From Bradyrhizobium sp. CCBAU 53338 (lineage in GTDB: Bacteria > Pseudomonadota > Alphaproteobacteria > Rhizobiales > Xanthobacteraceae), in the NCBI RefSeq assembly GCF_015291665.1, contig NZ_CP030048.1, positions 2,976,001 to 3,040,000 of the forward strand: a DNA stretch of 64,000 nt. Direction: 5' to 3'. Of this stretch, positions 1 through 64,000 are shown in pieces. The stretch's first letter is position 1, and every line of letters begins with the position of its first letter. The notes beneath the pieces were generated by a model. It had not been told where the DNA came from. It saw only the letters and a list, made by a program, of their open reading frames with translations, and made no database searches. Both the position numbers and the translations under genes were made by a program.

Positions 1-1714
1 GCGCTTCGACACCGACCATCGCGTGGGCCTGCCAGCCGGCAATGGCCGCCGCGGCCACGCTGCCGCCGGTCGCTTCCGCGCCGACATCCGCAAGCAATGA
101 CGTCGTCGTCGCGATGTCGTTGTAGATGCCAAGCTCCTGCTGGAGGTCGGCAAGCCTGCGCGAGAAGCGCTTCGCGGATTTGCGCTGCCCGCAAAGCGGA
201 AGCAGGAAGTCGGCGACGTAGCGCAACTTCTTCGCGGCGAGGCGGACGCGGTGCCGCTCCTCCGTCGACAGCGATTTGAATCTGCGGCCGCGCTTGAGCA
301 CCTTCGCATGCTGTGCCGAGAGGATACTTCGTGCGAAGTTGATTGCGGGCTCCGCCAGTTGCGCCAGGCCGTCGGGCGCGACCTCGCTGCGCCAGCCGCG
401 TGCTTCGATCCAGCCGCCGAGCCCGATCACGAAATACTGGCAGCGCCGGTCGGCGAGGGCGAGGCGGGCCGCGTCGTAGCAGGCCGTGCGACGTTCGTCG
501 GCGAGCGCGCCCAATGCGTCGAAGCCGGCGACCGACGGACAGCCATCCGCGACCGTCCGCAACGTCTCCTGCCGAAACACGTCCCAGTCACGTGCGCCGG
601 AGAGACAGCCCGCGAGCCACTTCGCCTCGGCGCGCATCAGGTTGAGCTTGTCCAGCGATACCACGGACCGCATCAGGTCGAGCGCGGACCGCAGACGCCG
701 CAGCGCGACGCGAAGCTGATGCATCCCTTCGGGGTCGCGTCCATCCTCGGCGACGGGCAGCGACTGGAGCAGATGCAGAAGACAGGACCGCAGTATCCCG
801 GAGAAGACTTCATCGAGCGATGTCGTGGGATCGAGACGAAGCTTTGGCGGCTTCGGTGCCTGGGGTGGCGTATCGGCCGCGAGATCGAATCCGCGCGCCG
901 ACTTGGTCCGGATCGACGGCTTCACCGGGCCATGCTCGGCGAGCCGCCGCGCCAGCTCCCAGATTGCGGACGGGCTGCCGCTCTTGAGCTCCAGCTCGAT
1001 CTCGCTGACCGGCAGCGAGCGATCACCTGAAATCAGATGCCCCCGATCGAAGGCGACCTCGACCGTGCCCGAGGGCAGCTCGACGAGGCGCTGATGCCGG
1101 TGGATGTCGCTGCTGAAGACGGCTTCGACGGAGTGACGTTCGAGATCGGCACGCAATTTCTCCGGAACAAGCGTCATCGCGAGCGCGAGGTCCGGCGTCA
1201 TCGACGGGACGCTCGCCTCCCACTCGCCACGGCGCAGCGGATCGTTGCCGGATTCGGCCTTCACCGTCTGCGTGAACCGCGTGCCGCTCTGGCGAACCCT
1301 GAAGCTGAAACCTTCGCGCCGGAGCGTGCGCTTGGGCGTATCGTAATACACGGCCTTGAGGTGCTTGCGCGTGCCCTTGTTGCGCGCATTCGCCGCAATG
1401 ATCGGCGCATCGTTGAAATCGGCCAGACGATCTGCAGGAACGATCAGCTTGAGCTCGATCTCGATTGCGTGCGGCGCGGCTTGGCGGGAAGGTGCGGTTT
1501 CCGGTGCACGAGCTTCATCGGCGAAGAGGCTCGCCCGAACGGGATCATGGCGCGAAGACTCGATGTCAGTGTGCGCGGAGCCGTGCGTTTCAGCAGCGGC
1601 GGGAACAACGAAACTGCTGGATTTCTTTCCGTCCTCGGCGACTGGATGGCCGTTGGCCTTTGCAAGCCGCTGTACGGGGTCGAGGGCTTGCTTGATGGCG
1701 CCAGTTTCGGACAT
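1..1714 (-). CDS. CYTH-CHAD domain protein, partial (3' end outside window)
   Basis: The reverse strand is open from an ATG at 1714 to the window edge, so the C-terminus is missing. After about 85 weakly conserved residues comes a CYTH domain that opens with the signature IEIELKL and continues with alternating charged strands (KAVYYDTPKRTLRREGFSFRVR, split here as YYDTPKRTLRR then FSFRVR). From about residue 290 there is a CHAD domain: helical, rich in Arg/His/Lys, with MHQLRVALRRLRSAL and later VRLAAKKLRYVADF. CYTH enzymes hydrolyse inorganic triphosphate, and CHAD domains bind polyphosphate, so a role in polyphosphate/triphosphate metabolism is likely. The start is the first ATG of the frame; no strong ribosome site is visible, and the long disordered N-terminus leaves the exact start uncertain. 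Confidence 0.85.
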   Translation of the reverse strand, partial: MSETGAIKQALDPVQRLAKANGHPVAEDGKKSSSFVVPAAAETHGSAHTDIESSRHDPVRASLFADEARAPETAPSRQAAPHAIEIELKLIVPADRLADFNDAPIIAANARNKGTRKHLKAVYYDTPKRTLRREGFSFRVRQSGTRFTQTVKAESGNDPLRRGEWEASVPSMTPDLALAMTLVPEKLRADLERHSVEAVFSSDIHRHQRLVELPSGTVEVAFDRGHLISGDRSLPVSEIELELKSGSPSAIWELARRLAEHGPVKPSIRTKSARGFDLAADTPPQAPKPPKLRLDPTTSLDEVFSGILRSCLLHLLQSLPVAEDGRDPEGMHQLRVALRRLRSALDLMRSVVSLDKLNLMRAEAKWLAGCLSGARDWDVFRQETLRTVADGCPSVAGFDALGALADERRTACYDAARLALADRRCQYFVIGLGGWIEARGWRSEVAPDGLAQLAEPAINFARSILSAQHAKVLKRGRRFKSLSTEERHRVRLAAKKLRYVADFLLPLCGQRKSAKRFSRRLADLQQELGIYNDIATTTSLLADVGAEATGGSVAAAAIAGWQAHAMVGVEA

Positions 1715-1912
1715 GCACGAATATGACAGTTAAGTGACGGAGCGCCGACATATACCCGACTTGGCCATCGGGGAGAAGCGCAGCCGGTCGCACCTCCATT
1801 GAAATTTCCGCGCTGTGATCGATGTGTCAATCCGGGTTACGTTTGCGTCTGCCGTCGGCGCGCTGGGAATCTCCTTTCTTTCCCGACGCTTGAATGTCTG
1901 CTGGGAGAATTC

Positions 1913-2323
1913 ATGCAGTTCGATACCAAGATCGCCGTTGTCATTCGCAACGATCTTCAGGTGTGGCAGAAACTCAATGTCGCATCGTTCCTGACCAGCG
2001 GCGTCGCTGCAGCCTTTCCGGAATGCGTCGGAGAGGCCTATGAGGACGCTTCAAGCACGAAATATCTTGCACTGATCGGCCAGCCGATCCTGATCTATGG
2101 TGCCGACGGTCCGGCGCTGTCGCGCGCTCTCGATCGCGCACTTGCACGCAACGTCACGCCGGCGGTCTATTCCGAGGACATGTTTGCGACAACGCATGAT
2201 GCCGCCAATCGCGCGGCGGTGAAGGCGGTTGCGCGCGCCGATCTCAATCTCGTCGGTATCGCGATGCGGGCCGAGCGCAAGGTGATCGACAAGATCGTCG
2301 ACGGATTGAAGTTCCACAGCTGA
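1913..2323 (+). CDS. DUF2000 family protein
   Basis: A 136-residue protein opening MQFDTKIAVVIR, with LQVWQKLNVASFL and YLALIGQPILIYGAD, which matches the DUF2000 family (small alpha/beta proteins related to peptidyl-tRNA hydrolase 2-like folds). Its biochemical role is unknown. The reading frame is open further upstream, but the ATG at 1913 is preceded by a good ribosome site (GGGAGA, 1903-1908) and begins the conserved part. It is a single gene, convergent with the GFA gene, with a strong hairpin between the two. Confidence 0.75.
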   Translation: MQFDTKIAVVIRNDLQVWQKLNVASFLTSGVAAAFPECVGEAYEDASSTKYLALIGQPILIYGADGPALSRALDRALARNVTPAVYSEDMFATTHDAANRAAVKAVARADLNLVGIAMRAERKVIDKIVDGLKFHS

Positions 2324-2345
2324 AAGAGCCAAGGTGCTCGTTGCT

Positions 2346-2375
2346 CACCTCTCCCGCCTGCAAGCGGGAGAGGTG
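2346..2375. terminator. Strong hairpin between convergent genes
   Basis: A perfect 12-bp stem (CACCTCTCCCGC with its complement) closes a 6-nt loop between the stop codons of the convergent DUF2000 and GFA genes. It lacks a clear T tract, so it may be a bidirectional termination or mRNA-end element, or one copy of a dispersed palindromic repeat. Confidence 0.55.
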
Positions 2376-2389
2376 GCATACCAAACGTC

Positions 2390-2803
2390 TCAGCCAGACG
2401 GCATCGTCTGGAATGTCGTCAGGCTGGAATCGAGGGGATCCCAGTCATACGCGCGCACGGCGTAAGTGATCGCTTGCGGTCTGTAGCGGGCGGGCTCGTC
2501 GAGGCTCGCGGCGCGGATGGTGAAGATGTCGGGCATGGCCTTGAAGGTCATGTAGACGGCGACGCCGCACTCCGGGCAGAAGGCGCGCGTCTTCACGTTG
2601 CCGCTGTCGCCGGTCATGTCCCATGTTCTGGCGTCGCCCGTCACCGTGACGCCGGCACGCGGAAAGGTGGCGTAAGAGCCATGGCCGGTGCCGCTCTCGC
2701 GCTGGCAGTCCCGGCACTGGCAGTGGTTGGCGAACAGGGGCTCGCCGGCGATCGAATAGCGGATCGCGCCGCAGGCGCAGCCGCCGGTATAGGGCTTGTT
2801 CAT
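2390..2803 (-). CDS. GFA/CENP-V domain zinc protein
   Basis: This 137-residue protein has the GFA (glutathione-dependent formaldehyde-activating) zinc signature: GGCACGAIRY at the N-terminus, HCQCRDCQRESG near residue 30, and the distal CPECG around residue 96. These cysteines bind structural and catalytic zinc in the family. Substrates are mostly unknown; formaldehyde activation holds only for the founding members. It is the last gene of a three-gene operon (arsR, SRPBCC, GFA), 12 bp after its neighbour, which suggests a small-molecule stress response switched by the ArsR protein. Confidence 0.85.
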   Translation of the reverse strand: MNKPYTGGCACGAIRYSIAGEPLFANHCQCRDCQRESGTGHGSYATFPRAGVTVTGDARTWDMTGDSGNVKTRAFCPECGVAVYMTFKAMPDIFTIRAASLDEPARYRPQAITYAVRAYDWDPLDSSLTTFQTMPSG

Positions 2804-2815
2804 CGTGATGCCTCC

Positions 2816-3292
2816 TCAACTGTCTCGTTGCTTTTGTTCGCCGCTGATCTCGTCGAGCTGCCGCACGACCTTCTTCCAGCCGCCGCTCATGACGGAGTAG
2901 GCACTCTCGTTCCTGGGCAGCACGAAGCCCGCATGGACCAGCTGGATTCGCGTGCCGGCTTCGACCGGGGTGAGGGACCAGGTCACGACGGTGTCGAGCG
3001 GCGCGCCGTAGCCGGTGTTGCGTTCGTCGCCGCCCTTCCACGCGTAGACCAGGCGCCGGTTCGGGACGACCTCCAGGACGCGGCAATGGATCACGCCATC
3101 CCAATGGCCACCCGGCTTGGTCTGGTAGGTAAAAGTGTTGCCTTCGACGGCCTCGAAACCGGTCGCCGGCATCAGCCAGCGCGCGATCAACTGGGCGCTG
3201 GTCAGCGCCTTCCAGATCGTCTCGGGCGCGTGAGGGAAGACGTCGTCCAGAACGATGTCTTTGGTCTCGGCATTCAACGCGGCTGCACTCAC
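2816..3292 (-). CDS. SRPBCC (AHSA1-like) domain protein
   Basis: A 158-residue protein of the START-like SRPBCC fold, Aha1-C/AHSA1 subgroup. The diagnostic opening is HAPETIWKALTSAQLIARW, and the C-terminal helix contains SVMSGGWKKVVRQLDEI. Such proteins have a deep hydrophobic cavity and bind or transform small lipophilic ligands; the ligand here is unknown. Its start codon overlaps the end of the arsR gene by 4 bp, so the two are translationally coupled. An ArsR-type regulator next to an AHSA1 protein is a very common bacterial pair. Confidence 0.85.
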   Translation of the reverse strand: MSAAALNAETKDIVLDDVFPHAPETIWKALTSAQLIARWLMPATGFEAVEGNTFTYQTKPGGHWDGVIHCRVLEVVPNRRLVYAWKGGDERNTGYGAPLDTVVTWSLTPVEAGTRIQLVHAGFVLPRNESAYSVMSGGWKKVVRQLDEISGEQKQRDS

Positions 3293-3624
3293 TGGTCGAT
3301 CTCCTTCAAGAGGTCACGCAGGTTCTGGAAGCGCTCGCGCCAGAAGACACCGTAATGATCCATCCAGGTCACCAGCGGTTCGAGGCCTTGCGGCGCGGCG
3401 CGGTAGTAAACGTTACGGCCCTCGGCGCGTTCGGCGACGAGGCCCGCCTGCTTCAACGATTTCAGGTGCTGCGAGATCGCACCCTGCGTCACGCCGCTGC
3501 CGCGCGTCAGCTCGGCGACGCTGATCTCCTTGCTGTCGAACACGCGCTCGAACACCGCGCGGCGGGTCGGATCGGCGAGGGCGCGCATCACGGCGGTGAC
3601 GGGATTGGGGGCAGCTTCGATCAT
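3289..3624 (-). CDS. ArsR-family winged-helix repressor
   Basis: A 111-residue regulator. LADPTRRAVFERVF, ELTRGSGVTQGAISQHLKSLKQAGLV and the wing AEGRNVYYRAAP form a classic ArsR winged helix-turn-helix. No CxC metal-binding motif is visible in the recognition helix, so it is probably not a metal sensor; members paired with SRPBCC proteins usually respond to other signals. It heads the arsR-SRPBCC-GFA operon. A large inverted repeat just upstream (3634-3665) is the likely autoregulatory site. Confidence 0.88.
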   Translation of the reverse strand: MIEAAPNPVTAVMRALADPTRRAVFERVFDSKEISVAELTRGSGVTQGAISQHLKSLKQAGLVAERAEGRNVYYRAAPQGLEPLVTWMDHYGVFWRERFQNLRDLLKEIDQ

Positions 3625-3633
3625 GTCGATAAA

Positions 3634-3665
3634 TTAGCAATTACTAATGCATTAGTCAATACTAA
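3634..3665. promoter_or_regulatory. Probable ArsR operator (inverted repeat)
   Basis: A perfect 14-bp palindrome (ACTAATGCATTAGT, 3643-3656) sits at the centre of a longer symmetric element flanked by TTAG (3634-3637) and CTAA (3662-3665) on the same axis. It begins 10 bp upstream of the arsR start codon. Its AT-rich character and position fit an ArsR box covering the promoter. Inference from symmetry and position only. Confidence 0.6.
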
Positions 3666-3694
3666 TTCATTCATGCGCGGCTGCCCAATCCCGA

Positions 3695-3723
3695 TTGACT
3701 ATGACTGACTAGTCAGTCATAAA
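3695..3723 (+). promoter_or_regulatory. tetR promoter with operator inside the spacer
   Basis: A -35 TTGACT (3695-3700) and a -10 CATAAA (3718-3723) are 17 bp apart. A perfect 20-bp palindrome (3701-3720, half-site ATGACTGACT) fills the spacer and enters the -10. A TetR dimer bound here would block RNA polymerase directly. The expected transcription start falls at or next to the A of the ATG at 3730, which predicts a leaderless mRNA. Confidence 0.65.
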
Positions 3724-3729
3724 TGCAAA

Positions 3730-4413
3730 ATGACAAGGAAGCCTCCCAAGGCCGCTGCGGCCAAGGCAGCAAGCGCAAGGCCGAAAGCCGGCGAGGAAGT
3801 CGCGCCGATATCGAACCGCGCTACGCGCGCGGCGGAGCGGCGCGACGCGATCGTCGCGGCGGCGATGGAGGAGTTCATCACGCGCGGCTTTGCCGCGACA
3901 CGGCTCGACGACATCGCCAAGCGTGCCGGTGTCGCGAAGGGCACGATCTACCTGCACTTCAAGGACAAGGAATCGATGTTCGAGGAGCTGGTGCGCACCG
4001 TGATCGTGCCAGTGGTGGTGAAGCTGGATGCGCTGCCGCCGCCGACGGGCTCGGTGCGCGACCTCATCGAAACTTTTGCCGGCAACTTTCTCAAAGAGGT
4101 GATCGGCACGAGGCGCGGCGATCTCGTGCGGCTGATCGTGGCGGAGGGCCCGCGCTTTCCGGCGGTCGCCGATTTCTACTATCGCGAGGTGGTCTCGCGC
4201 GGCATCGCCGGCATGCGCGCGCTGATCGAACTGGGCATTGCCCGCGGCGAGATCCACCAGAAGAATCTCGCGCGCTATCCGCAGATCCTGATCGCGCCCG
4301 CGATGATTGCGGTGATCTGGCAGAGCCTGTTTGCGCGGCATGCGCCGCTCGACGCGCAGGACATGCTGCGCGTCCATCTCGATTTGATTTTTGGCGAACG
4401 GAGGACGACATGA
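3730..4413 (+). CDS. TetR/AcrR family repressor of the efflux operon
   Basis: A 227-residue protein with a Lys/Ala-rich tail and then a TetR helix-turn-helix: RDAIVAAAMEEFITRGF, TRLDDIAKRAGVAKGTIYLHF and KDKESMFEELV. The C-terminal ligand domain resembles AcrR_C-type members. Its stop overlaps the start of the next gene (ATGA), beginning a chain of coupled genes for an ABC efflux system, so it is almost certainly their local repressor. There is no ribosome site before the ATG; the promoter geometry suggests leaderless translation. Confidence 0.9.
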   Translation: MTRKPPKAAAAKAASARPKAGEEVAPISNRATRAAERRDAIVAAAMEEFITRGFAATRLDDIAKRAGVAKGTIYLHFKDKESMFEELVRTVIVPVVVKLDALPPPTGSVRDLIETFAGNFLKEVIGTRRGDLVRLIVAEGPRFPAVADFYYREVVSRGIAGMRALIELGIARGEIHQKNLARYPQILIAPAMIAVIWQSLFARHAPLDAQDMLRVHLDLIFGERRTT

Positions 4414-5213
4414 GGTCGTCGCAACGGATTTTTGCAATTACATTGGTCGCCGTCGTTGCAACCGCTCTTGCCGGCTGCAAGGAGAAGCGCGATCCCGGCT
4501 TCCAGGGTTGGGTCGAGGCCGACATGATCTATGTCAGCCCGGACGAGGCCGGCCGGGTCACCAAGCTGGACATTCGTGAAGGCGATGTGGTGAAGGTCGG
4601 CGAAGCCCTGTATTCCATCGACGACGATCTCCAGCTTGCCGATCTCAACCAGACCAAGGCGACGCTGGCCAATGCCCAGCAGGTGTTCGACCGCGCAGAG
4701 TCCCTGCGCAAGACCGGCTCGGGCACCCAAGCCGCGCTCGATTCCGCCGTCTCGGATCTGCGGGTCGCGCAGGCGCGGGTGGTGACCTCGGAGACCCGGC
4801 TGGCGCGGCGCAAGGGTTTTGCGCCTGTAGCCGGCACCATCCAGCAGATCTATTTCCGTGAAGGCGAGATGGTCGCGGCACAGCGGCCGGTGCTCTCGAT
4901 CATGCCGCCCGGCAACATGAAGCTGCGCTTCTTCGTGCCGGAAACGGAGCTGCCGAAACTGGCGATCGGCGACGACGTGCGGGTCGCCTGCGACAATTGC
5001 GCGGCAGATCTGACGGCAAAGATCTATTTCATCGCAACGTCGGCCGAATACACCCCGCCGGTGATCTATAGCCTCGAGGAGCGCAGCAAGCTCGTCTATC
5101 TCATCCAGGCGCGGCCGTCGCGGCCAGATGCCTTGCGGGTCGGCCAGCCGATCGACGTCTATCTCACCCCCAAGAATCCCGATTTCAAGACTCCGGTGGC
5201 GGACAAGCGATGA
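4410..5213 (+). CDS. HlyD-family periplasmic adaptor lipoprotein of ABC exporter
   Basis: A 267-residue membrane fusion protein. It starts with a lipoprotein signal (LAGC, lipidated Cys23). A biotinyl-lipoyl-like half follows (VTKLDIREGDVVKVGEALYSID), then a short coiled-coil hairpin (about residues 75-130), the second lipoyl half (KGFAPVAGTIQQIYFREG) and a beta-barrel region. The adaptor would join the inner-membrane ABC transporter to an outer-membrane channel. The family resemblance is to E. coli YbhG-type adaptors. The start is fixed by the ATGA overlap with tetR; the frame is also open upstream, but that part is noncoding. Confidence 0.9.
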   Translation: MRSSQRIFAITLVAVVATALAGCKEKRDPGFQGWVEADMIYVSPDEAGRVTKLDIREGDVVKVGEALYSIDDDLQLADLNQTKATLANAQQVFDRAESLRKTGSGTQAALDSAVSDLRVAQARVVTSETRLARRKGFAPVAGTIQQIYFREGEMVAAQRPVLSIMPPGNMKLRFFVPETELPKLAIGDDVRVACDNCAADLTAKIYFIATSAEYTPPVIYSLEERSKLVYLIQARPSRPDALRVGQPIDVYLTPKNPDFKTPVADKR

Positions 5214-6139
5214 ACGCCGGCAACGACATCGCGATCGACGTCAGGGGCCTGACCAAATCGTTCGGCAGCCGCGAGGTCGTGCATGATCTGTCGATGCAGG
5301 TGAAGCGCGGCTCGATCTACGGCTTCCTCGGGCCGAACGGCTCGGGCAAGACCACGACCATCCGCATCCTCTGCGGCCTGCTTACGCCTGACAGCGGCGA
5401 GGGCACCTGCCTCGGCTACGACATCCTCAAGGATGCGGAAAAGATCAAGCGCCAGGTCGGCTACATGACCCAGCGCTTCAGCCTGTATCAGGATCTGTCG
5501 GTGCGCGAGAATCTCGAATTCGTCGCGCGGCTCTATGGCCTCACTGATGCACGCGGGGCCGCGCGCGACATGATCAAGCGGCTCGGGCTCTCGGGCCGCG
5601 AGGAGCAGCTCGCCGGCGAGCTCTCCGGCGGCTGGAAGCAACGCCTTGCGCTCGGGGCTTGCACGCTGCCCAGTCCAAAGCTGTTGCTGCTCGACGAGCC
5701 GACCGCCGGCGTCGATCCCAAGGCACGACGCGATTTCTGGAACGAGATCCATGCGCTCGCCGCCGAAGGGCTCACCGTGCTGGTCTCGACCCATTACATG
5801 GACGAAGCCGAGCGCTGCCACGAGATTGCGTATATCGCCTACGGCCATCTCCTGGCGCACGGCACTGTCGACGAGGTGATCGCGAAGTCCGCGCTCACGA
5901 CCTACACCGTCACCGGCGGGTTGAATGGCCTCGCGGCCCAGCTGGCCGGTAAGCCCGGGATCGACATGGTGGCGCCGTTCGGCACCTCGCTGCACGTCTC
6001 GGGCCGCGACGTCGTGGCCCTCGAAGCCAGCATCGCGCCATGGCGCGATAAGGATGACCTGCACTGGCAGAAGTCGGCGCCGTCGCTGGAAGACGTCTTC
6101 ATCGAGCTGATGGGTCGTTCCAAGGACAATTTCCAATGA
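5210..6139 (+). CDS. ABC-2 exporter ATP-binding protein
   Basis: This 309-residue ATPase shows Walker A GPNGSGKTTT, the Q-loop region GYMTQRFSLYQDLSVREN, the signature LSGGWKQRLALG, Walker B LLLLDEPTAGVD and the H-switch STHYMDEAERC. The C-terminal extension is typical of drug/antibiotic-type ABC-2 ATPases (DrrA/YbhF-like). It overlaps the genes on both sides by 4 bp and works with the adjacent permease. The substrate cannot be read from the sequence. Confidence 0.95.
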   Translation: MNAGNDIAIDVRGLTKSFGSREVVHDLSMQVKRGSIYGFLGPNGSGKTTTIRILCGLLTPDSGEGTCLGYDILKDAEKIKRQVGYMTQRFSLYQDLSVRENLEFVARLYGLTDARGAARDMIKRLGLSGREEQLAGELSGGWKQRLALGACTLPSPKLLLLDEPTAGVDPKARRDFWNEIHALAAEGLTVLVSTHYMDEAERCHEIAYIAYGHLLAHGTVDEVIAKSALTTYTVTGGLNGLAAQLAGKPGIDMVAPFGTSLHVSGRDVVALEASIAPWRDKDDLHWQKSAPSLEDVFIELMGRSKDNFQ

Positions 6140-7299
6140 GCACCATCCGGACAACCGACCCCGTAGGGGAGATCCGCGACCGCTTCGGCTTCTGGCGCCG
6201 CTCCTATGCCATGATGGCGAAGGAGTTCATTCAGCTTCGGCGGGATCGCGTCTCGTTCGCGATGATCGTGGCGATCCCGGTAATGCAGCTTCTCCTGTTC
6301 GGCTATGCCATCAACACCACGCCGCACCATTTACCGAGCGCGGTGCTGCTGCAGGAGGACTCGGATCTTGCCCGCTCGGTACTGAAGGCGTTGGAGAATA
6401 CGGCCTATTTCCGCTTCGTCTACGAAGTGCACGACGTCGACGAGTTCGACAATCTGCTGAAGTCGGGCAAGGTGCTGTTCGGCGTCGAGATCCCGCGCGG
6501 CTTCGAGCGCGCAGTACGGCGCGGCGACAAGCCGGCGCTGCTGGTTGCGGCCGACGCGACCGATCCGGTGGCAGCAAGCGCCGCCCTCGGCTCGCTCGGC
6601 ATGATCGTTCAGACCGCACTCGCGCACGATCTCTATATCGGCGATCCCCCGGCACTGCCGTTCGAGATCCGCGCGCATGCGCGCTACAATCCGGCGGCGG
6701 AATCTCGGCTCAACATCGTGCCGGGACTTGTCGGCACCATTCTTACCATGACGATGCTGATCTTCACGGCGCTGTCGGTGACGCGCGAGATTGAGCGCGG
6801 CACCATGGAGAGCCTCCTGTCGATGCCGATCAAGCCGGTCGAGGTGATGATCGGCAAGATCGTTCCCTACATCCTGGTCGGCTTCATCCAGGCCTTCCTG
6901 ATCGTCAATATCGGAGTGTTCCTGTTCGGCGTGCCGGTGCTCGGCAGTTTGCTCCTGCTCGCGGTACTCTCGACCCTTTTCATCGCGGCAAATCTTGCGA
7001 TCGGCTACACGTTCTCCACCATCGCGCAGAATCAACTGCAGGCGATACAGATGTCGTTCATGTTCTTCCTGCCAAGCATCTTGCTGTCCGGCTTCATGTT
7101 CCCGTTTGCGGGGATGCCGGCCTGGGCGCAATATCTCGGTGAATGCCTGCCGCTGACGCATTACATTCGCATCGTCCGCGCCATCATGCTGAAGGGCGCC
7201 ACCATGCCGAACCTGCGGTTCGATACGCTGGCGCTGGCCGCGCTGATGCTGGTCGCCATGACCATCGCCGTGACGCGCTTCCGCCGCACGCTGGATTGA
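6136..7299 (+). CDS. ABC-2 type permease
   Basis: A 387-residue ABC-2 membrane protein. One N-terminal transmembrane helix (MIVAIPVMQLLLFGYAI) is followed by a large periplasmic loop of about 150 residues, then a bundle of five helices including IVPGLVGTILTMTMLIFTAL, the conserved REIERGTMESLLSMPIKPVE cytoplasmic hinge, and FMFFLPSILLSGFMFPFAGMP. This is the YbhR/YbhS-like layout. It closes the tetR-adaptor-ATPase-permease operon. A single permease gene suggests a homodimer. Confidence 0.93.
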   Translation: MSTIRTTDPVGEIRDRFGFWRRSYAMMAKEFIQLRRDRVSFAMIVAIPVMQLLLFGYAINTTPHHLPSAVLLQEDSDLARSVLKALENTAYFRFVYEVHDVDEFDNLLKSGKVLFGVEIPRGFERAVRRGDKPALLVAADATDPVAASAALGSLGMIVQTALAHDLYIGDPPALPFEIRAHARYNPAAESRLNIVPGLVGTILTMTMLIFTALSVTREIERGTMESLLSMPIKPVEVMIGKIVPYILVGFIQAFLIVNIGVFLFGVPVLGSLLLLAVLSTLFIAANLAIGYTFSTIAQNQLQAIQMSFMFFLPSILLSGFMFPFAGMPAWAQYLGECLPLTHYIRIVRAIMLKGATMPNLRFDTLALAALMLVAMTIAVTRFRRTLD

Positions 7300-7316
7300 G
7301 GCACAATAGCTGATGT

Positions 7317-7400
7317 CACTCCGGGGCACGGCAAGCGTGAACCCGGAATCTCGAGATTCCGGGTTCGATGATGTCCCATCGCCCCGGAATGACCTGGGGG
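7317..7400. repeat. Intergenic palindromic repeat
   Basis: The core is a perfect 28-bp palindrome (7339-7366, half-site GAACCCGGAATCTC), flanked by outer arms CACTCCGGGGC and GCCCCGGAATGAC. Close relatives lie at 50925-51004 and 61680-61742, and shorter ones elsewhere in the window, so this is a dispersed REP-like family. It separates the permease gene from the cyclase and may also act as a transcript end. Confidence 0.75.
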
Positions 7401-7401
7401 A

Positions 7402-8703
7402 ATGATGGTCAGCTTTTTGAAAGCCCGGCGCAAAGCTGTCTTGTCGGAGGAGTTCGAGCGCGAACTGACCCGCGAAGTGCTGCGCACCGAATTGCTGCGG
7501 GTGAAGGCGCTGATCACCACCGGCTGCGTCATGACGGTCTTCCTTACCGCGATGTACCTGATCGATCCCGCCGTGGTAAACCGAGTCTGGCGCGGCACCC
7601 GGGGGCTTTCCGAGGTCTACGGCCTGCTCGTCGGCTTCATCCTGTTCGAGGTCTGGGTCCACACCCAGATCAGGAAGAACCTCAAGCTCGATCGCGATCT
7701 GCCGGTTGTCAGGCGCTATATCGGCGCGCTGATCGAGACGTCGGTGCCTACGGTGATCCTGATTCTCCAGATTCGGACCATGGGCTCGAGCCAGGCGCTC
7801 GGCTTTGCCGTGCCGCTGATCTATTTCATCTTCGTCATCCTCTCGACGCTGCGCCTCGATTTCTACCTGTCCACCTTCACCGGCTTCGTCGCAGCCGCCG
7901 AGCTGTTCGTGGTCGCGTCGATCTATGATTCCTCGGGATTCGGCGAGCCGCAGAACTATTTCCACGCAGTGCGCAGCACGATCATCCTGATATGCGGTGT
8001 GCTCGCGGGCTCCGTCGGCGCGCAGCTCCGCCGCCAGTTTTCCGCGAGCATCGCGGCCGCCACCGCACGCGATCGCGTGACGAACCTGTTCGGCCAGCAT
8101 GTGTCGCCGCAGGTCGTCGAGCGGCTGATGGCGGAGGGCACGAGTGCTGCCGGCGACATCCGCCGCGTCGCGGTGATGTTCGCCGATTTCCGTGGCTTCA
8201 CCGCCGGCGCGCAGTCTCGCACGCCGCAGGAGGTGGTCGACCGGCTCGACGGCGCTTTCGCGGTGCTGGTCGATATTCTCGATCGCCACGGCGGCATCGT
8301 GAACAAGTTTCTCGGCGACGGTTTTCTCGCGCTGTTCGGCGCGCCGCTGGAAGCCTCCGATGCTGCGCAGCGCGCGGTCGCCGCGGGCCGCGAGATGCTG
8401 ACGGCGATGGACCGCATCAACGCAGGGACGAGCTGGCCGCTGCGGATCGGCATCGGCATTCATTTCGGCGAGGTCGTGGCGGGCAATATCGGCTCGCCCC
8501 GGCGCAAGGAATATACGGTCATCGGCGACACCGTGAATTTTGCCTCGCGGCTCGAGGCGCTCAACAAGGAGTTCGGCTCGCAGCTCCTGATCTCCGCGAC
8601 CGTGCGCGAGGCGCTCGGCGACGACGGCGAGGATGCCGTGGCGCTCGGCGAGGTGGCCGTGCGCGGTTACGAGCAAAAGGTCGCGGTGTTTCAGCTGGGG
8701 TGA
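7402..8703 (+). CDS. Membrane-anchored class III adenylate cyclase
   Basis: A 433-residue protein with about five or six transmembrane helices in residues 30-205, then the linker LFGQHVSPQVVERLM and a class III cyclase domain. Metal-binding aspartates are in VMFADFRGFT and KFLGDGFLALFG. The KEYTVIGDTVNFASRLE stretch supplies the adenine-selecting Lys and Asp and the transition-state Asn and Arg, so ATP is the likely substrate and cAMP the product. The membrane part probably senses an unknown signal. A second ATG at 7405 has slightly better spacing from the GGGGG at 7396-7400. Confidence 0.92.
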   Translation: MMVSFLKARRKAVLSEEFERELTREVLRTELLRVKALITTGCVMTVFLTAMYLIDPAVVNRVWRGTRGLSEVYGLLVGFILFEVWVHTQIRKNLKLDRDLPVVRRYIGALIETSVPTVILILQIRTMGSSQALGFAVPLIYFIFVILSTLRLDFYLSTFTGFVAAAELFVVASIYDSSGFGEPQNYFHAVRSTIILICGVLAGSVGAQLRRQFSASIAAATARDRVTNLFGQHVSPQVVERLMAEGTSAAGDIRRVAVMFADFRGFTAGAQSRTPQEVVDRLDGAFAVLVDILDRHGGIVNKFLGDGFLALFGAPLEASDAAQRAVAAGREMLTAMDRINAGTSWPLRIGIGIHFGEVVAGNIGSPRRKEYTVIGDTVNFASRLEALNKEFGSQLLISATVREALGDDGEDAVALGEVAVRGYEQKVAVFQLG

Positions 8704-8762
8704 GGGGGCTGCTCGCGTTTGTCTGAAGACGCGTGCTGACGACTGCGGTATTTCAGTAGTGC

Positions 8763-8797
8763 TTGACTTCTCTCTCATGTAGTCATCTATATGACTA
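8763..8797 (+). promoter_or_regulatory. gntR promoter/operator
   Basis: A -35 TTGACT (8763-8768) is followed by weak -10 candidates TCTATA (8786-8791, 17-bp spacer) or TATATG (8788-8793, 19-bp spacer). The inverted repeat TAGTCAT-CTAT-ATGACTA (8780-8797) overlaps the -10 and ends two bases before the chosen start codon. A dimeric GntR protein could shut off its own gene here. No ribosome site precedes the ATG at 8799, which implies a leaderless transcript. Confidence 0.55.
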
Positions 8798-8798
8798 T

Positions 8799-9530
8799 AT
8801 GAATTCAATCCCGCGGGACGACCGCCTGCCACGCTATCAGCGCCTGCGCGACGACCTCGCCGCGCGGATCAACCGCAATGAATGGCGGCCGGGCGAGCCG
8901 ATCCCGTCGGAAGCTGAGCTTGGCGCGCATTACGGCGTCGCCATCGGCACCGTGCGCAAGGCGATTGATCAACTCGTGGCGGATGCCGTGCTCGAGCGCC
9001 AGCAGGGCCGCGGCACCTTCGTGCGCCGCGCGCGCTTCAACTCCTCGCTGTTCCGTTTCTTTCGTTTCCGGTCCGAGAGCGGCGAGCGGCGCGTGCCGCA
9101 GAGCCGCATCCTCAGGCGCAAGAGCATTCCGGCGACGTCTGCCGTCGCATCGGCATTGCGTATTCCCACAGGCGAGCCCGTGATCAGCCTGTCGCGCCTG
9201 CGGTTGATCGACGACGTGCCGTTGCTGGCCGAAGAGATCTGGCTCCAGCAATCGCGCTTTGCGAAAATTCTCGAGATCGACACGGCCGAGTTCGGCGACT
9301 TGCTCTATCCGCTCTACGAGGAGCGTTGCGGGGAGGTCGTGGTCTCCGCCGAAGAAATCCTGACGGTAGAGACCGCCAACGAGATGCAGGCGCGGCTGTT
9401 GCGGCTCGAGGCTCATGCGCCGCTGATCGTGATCGAACGCCTCGCGCTCGATCTGGAGCGACGGCCGATCGAGTGGCGCCGCTCGCGCGGGCCGGCGGAC
9501 CGCTTCCGCTACCACGCCGAGATCCGGTGA
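8799..9530 (+). CDS. GntR/HutC-family regulator with UTRA domain
   Basis: A 243-residue regulator. The N-terminal winged helix has PRYQRLRDDLAARI, PSEAELGAHYGVAIGTVRKAI and the wing QQGRGTFV. The C-terminal UTRA ligand domain is recognised by PVISLSRLRLIDDVPLLAEE and the ending DRFRYHAEI. HutC-type proteins bind small carboxylates, amino acids or sugars. It lies 49 bp upstream of a carboxylate-type MFS gene and an amidohydrolase, which it probably controls. The start at 8799 gives the usual family N-terminus; the frame is open 12 codons further upstream. Confidence 0.9.
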   Translation: MNSIPRDDRLPRYQRLRDDLAARINRNEWRPGEPIPSEAELGAHYGVAIGTVRKAIDQLVADAVLERQQGRGTFVRRARFNSSLFRFFRFRSESGERRVPQSRILRRKSIPATSAVASALRIPTGEPVISLSRLRLIDDVPLLAEEIWLQQSRFAKILEIDTAEFGDLLYPLYEERCGEVVVSAEEILTVETANEMQARLLRLEAHAPLIVIERLALDLERRPIEWRRSRGPADRFRYHAEIR

Positions 9531-9579
9531 CGGCAGCTTTCAACGACATCAAACAACAACGCGTACAGGGGTAGGAAAC

Positions 9580-10824
9580 ATGTCGAACTGGTACAGTGAG
9601 AGCTCGGCGCTGGAGCGGCGCACGTTTTGGGCGAGCTTTGGCGGCTGGGCGCTGGATGCGCTCGATGTCCAGATGTTCGGCCTCGCCATCCCCGCTTTGA
9701 TAGCGGCTTTTCACATCAGCAAGGCCGATGCGGGCCTGCTCGGCTCGGTCACGCTGTTCTTCGGCGCGTTCGGTGGTTGGCTCGGCGGTGCGCTCGGCGA
9801 TCGCTTCGGTCGAGTCAAGGCGCTGCAGATCACGGTAGCGACCTTCGCGCTCGCGACCTTCGCCAGTGCCTTTGCGATGAGCTACACTCAGCTCCTGTTG
9901 CTCAAGGCTGTTCAAGGTCTCGGCTTCGGCGCCGAATGGGCCTGCGGCGCGGTGCTGATGGCCGAGATCATCCGCCCCGAGCATCGCGGCAAGGCGCTCG
10001 GCACGGTGCAGAGCGCCTGGGCGGTCGGCTGGGGCGCAGCGGTGCTGCTGTCCGCGCTGGTTTTCACCTATGCTCCGGCTGATATCGCCTGGCGGATCCT
10101 GTTTGCGATCGGTCTGTTGCCGGCGCTGCTCATCATCTTCATCCGTCGCGGGCTGAAGGAGCCGCCGCGTGCGATTACGAAGGACGCAGAGGCGCCGTTC
10201 TTCGCTACGCTCGCCGGTATCTTCCATCGCGACGTGCTGCGCTCGACCTTGGTCGGTGGTCTGTTCGGCATCGGCGCCCATGGCGGCTATGCCGCACTGA
10301 CGACGTTCCTGCCGACATTCTTGCGCGAAGTGCGGCATTTGTCGGTGCTGGGCTCCAGCTTCTACCTTGCCGTGATCATCGTCGCCTTCTTCTGCGGCTG
10401 TGTCGCGAGCGGGATCATCAGCGACCGCATCGGCCGGCGGGCCAATGTCGCGATGTTTGCCAGCGCCTGCATCGCGACCGTGCTGGTCTACATTTTTGCG
10501 CCGCTGACCAATGGCCAGATGCTGGTGCTGGGCTTTCCACTCGGCTTCTTTTCGGCCGGCATTCCCGCCAGCATGGCAGCGCTGTTCAGCGAGCTCTATC
10601 CGGCCGGCGTGCGCGGCACCGGCGTCGGCTTCTGCTACAATTTCGGCCGCGTCGTCTCGGCGGCGTTTCCCTTCCTGGTCGGCTTGCTCGGCGATCGCAT
10701 CGGCCTCGGGCCCGCGATCGGTATCGATGCGGCGTTTGCCTATTCGCTGGTGCTGATCGCGGTGCTGCTGCTGCCCGAAACCCGCGGCAAGGTGTTCGAG
10801 CAGGCCGCGGCCACGCACGTCTGA
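9580..10824 (+). CDS. MFS transporter, aromatic/organic acid type
   Basis: A 414-residue major facilitator with 12 predicted helices. The motif A signature is GGALGDRFGRVKAL, and the opening SFGGWALDALDVQMFGLAIPAL is typical of the AAHS/sialate-shikimate group of proton symporters. The genes on either side (a UTRA regulator and a hydrolase of the pyrone-dicarboxylate lactonase type) favour uptake of an aromatic or carboxylic acid. The exact substrate cannot be told. Confidence 0.88.
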   Translation: MSNWYSESSALERRTFWASFGGWALDALDVQMFGLAIPALIAAFHISKADAGLLGSVTLFFGAFGGWLGGALGDRFGRVKALQITVATFALATFASAFAMSYTQLLLLKAVQGLGFGAEWACGAVLMAEIIRPEHRGKALGTVQSAWAVGWGAAVLLSALVFTYAPADIAWRILFAIGLLPALLIIFIRRGLKEPPRAITKDAEAPFFATLAGIFHRDVLRSTLVGGLFGIGAHGGYAALTTFLPTFLREVRHLSVLGSSFYLAVIIVAFFCGCVASGIISDRIGRRANVAMFASACIATVLVYIFAPLTNGQMLVLGFPLGFFSAGIPASMAALFSELYPAGVRGTGVGFCYNFGRVVSAAFPFLVGLLGDRIGLGPAIGIDAAFAYSLVLIAVLLLPETRGKVFEQAAATHV

Positions 10825-10846
10825 CTGGCGATGAGGAGCAGCCACC

Positions 10847-11740
10847 ATGACGTTGCTCCAGCGCGGCCTGACGCGCCGCCAGTTTGGTGCGGCTCTCGCA
10901 TCGCTCACGACGGTGGTCGCGACCACAGCCAGCAGTGAGGCGGCCTTGCCTGTGATCGACACCCATGCCCATGTCTTTCATCGCGCGCTCGAGCTCGCGC
11001 CGGGCCGGCGTTACTCGCCGGATTACGACGCGCCGCTGTCGCTCTATCTCGAGCAGCTCGACCGCAACGGCATCACCAACGGCGTGCTGGTGCAGCCGAG
11101 CTTTCTCGGCACCGACAATTCCTACCTGGTCGACTGCCTGAATCGGACCAATGGTCGTCTGCGTGGGATCGCGGTCGTCGATCCCGGCGTCTCCGCCGAC
11201 GAGCTGCGCGCACTCGACAGGGGCGGCATCGTCGGCATTCGCCTCAATCTTGTCGGCCAGCCCTTGCCCGATCTCGCCTTGGCCGAATGGAAGGGATTGC
11301 TTGCAAACGTGAAGTCGATGGGCTGGCAGCTGGAGATCCAGCGCAACGCGCCCGATCTCGCCGTGTTCGTGCCGCAGCTGCTCGATCACGGCATCACGAT
11401 CGTGCTCGATCACTACGCGCTGCCGGATCCGAGGCTCGGCGTTACCGATCGCGGCTTTCAGTCGGTGCTGAAGCTAGGCGCAACACGGAACGTGTGGGTC
11501 AAGATCTCGGCGCCATATCGCAACGGTCCGGCCGGCGAGCGCTTTGCAAAGGAAGCCTATCCGTTGCTGCGCAGCGCTTACGGGCTCGATCGTCTGCTCT
11601 GGGGCAGCGACTGGCCGCACACGCAGTTCGAGGCAACGCAGACTTACGCCAAGAACCGGCAGTTCCTTGATACGCTCATCGTCGACGAGCGCGATCGCGC
11701 GCAAGTGCTGGCATCGCCACTGCGTCTCTTTCGTTTCTGA
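10847..11740 (+). CDS. Tat-exported amidohydrolase-2 family hydrolase
   Basis: A 297-residue TIM-barrel metal-dependent hydrolase related to 2-pyrone-4,6-dicarboxylate lactonase. Metal and active-site motifs are VIDTHAHVF (start of the barrel), the central LDHYALPDPRLG and the late LLWGSDWPHTQFE. The N-terminus carries a twin-arginine signal (TRRQFGAALASL followed by a hydrophobic stretch and an Ala-rich cut site), so it acts in the periplasm, which is unusual for this family. It lies 22 bp after the MFS gene and has a GAGGAGC ribosome site. The pair probably hydrolyses and imports the same compound class. Confidence 0.82.
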   Translation: MTLLQRGLTRRQFGAALASLTTVVATTASSEAALPVIDTHAHVFHRALELAPGRRYSPDYDAPLSLYLEQLDRNGITNGVLVQPSFLGTDNSYLVDCLNRTNGRLRGIAVVDPGVSADELRALDRGGIVGIRLNLVGQPLPDLALAEWKGLLANVKSMGWQLEIQRNAPDLAVFVPQLLDHGITIVLDHYALPDPRLGVTDRGFQSVLKLGATRNVWVKISAPYRNGPAGERFAKEAYPLLRSAYGLDRLLWGSDWPHTQFEATQTYAKNRQFLDTLIVDERDRAQVLASPLRLFRF

Positions 11741-11820
11741 TACGCCGTGCTGATTGCTCCGATTGCACTCAATTTTGGGGCATGACGGGCTATGTTTTGG
11801 GCTTGTAGAGTGCTGCGCGA

Positions 11821-11841
11821 GGCGGCCGGCTTGCGGCCGCC
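11821..11841 (+). other. Hairpin in the 5' leader of the phzF-like gene
   Basis: GGCGGCC and GGCCGCC form a 7-bp stem around a 7-nt loop, 19 bases before the phzF-like start codon. There is no T tract. It could influence ribosome access or end the upstream transcript; no function can be assigned. Confidence 0.35.
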
Positions 11842-11860
11842 ATTTGCGTGAGGACCCACC

Positions 11861-12775
11861 ATGCAGCGCCGCTATGTCACCGTCGACGTGTTCACCGACC
11901 GCGCCTTCGGCGGCAACCAGCTCGCCGTGGTGCTGGATGCCGGCGGGCTCTCGACGCAGCAGATGCAGGCGATCGCGACCGAGTTCAACTATTCCGAGAC
12001 GACCTTCGTGCTGCCGCCGCGCGACGAGGCCAATGACGCCGAGGTGCGCATCTTCACGCCGGTCAGGGAGATGCCGTTCGCGGGGCATCCCAATATCGGC
12101 ACCTCCTTCGTGCTGGCGAGCCTCGCGAAGGAACCGAAGCCGCGTTTGCTGTTCGAGGAGATTGCTGGGTTGGTCCCGGTCGAAATCGTGCGGGAGCAGG
12201 GAAGAGTGACCAGCACCGAGCTCACCGCGCCGCAGCCGCTGTCGCGACTGGCGGAAGTCTCGGCCGCAGACGTTGCGGCCTGCATCTCGTTGACGGCCGA
12301 TGACATCAGGACCGACCATCATGCACCGCAAGTCGTCGGAGTCGGAACGCCGTTCCTGGTGGCGGAGGTGCGTTCGCGCGACGCGCTCGCGCGAGCAAGG
12401 CCGGACGCGGCCGCCTTCGGCAGGGTCTTGCCGCGCGACGACGCCCGCTCGGTGTGGTTTTACACCCGCGACGTGCCAGCGTCGGAGGCACCCGGCGAGC
12501 GGCAGGCGCGCATGTTCATGCGCGGCGCAGGCGGTCTCGCCGAGGATCCCGCAACCGGCAGCGCCACTGTCGCCGCCGCCGCGCTGTTTGCCGATCTCGA
12601 TCCCATCAGGGACGGCGAACTGAAGCTTACCGTTGGCCAGGGCTTTGACATGGGCCGGCCGAGCATCCTGCAGACGCGCGTCGTGAAGCAGGCCGGCAAG
12701 ATCGTCTCCGCCCATGTCGGTGGCAGCTGTGTGCGGATGATGGAGGGGACGTTCAAGCTGGCGGGAGAGGGGTAG
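11861..12775 (+). CDS. PhzF family isomerase/epimerase
   Basis: A 304-residue protein with the duplicated diaminopimelate-epimerase fold of the PhzF family. The catalytic glutamate is in FNYSETTFV (Glu46). Further family motifs are MPFAGHPNIGTSFVL and, in the second half, GGLAEDPATGSATVAAAA. In PhzF from phenazine producers this fold isomerises dihydrohydroxyanthranilate, but most genomic copies stand alone with unknown substrates. There are no phenazine genes nearby, so a phenazine role is not supported here. Confidence 0.9.
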   Translation: MQRRYVTVDVFTDRAFGGNQLAVVLDAGGLSTQQMQAIATEFNYSETTFVLPPRDEANDAEVRIFTPVREMPFAGHPNIGTSFVLASLAKEPKPRLLFEEIAGLVPVEIVREQGRVTSTELTAPQPLSRLAEVSAADVAACISLTADDIRTDHHAPQVVGVGTPFLVAEVRSRDALARARPDAAAFGRVLPRDDARSVWFYTRDVPASEAPGERQARMFMRGAGGLAEDPATGSATVAAAALFADLDPIRDGELKLTVGQGFDMGRPSILQTRVVKQAGKIVSAHVGGSCVRMMEGTFKLAGEG

Positions 12776-12795
12776 GCTCACGTCACCGAGTGCTC

Positions 12796-12906
12796 TCTCC
12801 GTTCGTCGTTCCGGGCAGCGTAAAGCGCTGAGCCCGAAATCCATCGGGCAGCAGGGACAGTGGATGAATGGATTCTCAGGTGCGCAATTGCGTACCATAG
12901 CTCGCG
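12796..12906. repeat. Degenerate intergenic repeat
   Basis: The stretch between convergent genes carries pieces of the dispersed repeat family (TCGTTCCGGG near its left end, GCGCGCCCCGGATTGAC at its right end) around an inner palindromic part (GGTGCGCAATTGCGTACC). The outer arms are imperfect complements. No coding signal is seen. Confidence 0.5.
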
Positions 12907-13383
12907 CTACGCGCGCCCCGGATTGACAATCAAAGGAGCCAAATTCTTCACCGCCACGCCATCGCGCTCCTCGATGATCTCCGCGATCATCTGGCGGTGG
13001 CAATGGGTGTGGTCGCGCTCGTAGCAGAGCAGGCAGACGGGACCTGCCTTCTTCACCAGAGCGGCGAGTTCGTCCATCTGTTCCCGAGCCTCTGGCGTCT
13101 TCAGGTGCTTTGAGAAGATCTTTTCCAGCACGTCGTACTTGCCGCTGCGCGCGGCGAGGCGACCTTCCTTCGGCGTGCCGAGCGCGGCGAGATGGAGATA
13201 GGCGATGCCGCGCTCATCGAGGCTTGCGGCCAGCTGCTTTTTGGAAAAGCCCGGTCGCCGCGACGACGTGACTGCGCGCACGTCGACGACCAGCTTGACG
13301 CCGGCCTGCTCCAGCTCGTCCAGCACGGCCTTGGGCGGCGTCTGCTCATAGCCGATGGTGAAGAGTTCCTTCGCCTTGGCCAT
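12907..13383 (-). CDS. DUF488 family protein
   Basis: A 158-residue protein with the family landmarks LFTIGYEQ, LVVDVRAVTSSRRPGFSK, and the C-terminal VCLLCYERDHTHCHRQMIAE. The CYE-x(4)-CHR pattern is conserved and may bind metal or act in catalysis. The function is unknown. It is 9 bp downstream of the DUF72 gene, a pairing found in many proteobacteria, so the two probably serve one process. Confidence 0.85.
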   Translation of the reverse strand: MAKAKELFTIGYEQTPPKAVLDELEQAGVKLVVDVRAVTSSRRPGFSKKQLAASLDERGIAYLHLAALGTPKEGRLAARSGKYDVLEKIFSKHLKTPEAREQMDELAALVKKAGPVCLLCYERDHTHCHRQMIAEIIEERDGVAVKNLAPLIVNPGRA

Positions 13384-13392
13384 CGCTTCCCC

Positions 13393-14229
13393 TCAACTCA
13401 CCCGCGCGATCAGTTCCATCGCGCCATGCGGCGCGCGCACCTTGCCTTCATGGATCACGTAAGCGAACACGTCGCGCGGTTCCTTCTTCGGCTTTGTCTT
13501 GTCGACTTTCGGCAGGTCGTCAGGTTCACCGCCCGCCGCCCACGCCTGGAAGCGCCCGGCCCAGGCGTCGAGCTGCTTCGGCGGATAGCAGGTCTTGATC
13601 TCGTCATTGCCCTTCTGCAAGCGCGCATAGACGAAATCGCCGGCGACGTCGGCGATGGCAGGATATTTGCCGTGTTCGGCAAACACGACCGGCGTTTCGA
13701 ATTCGCGGATCAGCGCGATGAAATCGGGCGTGCAGAAACTGTCATGCCGCACCTCCACCACGTGGCGCAGCGCGCGGCCTTCGACCTTGCGCGGCAACAG
13801 CTCGAGGAACTTGCCGAAATCGGCGCCATCGAATTTCTTGGTCGGCGCGAACTGCCAGAGCACGGGGCCGAGATGGTCGCCGAGTTCCAGCACGCCGGAA
13901 TCATAGAACCGCTTGACGGAATCGCCGGCCTCGGCCAGCACGCGCCTGTTGGTGGCGAAGCGCGGTCCCTTCACCGAGAACACAAAGCCCTCAGGCACTT
14001 CGCTCGCCCATTTGCGAAAGCTCTCCGGCTTCTGCGAGCCGTAGTAAGTGCCGTTGATCTCGATCGAGGTCAGCTTGGAAGCCGCGTAAGACAGCTCCTT
14101 CGCCTGCGTCAACTTCTCCGGATAGAATACGCCGCGCCAGGGCTCGAAGGTCCAGCCGCCGATGCCGATGTAGATGTTGCCGGATTTTTTCGTCGCGGTT
14201 TTTGCTTTGCCCACGGGAGGATCTCGCAT
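13393..14229 (-). CDS. DUF72 (YecE-like) protein
   Basis: This 278-residue protein is a DUF72/YecE-type TIM barrel. Landmarks are YIGIGGWTFEPWRGVFYP, the strand-helix IEINGTYYGSQKPESFRKWA, LGPVLWQFAPTKKFD, and FVYARLQ near the end. No enzymatic activity has been settled for the family. It is the first gene of a two-gene unit with DUF488. A short Lys/Ala-rich N-terminus (AKTATKKSG) precedes the barrel; the start at 14229 is the first ATG of the frame. Confidence 0.88.
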   Translation of the reverse strand: MRDPPVGKAKTATKKSGNIYIGIGGWTFEPWRGVFYPEKLTQAKELSYAASKLTSIEINGTYYGSQKPESFRKWASEVPEGFVFSVKGPRFATNRRVLAEAGDSVKRFYDSGVLELGDHLGPVLWQFAPTKKFDGADFGKFLELLPRKVEGRALRHVVEVRHDSFCTPDFIALIREFETPVVFAEHGKYPAIADVAGDFVYARLQKGNDEIKTCYPPKQLDAWAGRFQAWAAGGEPDDLPKVDKTKPKKEPRDVFAYVIHEGKVRAPHGAMELIARVS

Positions 14230-14333
14230 CGTCGGGAAGGGGAGGGCTGCATCCTATTCAAACCAGAAGTGATTGGCCAGTTGTCGCATCCCGTCTAAGC
14301 TTCGCCCCGCGATCTGCGAAAAAGGAGAACAAG

Positions 14334-14714
14334 ATGCGGATGCTGACGCTGGGAGCGGCGCTCGTCATGATGACATCTGCTGCCATGACCTGTTCTGCGA
14401 AAGCAGACGACGACAACGCGAAAGGCGCGCAGAAGCTCGCGATGCAGGGCCGCGACGACTACTGGCATTGCTTGGCGCGGGAATATTCGCGCGACTCCAA
14501 TCAGGGCCTGTCGGAGCAGGAGTTCGGCCGCTCGGTTGCCGGCGCCTGTCCGTCGGAGCGGCAATATTACCGGGTGGCGCTGCTCGACTATCTCACCACG
14601 CAATATCCCAACATCGATTCCGGTGCCCATCTCGCGACCGCGAACAGGGCGGTGGAGTCGGCGCAGAAGGACATCGTGACCGCCTACCTCAAGCACCGGC
14701 CGCCGCAGAAATAG
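14334..14714 (+). CDS. Small secreted protein of unknown function
   Basis: A 126-residue protein with a cleavable signal peptide (MRMLTLGAALVMMTSAAM, cut probably after the Ala of SAKA). The mature part is polar and contains two cysteines (HCLAREYSRDS and GACPSERQYY) that may form a disulphide. The ATG at 14334 is chosen because AAAGGAGAA lies just before it and the signal peptide begins there. I do not recognise a family. Location would be the periplasm. Confidence 0.7.
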   Translation: MRMLTLGAALVMMTSAAMTCSAKADDDNAKGAQKLAMQGRDDYWHCLAREYSRDSNQGLSEQEFGRSVAGACPSERQYYRVALLDYLTTQYPNIDSGAHLATANRAVESAQKDIVTAYLKHRPPQK

Positions 14715-14802
14715 GGCCGTGAGCGGTTGCGGTCCGGCAGCCCTTCCGGCCGCGCGTTCATCCGTGGTATGAATCGATCATCTGGAACGGGAACGGGCTG
14801 GC

Positions 14803-15009
14803 ATGGCGTCTGAGTCGGTGGGGGGGATTTTTGGTGCGATCGTCGCGGCGATCGTGCTTGCGGTCGCCGTCGTCTTCGGTCCGATCGGACAGTATGGCAA
14901 GCCCCCCAAGCCGCCCAAGGTCGAGCCGGCTCCCCCCGCCATGGCGCCCGCAGTCCCTGCGGCGCCGGCCCCACGGGGCCCGGTGATCCGGGAAGTCCCG
15001 AATCAATAA
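14803..15009 (+). CDS. Small membrane-anchored, proline-rich protein
   Basis: A 68-residue protein with one N-terminal transmembrane helix (GAIVAAIVLAVAVVFGPIG) and a periplasmic Pro/Ala/Lys tail (KPPKPPKVEPAPP). Such architecture is seen in small envelope proteins that span the periplasm; no domain is recognised. Codon use is high-GC, like the neighbours. The ribosome site is weak (GGCTGG before the ATG), so confidence is moderate. Confidence 0.5.
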   Translation: MASESVGGIFGAIVAAIVLAVAVVFGPIGQYGKPPKPPKVEPAPPAMAPAVPAAPAPRGPVIREVPNQ

Positions 15010-15270
15010 TAATGGCCCGAAACAGCCGTTTGCCCCTTGCAAAGCGGCTTCCTCGTTCCCATTTAGCTGCTAACGGCGACGTTGAGCCAAAAAGCTCCGG
15101 CGCTGGGACGACCTTGGAATAGCTTGGGCTTGCGCCGGATGTACGCGCGGTCCGCCGTTCCGGGGTCGTTGGCATTTTAGGGCCGCTTTTGGGCCGCTCC
15201 CCCACAGAAAACCCGGCTTGTCAGCTCAAGAACTTGGCATCGCAGGATGCGGCGGATATACGCTGCCGTC

Positions 15271-16398
15271 ATGAATGAAGCGATCAGACCGGACATCGAC
15301 AACCAGGCTCAAGAGGGGCCGGAGCTGTCGGTCATCGTCCCGACCTTCAACGAGCGCGACAACGTCACCGTGCTGTACCGGCGGCTGGAGGCGACGCTTC
15401 CCAACGTCGCCTGGGAGGTCGTGTTCGTCGACGACAATTCCCCTGACGGCACTTGGGACGTCGTGCGCGGACTGGCGCAGAAGGACAGCCGCGTGCGCTG
15501 CATTCGCCGCATCGGCCGCCGCGGCCTGTCGGGCGCCTGCATCGAGGGCATCCTGGCCTCGAGCGCGCCCTATGCCGCCGTGATCGACGCCGACCTCCAG
15601 CATGACGAGACCCAGCTGCCGAAGATGCTGCTGCTGCTCGCAAGCGATCAGGCCGACCTCGTCGTCGGCAGCCGTTACATCGAGGGCTACAAGAGCGAAG
15701 GCTTCAACAAGCAGCGCGCCGGCGCCAGCGCGCTGGCAACCGAGGTCGCGAAGAAGATGCTCCGGGTCGAGATCGCCGATCCCATGAGCGGCTTCTTCAT
15801 GGTTCGCCGCGACCGTTTCGAGCAATTGGCGCCGAAACTGTCGGTGCACGGGTTCAAGATCCTGCTCGATCTCGTCGCCACGGCGCATGGCGATTTGCGC
15901 GCGGTCGAAATTCCCTACACGTTCGGTGCCCGCCAGCACGGCGAGAGCAAGCTCGATTCCATGGTCGCGCTCGACTTCCTCGGCCTCGTGCTGGCAAAGC
16001 TGACCAACGACATCGTCTCGCTGCGCTTCATCCTGTTCGCGATGGTGGGCGGCATGGGCCTCGTTGTGCATCTCACCACGCTGTTCATCGCGCTTCAGCT
16101 GATCAAGGTGCCGTTCGCGGAGGCGCAGGCCGCCGGCGCCGTCGTCGCGATGACCACGAACTTCATCATGAACAACTTCCTCACCTATCGCGACCAGCGG
16201 CTGAAGGGCTTTGCGATCCTGCGCGGCCTGATCATGTTCTACATCGTGTGCAGCGTCGGCCTGCTCGCCAATGTCGGCGTTGCCTTCTCGGTCTACGATC
16301 AGGAGCCGATCTGGTGGCTGGCCGGCATGGCCGGCGCGATGATGGGCGTGGTGTGGAATTACGCGATGTCCGGGCTGTTCGTCTGGCGCAAGAAATAG
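15271..16398 (+). CDS. Polyprenyl-phosphate glycosyltransferase (GT2) fused to GtrA domain
   Basis: A protein of about 375 residues. The N-terminal GT-A domain is dolichyl-phosphate-mannose-synthase-like: LSVIVPTFNERDNV, the FVDDNSPDGT nucleotide site and the catalytic IDADLQHDE. The C-terminal third is a four-helix GtrA membrane domain (LRFILFAMVGGMGLVVHLTT onward). It should transfer a sugar from a nucleotide sugar to a lipid carrier at the inner membrane. The next gene encodes a GT39-type transferase that would use such a donor. An alternative in-frame ATG at 15247 adds eight residues; neither start has a clear ribosome site. Confidence 0.9.
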   Translation: MNEAIRPDIDNQAQEGPELSVIVPTFNERDNVTVLYRRLEATLPNVAWEVVFVDDNSPDGTWDVVRGLAQKDSRVRCIRRIGRRGLSGACIEGILASSAPYAAVIDADLQHDETQLPKMLLLLASDQADLVVGSRYIEGYKSEGFNKQRAGASALATEVAKKMLRVEIADPMSGFFMVRRDRFEQLAPKLSVHGFKILLDLVATAHGDLRAVEIPYTFGARQHGESKLDSMVALDFLGLVLAKLTNDIVSLRFILFAMVGGMGLVVHLTTLFIALQLIKVPFAEAQAAGAVVAMTTNFIMNNFLTYRDQRLKGFAILRGLIMFYIVCSVGLLANVGVAFSVYDQEPIWWLAGMAGAMMGVVWNYAMSGLFVWRKK

Positions 16399-16416
16399 CG
16401 CGTCAAGGATCCAGGT

Positions 16417-17922
16417 ATGGGCGGGGCTGACGCGCGGATCGTCCGCAATACGGCGCTGGTGATCCTTGCGCTGGTCGCCTTGCGGCTGGTCGCGGCGGCC
16501 TTCACGCCAATTACCTTCGACGAAGCCTATTACTGGATGTGGTCGAAGAGCCTCGCCGGCGGCTATTACGACCACCCGCCGATGGTGGCTTACGTCATCC
16601 GTGCCGGGACCATGATCGCCGGCGACACCGAGCTCGGTGTCCGGCTGGTCTCGATCCTGCTCGCGCTGCCGATGAGTTACGCGATCTATCGCACGGCCGC
16701 GATCGTGTTTGGCGGCGCGCGGGTGGCGGCGACCAGCGCCATCCTGCTCAACGTCACCATGATGGCCTCGGTCGGCACGCTGATCGTGACGCCGGATGCG
16801 CCGCTGCTGGTGGCTTCCAGCTTCGTGCTGTTCTTCCTCGCGAAAGTGCTAGAGACCGGCCGCGGTGCCTGGTGGCTGGCCGTCGGCGCAGCCGTCGGCG
16901 CGGCACTGCTGTCAAAGTACACGGCGATGTTCTTTGGCGCCGCGATCCTGATCTGGCTCGCGGCTGTGCCGAAGCTGCGGCGCTGGTTCCTCTCGCCCTG
17001 GCCCTATCTCGGCGGTCTTGTCGCGCTGGCACTGTTCTCGCCGGTGATCCTCTGGAATGCCGATCATCATTGGGTTTCGTTCGTCAAGCAGCTCGGGCGC
17101 GCCAGGATCGAGGATTTTCGCCCGGTCTTCATCGCCGAGCTGGTCCCGACGCAGATCGCATTCGCAACGCCGCTGGTCTTCATCCTCGGCGCGATGGGCC
17201 TGCACGCACTGACCTGGCGCCGCGCCGGCGCACTGGCCTCGCGCCTGCTGATCGAAACGATGTTCTGGACCATCGTCGTGTATTTCGTCTGGCATTCGCT
17301 GCATGCCCGCGTCGAGGCGAACTGGTTCGCACCGGTCTATCCGCCCTTCGTCGTCGCGGCAGCAGCGGCCGCCAACCTCGTGCAGTGGAAACCGCGGGCG
17401 CGGCGGCTGGTCGATTTTTGCCTGCGTTGGGCTGCGCCCACCGGCATCGTGATGTTTGTCGCGCTGATCGTCCAGGCCAACACGGGCTGGCTCTCCGGCT
17501 ATCGCCGCGATGCGACGGTGCGCAGTGTCGGCGTCGGCTGGCGCGAGCTTGCCGCCGGCATCGAGGCGGAACGCGTTCGCAACGGTGCGAGCTGTGTGCT
17601 CACGCCGGATTACGGCACGACGGGCTGGCTTGCCTTCTATCTGCCGCGCGGCACCTGCGTGGTGCAGCAGAACCAGCGCATCCGCTGGGTCAACATGCCC
17701 GAGCCCGATCCAAAACTGCTCGCGGGCAAGCTGCTCTACGTCGACGAACTGCGCCCCGACGGCCATCCGTTCCTGAACAACCTCTTCGCGCAGGTAACGC
17801 GTCTCGGCGAGTTGCAGCGCAAGCGCGGGCCGCTCGTGGTCGAGACCTACGGCATCGACCTGCTTGAAGGCGCCAAGGGCGACGTGCTGGACCGCTCGCC
17901 GCCGCCCGAGCTGCAGCCCTAG
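16417..17922 (+). CDS. GT39/ArnT-like membrane glycosyltransferase
   Basis: A 501-residue protein with about 10-12 transmembrane helices. The catalytic motif of lipid-linked-sugar transferases is in ITFDEAYYWMWSKSLAGGYYDHPPM (split: FDEAYYWMW, then GGYYDHPP). A C-terminal periplasmic region follows (residues 350-501). Members transfer sugars from polyprenyl phosphate to lipid A, glycan or protein. It begins 18 bp after the GT2-GtrA gene, so the pair likely forms one lipid-carrier glycosylation route. Confidence 0.88.
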   Translation: MGGADARIVRNTALVILALVALRLVAAAFTPITFDEAYYWMWSKSLAGGYYDHPPMVAYVIRAGTMIAGDTELGVRLVSILLALPMSYAIYRTAAIVFGGARVAATSAILLNVTMMASVGTLIVTPDAPLLVASSFVLFFLAKVLETGRGAWWLAVGAAVGAALLSKYTAMFFGAAILIWLAAVPKLRRWFLSPWPYLGGLVALALFSPVILWNADHHWVSFVKQLGRARIEDFRPVFIAELVPTQIAFATPLVFILGAMGLHALTWRRAGALASRLLIETMFWTIVVYFVWHSLHARVEANWFAPVYPPFVVAAAAAANLVQWKPRARRLVDFCLRWAAPTGIVMFVALIVQANTGWLSGYRRDATVRSVGVGWRELAAGIEAERVRNGASCVLTPDYGTTGWLAFYLPRGTCVVQQNQRIRWVNMPEPDPKLLAGKLLYVDELRPDGHPFLNNLFAQVTRLGELQRKRGPLVVETYGIDLLEGAKGDVLDRSPPPELQP

Positions 17923-18009
17923 TCCGGCAATCCAGTCGCTTCACTGGCGAGGGATATCGCCGCTGAGGCGCAAGGGCGGATAGAAGGAAAAGCTAACGAC
18001 CCGCGCCAG

Positions 18010-19239
18010 TCATTCCTGCACGGCTGGCGCCTGCGTTTGCGCCGGCGATCGGTTCTCGGCGGCGAGATATTGCGTACGACGGCCCGCCCACAGCCGCACG
18101 CCGACGAAGACCGCAACCGGCGGCACTGTGGCTGCGAGCGTGGTCGCGGCGTTGAGCCAGACGCCGTGCATGAACACGAACAAATTGAGCCCGGCCCAGG
18201 CGATCATCACCGCGGCAGCCCCAACGTAGCCGAGCGCGCTGCGTCGCCAGGCGAGCAGGCCCACCAGCATCATCGGCAGCAGGATCGCGGCCAGCGCATC
18301 TGCAATGTGAACCCTGCGGTCGCGCACGATGCTGTCGCCGGCGACCAAATGCGTGATCGCGGTCGAGACCACTTCGACGCCGGGCATCAGGGAATCGAAC
18401 GGCGTTGCGAAGTAGTCACCGCCGCCGGCAACGGCCGCGCCGATCACCACGATCCGGTTCTCGATGGCCTTGCGGTCGAGCGTGCCGTCAAAAATGCTCT
18501 GCGCGCTCACGGTGCGGATGGTTCGGCGCGGGCCGTAATAGGTGATGGGCAGAGAAAAGTCGGTGTTGGTCGGCACCGCGTGATCGCCGAGCCCGAGATA
18601 GTCGGTTCGGATCGTCGGCGGCTGGTCGAGCGCGCGGCTTGCGACCAGCAGCGGAAACGACAGCTCGACCGTGTCGCCGGTCCGGAACAGCATCGGTACC
18701 GAGAGCGGCGGGCCGGATTGCCCGGTCGCGACATTGGCGATGCCGATATCGGCGTGCTCGGCGAAAACAGGCAACGGCAGCAGGAGGCGTTCGGCCTGGG
18801 GCAGGGTGGCGAACGGTCCGGCGCTGGCGGACGCCGCGGTCTTGCTCGGGAGAATCGCCGTGGCCGCCAGCACCATGGGACCGGTGGCGAGAGTGTGGGC
18901 CAGCGTGGCATCGCCGATCGCGGCGCTGCGATCGGCCAGCGGCAGGTCGATCGCGACGACCTTCGGCTTGAACTGCACGATGGTGTCGACGACGCGCGCG
19001 AGATCGGCGCGCGGCAGCGGATAGCTGCCGCCGCGCTTCACCACGGTGTCGTCGATCGCGACGATGGTGACGAGATCCGGCGGCCGCTGCACGCCGCGCG
19101 CGAGCGTGCGCAGGTTGGTCAGCGTCGCCTCGAACTGGTCGAGAAATTGCAGATGGCCGTTGGCGTGGGCGGTAAAAGTGCCGGCTCCCCACAAGGCAGC
19201 GAGGGCGAGGGCCGTCACGATCTGGGCGCGTCTATTCAT
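18010..19239 (-). CDS. CHASE2-domain membrane protein without an output domain
   Basis: A 409-residue protein: one N-terminal helix, then a large extracytoplasmic CHASE2 sensor (IVAIDDTVVKRGGSYPLPR, KVVAIDLPLADRS, the late RIVVIGAAVAGGGDYFATPF and GVEVVSTAITHLVAGD), then three C-terminal helices and a short cytoplasmic tail ending at residue 409. CHASE2 proteins usually carry a cyclase, kinase or diguanylate cyclase after the third helix; here there is none. The start at 19239 overlaps a possible upstream reading frame by ATGA; an alternative ATG lies at 19254. Confidence 0.85.
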   Translation of the reverse strand: MNRRAQIVTALALAALWGAGTFTAHANGHLQFLDQFEATLTNLRTLARGVQRPPDLVTIVAIDDTVVKRGGSYPLPRADLARVVDTIVQFKPKVVAIDLPLADRSAAIGDATLAHTLATGPMVLAATAILPSKTAASASAGPFATLPQAERLLLPLPVFAEHADIGIANVATGQSGPPLSVPMLFRTGDTVELSFPLLVASRALDQPPTIRTDYLGLGDHAVPTNTDFSLPITYYGPRRTIRTVSAQSIFDGTLDRKAIENRIVVIGAAVAGGGDYFATPFDSLMPGVEVVSTAITHLVAGDSIVRDRRVHIADALAAILLPMMLVGLLAWRRSALGYVGAAAVMIAWAGLNLFVFMHGVWLNAATTLAATVPPVAVFVGVRLWAGRRTQYLAAENRSPAQTQAPAVQE

Positions 19240-19601
19240 AATCTCTGACTGCAATCTGCTCTTGGTCCGCGTCTTGTTGTGCGGCTCTCATTTGACGACT
19301 GCGGACTTGGTGATCCAGCCATGATGGTCGGGCTCTGTTGACCCAACCTCGCCATCAGCGCGTCGGCACGCGGCAGAAGGCTGATGTCGTAGCTATTTTC
19401 CGGGCCCGGCCAATTCCAGATTGGCGCGATCAACTTTCGGTCAGGGCGGACCATCCACTCTCCGCCGCGCACGCGGAGCGAGGTGGAGGTCGAGCCCGAA
19501 CCCGCCAGCCTCGCGCAACGCTTTCCCGCTATCTTCCGGGTATCGAAGACCACGAAAATGACTTGGTTGATGCGTCTACAGATCCGGCCGCGGACGTTCA
19601 T
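19236..19601 (-). pseudogene. Doubtful reading frame or gene remnant upstream of CHASE2 gene
   Basis: A 121-codon frame whose TGA overlaps the CHASE2 start as ATGA. The middle part (WMVRPDRKLIAPIWNWPGPE, DISLLPRADALMARLG) has codon use like a real gene, but the last 30 codons do not. In another frame the end reads HHGWITKSAVVK followed by a stop near 19289, which looks like the tail of an SH3-type domain. This suggests a frameshifted, decayed gene. No family is recognised. Confidence 0.3.
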
Positions 19602-19640
19602 CGAGCATGCTGAAACGGCCGAGAATTATGGTTAACAGTG

Positions 19641-19672
19641 CCGCCTAAGTCCGTACTTCTGCGGGCTTTTTT
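19641..19672 (+). terminator. Possible orphan rho-independent terminator
   Basis: The outer stem CCGC/GCGG and inner stem AAGT/ACTT with a CCGT loop are separated by a 2x2 internal loop and followed by GCTTTTTTC. It points rightward, but no recognised plus-strand gene ends just before it. The stretch 19256-19843 otherwise holds only the doubtful frame on the minus strand and the upstream region of the DUF2778 gene. Confidence 0.4.
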
Positions 19673-19843
19673 CTCGAAATGGCACAGCATTAACGACTTG
19701 CCCTACAACCGCCCGAACTTAATCCGCATTTAACTAAAAGTCGCCTTAATGACGCTCCGACCCTCTGCGAGATGCTGGTTCCGGAACGTGACCAGCGGCA
19801 CTTCGAAGGGGGACTGAGTGACACCGTCCTGGACGCAAGGCGA

Positions 19844-21004
19844 ATGAGTACGAGTATCGCTGCGCAGAGTTACGCGGCACGGAAGCCGAAAAATTCTCGG
19901 AAGTCTTCCCGGAAAATGACCACCCAAAACGTGCTTGGCGCCGCCGTGGCCGGCTGCGTCTTGCTGGCCGGCTGGACCGTCTACAACAACATCTTCGCCG
20001 CCAGCGTCTATCCGACCGTCGGCACCGCCGGCTACGACGAGCCCGTGGTCAAGCGCGCCCCCAAGGTCGCGCTGCGCGAGGCAGGCGAGGCGATCAGGGA
20101 AACCTTTGCGCTGCTGCCCGACCGGCTCCAGGTTGCTGCACCGATCTCGCGCGAGATGTTCAACGAGCGCTTTGCCGCGGCAGCGACGCAGGGCGTCGAG
20201 TCGAACGCTGCGAGCGCCGCGCCTGCGACTCAGGTCGCTGAGGCCAAGGATACTGCCAAGGAAGCGCCGAAGCCGACCGTCGTCGCCAGGGTCGCGGAAG
20301 TGCTGAAGAGCCCGGTCAAGGCCGTCGAGAAGATCGCGGACGCCGCGAAGACCAAGCGCACGGAGGCGCCGGTGCAGCTCGCGTCGGCCGATCCGGCCCA
20401 GATCGTGCCGGCGCATGAAGCCAAGCCGAAGTCCTTTGCCGATCGCGCAAAGGCCGCGGTGATGTCGATCACCGGTCCGCGCCAGTCGATGGTGGAGAAG
20501 CTATGGGGCAAGCGTGAGCCCTCCGGCGGCCTGCTCGCCTACGCCTCAGCCGACGCCAGCGTGACCTCGGCGATCGCGCCCAGGGAGCAGAACCCGATGT
20601 TCGGCGGCGCGCCGCCCTATGAGCGCGACACCGCGGTGTACGACATCACCGCCAAGACGGTTTACCTCCCCGATGGCACCAAGCTGGAGGCGCATTCGGG
20701 CCTTGGTTCCAATCTCGACGATCCGCGCTCACAGCGCGTTCGCATGCGCGGCGTGACCCCGCCACACATCTACACGCTGAAGCCGCGCGAGGCACTGTTC
20801 CACGGTGTGCCGGCGCTGCGCCTGACCCCGATCGGCGGCGAGAACGCGATCTACGGCCGCGACGGCCTGCTCGCCCACACCTTCATGCTCGGCCCGAACG
20901 GCGATTCCAACGGCTGCGTGTCGTTCAAGGATTACTACGCGTTCCTCGACGCCTATCGCAACAAGGGCATCCGCAAGCTCGCGGTGCTGGCGCGGGTCGA
21001 CTGA
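19844..21004 (+). CDS. DUF2778 (L,D-transpeptidase-like) membrane-anchored cell-wall protein
   Basis: This 386-residue protein has a short basic cytoplasmic N-terminus, one transmembrane helix (VLGAAVAGCVLLAGWTVY), a long Ala/Lys/Glu-rich periplasmic linker (about residues 80-240), and a C-terminal DUF2778 domain. The catalytic block is HTFMLGPNGDSNGCVSF, whose His and Cys match the L,D-transpeptidase-type active site. Related domains occur in Tlde1 peptidoglycan effectors, but the chromosomal membrane-anchored form without an immunity gene nearby suggests housekeeping cell-wall remodelling. The start at 19844 is chosen from the protein's N-terminal pattern; the frame is open 24 codons upstream. 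Confidence 0.85.
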   Translation: MSTSIAAQSYAARKPKNSRKSSRKMTTQNVLGAAVAGCVLLAGWTVYNNIFAASVYPTVGTAGYDEPVVKRAPKVALREAGEAIRETFALLPDRLQVAAPISREMFNERFAAAATQGVESNAASAAPATQVAEAKDTAKEAPKPTVVARVAEVLKSPVKAVEKIADAAKTKRTEAPVQLASADPAQIVPAHEAKPKSFADRAKAAVMSITGPRQSMVEKLWGKREPSGGLLAYASADASVTSAIAPREQNPMFGGAPPYERDTAVYDITAKTVYLPDGTKLEAHSGLGSNLDDPRSQRVRMRGVTPPHIYTLKPREALFHGVPALRLTPIGGENAIYGRDGLLAHTFMLGPNGDSNGCVSFKDYYAFLDAYRNKGIRKLAVLARVD

Positions 21005-21027
21005 GCGCCGCCAATTCCCGATCATGC

Positions 21028-21056
21028 AAAAGGGCCGCTCGCTGCGGCCCTTTTTT
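21028..21056 (+). terminator. Rho-independent terminator
   Basis: An 11-bp stem when A-T pairs are included (AAAAGGGCCGC with GCGGCCCTTTT), loop TCGCT, followed by a run of T. It lies between the convergent DUF2778 and SDR genes and would work in both directions. Confidence 0.92.
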
Positions 21057-21079
21057 CTTTCTTGTTTCGCGTGGGGCGT

Positions 21080-21904
21080 TCAGCCCGGCCAGCACTGCCC
21101 GCCGCCGTCGATGCGCAGCACCTGGCCCGAGACGAACGCGCCCATCGGACCTGCGAAAAACTCGACGACGCGCGCGACCTCGTCGACGGTCGCGATGCGG
21201 TCGAGCGTGCCGTTCTCGACCATTCGGTTCGGATCCACTGCGCGAGTGCCGAGGAAGCGGCCAGTACGGGTGTCACCGGGTGCGATGCAATTGACCGCGA
21301 TGTCGTACTCGCGGAGCTGGTCGGCGAGGCATCGCGTGTAGTGGGTCACGCCGGCCTTGGACACGGCGTAGATCGAGCCCTGGGTACGCCCCTTGAAGGC
21401 GGCGACCGAGCCGAGCGTGACGATGCGCCCGCGCCGCCGCGCCATCATGCCCTTGGCGACCGCCTGGCAGGTCAGGATGGTCGAGAGCAGGTTGCGCTCC
21501 AGCACCGCGCGTACGTCGGCTTCCCCAATGTTCACCGCATCGTTCGGATCGGGCTTGCCGCCGGCAGCCGCAATGTCGCCGCCGGCATTGTGCACGAGGA
21601 TGTCGATCGGGCCGAGAGCACCTTCCGCCTCGGCAATCACGCGCGAAATGTCGTCGCCCTTGGTGAGATCGCCGAGCGCGCGATGGCTGCGGACGCCGAA
21701 TTGCTGGCCGATCTCGGCAGCCACCGCGGTCAGCGTGGTGCCCTCGCCATACTCCGCCGGCCCGTGCTCGCGCATACCGTGGACGGCGATGTCGGCGCCG
21801 AGTGCGGCAAGCTTTTCAGCAAAGGCGCGGCCGAGCCCGCGCCCCGCGCCTGTGACCAGCGCCACCTTGCCTGCCAATATCTTCCCAGCGTCATGCGATG
21901 TCAT
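21080..21904 (-). CDS. SDR family oxidoreductase (FabG-like)
   Basis: A 274-residue classical short-chain dehydrogenase: cofactor motif TGAGRGLG near residue 19, NAGG in the central strand, catalytic Ser in LGSVAAFKG, and YAVSK. The C-terminal segment closes with the usual SGQVLRIDGGGQCWPG. It should reduce or oxidise a carbonyl or alcohol with NAD(P)H; the substrate is unknown. It may be co-transcribed with the GST and isochorismatase genes upstream on the same strand, 72 bp away. Confidence 0.9.
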   Translation of the reverse strand: MTSHDAGKILAGKVALVTGAGRGLGRAFAEKLAALGADIAVHGMREHGPAEYGEGTTLTAVAAEIGQQFGVRSHRALGDLTKGDDISRVIAEAEGALGPIDILVHNAGGDIAAAGGKPDPNDAVNIGEADVRAVLERNLLSTILTCQAVAKGMMARRRGRIVTLGSVAAFKGRTQGSIYAVSKAGVTHYTRCLADQLREYDIAVNCIAPGDTRTGRFLGTRAVDPNRMVENGTLDRIATVDEVARVVEFFAGPMGAFVSGQVLRIDGGGQCWPG

Positions 21905-21976
21905 GATCTTGTTCCCGTTTTTGAAATGTCGGTCGCAAGATCTAGCCCAATCGCCGTCACCTCCACCAGTGACCTG

Positions 21977-22615
21977 TCACGCAGGGCTCACCGGCATGGT
22001 CTTGCGCAGCGCCATCTCGGTCGCGATCGCTTCCCGCACGATGGGTCGCGCCTGCATGCGTTCGAGATAGGCTGCCAGCGACGGCCATTGTGCGATGTCG
22101 ACACCCGCAGGACGAAGCAGCAGCAGGGCCCAGGCGAGATGGGCATCCGCGACGGTGAAGCGACGACCAACGAGGAATTCGCGGTCCGTCAGATGTGCAG
22201 ACGGTACCGACAACGTCTGCATGATCCGCGCGCGCGGCTTGGCGAGCGAGCCGTCATCCTTGTACCAGAAGGTCGGAAACAAGAACGCCTTGTGGATCTC
22301 GGTGCCGATGAAGCTCAGCCATTCCTGCAGCCGGTAGCGATCGACATCGCCAGGGGGCGGTGCAAGGCCGCGCTCGGGCTTCGCGTCGGCGATGTATTGC
22401 AACACCGCCGCGCTCTCCGTGAGGCGCTCGCCGTTCTCTAGCACCAGGACCGGCACCGCGCCCTTCGGCGAGATGCCGCGAAAATCGCCATCGTCGTCCA
22501 CGAGCGTCTTCGTCCAGAGAGACACCGGATGATAGTGCGCATCCAGGCCTGCCTCCATCAGCGCGATGCGGCTCGCAAGCGAGCAGGCCATCGGCGAGAA
22601 ATAGAGTTGCAGCAT
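21977..22615 (-). CDS. Glutathione S-transferase
   Basis: A 212-residue GST. The thioredoxin-fold N-terminal domain opens LQLYFSPMACSLASRIALMEAG; in this class the Ser/Cys at SPMACS activates glutathione, and the cis-proline segment GAVPVLVLENGERLTESAAVLQYI follows. The all-helical C-terminal domain carries FTVADAHLAWALLLL, the conserved N-capping box region. It would conjugate or reduce an electrophile in the cytoplasm. It sits 12 bp downstream of the isochorismatase gene. Confidence 0.9.
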   Translation of the reverse strand: MLQLYFSPMACSLASRIALMEAGLDAHYHPVSLWTKTLVDDDGDFRGISPKGAVPVLVLENGERLTESAAVLQYIADAKPERGLAPPPGDVDRYRLQEWLSFIGTEIHKAFLFPTFWYKDDGSLAKPRARIMQTLSVPSAHLTDREFLVGRRFTVADAHLAWALLLLRPAGVDIAQWPSLAAYLERMQARPIVREAIATEMALRKTMPVSPA

Positions 22616-22627
22616 TGCTTTGCTCCG

Positions 22628-23221
22628 TTATCTCAGCGCATCGCCGCGCGCGATGATCGCGAAGCGGTCGGACAGCTCGGCGAGCGCGACCTCATGAATG
22701 GTCCGCGCATCCAGCGTGCCGCCGCAGCCGTCGGGCAGGTCGCGCGTGGCGCAGGCATCGGCATCAACAGTGGTGCGAAAGCCGAGGTCGAGCGCGGCCC
22801 GCGCCGTGGAACTGATGCACATATGCGTCATGAACCCGGCCAGCACGATGTTCTTCCTCCCGGTCGCGTCGAGACGCGCCTTGAGATCGGTGCCGGCAAA
22901 GGCGTTGGGCAGTTCCTTCTCGATCACGAGCTCGCCGGCACGGGGCGAAAGCCCGGCGACGATGGCGCCGCGGTCGGCGCTGCGATCGAACAGGCTGCCC
23001 GCCTTGCCGCGATGGGCGATATGGATGATCGGGGCGCCAGCCTCGCGCGCCGTTGCCAGCAGCGCAGCGGCCCGCGCGATCGCGGGCCTGGCGTCGGGCA
23101 AGGCGAGGGGGCCCGCGAGATATTCGTTCTGGATGTCGATCAGCACCAGCGCGGCGTCGGCAAGACGCGGCGGGTTGAGGTCGGCGCCGGCGAGCTGGAG
23201 CAGGGTCTTTGCGGCGGTCAT
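22628..23221 (-). CDS. Isochorismatase-family cysteine hydrolase
   Basis: A 197-residue protein with the family's catalytic triad: Asp29 (ALVLIDIQNEY), Lys102 (VIEKELPNAF) and Cys135 (GFMTHMCISSTARAA). The family hydrolyses amides or vinyl ethers such as nicotinamide, N-carbamoyl compounds or isochorismate. The isolated copy here cannot be given a substrate. It heads a minus-strand GST/SDR unit and is divergent from a LysR gene that probably controls it. Confidence 0.9.
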   Translation of the reverse strand: MTAAKTLLQLAGADLNPPRLADAALVLIDIQNEYLAGPLALPDARPAIARAAALLATAREAGAPIIHIAHRGKAGSLFDRSADRGAIVAGLSPRAGELVIEKELPNAFAGTDLKARLDATGRKNIVLAGFMTHMCISSTARAALDLGFRTTVDADACATRDLPDGCGGTLDARTIHEVALAELSDRFAIIARGDALR

Positions 23222-23280
23222 GGTCTTGGTAATCCTTGAGGACGAATGGCCGGGCCAGCATAGCGCCGGGGCTGCCTGCC

Positions 23281-23323
23281 GATATGCAGGGAAATTGCAG
23301 CGGGTGGCTGCGATATTGCAGGG
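23281..23323. promoter_or_regulatory. Probable LysR binding region
   Basis: Between the divergent isochorismatase and lysR genes, TTGCAGC (23295-23301) and GCTGCGA (23307-23313) form an inverted repeat with one mismatch, of the T-N11-A type. The near-direct repeats GATATGCAGGG (23281-23291) and GATATTGCAGGG (23312-23323) flank it. Placement and symmetry fit a LysR recognition and activation site pair. Confidence 0.45.
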
Positions 23324-23350
23324 TTATGGCAAGCGATGTAGCCTCGCCCC

Positions 23351-24184
23351 ATGAACTGGGACGACCTCCGCATCATCGCCGCCGTCAGGGACGAGGGCAC
23401 CTATGCCGGCGCCAGTGCGCGGCTGCGCATCGACGAGACCACGGTCGGGCGCCGGCTGTCGCGCATCGAGCGCGCGCTCGGCCTTCGCCTGTTCGAGGCC
23501 GCCGATGGCGTCCGCAGGCCGACACGCCAATGCGAAGCGGTGCTGGCGCATGTCGAGGCGATGGCGGCGCATGCCGCCGAGATCGGCCGCCTCAGTGAGA
23601 GCCTGGAAGGTCCGGTGGGACGCCTGCGCATCGCCTCCACCAACACGGTCGCCGAGGCGGTGCTGTCGCCGCGCGCGAGCGACTTCCTGCGCGCCAATCC
23701 CGGCCTGACGCTGCAATTTCTCACCTCGAGCGAGAACGTGAAGTTCTCGCGCTGGGAGGCCGATCTCGCCATTCGCCTGCGCAAGCCCGACAAGGGCGAC
23801 TTTGCGATCTCGAAGCTGGGCGACATCGAGCTCTATTATTTCGAGCCTGTTGCGACCGAGGGCGAGCCGATGCTCTGTGCCTATCCGGACGAGCTGGGTG
23901 CCATTCCCGAGATGCAATTCCTGCGCACCAGGAAAGCCCGCGCGCGCTGCGTCACCGACAACGTTCGTGTCATCCGCAATTTGATCCGCACCCATCGGGC
24001 CGCCGGCGTGTTGCCGGAGTATGTCTGCGCTGATCTGCTCGGCGATCGCCGCCTGCGCGCCACGCTGCTGCCGAGGCGCCGCGATGCCTGGCTGCTCGTG
24101 CAAAATCACCTCAAGCGCGACGCCGCAACGCGCGTGACGATCGACTGGGTGAGGGCGTGTTTCCAGGAGATGGCGCGGGAGTGA
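23351..24184 (+). CDS. LysR-family transcriptional regulator
   Basis: A 277-residue regulator: MNWDDLRIIAAVRDEGTYAG then LRIDETTVGRRLSRIERALGLRLFE form the LysR helix-turn-helix, and GPVGRLRIASTNTVAEAVL begins the periplasmic-binding-like effector domain. It is slightly shorter than the usual 300 residues. It is divergent from the isochorismatase-GST-SDR genes across a 129-bp region with LysR-type repeats, so those are the likely targets. Confidence 0.9.
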   Translation: MNWDDLRIIAAVRDEGTYAGASARLRIDETTVGRRLSRIERALGLRLFEAADGVRRPTRQCEAVLAHVEAMAAHAAEIGRLSESLEGPVGRLRIASTNTVAEAVLSPRASDFLRANPGLTLQFLTSSENVKFSRWEADLAIRLRKPDKGDFAISKLGDIELYYFEPVATEGEPMLCAYPDELGAIPEMQFLRTRKARARCVTDNVRVIRNLIRTHRAAGVLPEYVCADLLGDRRLRATLLPRRRDAWLLVQNHLKRDAATRVTIDWVRACFQEMARE

Positions 24185-24253
24185 CGCGATGTCTTGGTGT
24201 GCTCGGCGCATCACAGCGCGTGGCATGCGACGAAAAAAATTCGAACGACGCTC

Positions 24254-24282
24254 TTGCCAACGTTCCGCGCATACCTTATTAG
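24254..24282 (+). promoter_or_regulatory. Promoter of the tRNA-like/slipin leader
   Basis: A -35 TTGCCA (24254-24259) and a -10 TATTAG (24277-24282) are separated by 17 bp. This places transcription start near 24289, about 80 nt before the first tRNA-like structure and 570 nt before the slipin start codon. Seen by eye; not tested. Confidence 0.5.
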
Positions 24283-24310
24283 CGCGCTCCTTCGCTAGGC
24301 CATGGGTCCG

Positions 24311-24346
24311 GGCTCGTTGAGATCCCGGCTGGCGCGAGCCGGTCTC
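24311..24346 (+). other. Mutually exclusive hairpins in leader
   Basis: Hairpin 1 pairs GGCTCG (24311-24316) with CGAGCC (24335-24340). Hairpin 2 pairs GAGA-CCGGCT (24319-24322, 24325-24330) with AGCCGG-TCTC (24337-24346), with a TC bulge and a GGCGCG loop. The 3' arms overlap, so both cannot form at once. This is the geometry of a conformational switch, though chance pairing in GC-rich DNA is possible. Confidence 0.4.
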
Positions 24347-24370
24347 CGGTTTCGTGTTCCGCCGAATGAA

Positions 24371-24450
24371 GACGAAAGCAGGATGTAGCTCATGGAGAGC
24401 GTCGGGCTGAACACCCGAAGGCATCGGTTCGATTCCGGTCTCTTGTCCCA
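24371..24450 (+). ncRNA. tRNA-like structure A (degenerate, GAA anticodon)
   Basis: A cloverleaf can be drawn. Acceptor-like helix GACGAAAG (24371-24378) pairs with CTCTTGTC (24440-24447), 7 of 8 paired, followed directly by CCA (24448-24450). D arm is GCTC/GAGC with an ATGGA loop containing GG. Anticodon arm is TCGGG/CCCGA around a seven-base loop CTGAACA, reading GAA. A four-base variable region follows, then T arm ATCGG/CCGGT with loop TTCGATT. It is not an ordinary tRNA: nine bases separate the acceptor and D helices instead of two, the D loop is short, and position 37 is C. A tRNA mimic or decayed tRNA is likely. Confidence 0.7.
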
Positions 24451-24520
24451 CAAAGGATAGCTCAGTTGGGTAGAGCAGGTGACGTTGAAATCATCGTGTC
24501 GCGGGTTCGATTCCCGCTCC
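24451..24520 (+). ncRNA. tRNA-like structure B (degenerate, no acceptor stem)
   Basis: It starts at the base after the CCA of element A. D arm is GCTC/GAGC with the canonical loop AGTTGGGTA. Anticodon arm is GGTGA/TCATC with an eight-base loop CGTTGAAA that again contains GAA. Variable region is GTGTC, and the T arm GCGGG/CCCGC is perfect with loop TTCGATT. Only GGA (24455-24457) and TCC (24518-24520) can pair as an acceptor helix, and no CCA follows. The elbow elements (D-loop GG, T-loop TTCGA) are intact while the charging end is lost, which argues against a working tRNA and for a tRNA mimic or relic. Confidence 0.7.
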
Positions 24521-24564
24521 AAGCGCTCCGTTTCAGCCTGAACAGCTGATACCTCTGACGAGGA

Positions 24565-24592
24565 CCGGACGCGCGCTTCAGTCGCAGTCCGG
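24565..24592 (+). other. Hairpin downstream of the tRNA-like elements
   Basis: CCGGAC (24565-24570) pairs with GTCCGG (24587-24592), with additional GCG/CGC pairing inside, followed by CCGTTTTG. It could be a weak terminator, attenuator or processing signal between the tRNA-like RNAs and slipin. Confidence 0.35.
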
Positions 24593-24856
24593 CCGTTTTG
24601 CCGCAAGGCTTTCCGTCCGAACTTTGACACTGTGAGACCGGCTTCGTGCTGCGGTGGATACCGCTTGCGCTGATGCCGGGTGGCTCCGCACGGCCGCGCG
24701 ACAGATGTCGCGCGATCGCGCGCGTGCGCCCGTCATCGTGCAAGCTCAAGCCACGGCCCGCCGATCTCTGCAGGAAGCGTCGTCCGCGTCCTCAATTCCT
24801 TTGCAAACGAAAACTGCCGTCCGGCATCCCGCCGGGCGCAACGAAGGAGGCGTGCC

Positions 24857-26008
24857 ATGACCTGGCATTTGCTGATGTTGAACGTGACGGTGAAGGATGG
24901 CGAGCGCGCGTTGCTGACGCGCAACGGACAGCTCGTGCGCGTTCTCGCGCCCGGTCGGCATCGCCTGTTCGATCCCCTGCACGAGCTGAAGGCCGAAGTG
25001 CTCGATGTGGTCCGCACCGAGTTCTCCGCGGATCGCTACGCGGTGCTGAAGGCCGCGCGGCCCGATCTGGCCGCCGAGCTGTTCGAGGCCGTCGAGACCC
25101 GCGCCGACGAGGTCGCCATCGTCAGCCTCGACGGCCGGCCCGTGCATCTGATGACGCCCTGGCAGGTGCGCGTCTACTGGAAGGTCGCAACCCGCATCGA
25201 TGTCGAGCGCATCGATGTATCGAGCGATCCCCGCGTCAACGCGCGGCATCTGACCATGATCGAGCGTAACCGCTCGACCGTGACGTCAGAGACGGTGGTC
25301 GAGAACCACGAGGCGGGTCTGCTCTACGTCGAGGGCCGGCTCGTCGAGCGGCTCGCGCCCGGCCGGCACGCCTTCTGGACCGTCGGTCGCAAGATCGAGG
25401 TGAAGCGCCTCGATCTGCGGCCCCAGGCGGTCGAGGTCACCGCGCAGGAGATGCTGACCAAGGATCGCATCGCGCTGCGTGTGACGCTGACGGCGTTCCG
25501 CCGGGTCGTCGATCCCGAGCGCACGGTCGCGACCGTGCCCGACGTGGATGCGTGGCTCTACCGGTTGGTGCAATTCGCGATCCGCGAGGCGGTCGCTGGC
25601 CGGACGCTGGACGAGGTGCTGTCTGCGAAGGCTGCGCTGGATGCGGAGCTGCGCGACTATGTGCGTGCACGCGTCGCGGTATCTGGTGTCGAGGTCACCG
25701 AGCTCGGCGTCAAGGACGTGATCCTGCCCGGCGAAATCCGGGAACTGGTGAACAAGGTGGTGGAGGCGGAGCGGGTCGCGAAGGCGAACCTGATCCGCCG
25801 GCAGGAGGAGACCGCGGCGACGCGTTCTCTTCTGAACACCGCCCGGCTGATGGAGGAGAACCCCTTGCTGCTTCGGCTCAAGGAGCTGGAGTCGCTGGAG
25901 CGGCTGGTCGAGAAGGTCGGCCGCATCGATCTCCACGCCGGCAGCGGCGAGGGCCTCGATGCTCTCCTGACCCGGCTCGTGCGCCTGAAGGCGCCCGAGA
26001 GCGCATAA
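24857..26008 (+). CDS. Soluble slipin (SPFH/band-7) with duplicated N-terminal module
   Basis: A 383-residue SPFH protein of the slipin type. The band-7 core is seen in VEVTAQEMLTKDRIALRVTLTAFRRVVDP (in part), AIREAVAGRTLDEVLS, and SGVEVTELGVKDVILPGEIRELVNKVVEAERVAKA. A coiled-coil helical tail follows. Unlike stomatin-type slipins it has no N-terminal membrane hairpin. Instead the module ALLTRNGQLVRVLAPGRH (about residue 20) is repeated as LLYVEGRLVERLAPGRH (about residue 157). The start is fixed by AAGGAGG at 24844-24850; the frame is open upstream through noncoding leader. Some bacterial RNA-repair gene sets are reported to include slipins; a link with the tRNA-like leader here is inference. 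Confidence 0.85.
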   Translation: MTWHLLMLNVTVKDGERALLTRNGQLVRVLAPGRHRLFDPLHELKAEVLDVVRTEFSADRYAVLKAARPDLAAELFEAVETRADEVAIVSLDGRPVHLMTPWQVRVYWKVATRIDVERIDVSSDPRVNARHLTMIERNRSTVTSETVVENHEAGLLYVEGRLVERLAPGRHAFWTVGRKIEVKRLDLRPQAVEVTAQEMLTKDRIALRVTLTAFRRVVDPERTVATVPDVDAWLYRLVQFAIREAVAGRTLDEVLSAKAALDAELRDYVRARVAVSGVEVTELGVKDVILPGEIRELVNKVVEAERVAKANLIRRQEETAATRSLLNTARLMEENPLLLRLKELESLERLVEKVGRIDLHAGSGEGLDALLTRLVRLKAPESA

Positions 26009-26012
26009 GCAG

Positions 26013-26036
26013 AAGGGCCGCCCACGGGCGGCCCTT
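26013..26036 (+). terminator. Terminator hairpin after slipin
   Basis: A perfect 10-bp stem (AAGGGCCGCC with GGCGGCCCTT) around CACG, four bases after the slipin stop. The T tract is short (CTTCATCC), so this may be a weak terminator or a transcript-end stabiliser. Confidence 0.7.
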
Positions 26037-26172
26037 CATCCATCCTCACAATTGTCGTCGTCTTGAACGCAGCTGCGCGCTGGCGCGACCCAAGATCATC
26101 AGACGCAACCGGATTGCGCACGCCATCGCCTGCGCCAATCTCGGCGCACAACCATGTCGGGCAGGGCAGGCG

Positions 26173-26919
26173 ATGTCTACTCTTGAGACCACCATCCGTC
26201 CGAAGGCCCAATCCGGCGAGTGGAAGGCGATCGTCATCCTGATCCTGCTCGTGCCCGTGCTGTGGTCGCCGCTGATCCTGTTTCGCTTCGTGCTGTTTCA
26301 ACCGTTCAATATTCCGTCCAGTTCGATGGCCCCGACGCTGGTCGTCGGTGACTACGTCTTCGCCGCCAAATTTGCCTATGGCTATGGCCGCTATTCGATT
26401 CCCTTCGCACCGTCGTTCATCTCCGGCCGTTTCCGTGCCGCCGATCCCGCCTATGGTGACATCGTCGTCTTCACGACGCCGAAGGACACCACGGTCGACT
26501 ATATCAAGCGCGTCGTCGGGCTTCCCGGCGACCGCATCCAGATGCGCCAGGGGCAGCTTGTCCTCAACGACATCCCGGTGGCGCGCGTCGCGCTGAAGGA
26601 GACGTTCGCCGGCTCCGCCTGCGGCGGCGAGGTCGGTGCCAAGGTCAAGCGCTGGCGCGAGACGCTGCCGAACGGAGTGAGCTACGTCACCTACGACTGC
26701 ATCGACGGCGGATTTCTCGACGACACGCCGGTCTACACCGTGCCCCCTGGCCACTTCTTCGCGCTCGGCGACAACAGGGACAACTCGACCGACAGCCGTA
26801 TGATGTCGGCGATGGGCTTCATCCCGATGGACAATCTCGTCGGCAAGGTGACGCGAATCTTCTGGTCGCTCGATTCCGAAGGCGAGCTCCGTGCGGAGCG
26901 GCTGGGGAAGGCGGGATGA
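26173..26919 (+). CDS. lepB: Type I signal peptidase
   Basis: A 248-residue inner-membrane serine protease that cuts signal peptides. One transmembrane helix (IVILILLVPVLWSPLILFRF) precedes the catalytic Ser51 in IPSSSMAPTL; the general base is Lys112 in DYIKRVVGLPGDRI; box E is ALGDNRDNSTDSR. The periplasmic part has an insertion with two cysteines (SACGG and YDC). The ATG at 26173 begins the usual N-terminus; the frame is open far upstream through noncoding DNA. Rhizobia often have more than one signal peptidase, so this may be an extra copy rather than the main one. Confidence 0.92.
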   Translation: MSTLETTIRPKAQSGEWKAIVILILLVPVLWSPLILFRFVLFQPFNIPSSSMAPTLVVGDYVFAAKFAYGYGRYSIPFAPSFISGRFRAADPAYGDIVVFTTPKDTTVDYIKRVVGLPGDRIQMRQGQLVLNDIPVARVALKETFAGSACGGEVGAKVKRWRETLPNGVSYVTYDCIDGGFLDDTPVYTVPPGHFFALGDNRDNSTDSRMMSAMGFIPMDNLVGKVTRIFWSLDSEGELRAERLGKAG

Positions 26920-26937
26920 GAGTGTGCCCCCAAGCAA

Positions 26938-26963
26938 AAACCCCGGCATCGCTGCCGGGGTTT
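26938..26963. terminator. Bidirectional terminator between lepB and groEL
   Basis: A perfect 10-bp stem (AAACCCCGGC with GCCGGGGTTT) with loop ATCGCT between two convergent genes. A-rich and T-rich flanks on each side allow use from both strands. Confidence 0.9.
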
Positions 26964-26994
26964 CGCATTTCGTATCTTGCCTGAATGGCCGGAC

Positions 26995-28680
<1,686 letters not shown>

Positions 28681-28995
28681 TTAGGCCGCCTTCTTCTTGG
28701 AAGCGGGGACGTCGAGGACGCCCATGATGTCGCTTTCCTTCATGATCAGCAGGTCTTCGCCGTCGATCTTGACTTCGGTGCCCGACCACTTGCCGAACAG
28801 CACGCGGTCGCCAACCTTCAGGTCGATCGGAACCAGCTTGCCGGCTTCGTCGCGGCCACCCGGGCCAACGGCGACGACTTCACCCTGGGAGGGCTTTTCC
28901 TTGGCAGTGTCGGGGATGATGATGCCGCCGGCGGTCTTCTCTTCTGCGTCGATGCGCTTGACCACGACGCGGTCGTGAAGCGGACGGAATTTCAT
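28681..28995 (-). CDS. groES: Co-chaperonin GroES (Hsp10)
   Basis: This 104-residue co-chaperonin opens [19 protein letters not shown], has the mobile loop [20 protein letters not shown], and the conserved [18 protein letters not shown]. It caps the GroEL ring. A lysine-rich extension (VPASKKKAA) follows the usual C-terminus. It has a good ribosome site (AGGAGAG) and is the first gene of the operon. Confidence 0.98.
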
Positions 28996-29038
28996 GCAGC
29001 TCTCCTAAGCATTTGCACGAGTTGATGATTTCAACGTG

Positions 29039-29065
29039 TTAGCAATCTGCGCCAGCGAGTGCTAG
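29039..29065 (-). promoter_or_regulatory. CIRCE element (HrcA operator)
   Basis: The 9-9-9 structure TTAGCAATC - 9 bases - GAGTGCTAG lies 43 bp upstream of groES. Compared with the consensus TTAGCACTC-N9-GAGTGCTAA it has one change in each arm. HrcA binding here would repress groESL under normal growth and release it on heat shock. Confidence 0.92.
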
Positions 29066-29078
29066 CGCAGGCGGAGCT

Positions 29079-29107
29079 GAAATAGGACAGGAAATTTGCG
29101 GGGGCAA
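29079..29107 (-). promoter_or_regulatory. groESL promoter
   Basis: On the minus strand, -35 TTGCCC (29102-29107) and -10 TATTTC (29079-29084) are 17 bp apart, just upstream of the CIRCE. This is the usual order (promoter, CIRCE, gene). The -10 match is modest. Confidence 0.5.
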
Positions 29108-29398
29108 GGGCTTCTAGCAGAAAAATTGGCGCTCTGAAGGCCCGCCTGCCAGAATCTCTTTACCATCGTTAACCGAATGCCGGAGGCCTCTCCGAGGCCC
29201 CTTCGGGGCCGTATTAGCACGGAGCGCGCTCTGCTGCTAAAGCATTGAATTTCAACAACTTGTTAAACTTTTAGGCTTGAGATGAATTGTCAGTTTGCGT
29301 CACATTTCTCTCATGTGAGCGCATCTCCGCCGGGTGGCTCGTAAGCTGCGTACCGGATCAAGCCACCCCAGAAATGCGCTCCTGCAAAGGAGGTTGGC
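29108..29398. other. Intergenic region between groES and usg
   Basis: About 290 bp without a gene. It holds a GGCCCC-TTCG-GGGCC hairpin near 29200 and the inverted repeat TCACAT-N7-ATGTGA (29300-29318) about 80 bp before usg, which may be a regulator site. No promoter is clear. The usg ribosome site AAAGGAGGT lies at 29386-29394. Confidence 0.4.
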
Positions 29399-29686
29399 AT
29401 GGGACTGCGGGTTGGGGGCGTTTCCGAAGACTTCCGGAAACAGATGCTGGGCTACGGGCTGACGACGGCGCAGATCCTCTACCGGATGCCGGATCATCCC
29501 TCGCTGCTTCAGACCTACGTCTGGCAGAACTACGACATGTTTCCGAAATTCCCCGCGCTGAGCGACTTCCTCGCGTTCTGGCAGGAGAAGCTCGACGGTC
29601 CGCTGCATTCGGTGACCGTCGCGCATTCCAAGCTGATCAAGCCGGCCGAGCTGCGCGCCGTGGACGGAGTGTTCCGGCTGCATTGA
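29399..29686 (+). CDS. usg: Usg-like protein
   Basis: This 95-residue protein matches the Usg family: DFRKQMLGYGLTTAQILYRMPDHPSLLQTY in pieces (LGYGLTTAQILYRMPDH) and FPKFPALSDFLAFWQ. The family was named from a gene upstream of a trp-region gene in other bacteria; its function is unknown. It is small and soluble and has a strong ribosome site. It stands alone here, away from tryptophan genes. Confidence 0.85.
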   Translation: MGLRVGGVSEDFRKQMLGYGLTTAQILYRMPDHPSLLQTYVWQNYDMFPKFPALSDFLAFWQEKLDGPLHSVTVAHSKLIKPAELRAVDGVFRLH

Positions 29687-29695
29687 CGGCGAGAT

Positions 29696-29776
29696 GCCGT
29701 AGGGCGCAGTTGCGAAGCGCAATCCGCCGCTGTCTGAAGGGCGGCGGGGTACGCCTGCGGCCAACCGCCCTACGGC
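29696..29776. repeat. Intergenic palindromic repeat (CCGTAGGGCG type)
   Basis: The end arms GCCGTAGGGCG (29696-29706) and CGCCCTACGGC (29766-29776) are perfect complements, with a second partly symmetric core between them. It lies between usg and the cupin gene. It is a different sequence family from the CCGGAATGACG repeats in this window. Confidence 0.65.
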
Positions 29777-29823
29777 TTCCGTTTCTGTGCTAGCCTCCCC
29801 CCATAACAACAGGGAGGCGGCCC

Positions 29824-30363
29824 ATGGCCAAGAAAACAAAATCGCGTAGCGCAGCGGTAACCGCGGTGAAGAAGCGTAGCGGCACCAAGCCCGCGGCCCG
29901 ATCATCAGCGCGCAAGACGGTGAAGTCGAAAGCGCGTGCGACGACAGCCAGGGTCGCGACGAAGAAGCCCGCACGCCGCAAGCAGCGCATCGCCATCAGC
30001 CATCACCGCGAGGAGGATTTCAAAGCCGACGGCCTGCGCGCCTACGCCAAGTACCGCGACCTCGGTATCGCCGCCGCGAGCGATGGCTTGGCGCAAGCTC
30101 ATGTCATCCGCTTGCAAGGTCCCTGCGATCCGGCTGAAGTCTCAAAACTGCACTTCCACGACGTCGACTTCCAGATGGTCTATGTTCTGAAGGGCTGGGT
30201 GAAGACCTACATGGACGGGCAGGGCGAGACGATGATGCTGGAAGGCAGCGCCTGGACCCAGCCGCCGAAGATCAAGCACATGATCCTGGATTATTCCGAC
30301 GACGTCGAACTGCTGGAAGTGATCCTGCCGGCGGAGTTCAGGACGGTCGAGTTGAAGGCGTAG
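29824..30363 (+). CDS. Cupin protein with histone H1-like basic tail
   Basis: A 179-residue protein in two parts. Residues 1-56 are almost entirely Lys, Arg, Ala, Thr and Ser with KKPAR/AARSSARKT-type repeats, like bacterial histone H1/AlgP tails that bind DNA or RNA. Residues 57-179 form a single cupin barrel: KLHFHDVDFQMVYVLKGWVK supplies the HxH...E-like metal box, and GSAWTQPPKIKHMIL the second box with His. The cupin ligand is unknown. The tail suggests location on nucleic acid. The codon usage is similar through both parts, so the fusion appears genuine. Confidence 0.75.
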   Translation: MAKKTKSRSAAVTAVKKRSGTKPAARSSARKTVKSKARATTARVATKKPARRKQRIAISHHREEDFKADGLRAYAKYRDLGIAAASDGLAQAHVIRLQGPCDPAEVSKLHFHDVDFQMVYVLKGWVKTYMDGQGETMMLEGSAWTQPPKIKHMILDYSDDVELLEVILPAEFRTVELKA

Positions 30364-30380
30364 AGCGCAAGTCTCTCCGC

Positions 30381-30424
30381 CCGTCATTCCGGGTTCGCGA
30401 CTTCGTCGCGCTCCGGAATGACGG
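30381..30424. repeat. Palindromic repeat between convergent genes
   Basis: CCGTCATTCCGG (30381-30392) and CCGGAATGACGG (30413-30424) are perfect complements around a partly symmetric loop region. A member of the CCGGAATGACG family, and a plausible transcript end for both the cupin and the nucleoside transporter genes. Confidence 0.7.
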
Positions 30425-30436
30425 TCTGAGAGATAC

Positions 30437-31687
30437 CTACGTCAACACCCCCACGATAGCCCCCATCAGACACGTCGTCAGCGTCCCCGACACGATCGAC
30501 TTCAGACCCAGCGCGTTGATCTCGTCGCGCCGCTCCGGCGCCATCACGCCGAGCCCGCCGATCATGATGCCGAGGCTGGCGAAATTGGCGAAGCCGCACA
30601 TGGCGTACAGCATGATCAGGCGCGAGCGCGGATCGAGGGTGCCAGGCGGCAACTTCGAGAAGTCGACATAGGCGACGAGCTCGTTGAGCACGGTCTTGGT
30701 GCCCATCAGGCTGCCGGCGGTGACGGCCTGGTCCCAGGGCAGCCCCATCAGCCAGCACACCGGCGCCATGATCAGTCCCAGCACGCGCTGCAGCGAGATC
30801 GCGGCGCCGCCAATATCAGGCAACAGTCCGAGCACCGCATTGGCGAGATAGACCAGCGCCACCAGCACCAGGAGCATCGCGACGATGTTGATCAGCAGCT
30901 CGATCCCGGCGCCCGTGCCTTTCACGATCGCGTCCATGGTGCCGGAGACCGCCATTTCGGGGTCCTCCAGCGCCCCGCCGGTGCGCTTGTCGGAGGTCTC
31001 GGGGATCATGATCAGGCTGACGAGGATCGCGGCCGGCGCGCCCAGCACGGAGGCGATGACGAAATGCGCGGCCGCATCGGGAATAAGAGGAGCAAGGAGC
31101 GTCGCATAGAGCACCAGCACGGTGCCGGCGATGCCGGCCATGCCGCCGGTCATCACCAGAAACAATTCGCTGCGCGACATCTGCGTCAGATACGGCCGCA
31201 CGAACAGCGGCGCCTCGACCATGCCCAGGAAGATGTTCGCGGCGGTCGAGAGCCCGACTGCGCCGCCGACCCCCAACGTGCGCTCCAGCAGCCAGGCCAT
31301 GCCGCGCACGATCGGCGGCAGCACGCGCCAATAGAACAGCAGCGTCGTCAGCACGCTCATGACCAGCACGATCGGCAGCGCCTGGAACGCCAGGATGAAA
31401 TCGGCGCCCGGCACCTTCAGGTCGAAGGGCAGGGGGCCGCCGCCGACATAGCCGAACACGAAGGAGGAGCCGGCGCGCGAGGCCGCCGAGATGGCGCCGA
31501 CCGCGTCGTTGATGGCGCCGAAGGCATGCGCCACGAACGGCACCTTCAACAGCACGATCGCGGTCGCGAAGGTGACGACGAGGCCGACCAGCGCCTGGCG
31601 CAACGAGACCGCGCGGCGATTCTCCGCGAGCGCAAACGCGATCAGCAGCAATGCGAAAACGCCGAGTGTCGATTGCAGCCGCAGCAT
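30437..31687 (-). CDS. NupC-type (CNT) nucleoside transporter
   Basis: A 416-residue inner-membrane symporter of the concentrative nucleoside transporter family. Landmarks are the N-terminal helix pair, SSFVFGYVGGGPLPFDLK, the substrate motif TAANIFLGMVEAPLFVRPYL, MTGGMAGIAGTVL, and MGTKTVLNELVAY with the late MYAMCGFANFASLGIMIGG. It imports nucleosides with protons or sodium. The ATG at 31687 is chosen because it opens the first helix; the frame is open 39 codons further upstream. Confidence 0.93.
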   Translation of the reverse strand: MLRLQSTLGVFALLLIAFALAENRRAVSLRQALVGLVVTFATAIVLLKVPFVAHAFGAINDAVGAISAASRAGSSFVFGYVGGGPLPFDLKVPGADFILAFQALPIVLVMSVLTTLLFYWRVLPPIVRGMAWLLERTLGVGGAVGLSTAANIFLGMVEAPLFVRPYLTQMSRSELFLVMTGGMAGIAGTVLVLYATLLAPLIPDAAAHFVIASVLGAPAAILVSLIMIPETSDKRTGGALEDPEMAVSGTMDAIVKGTGAGIELLINIVAMLLVLVALVYLANAVLGLLPDIGGAAISLQRVLGLIMAPVCWLMGLPWDQAVTAGSLMGTKTVLNELVAYVDFSKLPPGTLDPRSRLIMLYAMCGFANFASLGIMIGGLGVMAPERRDEINALGLKSIVSGTLTTCLMGAIVGVLT

Positions 31688-31848
31688 GATGTCCCCAAAC
31701 CCCCAATGATTATGGCCGCGCGTGCGTTGCAAAGGCAATGCCGGGAATATTGCTCGCCGTCCCGCTGTTGACATCCAGGTCCGTGTCGGCCACCCGGGGA
31801 GCATTACCGACGTCAGGGGCGGACCATCCGAGCGTGACCGAACAGGCG

Positions 31849-33081
31849 ATGTCTGAGCAGCCAGTATCCGTCAGTCCGCCGGTCAGCGCCGGTGAGCTTC
31901 TCCGCGCCTTCCTGTTCTTCCTGCTCTCGCGCAGCCTGTCACGCTTTTCCAGCCAGATCGCGGCGGTGGCGATTGGCTGGCAGATCTACGACCTCACCGG
32001 CTCGGCCTTCGACCTCGGCATGGTCGGGCTCGTGCAGTTCGCGCCGACGGCACTGCTCGTCTTCGTCGCCGGGCATGCCGCGGATCGTTTCGAGCGCAAG
32101 CGTGTGGTCCAGCTCTGCCAGCTCGTGGAAGCGGCGACCGCGCTTTATCTTGCCGCGATCACCTATCTCGGCGCGGTCAGCGAAGTCCAGATCTTCATCG
32201 CGACCTTCGTGCTCGGCATTGCCGGCGCCTTCGAGAGCCCGACCACCGCGGCGCTGCTGCCGCTGATCGCACCGCAAGGATCGCTCCAGCGCGCGACGGC
32301 GGTGGCCAGCGGGGCCGGTCAGGTCGCGACCATCACCGGGCCCGCACTCGGCGGCTTTGCTTACGCGATCGCGCCGCATCTGGCCTATGCCCTGATGTTG
32401 GTGTTCTGGATAGTCGGGATGATCCTGACCGGGTTTATCCAGCCGCGCCCGCAGGCGGTCGCCAAGGAGGGGACGGACGAGGACAACATCTTCGCCGGCG
32501 TCCGCTTCATCCGCCAGAGCCCGGCGATACTCGGCACCATCTCGCTCGATCTGTTCGCGGTGCTGTTCGGCGGCGTCACCGCGCTGCTGCCGATCTATGC
32601 CCGCGACATCCTCCAGACCGGCCCGGTCGGGCTCGGCGTGCTCCGCGCCGCACCGGCGGTTGGTGCGCTCTTGATGACCACGATCCTGGCGCGCCACTCG
32701 ATTGCACGGCACGTTGGCCTGCGCATGTTCCAGGCGGTGATCGTGTTCGGCATCGCCACCATCGTGTTCGCGCTGTCGTCCTGGATGTGGCTGTCGGTGC
32801 TGTCGCTCGCCGTCTTGGGCGCCGCAGACACGATCAGCGTCGTGATCCGCTTTTCGCTGGTGCAGCTCGCCACCCCCGACGAGATGCGCGGCCGCGTCGG
32901 CGCGGTCAACTTCCTCTTCATCAACGCCTCGAACCAGCTCGGCCAGTTCGAGAGCGGCGTGACGGCAGCCCTGTTCGGCGCCATGCCGGCGGCCGTGCTC
33001 GGCGGCGTCTGCACGGTCGCGGTGGCGCTGCTCTGGATGAAGCTGTTTCCCAGCCTGCGCCGGGTGGAGAGCCTGGAGTAG
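31849..33081 (+). CDS. MFS transporter (MFS_3/EntS-like)
   Basis: A 410-residue 12-helix carrier. Motif A is AGHAADRFERKRVVQL, and the domain-start SRFSSQIAAVAIGWQIYDLTGSAFDLGMVGL is typical of the EntS/MFS_3 exporters. The late SNQLGQFESGVTAALFG is also family-typical. It probably exports a small molecule; the substrate is unknown. It is divergent from the nucleoside transporter gene. The start may be the ATG at 31849 or a GTG at 31834. Confidence 0.88.
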   Translation: MSEQPVSVSPPVSAGELLRAFLFFLLSRSLSRFSSQIAAVAIGWQIYDLTGSAFDLGMVGLVQFAPTALLVFVAGHAADRFERKRVVQLCQLVEAATALYLAAITYLGAVSEVQIFIATFVLGIAGAFESPTTAALLPLIAPQGSLQRATAVASGAGQVATITGPALGGFAYAIAPHLAYALMLVFWIVGMILTGFIQPRPQAVAKEGTDEDNIFAGVRFIRQSPAILGTISLDLFAVLFGGVTALLPIYARDILQTGPVGLGVLRAAPAVGALLMTTILARHSIARHVGLRMFQAVIVFGIATIVFALSSWMWLSVLSLAVLGAADTISVVIRFSLVQLATPDEMRGRVGAVNFLFINASNQLGQFESGVTAALFGAMPAAVLGGVCTVAVALLWMKLFPSLRRVESLE

Positions 33082-33281
33082 GGAGCCAGGCTTCGACATG
33101 GCCGATATTGCGGCGCCTGGCCAACGAATGTCAAAAGAGTATCGGTTCGGCATCTGAATCGTGGTGGCGGCAGCGTCTGCCACCCGATACGGTTTCGACC
33201 AATAGCTAGAGCTGAGCAAAATTCAGCCATCGGGGACAAGCCCAGACGTTCATAAACGGGCCGGCCCAGGAGGGAACGGAT

Positions 33282-34166
33282 ATGGAACCAGACCTGGAAG
33301 TCGTCCAGATTCGGCGCGGCGAGTCGTTCAAGGCTTGGTCGCACGGCTATCCCTTCCACACGGTCAGGTGGCACTTTCATCCGGAATACGAAATCCATCA
33401 GGTCGTGGCGACGAGCGGCCGTTATTTCGTCGGCGATTTCATCGGCCAGTTCGAGCCGGGCAATCTCGTGCTCACTGGGCCCAACTTGCCGCACAATTGG
33501 GTGAGCGACGTGCCGGCGGAAATGACGATCCCGCTGCGCGGACGCATCATCCAGTTCAGCGAAGAATTCATCGGCGACACGATGAGGTTGATGCCCGAGC
33601 TGTCGGGTCTCGCCGCGCTGCTGGAATCCTCCCGACGCGGCGTCCTCTTTGCCGGCAGCACGAGCAAGGAGCTTGTCCCGCTGATGGAGGAGATCGTGTC
33701 AGCGAAGGGCGTGCGCCGGATCGAGCTGTTCATGATGATTCTGGGGACGCTCTGCCGCGCCCGAGGCGCGCTGCCGCTCTCCAGCCCGAACTATCTGCCA
33801 GATCCGTCCGGCTACATGTCGGCGGGCATGAACAAGGCGCTCGCCTTCATCCGCGAGAACCTGACGCAGCCGTTCAGCGAAGCCGATCTCGCCGCGATCG
33901 CCGGCCAGTCGCAAAGCGCGTTTTCGCGCTCGTTCCGCCGGCACACGGGGATGTCCCTGGTGCAATACGTCAAGCGGCTCCGCATCAATCTCGCCTGCCA
34001 GATCCTGATGAGCGACGAGCACGCGTCCATCACCGACATCTGCTTCCAGGTCGGATTCAACAATCTCTCCAATTTCAACCGCCAGTTCCTGGCCGAGAAG
34101 GGCATGCCCCCTTCGCGCTTCAGGCGATTGCTGGCGGACAACATCAACGCGGCACGCGCCGCCTAA
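33282..34166 (+). CDS. AraC-family regulator of the ribitol operon
   Basis: A 294-residue regulator. The N-terminal cupin sensor has WHFHPEYEIHQVVATSGRYFVGDFIG (key His residues in HFHPEYEIH). The C-terminal AraC domain has two helix-turn-helices: FSEADLAAIAGQSQSAFSRSFRRHTG and SITDICFQVGFNNLSNFNRQF. It is followed 217 bp later, on the same strand, by the ABC importer and catabolic genes, so it is the likely activator and polyol sensor. AGGAGG upstream supports the start. Confidence 0.9.
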   Translation: MEPDLEVVQIRRGESFKAWSHGYPFHTVRWHFHPEYEIHQVVATSGRYFVGDFIGQFEPGNLVLTGPNLPHNWVSDVPAEMTIPLRGRIIQFSEEFIGDTMRLMPELSGLAALLESSRRGVLFAGSTSKELVPLMEEIVSAKGVRRIELFMMILGTLCRARGALPLSSPNYLPDPSGYMSAGMNKALAFIRENLTQPFSEADLAAIAGQSQSAFSRSFRRHTGMSLVQYVKRLRINLACQILMSDEHASITDICFQVGFNNLSNFNRQFLAEKGMPPSRFRRLLADNINAARAA

Positions 34167-34294
34167 CCGGGAGGAGCAAGGGAGGAGGACGATTACGGGA
34201 AGAATGACGCGGGCGCGCCGATGGCGGCCTGCGAAGGAGATCGTCTGTCCGGAAATTCCGCGTGGCTTCGGAGGGTATCGGCACTGAGCGCCGT

Positions 34295-34324
34295 CGTCAT
34301 CCGGCTGCGGAAGCTGGGATGACG
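34295..34324. repeat. Short palindromic repeat upstream of the importer
   Basis: CGTCATCC (34295-34302) and GGATGACG (34317-34324) enclose a partly paired loop. It is a short member of the dispersed GATGACG repeats. The same 217-bp gap also carries the small palindrome CGGAAATTCCG (34250-34260), a possible regulator site for the downstream operon. Confidence 0.5.
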
Positions 34325-34383
34325 CGTCTCGAAGAGATCCACGAGCAGCACTTTAACACCCAGTTTCCGAAAGGGAAGTCCGA

Positions 34384-35457
34384 ATGACAAAGCCCTCGCT
34401 CAAGACCATTTGCTCTGCCGCTCTCGCCCTGTCGCTACTCGGCGCAACGGCCATGTCCTCGCGTGCCGCGGAGGTGAAGGATGCGACCGTCGCCTTCCTG
34501 ATGCCCGACCAGGCCTCGACGCGCTACGAACAGCACGACTATCCAGGCTTTGCCGCCGAGATGAAGAAACTCTGCGGCAGCTGCAAGGTCGTCTATCAGA
34601 ATGCCAGTGCGGACGCTGCGCGCCAGCAGCAGCAATTCAACTCGGTGATCTCGCAGGGCGCCAAGGTGATCGTGCTCGATCCGGTCGACTCGGCCGCGGC
34701 CGCTTCACTGGTGAAGATGGCACAGTCCCAGGGCATCAAGGTGATCGCCTATGATCGCCCGATCCCGGACGCCAAGGCCGACTTCTACGTCTCCTTCGAC
34801 AATGAAGGCATCGGCAAGGCCATCTCGGAATCGCTGGTCAAGCATCTGAAGGACGCCAAGGTCACGCCGAAGGAGGGCGAGGGTGTGCTCCAGATCAATG
34901 GATCGCCGACCGATGCCGCTGCGGGACTCATCAAGAAGGGTATCCACGCCGGCCTCGACAAGAGCGGCTATCCGATCCTCGCCGAATACGACACGCCGGA
35001 CTGGGCGCCGCCCAAGGCGCAGCAATGGGCGAGCGGCCAGGTCACCCGCTTCGGCAAGAAGATCCTCGGCGTCGTCGCCGCCAATGACGGTACGGGCGGT
35101 GGCGCAATTGCCGCTCTCAAGGCCGCCGGTGTCGATCCGGTGCCTCCGGTGACCGGCAACGATGCGACGATCGCCGCGCTTCAGCTCATCATCGCCGGTG
35201 ATCAGTACAATACGATCTCCAAGCCCAGCGAGATCGTTGCAGCCGCTGCGGCCCAGGCGGCGGTGGAATTCCTCTCGGGCGGCGCGCCCAAGGCGGAAAC
35301 CACGCTGTATAATACGCCCTCGAAGCTGTTCATTCCGGCTGTCGTGACCGCGCAGAACCTGAAGGCGGAGATCATCGACAAGAAGATCCAGACCGCCGAT
35401 CAGCTCTGCACGGGCAGATACGCCGCCGGATGCAAGAAACTCGGCATCACGCAGTAA
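34384..35457 (+). CDS. Polyol/sugar ABC transporter substrate-binding protein
   Basis: A 357-residue periplasmic binding protein (type I, ribose/xylose-binding-like) with signal peptide (cut near SRAA-EV, residues 26-30). Landmarks are VAFLMPDQASTRYEQHDYPGF, GAKVIVLDPVDSAAAASLV, IKVIAYDRPIPDAKADFYVSFDN and GVVAANDGTGGGAIAALKAAG. The C-terminus has a Cys pair (LCTGRYAAGCKK). The operon context (ribitol dehydrogenase and ribulokinase) points to ribitol or a related pentitol as ligand. That is inference, since binding residues cannot be checked by eye. Confidence 0.9.
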   Translation: MTKPSLKTICSAALALSLLGATAMSSRAAEVKDATVAFLMPDQASTRYEQHDYPGFAAEMKKLCGSCKVVYQNASADAARQQQQFNSVISQGAKVIVLDPVDSAAAASLVKMAQSQGIKVIAYDRPIPDAKADFYVSFDNEGIGKAISESLVKHLKDAKVTPKEGEGVLQINGSPTDAAAGLIKKGIHAGLDKSGYPILAEYDTPDWAPPKAQQWASGQVTRFGKKILGVVAANDGTGGGAIAALKAAGVDPVPPVTGNDATIAALQLIIAGDQYNTISKPSEIVAAAAAQAAVEFLSGGAPKAETTLYNTPSKLFIPAVVTAQNLKAEIIDKKIQTADQLCTGRYAAGCKKLGITQ

Positions 35458-35470
35458 GCGAAGCAGCATC

Positions 35471-35491
35471 CCGGCCGCTCAATGCGGCCGG
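35471..35491 (+). promoter_or_regulatory. Intercistronic stem-loop after the binding protein gene
   Basis: A perfect 8-bp stem (CCGGCCGC with GCGGCCGG) with loop TCAAT, between the binding-protein stop and the ATPase start, with no T tract. Such hairpins protect the 3' end of the binding-protein mRNA and raise its amount relative to the permease. Confidence 0.6.
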
Positions 35492-35519
35492 GATGAACGA
35501 AGGGAAGGCGGACGCGGCC

Positions 35520-36344
35520 ATGTCCACGATCTCGGATGTCGATCACCCGCAGGAGGGGCCAGGCGAACTGGTCCTGAGGCTGCGCGGCATTTCCAAGAAT
35601 TTCGGTGCCGTGTCCGCCCTTGCCGACGTCGACCTCGACGTGCATGCCGGCGAGGTGGTGGCGCTCGTCGGTGACAACGGCGCCGGAAAATCCACGCTGG
35701 TGAAGATTCTGGCCGGCGTGCACCAGCCCACCTCCGGGACGATCGCCTTCGACGGCGAACATGTCATCCTGTCCGATCCGGCCACGGCGCTTGGTCTCGG
35801 CATAGCCACCGTTTTCCAGGATCTGGCACTCTGCGAGAACCTCGATGTGGTCGCCAATATCTTCCTCGGCCGCGAGCTCAATCCCGTGAGGCTCGACGAA
35901 GTGTCGATGGAGATCCGGGCCTGGACATTGCTCAACGAATTGTCGGCCCGCATTCCCAGCGTGCGCGAACCCGTTGCGTCGCTGTCGGGCGGACAGCGTC
36001 AGACCGTGGCGATCGCGCGTTCGCTGCTGACCGAGCCGAAGCTCATCCTGCTCGACGAGCCTACCGCAGCGCTCGGCGTCGCGCAGACCGCGGAGGTGCT
36101 CGACCTGATCGAGCGCGTGCGCGCCCGCGGCCTCGGAGTCATCGTGATCAGTCACAACATGGAGGACGTGCGCGCCGTCGCCGACCGGATCGTGGTGCTG
36201 CGCCTCGGCCGCAACAACGGCGAGTTCGGACCTGACGTCTCCAACCAGGATCTCGTCACCGCCATCACGGGGGCCGACGAGAACTCGGTCTCACGGCGCG
36301 CGAGCCGACGCGGCGCGCAGTCGTCGCGGGAGGTGCCGATATGA
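35520..36344 (+). CDS. Polyol/sugar ABC transporter ATP-binding protein (single domain)
   Basis: This 274-residue protein has one ABC domain: Walker A GDNGAGKSTLVKIL, signature LSGGQRQTVAIARSL, Walker B LILLDEPTAALG and switch SHNMEDVRAVADR. Most ribose/xylose importers have a double-domain ATPase; the single-domain form is like the FrcA type. An alternative start at 35493 adds nine residues; 35520 has AGGGAAGG 11 bases before it. The end overlaps the permease start by ATGA. Confidence 0.93.
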   Translation: MSTISDVDHPQEGPGELVLRLRGISKNFGAVSALADVDLDVHAGEVVALVGDNGAGKSTLVKILAGVHQPTSGTIAFDGEHVILSDPATALGLGIATVFQDLALCENLDVVANIFLGRELNPVRLDEVSMEIRAWTLLNELSARIPSVREPVASLSGGQRQTVAIARSLLTEPKLILLDEPTAALGVAQTAEVLDLIERVRARGLGVIVISHNMEDVRAVADRIVVLRLGRNNGEFGPDVSNQDLVTAITGADENSVSRRASRRGAQSSREVPI

Positions 36345-37597
36345 CCGACGATACGCAACAGGTTTCGACGGCGCGGTTGCTGGACCGTCGCGACGAGCGC
36401 GTCGCGCATGCGGACACGCTCGGCGGCACGATCGGCGCCTTCGTCGACCGCGTGCGGTCGGGCGACCTCGGCTCTCTGCCGGTGGTGGTCGGCCTGCTGA
36501 TCATCTGCACCGCATTCCAGAGCCTCAACCCGGTCTTCCTGGCGCCGGACAATCTGGTCAATCTGCTGTTCGATTGCTCGACCGTGGGCGTCATCTCGCT
36601 CGGCATCGTTTGTATCCTGATGGTCGGCGAGATCGACCTCTCGGTCGGCTCGGTGAGCGGGTTCTCTTCGGCGCTGGTCGGCGTGCTCTGGGTCAATCAG
36701 GATTGGCCCGTAGCGTTGGCTATCGTCACGGCGCTGGTGCTGGGCGCCGCGATCGGCGCCCTCTATGCTTTCTTGTTCAATCGCCTCGGCATGCCCAGCT
36801 TCGTCTCGACGTTGTCAGGCCTGCTGGCGTGGCTCGGCCTGCAACTCTATCTGCTCGGCTCGACCGGCTCGATCAACCTTCCTTACGGATCGCCGCTGGT
36901 CAATTTCGGCCAGATGCTGGTCATGCCGCCGATCGTGTCCTATGCGCTCGCGGCGCTCGCCGGCGTGGTCGTATTCGCGACGGGCTACCGCATGGCTGCG
37001 CGCAGGCGAGCGGCGGGACTGTCTGCAAGTTCGCTCGGTCGCCTTCTGCTGAAAGGCGCGCTTGTTGTCATCGTGCTCGAATTCGTCGTCTACTATCTCA
37101 ATCTCGCGCGGGGCGTTCCGTGGATGTTCGGCCTGTTCGTCGGCTTGTGCGCGGTCATGAACTACGCGCTGAAGCGGACCAAATGGGGCCGCTCGATGAG
37201 CGCGGTCGGCGGCAATCGCGAGGCCGCCCGTCGTGCCGGCATCAACGTTCGCCGCATCCATGCAAGCGCCTTCATGCTGTGCTCCACGCTGGCCGCCGCC
37301 GGCGGTATCCTTGCCGCCGCGCGGCTTGCATCGTCCAGCCAGCAGGCCGGGACGGGAGACGTGAACCTCAACGCCATCGCAGCCGCGGTCATCGGCGGCA
37401 CCAGCCTGTTTGGTGGCCGCGGCAGCGCCTATTCCGCGCTGCTCGGCATCATCGTCATCCAGTCGATCGCCAGCGGCCTCACGCTGCTCGATCTCTCTTC
37501 GTCGCTTCGGTACATGATCACGGGCGCCGTGCTTGCCGTTGCGGTCATCGTCGACTCGCTGGCGCGACGCTCGCGTGTCTCCCATGGCCGCGCCTAG
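36341..37597 (+). CDS. Polyol/sugar ABC transporter permease
   Basis: A 418-residue permease of the ribose/xylose (BPD_transp_2) family with about 10 helices. Typical are GIVCILMVGEIDLSVGSVSGFSSALVG in parts (VGEIDLSVGS), GMPSFVSTLSGLLAWLG, the cytoplasmic loop ALKRTKWGRSMSAVGGNREAARRAGI, and AAVIGGTSLFGGRGSAYSALLGIIV. It forms the membrane channel with the ATPase to which it is coupled. Confidence 0.93.
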   Translation: MTDDTQQVSTARLLDRRDERVAHADTLGGTIGAFVDRVRSGDLGSLPVVVGLLIICTAFQSLNPVFLAPDNLVNLLFDCSTVGVISLGIVCILMVGEIDLSVGSVSGFSSALVGVLWVNQDWPVALAIVTALVLGAAIGALYAFLFNRLGMPSFVSTLSGLLAWLGLQLYLLGSTGSINLPYGSPLVNFGQMLVMPPIVSYALAALAGVVVFATGYRMAARRRAAGLSASSLGRLLLKGALVVIVLEFVVYYLNLARGVPWMFGLFVGLCAVMNYALKRTKWGRSMSAVGGNREAARRAGINVRRIHASAFMLCSTLAAAGGILAAARLASSSQQAGTGDVNLNAIAAAVIGGTSLFGGRGSAYSALLGIIVIQSIASGLTLLDLSSSLRYMITGAVLAVAVIVDSLARRSRVSHGRA

Positions 37598-37695
37598 AGC
37601 GTTTTCAAGCGAAGTGGATACCGGTTCGCGTCAAGAAAACGCGTCAAAACAAAATCTAGAGCCCCGTTTCCATCGAAACGGAAAGGGCTCTAGAC
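37598..37695. repeat. Intergenic repeat element inside the ribitol operon
   Basis: A 98-bp element with two palindromic parts. GAGCGTTTTC...AAGAAAACGCGTC (37603 onward) is followed by TCTAGAGCCCCGTTTC facing GAAACGGAAAGGGCTCTAG (about 37656-37694). The composition is AT-richer than the flanks. I recognise it as a commonly repeated intergenic element type of bradyrhizobia; this is from memory, not a search. It separates the permease from the dehydrogenase. Confidence 0.7.
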
Positions 37696-37717
37696 AACTC
37701 CAACAAGGGGACCGACC

Positions 37718-38446
37718 GTGGGCCAGGAACTTGCAGGAAAAGTTGCCGCGATCACCGGCGCCGCCTCGGGCATCGGTCTCGAATGCGCCAGGACGATGAT
37801 CGGAGCCGGCGCGCGCGTCGTGCTGGTCGACCGGGCGGAGGATGCTCTGAAAAGCGTCTGTTCCGATCTTGGCGACAACGCGATCCCGCTGCGTATCGAC
37901 CTGACTGACGCTGCTGATATCGCCGGTATGATGCCGAAGGTGCTGGAACGGGCAGGGCGGCTCGACATCTTCCATGCCAACGCCGGAACCTATGTCGGCG
38001 GCGAGGTGCTTGGCGGCGATCCCGACGCCTGGGACCGCATGCTCAACCTCAACGTCAACGCGCTGTTCCGCTCCATCCACGCGGTGCTGCCCCACATGGT
38101 CGAGCGCAAGAGCGGTGACATCATCGTCACCAGCTCGATCGCCGGTCTCGTCCCCGTCGTCTGGGAGCCGATCTACACCGCCTCGAAACATGCCGTGCAG
38201 GCTTTTGTCCATACCGTGCGGCGGCAGGTCGCCAAATACGGCCTGCGCGTCGGCGCCGTGGCGCCCGGCCCGGTCGTGACCGCGCTCATCAGCGACTGGC
38301 CGAAGGAGAAGCTCGAGGCGGAAATGGCGGCGGGTGGACTGATCCAGCCGACCGAAGTCGCACAGGCGGTGCTCTTCATGTTGACCCGTCCGCGAAACGT
38401 CACGATCCGCGACCTCGTGATCCTGCCGCAGAGCAACGATCTGTAA
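37718..38446 (+). CDS. rbtD: Ribitol 2-dehydrogenase (SDR)
   Basis: A 242-residue SDR with a GTG start (ribosome site AAGGGG). The cofactor motif is TGAASGIG; catalytic residues are in [21 protein letters not shown] (Ser, Tyr, Lys). The stretch [11 protein letters not shown] and the run WEPIYTASK...[20 protein letters not shown] resemble enterobacterial ribitol dehydrogenase very closely, as I recall that sequence. It would oxidise ribitol to D-ribulose with NAD+. The ribulokinase gene follows directly, which fits. Confidence 0.88.
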
Positions 38447-38471
38447 CGCTTCATCGTGAAGGGATCCGCGG

Positions 38472-40082
38472 GTGGTCAGTCATTTTCTCGGCATCGACGT
38501 CGGCACGGGCAGCGCAAGAGCCGGCGTCTTCGATCGCTCCGGCAGGCTTGTCGCCACTGACAAGGCCGACATCACGCTTTGGCGCGAAGCCGGCGACATC
38601 GTCGAGCAGTCGAGCGAGGACATCTGGCGTGCCGTATGCCGCAGCGTGCGCGGCGCGGTCGGAAAGGCCGGCATCGCGCCTGACAGCATTGCCGGCATCG
38701 GCTTTGATGCCACCTGCTCCCTGGTGGTGCTGGGCAGCGGCGGCGCGCCGCTTGCCGTCGGTCCGTCCGGTGATCCCTCCCGCAATATCATCGTATGGAT
38801 GGACCACCGCGCCGTCGATCAGGCCCGTCGGATCAACCGCACCGGCGCAAGAGTTCTCGACTATGTCGGCGGAACGATCTCGCCCGAGATGGAGACGCCG
38901 AAACTGCTGTGGCTTGCCGAGAACATGCCGCGCAGCTTTGCGGACGCCTGGCAGTTCATGGACCTGACCGATTTCCTCACCTGGCGCGCCACGGGGAGCC
39001 TTGCTCGCTCCGCCTGCACCGTCACGTGCAAGTGGACCTATCTGGGCCACGAAGATCGCTGGGATGCCGGCTTCTTTCGCTCGGTCGGTCTCGGCACGCT
39101 GGCCGACGAGCAGTTTCGCCGGATCGGCACCGAGATCGTGCCCGGCGGCACACGCCTGGCTGCCGGCCTGACGGCGGAGGCCGCGACCGACCTTGGCCTG
39201 AAGTCGGGCACGCCGGTTGCGGCTGGCCTCATCGACGCGCATGCCGGCGGTGTCGGCACGGTCGGGGCGCGCGGAACTGCCGGGACGGCGCTCACGCGCA
39301 TGGCCTACGTGTTCGGAACGTCTGCCTGCACCATGTCGACAACGACGGAGCCGACGTTCGTTTCCGGCGTTTGGGGGCCTTATTTCTCGGCCATGGTGCC
39401 GGGGCTTTGGCTCAACGAGGGCGGACAGTCAGTCGCTGGTGCAGCCATCGACCATCTCATACAGATGCATCCCCATTCCGCACAGGCGACACAGGCGGCA
39501 CGCCTGGATCAGCGGACGCTCGCCGACTGGCTCGCCTCCCAGGTGGACGCGCGCGGCGGTGCGGAGATGATCAGGGAACTGGTCGGCGAGCTTCATGTCG
39601 TGCCCGAATTCCTCGGCAACCGCGCGCCCTTCGCCGATCCCGATGCGCGTGCGCTGATCGCCGGGCTGGATATGCGCGCGGACCTGGAGAGCTTGCTCGC
39701 CCTCTATCTCGCCGGCCTGTGCGGCCTTGGCTACGGCGCGCGGCAGATCGTGCGCGCCCAGCAGGACAAAGGCATCGCCATCGACACGATCGTCGTCAGC
39801 GGTGGCGCGGCCCAGAGCCGCCTGGTGCGGCAGGTGCTCGCCGATACGACCGGCTTGACGGTTGCGGCCTCGGTATCTCCGGAGCCGGTGTTGCTCGGCT
39901 CGGCGATGCTTGGATCAGTGGCTTCCGGCGATCATGCCAATGTCGGCCAGGCGATGGAGGCGATGTCGGTGCTGGGAGAAATACATCCACCCCGCACGGC
40001 CCTGGCAACCTGGAACGACAAGCGCTTTGCGGCCTTCGAGGCCCTGCAGCAGGTCGGCCGATCGATCCGAAGCCAGCCTTAG
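38472..40082 (+). CDS. FGGY-family kinase, probable D-ribulokinase
   Basis: This 536-residue sugar kinase starts at GTG with GAAGGG eight bases upstream. The N-terminal ATPase lobe has FLGIDVGTGSARAGVFD; IVWMDHRAVDQARRIN is typical of the ribulokinase/YpCarbK subgroup; the catalytic Asp is in GLIDAHAGGVGTVG; the late IDTIVVSGGAAQSRLVRQVLAD completes the fold. It would phosphorylate D-ribulose to ribulose 5-phosphate for the pentose phosphate pathway. It is the last gene of the ribitol operon. Confidence 0.9.
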   Translation: MVSHFLGIDVGTGSARAGVFDRSGRLVATDKADITLWREAGDIVEQSSEDIWRAVCRSVRGAVGKAGIAPDSIAGIGFDATCSLVVLGSGGAPLAVGPSGDPSRNIIVWMDHRAVDQARRINRTGARVLDYVGGTISPEMETPKLLWLAENMPRSFADAWQFMDLTDFLTWRATGSLARSACTVTCKWTYLGHEDRWDAGFFRSVGLGTLADEQFRRIGTEIVPGGTRLAAGLTAEAATDLGLKSGTPVAAGLIDAHAGGVGTVGARGTAGTALTRMAYVFGTSACTMSTTTEPTFVSGVWGPYFSAMVPGLWLNEGGQSVAGAAIDHLIQMHPHSAQATQAARLDQRTLADWLASQVDARGGAEMIRELVGELHVVPEFLGNRAPFADPDARALIAGLDMRADLESLLALYLAGLCGLGYGARQIVRAQQDKGIAIDTIVVSGGAAQSRLVRQVLADTTGLTVAASVSPEPVLLGSAMLGSVASGDHANVGQAMEAMSVLGEIHPPRTALATWNDKRFAAFEALQQVGRSIRSQP

Positions 40083-40190
40083 CGATTGTAGAAGCAGAAC
40101 AGGGGTTTGGTCGACGTCACCCCGGTTGCCGAAAACAGATTGCAACCCCACGCATTCTACTGTGCATGGGGTTGGTTTCACAATTTTCGG

Positions 40191-40949
40191 TCAGCCGCGT
40201 CCGACGAACGGCATCTTGCTGGCCATGACAGTCATGGTCAGCACGTTGGCATCGAGCGGCAGGCCGGCCATGTAGGCGACGGCATCGCCGACCGCCTTCG
40301 CGTCCATGCGCGGCTCGTGCTTGGTGGTGCCGTCGGGCTGCAGCACGCCGGGGCCGTTGACCATGCGGTCGGTCATCGGGGTCGCGGCATTGCCGATGTC
40401 GACCTGGCCGACCGCGATGTCGTACATGCGCCCGTCGAGATTGCTCGCCTTGGTGAGGCCGGTGATGGCGTGCTTGGTCGAGGTGTAGGCCGCCGAGAAC
40501 GGCCGCGGCGCATGCGCCGAGATCGAGCCGTTGTTGATGATGCGCCCGCCGCGCGGGCTCTGGTCCTTCATGATGCGGAAGGCGTGCTGCGTGCACAGGA
40601 ACGGGCCGGTGAGGTTGGTGTTCACCACCGCCTGCCACTGCTCGAGGCTGAGGTCCTCGAAGTTGACGGCGGGTGCGCCCATGCCGGCATTGTTGAAGAG
40701 CACGTCGAGGCGGCCGTAGGTCGCCTTCACCTTGTCGAACAGCGCGGCGATGGAGTCCGGCTTGGTCATGTCGGCGGTGACGCACAGGCTCTTGCCCGCG
40801 GGGCCGAGCTTCGCGGTCTCCTCGAGCATGTCGAGGCGGCGGCCGACCAGCACAACGGTGAAGCCGATGTTCATCAGCGCCAGCGACGCGGCGCGCCCGA
40901 CACCGGTGCCGGCGCCCGTCACCAATGCGATCTTTTTTGCTTCACTCAT
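40191..40949 (-). CDS. SDR family oxidoreductase
   Basis: A 252-residue classical SDR: cofactor motif [16 protein letters not shown] in the central strand, Ser in [13 protein letters not shown], and YTSTK. It may be the last gene of the Anbu operon, starting 25 bp after the Anbu stop, though such an SDR is not part of the conserved Anbu set. The substrate is unknown. It lies convergent with the ribitol operon. Confidence 0.9.
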
Positions 40950-40973
40950 CGTTTCCTGCCTTTTCTTCGGTTG

Positions 40974-41732
40974 TCAGGTTTTGGGTTCTTTTTCGTTCTT
41001 GTAGGGCGGCCGCGGAATGTTCTGGTGCGCGGCGCGGAGCGCCGCCGACCAGCGCGAACGCAGATCGTGGAAATAGGGCTCGCCCGCCTCGATGCGATGG
41101 TTGAGATCGGCCTCGCACGCATCGCTCCGCACCACCAGCACGTCGATCGGCAGGCCGACGCCGAGATTCGAGCGCATCGTCGAGTCCATCGAGATCAGGC
41201 CGGTCTTCAGCGCCTCGTACAACTCGACGTCGTAGTGCATGGCGCGGTCGAGCACCGGCTTGCCGTATTTGTGCTCGCCGATCTGAAGGTACGGCGTGTC
41301 CGTGGTGCACTCGATGAAATTGCCGGCGGTGTAGACCATGAACAGGCGCATGCGCGCGCCCTTGATCTGGCCGCCGAACAGGAAGGAGACGTCGAAGGAC
41401 ACGTCCTCGGATTTCAGCGCGGGGCCTTCGGTCGCATGCACCGCCCGGATCGCACGGCCGATGCGCTGGGCGGCCTGGAACATGGTCGGCGCGTTCATCA
41501 GCGTTTCGATCTCGCCCGTGTTGGGGTCCTCCAGCCCCTCGGTCAGGGTGGAGAGCACCGACTGGCTGATGGCGAGGTTGCCGGCACTGGCGATCGCCAT
41601 GATGCGGTCGCCGGGCTTGGAGAAGATATGCAGCTTGCGGAAGGTCGAGACGTTGTCGAGGCCGGCATTGGTGCGGGTGTCGGCGATCATCACCAGACCG
41701 TCCCGAACCAGGATTCCGCAGCAATAGGTCAT
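40974..41732 (-). CDS. Anbu (proteasome beta-subunit-like) peptidase
   Basis: A 252-residue protein of the Ntn-hydrolase fold. The N-terminus MTYCCGILVRDGLVMIADTR places the putative nucleophile Thr2 after Met; Asp18 (ADTRTNAG) and Lys33 (FRKLHIF) match the proteasome-type catalytic Asp and Lys. Anbu proteins assemble into open helical rings, and their peptidase activity is poorly defined. The start at 41732 is fixed by the MTYC motif, since an upstream ATG would block nucleophile exposure. It is downstream of the transglutaminase, alpha-E and ATP-grasp genes that always accompany it. Confidence 0.93.
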   Translation of the reverse strand: MTYCCGILVRDGLVMIADTRTNAGLDNVSTFRKLHIFSKPGDRIMAIASAGNLAISQSVLSTLTEGLEDPNTGEIETLMNAPTMFQAAQRIGRAIRAVHATEGPALKSEDVSFDVSFLFGGQIKGARMRLFMVYTAGNFIECTTDTPYLQIGEHKYGKPVLDRAMHYDVELYEALKTGLISMDSTMRSNLGVGLPIDVLVVRSDACEADLNHRIEAGEPYFHDLRSRWSAALRAAHQNIPRPPYKNEKEPKT

Positions 41733-41819
41733 TTCCAGTCCCCGAACGCGTTTGCGCGAAATTACTAGCCAATTTCGGGGAGGCATGAAACCCCCGATTC
41801 CTCGGGGGAGGTCGGACGA

Positions 41820-42668
41820 TTAGCTCTGTCGCTGCGACTGCGATTGCGACTGACCGCCGCGCCCGGCCTGCTCGACCTTGACCGCGACCGTCAGCGTTTC
41901 CGCGCCGCCGCCGTAGCGGGTGCCGCGCACCGGTGCCGCACCGAGATAGTCGAGCCCGATCGCGACGCGAACATGGGCGTCGGTGGTGCAGATGCTGTTG
42001 GCGGGATCGAAGCCGACCCAGCCGAGATCGGGGACGTAGGCCTCCGCCCAGGCGTGCCCGGCATCCTGGTGCACGGTGCCGTCGGAGCGCAGGAAGTGAC
42101 CGGAGACGAAGCGTGCCGGCACGCCGCCGGTGCGGGCGCAAGCGATGAAGATATGCGCGTAGTCCTGACAGACGCCGCGCTTGAGCGTGAACGCCTCCGC
42201 CGCCGAGGTGCCGCTGTTGGTCGGGTCCTCGTCAAAGGTCATGTGATCGCCGATTTGCGACATCAGCGTGTGCAGGAAGCCGAGCATGTCGCTCTCGGCC
42301 TCACTGCGCAACTGGCGCGCGACCGCCATCATGGCGGGATTGACAGTCGTGAGGTCGGTCGTGCGCAGGAACATGTCGGCAGGAAAGCGCTCGTCGGCGC
42401 CGCGCAGCACGCCGCCGGTGTCATGGGTCTCGATCAGGCCTTCTGCCGTGATCCTGATATCGCTGACAGGCCCGCAGGACAGCACATGGGTGACGTTGCC
42501 GAACGCGTCCTCGTGCATGTCGAGCTTGGTGTCGGTCGAGACGTCGATCTGCCATTCCGCCACATATTGCCCGTCATGGCTGCACGGCGTCATGCGCAGG
42601 ATCTGGATCACGCTCGTCGCCGCCGGCTCGTAGCGATAGCTCGTGGTGTGCTGGATTCGCAGGCGCAT
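41820..42668 (-). CDS. Transglutaminase-like peptidase (Anbu operon)
   Basis: A 282-residue protein with an N-terminal beta domain (MRLRIQHTTSYRYEPAATSV) and a transglutaminase core. The triad is Cys in RGVCQDYAHIF, His in DAGHAWAEAYV, Asp in GFDPANS. Family members act as cysteine peptidases or amide-forming enzymes. It belongs to the conserved set with Anbu, alpha-E and permuted ATP-grasp proteins, thought to make and process a peptide-like product. It ends in a Gln/Ser-rich tail. Confidence 0.92.
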   Translation of the reverse strand: MRLRIQHTTSYRYEPAATSVIQILRMTPCSHDGQYVAEWQIDVSTDTKLDMHEDAFGNVTHVLSCGPVSDIRITAEGLIETHDTGGVLRGADERFPADMFLRTTDLTTVNPAMMAVARQLRSEAESDMLGFLHTLMSQIGDHMTFDEDPTNSGTSAAEAFTLKRGVCQDYAHIFIACARTGGVPARFVSGHFLRSDGTVHQDAGHAWAEAYVPDLGWVGFDPANSICTTDAHVRVAIGLDYLGAAPVRGTRYGGGAETLTVAVKVEQAGRGGQSQSQSQRQS

Positions 42669-42681
42669 GGTGCTTTGATTC

Positions 42682-42722
42682 CGTCAGTCCGGGTTCGCGC
42701 GGCGCGCGACCCGGAGTGACTG
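42682..42722. repeat. Palindromic repeat inside the Anbu operon
   Basis: An imperfect palindrome (CAGTCCGGGTTCGCGCG facing CGCGCGACCCGGAGTGACTG) of the CCGGAATGACG family, placed between the alpha-E and transglutaminase genes. As RNA it would form a long hairpin that could set relative expression of the genes on either side. Confidence 0.65.
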
Positions 42723-42728
42723 CGTGTA

Positions 42729-43673
42729 TCAGATCAAATACTGCTTCGTGATGATTTCGCCCAGCCTGGAATTGTCTGCGATGAACTCCTGAATGAATTC
42801 ATGCACGCCGTGCTGGAAAATGTCGTTCATGTTGCTGTGTTCCAGCCGGTTGCGGATGCCGCGGGCGTGGCGCTGGGCCGGGCCCTGGCGGCCGTAGGCG
42901 ACGCCGATCTGGTCGAGGTTGCGCACGAGATTGTCGTAGCAGCTTGCGAGCGAGCGCGGCAGCGTGCCGTTGAGGATCAGCAGGTCCGCGACCAGCCACG
43001 GCTTCAGCGTCTCCCGATAGACCCAGTGATAGGCCGTCAGCGCCGACACCGAGCGCAGGATCGAGCTCCACTGATAGAAGTCGAGCGGACCGCCGACATG
43101 CTCCTCTTCGGGCAGCAGCACGTGATACTTCACGTCGAGAATGCGTGCGGTGTTGTCGGCGCGCTCCAGATGCAGGCCGAGGCGGGAGAACCAATAGGCG
43201 TCGTTGCGCAGCATGGTCCGGTAGGCCGAACCGTCGAAACGCAGGGAGGTTTCCTGCACGAACCGCAGGAATTTTGCGAGGTCCTCGCGCGTCGAGGTGC
43301 CCTTGCTCCAGACCTCCTGCAGCTCGATCCAGGCCGAGTTGATGGTGTCCCACATCTCGCTGGTCAGCGCCGTGCGCACCGAGCGCGAGTTCAGCCGCGC
43401 CGCCTCGATGCAGTTCCTGATCGAGGACGGGTTGTCGGCCGAGAACGAGAGGTAGTCGACGACGTTGTGCTCGTTGGCTTCCTCGTGGGTCTGATAGAAG
43501 CTTTCCGCGACGCCGGCGGTGAGCAGCGCGGAGTCCCATTCGTTGGTCTTGCCGATATAGGCGGCGGGAAGCGCGGTGACGCGCAAGGTCGCATCGATGG
43601 TGCGTGCGAGATACTCGGCCCGTTCGACGTAGCGGGCGAGCCAGTAGAGGTTTTCGGCGGTACGCGACAGCAT
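42729..43673 (-). CDS. Alpha-E (DUF403) domain protein
   Basis: A 314-residue, almost fully helical protein of the alpha-E family: LSRTAENLYWLARYVERAEYLAR at the N-terminus, NDAYWFSRLGLHLERADNTARILD and RSVSALTAYHWVYRE in the middle. It has no known catalytic residues and is thought to be a partner of the permuted ATP-grasp enzyme, whose stop lies 4 bp upstream. Part of the Anbu locus. Confidence 0.93.
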   Translation of the reverse strand: MLSRTAENLYWLARYVERAEYLARTIDATLRVTALPAAYIGKTNEWDSALLTAGVAESFYQTHEEANEHNVVDYLSFSADNPSSIRNCIEAARLNSRSVRTALTSEMWDTINSAWIELQEVWSKGTSTREDLAKFLRFVQETSLRFDGSAYRTMLRNDAYWFSRLGLHLERADNTARILDVKYHVLLPEEEHVGGPLDFYQWSSILRSVSALTAYHWVYRETLKPWLVADLLILNGTLPRSLASCYDNLVRNLDQIGVAYGRQGPAQRHARGIRNRLEHSNMNDIFQHGVHEFIQEFIADNSRLGEIITKQYLI

Positions 43674-43677
43674 CTGA

Positions 43678-45096
43678 CTACTCGTCCAAAATCCAGGTGT
43701 CTTTGGTGCCGCCGCCCTGGCTCGAATTCACCACGAGCGAACCTTCCTTCAGCGCCACGCGCGTCAGCCCGCCCGGCACGATCGTCGTGCTCTTGCTGCC
43801 GGTCAGCACGAAGGGGCGAAGATCGACGTGGCGCGGCGCAAGGCCGGACGCCGTGCAGGTCGGGCAGGTCGAGAGCGCCAGCGTCGGCTGGGCGATGAAG
43901 CCTTCCGGCTCGCGCTTGAGCTTCTCGCGGAAGGCTTCGATGGTCGCCTTCGTTGCGGCTGGGCCGATCAGCATGCCGTAGCCGCCGGAGCCGTGCACTT
44001 CCTTCACGACGAGCTCGCCGAGATTGTCCAGTACGTAAGCCAGATCCTTCGGCTCGCGACAACGCCAGGTCGGCACGTTCTTCAGGATCGGCTCCTCGCC
44101 GAGATAGAACTTCACGATGTCGGGCATGTAGGAGTAGATCGCCTTGTCGTCGGCGATGCCGGTGCCGACCGCGTTGGCGAGCGTGATGTTGCCGGCCGCA
44201 TAGGCCGACATCAGTCCGGGCACGCCGAGCACGGAGTCGGGTCGGAAGGTGAGGGGATCGATGAAATCGTCGTCGACGCGGCGATAGATCACGTCGACCC
44301 GCTTCAGGCCTTCCGTCGTCCGCATGAACACTTCGTTGTTCTTGACGACGAGGTCGCGGCCTTCGACGAGCTCGACGCCGAGCTTGTCGGCGAGGAAGGA
44401 GTGCTCGTAATAGGCCGAGTTGTAGACGCCGGGCGTGAGCAGGGCGACCGTCGGCTCGCCCGAAGCGCTATGCGGTGCGACCGAGCGGAGCGCGGCGAGC
44501 AGCTCGTCCGGATAGCGCTCGACGGGCGCCACTCTGTGGCGGGCGAACAGATCCGGAAACAACCGCATCATGATCTCGCGGTTTTCCAGCATGTAGGATA
44601 CGCCGGACGGTGTCCGCGCATTGTCCTCCAGCACGATGAAGTCTTCGGCATCGACACGGACGATGTCGATGCCGGCGATGTGCACGTAGACGTCGTGCGG
44701 CACCTGCTGGCCGTTCATCTCGGGCCGGAACACCGGATTCTGGAAGATCAGATCGTCGGGCACGATTTCGGCGCGGAGGATTTCTCGGCCATGATAGATG
44801 TCGCGCAGGAACATGTTCAGCGCCTTCACGCGCTGCTTCAGCCCCTTTTCAAGCAACATCCATTCCTTGCCGGACATGATCCGCGGGATCACGTCGAACG
44901 GGATCAGGCGCTCGGTGGATTCGGAGTCGCCATAGACTGCGAAGGTGATGCCGATGCGGCGGAATAGGAGCTCGGCCTCCTGGCGGCGATACTCGAGCGC
45001 CTCGGGAGGCGTCTCCTTGAGCCAGCGTGCCAGCTCCTGATAGGCGGGGCGAAGGTCCCCCCCTGGAATATTCATTTCATCAAACGCGACTGCCAT
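43678..45096 (-). CDS. Circularly permuted ATP-grasp protein (Anbu operon)
   Basis: A 472-residue protein of the DUF404/DUF407 circularly permuted ATP-grasp family. Landmarks are FDVIPRIMSGKEWMLLEKGLKQRVKALN in parts, DFIVLEDNARTPSGVSYMLENR (the permuted ATP/metal site), VVKEVHGSGGYGMLIGP (glycine-rich loop) and LRPFVLTG. ATP-grasp enzymes join a carboxylate to an amine, so it probably makes an amide or peptide bond. An upstream ATG at 45132 adds 12 residues; MAVAFDEM at 45096 is the more usual N-terminus. Confidence 0.92.
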   Translation of the reverse strand: MAVAFDEMNIPGGDLRPAYQELARWLKETPPEALEYRRQEAELLFRRIGITFAVYGDSESTERLIPFDVIPRIMSGKEWMLLEKGLKQRVKALNMFLRDIYHGREILRAEIVPDDLIFQNPVFRPEMNGQQVPHDVYVHIAGIDIVRVDAEDFIVLEDNARTPSGVSYMLENREIMMRLFPDLFARHRVAPVERYPDELLAALRSVAPHSASGEPTVALLTPGVYNSAYYEHSFLADKLGVELVEGRDLVVKNNEVFMRTTEGLKRVDVIYRRVDDDFIDPLTFRPDSVLGVPGLMSAYAAGNITLANAVGTGIADDKAIYSYMPDIVKFYLGEEPILKNVPTWRCREPKDLAYVLDNLGELVVKEVHGSGGYGMLIGPAATKATIEAFREKLKREPEGFIAQPTLALSTCPTCTASGLAPRHVDLRPFVLTGSKSTTIVPGGLTRVALKEGSLVVNSSQGGGTKDTWILDE

Positions 45097-45376
45097 AGAT
45101 CCCGACTTTGTCTCCGCTCGGCGTTGCGCCAATGGTCAGGTCGGTGAGGTCAGGTGCAGACCGCAACGTCCTGAGGCCATGCGGCAAGAGTGCATGACTT
45201 TGAGGAGGTAGCAAGGGCCGGGCCAGCGCGATAAGCAGGGAGAGAGGGCATTTGCCTGATATGGTCGGCAACGTGCCTGAAAAAATGGCTGAGGACTGCT
45301 TATTTCGGCAGCAAAACCGCGTGACTTCAACGCGTTACCTCGGCAAAGTCGGGACCAGAGGTGAGGGACTTAAGGT

Positions 45377-46114
45377 ATGAGCGAGATCGTCACGGCGGGC
45401 ATTCTGGTCATCGGGGATGAAATCCTGTCCGGCCGGACCAAGGACAAGAATATCGGCTTCATCGCCGAATACCTGACCAATATCGGTATCGATTTGAAGG
45501 AAGTCCGGGTCGTCTCCGACGACGAGCCGGACATCATCGCCGCGTTGGATGCACTGCGGCATCGCTACACCTATGTTTTCACCACCGGCGGCATCGGGCC
45601 GACCCATGACGACATCACCGCCGACAGCGTCGCCAAGGCGTTCGGCGTCGGCATCGATCACCATCCGGAGGTGGTCGCCCGTTTCAGGGAACGTTGGAGC
45701 GAGCAGGACCTCAACGAGGCGCGTTTGCGCATGGCCCGCATCCCCGATGGTGCCGAGCTGATCCAGAGCGCGACCATCCTCGCGCCCGGCTTCAAGATCG
45801 GCAATGTCATCGTCATGGCCGGCGTGCCCTCGATCATGCAGGCGATGATGGACATCGTCTCGCCCAAGCTCAAATCGGGCGTGCGCATGCTCTCCGAATC
45901 GGTCCGCGCCAATGCGCGGGAGGGCGATATCGGTAGCCCCTTGCGGGCGATCGCCGCCGCCCACCCCGACACCATCATCGGCAGCTACCCCTTCATGGAC
46001 GAGGAGCAGAAGCCGAACACCAACCTCGTGGTGCGCTCGCGCGATGCGGTTAAGCTCGCATCCGCGATGGCGGCGGTGAAGGAAATGCTGGCGGGATTGA
46101 ACATCACCCGCTAG
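45377..46114 (+). CDS. CinA-like molybdopterin-binding domain protein
   Basis: A 245-residue protein with the MoaB/MogA fold of the CinA N-terminal domain: GILVIGDEILSGRTKDKN, then FTTGGIGPTHDDITADSVAKAFG, and VIVMAGVPSIMQAMMD. It lacks the C-terminal nicotinamide-nucleotide amidase domain of full CinA. The reaction is unknown. It is divergent from the Anbu operon over a 280-bp gap in which I see no clear site. It probably forms a unit with gpt 36 bp downstream. Confidence 0.88.
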   Translation: MSEIVTAGILVIGDEILSGRTKDKNIGFIAEYLTNIGIDLKEVRVVSDDEPDIIAALDALRHRYTYVFTTGGIGPTHDDITADSVAKAFGVGIDHHPEVVARFRERWSEQDLNEARLRMARIPDGAELIQSATILAPGFKIGNVIVMAGVPSIMQAMMDIVSPKLKSGVRMLSESVRANAREGDIGSPLRAIAAAHPDTIIGSYPFMDEEQKPNTNLVVRSRDAVKLASAMAAVKEMLAGLNITR

Positions 46115-46150
46115 CAACCTAGCTGCCGGCAGACGAAGCAGGAGACGACG

Positions 46151-46678
46151 ATGGCTGGAGAAGCACCGGAATTGAGCGCGCAGGAGCGGGCTGGCAGGCC
46201 CTTTCCGGTGTCGTGGGATCAGTTCCACCGGGACTGCCGGGCGCTGACCTGGCGGCTCAACGAGGTCGGCCCGTTCCACGCGGTGATCGCGATCACCCGC
46301 GGCGGCCTGGTGCCGGCCGCGATCGTGGCGCGTGAGCTCGGCGTGCGCGTGATCGACACGGTCTGCATCGCTAGCTACGACCACGACAAGCAGGGCGAGC
46401 TGCAGGTTCTGAAGGGTATTTCCGAACAGGCAATGAAGCTCGGCGGCGGCACCGGCAAGGGGCTGTTGATCGTCGACGATCTCGTCGACACCGGCAAGAC
46501 CGGCAAGCTGGTGCGCGAAATGCTGCCCGATGCGCATTTCGCCACCGTCTACGCCAAGCCGAAGGGCCGTCCGCTGGTCGACACGTTCATCACCGAGGTC
46601 TCGCAGGACACCTGGATCTTCTTTCCCTGGGACACCGCGCTGTCCTACCACCCGCCGCTGCGCGACGGCGCGGCGTAA
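46151..46678 (+). CDS. gpt: Xanthine phosphoribosyltransferase
   Basis: A 175-residue type I phosphoribosyltransferase. The PRPP loop is [17 protein letters not shown]; the N-terminal [37 protein letters not shown] and the end [27 protein letters not shown] closely follow E. coli Gpt. It turns xanthine or guanine and PRPP into the mononucleotide (purine salvage). Confidence 0.93.
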
Positions 46679-46717
46679 CTATCGTCGCTTCGCTAGCAAT
46701 CAGCGGTGGAGGCGGCC

Positions 46718-47335
46718 ATGCCCCTGCAAAACCGCGTTACCCCGACCGGCGAGATCATCTCGACGCCACATCGCGGAATGTTCACCGGCAATCGCGGCAT
46801 CATCCACGATCCCGCGACGAAAACGCTGTTGAGGAAGCGCTGGTCGTCGCCGGCCTGGCTCACCTGCACCTGCGAATTCCGCGGCCGCCGCCGCGAGGTG
46901 ATGGCGCAGCGAAGCTGGACCGAGCTGTTCTTTTTGGATGAGGCCACGGCCCTCGCCGCCGGCCATCGCCCCTGCTTCTACTGTCGCCGCGACGATGCCA
47001 ATTGCTTCCGCGCCGCCTGGGAGAAGGGCAACCGCGTGCAGGACGTCCGCATGCACGACATCGACACGGTGCTGCACCACGAACGACTCGACCGCGGCAA
47101 GAAACGCCTGCACGCGCTGCTGATGCCGCTCGACCAGTTGCCCGACGGCGCGATGGTTCAACAGGGCGAGGCGAGCTACCTCGTCACACAGGGCAGGGCG
47201 TTGCTGTGGTCGCCGGCGGGGTATATTGCGGCGGAGCAGCTACCCGGCGACGCAACTTTGCTCACGCCGCCGTCGACACTCCGCGCACTGCATGCCGGCT
47301 ATCAAGCCGTACTGCATCCGTCCGCGCAGCCCTAG
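46718..47335 (+). CDS. Unknown protein with Ada-like metal-binding motif
   Basis: A 205-residue protein. Residues about 45-90 contain CTCEF and then LFFLDEATALAAGHRPCFYCRRDD, which strongly resembles the zinc site of the Ada methyl-phosphotriester domain (aromatic, AAG-x-RPC-x2-CRxD). The first Cys pair is C-x-C rather than the usual C-x3-C. The N-terminal TGEIISTPHRGMFTGNRGI and C-terminal QGRALLWSPAGY are not assignable. No helix-turn-helix and no methyltransferase domain follow, so it is not Ada itself. The start at 46718 is preferred over 46706 by spacing from GGAGGC. Confidence 0.7.
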   Translation: MPLQNRVTPTGEIISTPHRGMFTGNRGIIHDPATKTLLRKRWSSPAWLTCTCEFRGRRREVMAQRSWTELFFLDEATALAAGHRPCFYCRRDDANCFRAAWEKGNRVQDVRMHDIDTVLHHERLDRGKKRLHALLMPLDQLPDGAMVQQGEASYLVTQGRALLWSPAGYIAAEQLPGDATLLTPPSTLRALHAGYQAVLHPSAQP

Positions 47336-47351
47336 AGTCGAAGCCCCGCCG

Positions 47352-48374
47352 TCACCCCAGCTTCTCGCGCGCCAGCGCGGCGCCCGCGCCGAGTGCCATC
47401 AGCTTGGCTTCTGCGATCTCGCGCCGCATCGGCGCCATGCCGCAATTGGTCGTGGCGATGATATTGCTCTTGGGCACGAATTTCGAGACAGCATCGATCA
47501 CCTTGACGACGTCCTCGGCGGTCTCGACCGTGTCGCTGGCGACGTCGATGACGCCGGCCTGCACGATCTTGTTCTTCAAGAGCGCGAGCAGATCGAGCGG
47601 CACCTTCGAATTGCGGCACTCGATCGCGACCTGCTGGATCGGGCTGGCGTCGATCGCCGGGAAAATCTGTTCGTACTGCCGCCATTGCGCGCCGAGCGTC
47701 TCCTTCCAGTCGGTGTTGGCCTTGATGCCGTAACCGTAGCAGATGTGCACGGCGGTGGTGCAGGTGAGGCCTTGCGCCGCGCGCTCCAGCGCCCTGATGC
47801 CCCAGTCGTTGACCTCGTCCATGTAGACGTTGAAGGCGGGTTCGTCGAACTGCACGAGATCGACACCGTCGGCCTGAAGGGCCTTGGCTTCTTCATTGAG
47901 TAGCTCGGCGAAAGCGAAGGCCATCTTGACGCGGTCGCCATAGTAACGATCCGCGATCGTGTCGATGATGGTCATCGGGCCAGGCAGAGTGAATTTCAGC
48001 TTCTTCTTGGTGTGCGTGCGCGCCACGCGCGCCTCAAAGTCGTGAACGCGCCCCTTGAGCCGGAGCGGTGCGACCACCTGCGGCACCATCGCCTTGTAGC
48101 GATCCTTGCGGATGCCCATCTCGACCTTGTGGGCGAAGTCGATGCCTTCGATCTTCTCCAGAAAACCGTGAACGAAATGCTGGCGGGCCTGCTCGCCCTC
48201 GGTGACGATGTCGATGCCGGCGTCTTCCTGGATCTTCAGCCAGATCAGCGTCGCATCGCGCTTGGCGCGTAGCAGCTCGTCACCTCCAGACTTCCAGGGC
48301 GCCCAGAGCATGTTGGGCTCGGCCAGCCATTCCGGCTTGGGCAAGGAGCCGGCGATCGTCGTTGGAAACAGCAT
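47352..48374 (-). CDS. MetE C-terminal-like methionine synthase family protein
   Basis: A 340-residue TIM barrel of the cobalamin-independent methionine synthase type (catalytic half only; MetE is about twice as long). Zinc ligands are in AVHICYGYG (His and Cys), AIECRNSK (Glu) and ATTNCGMAP (Cys). DLVQFDEPAFNVY is the barrel strand motif that binds the substrate. Short MetE homologues use varied methyl donors or split C-S bonds; the role here is unknown. The start at 48374 opens LFPTTIAGSLPKPEW; an upstream ATG at 48416 is less likely. Confidence 0.88.
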   Translation of the reverse strand: MLFPTTIAGSLPKPEWLAEPNMLWAPWKSGGDELLRAKRDATLIWLKIQEDAGIDIVTEGEQARQHFVHGFLEKIEGIDFAHKVEMGIRKDRYKAMVPQVVAPLRLKGRVHDFEARVARTHTKKKLKFTLPGPMTIIDTIADRYYGDRVKMAFAFAELLNEEAKALQADGVDLVQFDEPAFNVYMDEVNDWGIRALERAAQGLTCTTAVHICYGYGIKANTDWKETLGAQWRQYEQIFPAIDASPIQQVAIECRNSKVPLDLLALLKNKIVQAGVIDVASDTVETAEDVVKVIDAVSKFVPKSNIIATTNCGMAPMRREIAEAKLMALGAGAALAREKLG

Positions 48375-48483
48375 GGGTCCCTCCCGGCGGGTTGTCGTTG
48401 CGCCACTGTCTGCCATGTCTTAACGTCGAGGTACAGAACAACAAAAGTCGCTCGCTATTCCAGCGGCGATGACAGGGAAGGTG

Positions 48484-49185
48484 ATGATCGATCTCCACTA
48501 CGCGCCGACGCCGAACGGCTGGAAAATCTCGATCATGCTGGAGGAACTCGGGCTTCCCTATCAGGTGAAGCCCGTCAACATCCGCGCCGGCGAGCAGTTC
48601 AACCCCGAATTCCTGGCGATCTCGCCCAACAACCGCATTCCGGCGATCGTCGATCACGAGCCTGCCGATGGCGGCGCACCGTTCCCGGTGTTCGAGACTG
48701 GCGCGATCCTGATCTATCTGGCGGAAAAGGCCGGCCGCTTCCTCCCCAGCGATCTGCGTGGCCGCTCCACCACCATCCAGTGGGTGATGTGGCAGATGGC
48801 GGGACTCGGGCCGATGCTCGGCCAGCACGGCCATTTTGCGCTCTACGCGGCCGAGAAAATTCCCTACGCGATCGAGCGCTACCGCGACGAGGCGGCGCGG
48901 CTCTATGGCGTGCTCGACCGGCAGCTCGCCAGGACCGGCGCCTATGTCGCCGGCGACTATTCCATCGCCGACATCGCCTGCTTCCCCTGGGCCATGACCC
49001 ACAAGGCGCAGGGCTTTACACTCGACGACTATCCCAACGTGAAGCGCTGGTACGCCGAGGTGCGTGCAAGGCCGCAGGTGCAGGCGGGACTCGCGATCGG
49101 AAAATTCGTGAAAGAGCCGTTCGACGAGGAATCACGCAAGATCATGTTCGGCCAGCGTGCGAAGGAGTTGTTGGAAAAGAAGTGA
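48484..49185 (+). CDS. Glutathione S-transferase (YfcG/Nu-like)
   Basis: A 233-residue GST. IDLHYAPTPNGWKISIMLEELGLPYQ opens the thioredoxin fold (TPNGWK is the active-site motif of the Nu/YfcG group), then ISPNNRIPAIVDHEP with the cis-Pro and ETGAILIYLAEKAG. The C-terminal helical domain has YSIADIACFPWAMTH. Nu-class members reduce disulphides of glutathione. The start at 48484 has AGGGAAGG close before it. Confidence 0.92.
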   Translation: MIDLHYAPTPNGWKISIMLEELGLPYQVKPVNIRAGEQFNPEFLAISPNNRIPAIVDHEPADGGAPFPVFETGAILIYLAEKAGRFLPSDLRGRSTTIQWVMWQMAGLGPMLGQHGHFALYAAEKIPYAIERYRDEAARLYGVLDRQLARTGAYVAGDYSIADIACFPWAMTHKAQGFTLDDYPNVKRWYAEVRARPQVQAGLAIGKFVKEPFDEESRKIMFGQRAKELLEKK

Positions 49186-49197
49186 CGGCCACCGCTC

Positions 49198-49297
49198 TCT
49201 CCTCGTCATTGCGAGGAGCCCTTGCGACGAAGCAATCCAGAATCCTTCCGCGGCGGCAGTCTGGATTGCTTCGCTTCGTTCGCAACGACGGTAGACA
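49198..49297. repeat. Dispersed intergenic repeat (CGTCATTGCGAGGAGC type)
   Basis: Outer part TCGTCATTGCGAGGAGCCC; inner inverted arms GCGACGAAGCAATCCAGA and TCTGGATTGCTTCGCTTCGT. It lies in the leader of the DsbA-like isomerase gene. This is a third palindromic repeat type in the window, of a kind common in Bradyrhizobium and Rhodopseudomonas intergenic DNA (from memory). Confidence 0.75.
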
Positions 49298-49329
49298 GAC
49301 CGTACCGAATACATGCAAAGGAAAGCACC

Positions 49330-49938
49330 ATGATCGAATTCTTCTTCGACTGTTCCAGTCCCTGGACCTATCTCGCCTTCCACAACATTCAGCCGCTGGC
49401 GAAGGAACTCGGAGCGGAGATCGTCTGGCGGCCGATCCTGGTCGGCGGCATTTTCAACACGGTCAATCCGAGCGTCTATGCGCAGCGGGAGAAACCAGTG
49501 CCGCTGAAGGCACGCTACATGAAAAAGGATCTGCAGGATTGGGCGCGCTCGGCGGGCCTGTCGATCAAGATGCCGCCGACGGTGTTCCCGGTGAACAGCG
49601 TCAAGGCGATGCGCGGCTGCATCTGGCTCGGCAAAGACATGGTGCCGTTCGCGACATCGGTATTCGAAGCCTATTGGGGCGACGACAAGGACATTTCGCA
49701 GGATGTGGTGCTGGCCGAGATCTGCAAGAAGGTCGGCATCGACGAGCAAAAATTGTTCGCCGGCATCTCGGAGCAGCCGATCAAGGATCAGCTCAAGGCC
49801 AACACGGAAGAGGTCGTCGTGCGCGGCGGGTTCGGCTCGCCGACGATCTTCGTGAACAAGACCGATATGTATTTCGGCAATGACCGCCTGCCGCTGATCC
49901 GCGAGGCGCTGCTGCGCAGCAAGGCGAGCGCGGCCTGA
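49330..49938 (+). CDS. 2-hydroxychromene-2-carboxylate isomerase-like protein (DsbA fold)
   Basis: A 202-residue protein of the NahD/HCCA isomerase family (kappa-GST-like, DsbA fold). FFFDCSSPWTYLAFHNIQPL carries the active-site Ser, and RGGFGSPTIFVNKTDMYFGNDRL the cis-Pro and C-terminal signature. It would use glutathione to isomerise a chromene-like ring or another substrate. The ATG at 49330 is clear. The downstream gene starts within its stop codon (TGATG). Confidence 0.9.
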   Translation: MIEFFFDCSSPWTYLAFHNIQPLAKELGAEIVWRPILVGGIFNTVNPSVYAQREKPVPLKARYMKKDLQDWARSAGLSIKMPPTVFPVNSVKAMRGCIWLGKDMVPFATSVFEAYWGDDKDISQDVVLAEICKKVGIDEQKLFAGISEQPIKDQLKANTEEVVVRGGFGSPTIFVNKTDMYFGNDRLPLIREALLRSKASAA

Positions 49939-50915
49939 TGGTGCGCGCCGTCGTCTGTCGTGCGCTCGGCGCACCCGAAAGCTTGCGGCTGGAAGAATTT
50001 CCCTCGCGCACCCTGAGGCCGGGCGAGGTACGGGTTGCGATCCGCGCTGCCGGCCTCAACTTCCCTGACGTGCTGATGGCCGCCGGCGAATATCAGCTCA
50101 AGCCCGAACTGCCGTTCACGCCTGGCATGGAAGCTGCCGGCGACGTCACGGAAGTCGGTGCAGAGGCAAGGGGCGTTTCCGTCGGCGACAAAGTCATCGT
50201 CAAGATGCGCCACGGCGCCTTCACCGACGAAGCTGTGGTGACGCCGTCGCAGCTTACGCCGATGCCGTCGACATTCGACTATGCGGAGGCCGCGACTTAT
50301 CTCGCCGGGCACGGCACCGCCTATCACGCGCTGATCGATCGCGGCCGGGTCGAGCCCGGCGAGGTGCTGCTGGTGCATGGCGCCGGCGGCGGTGTCGGGT
50401 TGGCCGCTGTCGAGATCGGCAAGATGCTCGGTGCGACCGTAATCGCGACGGCGTCGAGCGACGAAAAGCTGGCGATCGCCAAATCGCGCGGTGCCGACCA
50501 TCTCGTGCGCTACGACCGGGAGCCGTTTCGCGATGCCGTCAAGCGCATCACCGACGGCCGCGGCGCCGACGTGGTGTTCGATCCCGTCGGCGGCGAGGTG
50601 TTCGAGAATTCGATGCGCTGCATCGCCTGGGGCGCGCGGCTGCTGGTGATCGGCTTTACCGGCGGCATCGGCTCGGCCAGGACCAATCTGTTGCTGATCA
50701 AGGGCGCCAGCGTGCTCGGCGTGCGCGCAGGCGAAGCGGTGCGGAAAAACCCCAAGCTCGGCGAGATCAGGCTGAAGGCGCTGCTGCAATGGGCAGAGGA
50801 GGGCAAGCTGCGCCCCAGCATCTCGCACCGCCTGCCGCTGGAGGATTACGCGAAGGCGATGCGGCTGCTGCTCGACCGCAAGGCGATCGGGCGCGTGGCG
50901 CTGGTGATGGATTGA
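49938..50915 (+). CDS. NADPH:quinone oxidoreductase, MDR family
   Basis: A 325-residue zinc-free medium-chain reductase. The N-terminal GroES-like domain is VRVAIRAAGLNFPDVLMAAGEYQ; the Rossmann fold has LVHGAGGGVGLAAVEIGKMLGATVIATASSDEKL. It should reduce quinones or enones with NADPH. It shares a base with the stop codon of the isomerase gene, so the two are coupled and may act on the same aromatic compound. Confidence 0.93.
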   Translation: MVRAVVCRALGAPESLRLEEFPSRTLRPGEVRVAIRAAGLNFPDVLMAAGEYQLKPELPFTPGMEAAGDVTEVGAEARGVSVGDKVIVKMRHGAFTDEAVVTPSQLTPMPSTFDYAEAATYLAGHGTAYHALIDRGRVEPGEVLLVHGAGGGVGLAAVEIGKMLGATVIATASSDEKLAIAKSRGADHLVRYDREPFRDAVKRITDGRGADVVFDPVGGEVFENSMRCIAWGARLLVIGFTGGIGSARTNLLLIKGASVLGVRAGEAVRKNPKLGEIRLKALLQWAEEGKLRPSISHRLPLEDYAKAMRLLLDRKAIGRVALVMD

Positions 50916-50924
50916 CTTCTATCG

Positions 50925-51004
50925 TCGTCATTCCGGGGCGCCCGTAGGGCGAACCCGGAATCTCGAGATCCCGCGTTCGATGCTTCGCACCGCCCCGGGA
51001 TGAC
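50925..51004. repeat. Palindromic repeat between convergent genes
   Basis: Same family as 7317-7400: outer arms CGTCATTCCGGGGCG and CGCCCCGGGATGACG, inner GAACCCGGAATCTCGAGATC. The inner part here has one base change from the perfect palindrome of the other copy. Confidence 0.75.
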
Positions 51005-51012
51005 GCTTGGCG

Positions 51013-61748: not shown

Positions 61749-62879
61749 CTACTCAAGTGTCGCCAGCAGTCCCGCCATCAGGCGACCGCGCTCGACCAGG
61801 CTGTCGACCTCGATGAATTCCTCGAGCGTGTGGCCATTGCCGCCGCGCACGCCGAGGCCGTCGAGCGTCGGGATGCCCATCGCGCCGGTGAAGTTGCCGT
61901 CGGAGCCGCCGCCCGAGCTTGCATGCGGTAATTCCGCGCCGAGAGATTTGGCGATGCCGCGTGCCTTTTCATACAGCGCCATGGTGCCGGCATCCGGCTC
62001 CCACACCGGCCGCGTCACGCCGCGCGTCACCTTGAAGATGACGTCGTTGGTGGTGCCCGAGAGTGCCAGCATGCGTTCGACGCCGCGGTCGAGATCGGCC
62101 TGGCGCTTGGCCATCGAGAGCGCTTCGCCGGTCGCGGTCGTCGCGACGCAGTTGACCCACTGGCCGCCATGCACGACACCGACCGAGAAGGTGCAATCCT
62201 CCGTCGTCATCGCGTCGATCGCGAGAATTTGCCGCGCCATTTCGCGGATTGCCGAGCGTCCCGCCGACAACGTCGCGCCGGCGTGACTCGGTCGTCCCGT
62301 CGCTTCAAGATTGAAGCGCGCGATGGCGTAACGTCCGGTGGTGACGCCGTTGTCGGCGCGGCCGGGCTCGGGCACCAGCACATATTTGTTGCGGGCAGCT
62401 TCCCCTTCGATGATGTCGCGTGTCGAGGGCGTGCCGACTTCCTCGTCGGGCGTGAACAGGATGGTGATCGGCAGCGGCGTGGTGAAGGAGGCGCGCGCAA
62501 GCTGCCGGATCGCTTCCAGCGAGAGATAATTGCCGCCCTTCATGTCGTAGATGCCGGGGCCGTAGCATTTGTTGCCCTCGCGGCGCCATTTCAGCTTCTC
62601 GATGGTGCCGGTCGGGTGGACGGTATCCATGTGCCCGGCGATCAGGATGCCCGGTTCGCCCTGCTTGGGATGCGGGAAACGCGCGCGGATGACGCCGCCA
62701 AAGCCCTGACGGCCGGCGATGCGTTCGATCGTCGCACCCATGATGGCCATATCGCGCGCCGCAATATCGAGCATGCGGTTGACGGCACCGGCGTCCCAGG
62801 TCGGGCTTTCGCATTCCACCCAGGTGCGCAAGCCCTCGAGCATCGCCTCGGAATCGAAGGGAAGATTGGCTGGATTCAT
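61749..62879 (-). CDS. M20 family metallopeptidase (carboxypeptidase G2-like)
   Basis: A 376-residue M20A enzyme. The motifs run GILIAGHMDTVHPTG (metal His and Asp), YGPGIYDMKGG (bridging Asp), LFTPDEEVGTPST (catalytic Glu pair), GRPSHAGA and GGNGHTLEEFIEVDS (last His). It releases C-terminal glutamate or similar residues from peptides or N-acyl amino acids. No signal peptide is visible with the start at 62879, so it is cytoplasmic. It stands between the riboswitch-dadA unit and the divergent binding protein, and likely serves the same peptide catabolism. Confidence 0.92.
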   Translation of the reverse strand: MNPANLPFDSEAMLEGLRTWVECESPTWDAGAVNRMLDIAARDMAIMGATIERIAGRQGFGGVIRARFPHPKQGEPGILIAGHMDTVHPTGTIEKLKWRREGNKCYGPGIYDMKGGNYLSLEAIRQLARASFTTPLPITILFTPDEEVGTPSTRDIIEGEAARNKYVLVPEPGRADNGVTTGRYAIARFNLEATGRPSHAGATLSAGRSAIREMARQILAIDAMTTEDCTFSVGVVHGGQWVNCVATTATGEALSMAKRQADLDRGVERMLALSGTTNDVIFKVTRGVTRPVWEPDAGTMALYEKARGIAKSLGAELPHASSGGGSDGNFTGAMGIPTLDGLGVRGGNGHTLEEFIEVDSLVERGRLMAGLLATLE

Positions 62880-63146
62880 CTCAATGTCTCTCGAGCTTGG
62901 AAGGTGGAACGCGCATTGCATTGGCGCGGGACGGGACAAGCGGAGAATGTTGTAGAGCCAAACCGATCTTTGTGGAGCCCGTGGATGCGATGCCATGGGC
63001 TGCACCGAAACCGGATTGACGCGCTCAAGACTGTCTGCAAGTCTCGAAAGATAAAGGCATTGCATGAGGTTAGTTCGCCCAAGAAACGAACCTGATGCTC
63101 AACCAAGAACCTGCCTTTGAACAGTTTCACGTCAGGAGAAACTTAT

Positions 63147-64000
63147 ATGTCCAAGATTTCGCGCCGCAAGCTTCTCAAGATTGCGGGTGTCGCGCCGACG
63201 GCGCTTGCGTTTGCGTCCGTGTTGCCGCCGAACGCGTCGGCCGCCAGCGGCAAGACCATCACGGCTGTGATGCATTCGGACCTGCGCATCATCGATCCGG
63301 GCTTCACCACCGCCTACATCACGCGCGACCACGGCTACATGGTCTACGACACCCTGCTTTCGACCGATTCGACGTTCAAGGTTCAGCCGCAGATGGCGGA
63401 CTGGAAGGTCTCCGACGACAAGCTGACCTACACCTTCACGCTGCGCGACGGACTGAAGTGGCATGACGGCGCGCCGGTGACCGGCGAGGATTGCGTCGCA
63501 TCGCTGAAGCGCTGGGGCAAGAACGACGGCATGGGCCAGAAGCTCATGGACTTCACCGCCAGCATCGAGGCGCCAGACGCCAAGACGATCGTGCTGAAGC
63601 TGAAGGAGCCCTATGGGCTGGTGCTTGAATCGATCGGCAAACCGTCCTCACTGGTACCGTTCATGATGCCGAAGCGGCTCGCCGAAACGCCGGCGGGCAA
63701 GCAGATGGCCGAGCAGATCGGCTCCGGTCCCTTCAAGTTCGTGCAGAGTGAATTCCAGCCAGGCGTGAAGTCGGTCTATGCCAAGAACACCGATTACGTG
63801 CCGCGCAAGGAACCGGCGAGCTGGACCGCCGGCGGCAAGGTCGTCAAGGTTGACCGTGTCGAATGGATCACCATGCCGGACGCGCAGACGGCGGTCAACG
63901 CGCTGCAGTCGGGTGACATCGACTTCATGGAAAACCCGCCGTGGGATCTGCTTCCGGTGCTGGAAGGGAACAGCGACCTCAAGGTCGAGGTCCTGAACAA
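63147..64000 (+). CDS. Peptide ABC transporter substrate-binding protein (family 5), partial
   Basis: The first 284 residues of a DppA/OppA-type solute-binding protein; the gene runs off the window. It has a twin-arginine signal (ISRRKLLKIAGVAP, then ALAFASVLPPNASA). Family 5 motifs are DLRIIDPGFTTAYITRDHGYMVYDTLL, YTFTLRDGLKWHDGAPVTGEDCVASLKRW and IGSGPFKFV. It delivers peptides to the permease pair at 57967-59815 on the other strand. The start has CAGGAGA at 63132-63138 and is clear. In the 267-bp gap before it I see no sure promoter. Confidence 0.93.
   Translation, partial: MSKISRRKLLKIAGVAPTALAFASVLPPNASAASGKTITAVMHSDLRIIDPGFTTAYITRDHGYMVYDTLLSTDSTFKVQPQMADWKVSDDKLTYTFTLRDGLKWHDGAPVTGEDCVASLKRWGKNDGMGQKLMDFTASIEAPDAKTIVLKLKEPYGLVLESIGKPSSLVPFMMPKRLAETPAGKQMAEQIGSGPFKFVQSEFQPGVKSVYAKNTDYVPRKEPASWTAGGKVVKVDRVEWITMPDAQTAVNALQSGDIDFMENPPWDLLPVLEGNSDLKVEVLN

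Follow-up and report, generated by a model that had tools for sequence, protein, structure and literature searches.

What are two tRNA-like structures doing, one directly after the other, ahead of a slipin gene? They could be tRNA genes, the remains of such genes, or parts of an RNA that works with the slipin or on its messenger. The question arose in the window, i.e., the whole stretch of 64,000 nucleotides of Bradyrhizobium DNA that was analysed, which belongs to a genome of 8.28 Mb (G000).

Two tRNA-like elements in a long leader

The initial annotation described two tandem tRNA-like structures in the leader of a slipin gene. Both are real: the Rfam tRNA model (cut-off 29) matches them on the forward strand, with 44.4 bits for mimic A (24379-24446) and 40.9 bits for mimic B (24455-24520), and the gene that follows encodes a Band_7 protein. 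ARAGORN calls mimic A only, as tRNA-Phe(GAA) at 24378-24450. The features recognized at the outset are also borne out: each element has a D arm, a five-pair anticodon stem and a T arm with the loop TTCGATT, mimic A ends in an encoded CCA, mimic B starts at the very next base, and the acceptor of mimic B is reduced in the window to three pairs (GGA/TCC). The two elements stand, but their extent had been drawn too narrowly; they belong to a larger feature, a leader composed of a 5' domain, mimic A, mimic B and a 3' region, in this order, followed by the slipin gene. The mimics (24378-24521) end 335 bases 5' of the slipin start codon. The features are as follows.

24253-24282, + strand: candidate sigma-70-family-like promoter; CTTGCCA 24253-24259, spacer of 17 nt, TATTAG 24277-24282
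24281-24856, + strand: entire leader, bounded by the rise in conservation and by the slipin start codon, ~575 nt; the RNA start may lie a few bases inward
24282-24376, + strand: 5' domain; outer stem, hairpin CCGGG/CCCGG, CTGGCGCG, second hairpin, CGTGTTCCG
24378-24450, + strand: tRNA mimic A; acceptor 24378-24384/24440-24446, D arm 24388-24400, T arm 24423-24439, CCA 24448-24450
24402-24406/24414-24418, + strand: anticodon stem of mimic A; 5 bp, loop CTGAACA
24451-24521, + strand: tRNA mimic B; stub acceptor GGA 24455-24457/TCC 24518-24520, D arm 24460-24476, T arm 24501-24517, no CCA
24478-24482/24491-24495, + strand: anticodon stem of mimic B; 5 bp, 8-nt loop in the window
24522-24856, + strand: 3' region of the leader; 335 nt, GATACCG at 24657-24663
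24857-26008, + strand: slipin/SPFH protein gene; 383 aa, Pfam Band_7 E 1.2e-31

Two reverse-strand open reading frames of 111 and 95 aa that cover the mimics (24295-24749) appear to arise simply as the antisense of tRNA-like sequence, and annotations may wrongly list them as genes. Elsewhere in the window, a tandem glycine riboswitch is found on the reverse strand (61366-61585; Rfam 62.4 and 37.1 bits), and the reading frame just downstream of it (59996-61297, reverse strand) appears by eye to encode a D-amino-acid dehydrogenase.

The leader travels with one slipin family

Within the genus, the leader is present in 10 of 35 congeners, the same 10 that encode a full slipin (identity at least 86%). 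None of the 35 congeners searched has the leader without slipin, a converse test that is valid inside the genus only; two of them (G003 and G010) carry slipin fragments, and the leader is absent. A second sample, referred to as the named loci, was found by slipin similarity: 100 loci encoded a relative and 80 were retained, 78 with alphaproteobacterial names and two labelled only "Proteobacteria"; most are from Bradyrhizobium and are not independent. One is cut off by a contig end, hence 79 are assessable. A T-arm motif with at least four of five pairs occurs at -650 to -250 of slipin in all 79, and in tandem in 72, versus 88 and 2, respectively, of 1941 control windows taken from the same 79 loci on the + strand only. 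The T arms counted sit at about -230 to -640 of slipin.

Two draws of genomes extend this picture. Slipin was found in seven of 385 genomes from the same class, G000 included, and five of the six new loci carry one or two mimics, in L142 recognized by eye only (two degenerate T arms; no Rfam tRNA match). The slipin match of L145 covers positions 65-370 of 371; L146, where the match is a partial SPFH one (residues 139-339), has no mimics. A draw of 398 Pseudomonadota genomes gave slipin in 23, G000 included, and thus 22 further loci. The T-arm motif, with all five pairs, is found in 21 of these and in tandem in 18, and the lone miss (L167) starts 113 bases from a contig end. Two gammaproteobacterial loci, L134 and L135, have a single plain T arm and no Rfam tRNA match. 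In L166, three tandem T arms (-372, -301 and -230 of slipin, ~71 nt apart) lie between RtcR and slipin, so that the T-arm copy number ranges from one to three. The leader thus travels with one slipin family across the phylum.

Boundaries and covariation of the leader

The edges of the leader come from an alignment of 11 genomes of the genus, in which the window counts as one row. Mean identity to the window base rises from 0.49 at 24260-24279 to 0.84 at 24280-24299, and agreement stays at 0.71-0.95 per 20-nt step as far as 24859. The CTTGC of the element at 24253-24282 is invariant across the same alignment, and CTTGCHA-N14-20-TATK precedes the 5' domain in 50 of the 54 Bradyrhizobium loci tested. 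We infer from this sequence pattern that the element is a promoter, from which a structured RNA of ~575 nt would probably be transcribed ahead of and together with slipin.

The 5' domain carries GTGTTCCG, and its CGTGTTCCG part, which includes GTGTTCC at 24354-24360, is nearly invariant. In an alignment of 28 sequences (A2; 27 of the 80 named loci, picked for diversity, and the window), 15 of the 22 predicted consensus pairs have changes on both sides. Folding of the first 250 leader bases yields no more favourable an energy than folding of shuffled sequence (z 0.21); for the leader of L104, z is -1.48. A 33-base pattern from the 5' domain occurs once in this genome. A model of the domain (R1) run over the 385 same-class genomes returned G000 and two other matches (E 5.5e-4 and 7.4e-4), which we take as chance level; as its initial screen scored no more than 11 candidates in any genome among the matches listed, this search says little on leader RNA without slipin outside the genus. 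Given that mimic-bearing slipin loci exist in the same class and R1 finds only G000, the 5' domain either evolves rapidly or escaped the initial screen. Two Maricaulis loci (L126 and L127) have an extra copy of the GTGTTCCG motif at -105 of slipin, near its start.

In the 3' region, GATACCG recurs at -420 to -100 of slipin in 75 of 79 named loci versus 87 of 2529 control windows; most of the 22 further loci lack it at the corresponding place. At its cut-offs, Rfam release 15 detects nothing of the leader beyond the two tRNA-like parts.

Each mimic keeps a different part of a tRNA

The acceptor of mimic A pairs GCAGGAT (24378-24384) with CTCTTGT (24440-24446) at six of seven positions, and a single additional base precedes the D stem. 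Among 70 parsed sequences, 68 have five to seven of the seven pairs, and the best register is the usual one in 19 and one base further in 50, ties (the window's included) being assigned to the nearer register. The initial annotation had placed seven extra bases between the acceptor and D helices of mimic A. In the window this pairing ties at six of seven, but 69 of the 70 sequences favour the usual register or the next, and the seven-base insertion is not supported. Covariation in mimic A was counted in 25 sequences (alignment A4; 24 named loci, picked for diversity, and the window), excluding the anticodon stem, because MAFFT misaligned it. The remaining helices are paired in 86.9% of cells, 11 of 16 pairs show double changes, and the covariation score is 0.400, versus 0.146 (sd 0.020) for shuffled and at most 0.185 for slid alignments. 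Left out of A4 are L097, L103, L105, L113, L126 and L127, in which mimic A has no plain T arm. In L097 and L103 it is cut, as judged by eye, to an acceptor stem closing a D-like hairpin, mimic B being intact; L105 is like these two in having a single T arm.

The anticodon loop of mimic A is less constant. With maximal pairing it has seven nucleotides in 14 of 71 parsed loci and otherwise mostly 2-6, most loops lying within 2-8 nt; stems were extended while pairing, so that some 5-nt loops are 7-nt loops with an extra closing pair, L096 is unparsed, and L119 and L130 (17-nt loop) are misparsed. In five relatives the arm ends in a tetraloop (GAAA in two, GAGA in two, GCAA in one). A CCA is encoded in mimic A at 32 of 72 loci. 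Mimic A thus keeps the acceptor and elbow, often with CCA, and its anticodon loop drifts.

Mimic B was assessed in 31 sequences (alignment A3; 30 named loci, picked for diversity, and the window). Its helices are paired in 90.8% of cells (anticodon stem 100%, T stem 98.1%), 12 of 19 pairs have double changes, and the score is 0.319 versus 0.102 (sd 0.010) shuffled and at most 0.078 slid; the stub acceptor shows compensatory changes of its own. A perfect 5-bp anticodon stem with a 7-nt loop is found in 68 of 78 parsed sequences, and 57 of these 68 have T33; the loop measures 6 or 8 nt in the window and nine others. The 68 loops contain 19 triplets, the most frequent being GTT (16) and TTT (10). 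The GAA noted earlier in both anticodon loops of the window is therefore rejected as a shared signal, given this range of triplets in mimic B and the loops of mostly 2-8 nt in mimic A. Only two of 72 loci have CCA after mimic B. In Burkholderia, the anticodon arm of mimic B appears by eye to be capped by GAAA.

Three loci are in neither A3 nor A4. In L124 and L125, the T arms are 116 nt apart at about -410 to -525 of slipin, and the D and T arms of the second mimic are separated by a long insertion. The second element of L130 (about -565 to -490 of slipin) resembles a complete tRNA-Met(CAT) with CCA; it may be a genuine tRNA or one that has recently taken the place of the mimic.

Mimic B keeps its anticodon stem but looks unable to be charged. 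Neither mimic looks like a working tRNA, and their losses are complementary, which suggests that the two ends of a tRNA serve as separate recognition signals. The view that these are tRNA mimics rather than products of decay, put forward from the window alone, stands, because the arms have compensatory changes, the leader is conserved up to the gene, and slipin nearly always adjoins it where this can be checked. Two outcomes had been named beforehand as marks of chance relics, namely absence of the elements upstream of slipin in related genomes and arms without compensatory changes; we find that the elements do precede slipin in relatives and that the arms do covary.

RNA-repair genes lie near the leader in many relatives

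Whole-genome searches of G000 gave no match to RtcB, RtcR, TROVE (PF05731)/Ro60 or RlaP. Among the ten leader-bearing congeners, RtcB lies within ~6 kb of slipin in five, on both sides in three. Of the 80 named loci, 14 have RtcB close to slipin and 66 show none inside the fetched flanks, some of which are short; the same loci gave no match to RtcR with the Citrobacter RtcR as query. The 22 further loci contain RtcB in 13 cases, which are 13 of the 14 loci from other classes (within 1.5 kb) and none of the eight from the same class. RtcR is encoded divergently upstream in six of the 14 other-class loci, with sigma-54-like boxes before the leader in five of the six. In Citrobacter, the locus consists of rtcR, a sigma-54-like box (by eye), a leader with GTGTTCCG and a T arm, slipin, and RlaP. 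In the E. coli PapRG-06-5 chromosome (L170), slipin precedes genes for a nucleotidyltransferase and a zeta-toxin-family protein next to lysC, and RtcR is not annotated beside slipin.

The P. aeruginosa SPFH gene PaFlo8 appears to be embedded in an rtc locus (PMC13086221). In Anabaena, a slipin gene, possibly of another family, is tabulated with rtcB among the genes that TrcR affects; TrcR is also a repressor of the trn tRNA operon (PMC10272220).

The mimics and slipin had been proposed as a possible separate system. The absence of matches to RtcB, RtcR, TROVE/Ro60 and RlaP from the whole genome agrees with this proposal; the pairing of mimics and slipin with RtcB and RtcR in relatives does not, and the locus is better seen, from these neighbourhoods, as an offshoot of RNA-repair loci. 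With neither RtcB nor RtcR here, and 66 of 80 named loci without RtcB in the fetched flanks, a present role in repair is unproven.

The slipin is a probably soluble SPFH protein

N-terminal to its SPFH domain, the slipin has two SPFH1-like units that match each other by profile; both lie in the first 140 residues (window 24857-25285). Pfam searches over 26 family members gave only Band_7 families below E 0.04, and the AlphaFold2 model has a mean pLDDT of 81.8 and a pTM of 0.58. The protein has no transmembrane-like stretch (top 19-residue hydropathy 1.09), and is probably soluble, as judged from its sequence. In five relatives the corresponding peak is 1.07-1.69; solubility may not hold family-wide, the value of 1.69 being that of the L118 slipin.

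A signal-peptidase-like reading frame, recognized by eye, lies 3' of slipin (~26170-26919, + strand). Relatives of a neighbouring Peptidase_S26 protein are found 1.2-2.1 kb past the slipin start in many close Bradyrhizobium loci, and upstream of slipin in L115.

What the leader may do

We favour, with moderate confidence, the explanation that the leader is a tRNA-mimicking RNA partner of an SPFH/Band-7 protein from RNA-repair systems, retained without RtcR and RtcB, for which it would act as a cofactor. The mimics would be cut out of the leader or held on it, and would present tRNA elbows to a slipin ring. The slipin may thereby gather tRNA-acting enzymes or damaged tRNAs, in analogy to the role of Y RNA for the Ro60 ring. 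Mimic A, with its acceptor, T arm and frequent CCA, would be the half read by end-processing enzymes, and mimic B, with its D, anticodon and T arms, the half read by anticodon nucleases.

The findings also fit processing of an mRNA leader, which makes a purely cis-acting regulator a serious rival, albeit one that we consider somewhat improbable. The mimics would then be sites for tRNA-processing enzymes (RNase P at 5' ends, RNase Z or E at 3' ends), whose cutting sets the stability or translation of the slipin mRNA, with no job in trans; slipin output would be a readout of the load on, or the damage to, the tRNA-processing machinery. The leader lies in cis in a fairly constant place (T arms ~-230 to -640 of slipin) and is conserved to the start codon within the genus, mimic A has its acceptor stem and, in 32 of 72 loci, an encoded CCA, and mimic B abuts it in the window, all of which agrees with such a role. 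However, RNase P alone needs neither the compensatory upkeep of the mimic B anticodon arm nor the conserved 5' and 3' parts of the leader.

An unlikely alternative is that mimic B is bait and alarm, i.e., a sacrificial anticodon arm whose triplets track the local nucleases and which, where RtcR is present, yields 5' fragments with a cyclic phosphate, which act on the CARF domain of RtcR and increase expression of the operon. The perfect stem and 7-nt loop (68 of 78 sequences), the T33 (57 of 68) and the 19 triplets would suit a bait, and RtcR adjoins the leader in six of 22 further loci. According to PMC7790460, tRNA 5' fragments with a terminal cyclic phosphate activate RtcR; the same source states that fragments of Salmonella YrlA were not detected, which speaks against this alternative. 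So do the lack of a match to RtcR in this genome and in the 80 named loci and the GAAA cap in Burkholderia, where mimic B offers no anticodon; moreover, the change of triplets may equal a plain lack of constraint.

A vault-like ribonucleoprotein is a more speculative proposal, which we regard as quite doubtful. Here a soluble SPFH cage with stacked SPFH1-like units, similar to a small major vault protein, would hold a co-encoded RNA with two half-functional mimics, A as a docking site for tRNA 3'-end or repair enzymes and B as an exchangeable anticodon bait with a triplet that drifts with the local nucleases. If this were true, then the particle would capture or count damaged tRNA even after loss of the ligase and RtcR. 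One vault match spans residues 8-333 of the slipin; prohibitin and stomatin match its SPFH part at higher Z than vault does, the N-terminal part alone matches SPFH1 of erlin and HflK, with no vault protein among the best 50 matches listed, and the slipin has no sequence match to the major vault protein. The SPFH1-like units are a possible link to the layout of that protein.

It is highly improbable that the elements are normal tRNA genes or genes in decay (a tRNA-Phe plus a pseudogene) placed upstream of slipin by accident: ARAGORN calls mimic A tRNA-Phe(GAA) and both Rfam scores exceed the tRNA cut-off, but the loop of mimic A has 2-6 nt in many relatives and GAAA, GAGA or GCAA in five, mimic B has a stub acceptor and is without CCA in 70 of 72 loci, the helices covary, and the association with a single gene family extends across the phylum.

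The locus offers an RNA of defined structure that is tied to one slipin family phylum-wide, in a genome without the usual repair enzymes. As the plant symbiont Bradyrhizobium is amenable to manipulation, the roles of the slipin and of the RNA by themselves can be addressed here. The locus also adds a well-supported structured RNA that Rfam release 15 reports only as two tRNA-like parts.

Comparison with known systems

Compared to tRNA-Phe(GAA), mimic A is alike in its acceptor, D, anticodon and T arms and in its CCA; it differs in the extra base before the D stem and in a loop and triplet that are not conserved in orthologues. In the accessible portion of the open-access literature, we found no RNA partner of a slipin and no tRNA-like RNA leading a slipin gene.

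In rsr-yrlBA-rtcBA operons, YrlA and YrlB are encoded beside Rsr (Ro60), ahead of RtcB, in an RtcR operon (PMC7790460, PMC9879122). These operons resemble our locus in that a tRNA-like RNA accompanies a presumed ring-forming protein. Rsr/Ro60 (TROVE) belongs to the Y RNA system and has no match in the window's genome, and in the Rfam consensus of YrlA the T-like arm precedes the D-like arm, whereas the mimics have the normal cloverleaf order. Membership in the Y RNAs was rejected (YrlA, RF02553, 25.2 bits versus a cut-off of 69; no TROVE match in the genome), and the link to Y RNAs that had been drawn for this locus is reduced to an analogy.

The closest system is an SPFH/Band-7 module. In 2016, Burroughs and Aravind reportedly paired SPFH/Band-7 scaffolds of RNA-repair systems with a "novel tRNA-like molecule" as their cognate RNA, and named them alongside Ro60 and Y RNA. 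Like our locus, that module, as reported, combines an SPFH protein and a tRNA-like RNA in an RNA-repair setting, and relatives of our locus sit in RtcR, RtcB or RlaP loci. Our locus differs in having two tandem mimics with complementary losses and a covarying 5' domain, in a genome without a match to RtcR, RtcB or RlaP. Most likely, it is an orphaned tandem variant of this kind, in which the RNA would be a cofactor of slipin or a bait for tRNA damage. If the 2016 module is as reported, then the kind is known, and the locus represents a tandem, complementary and orphaned variant of it with a covarying 5' domain.
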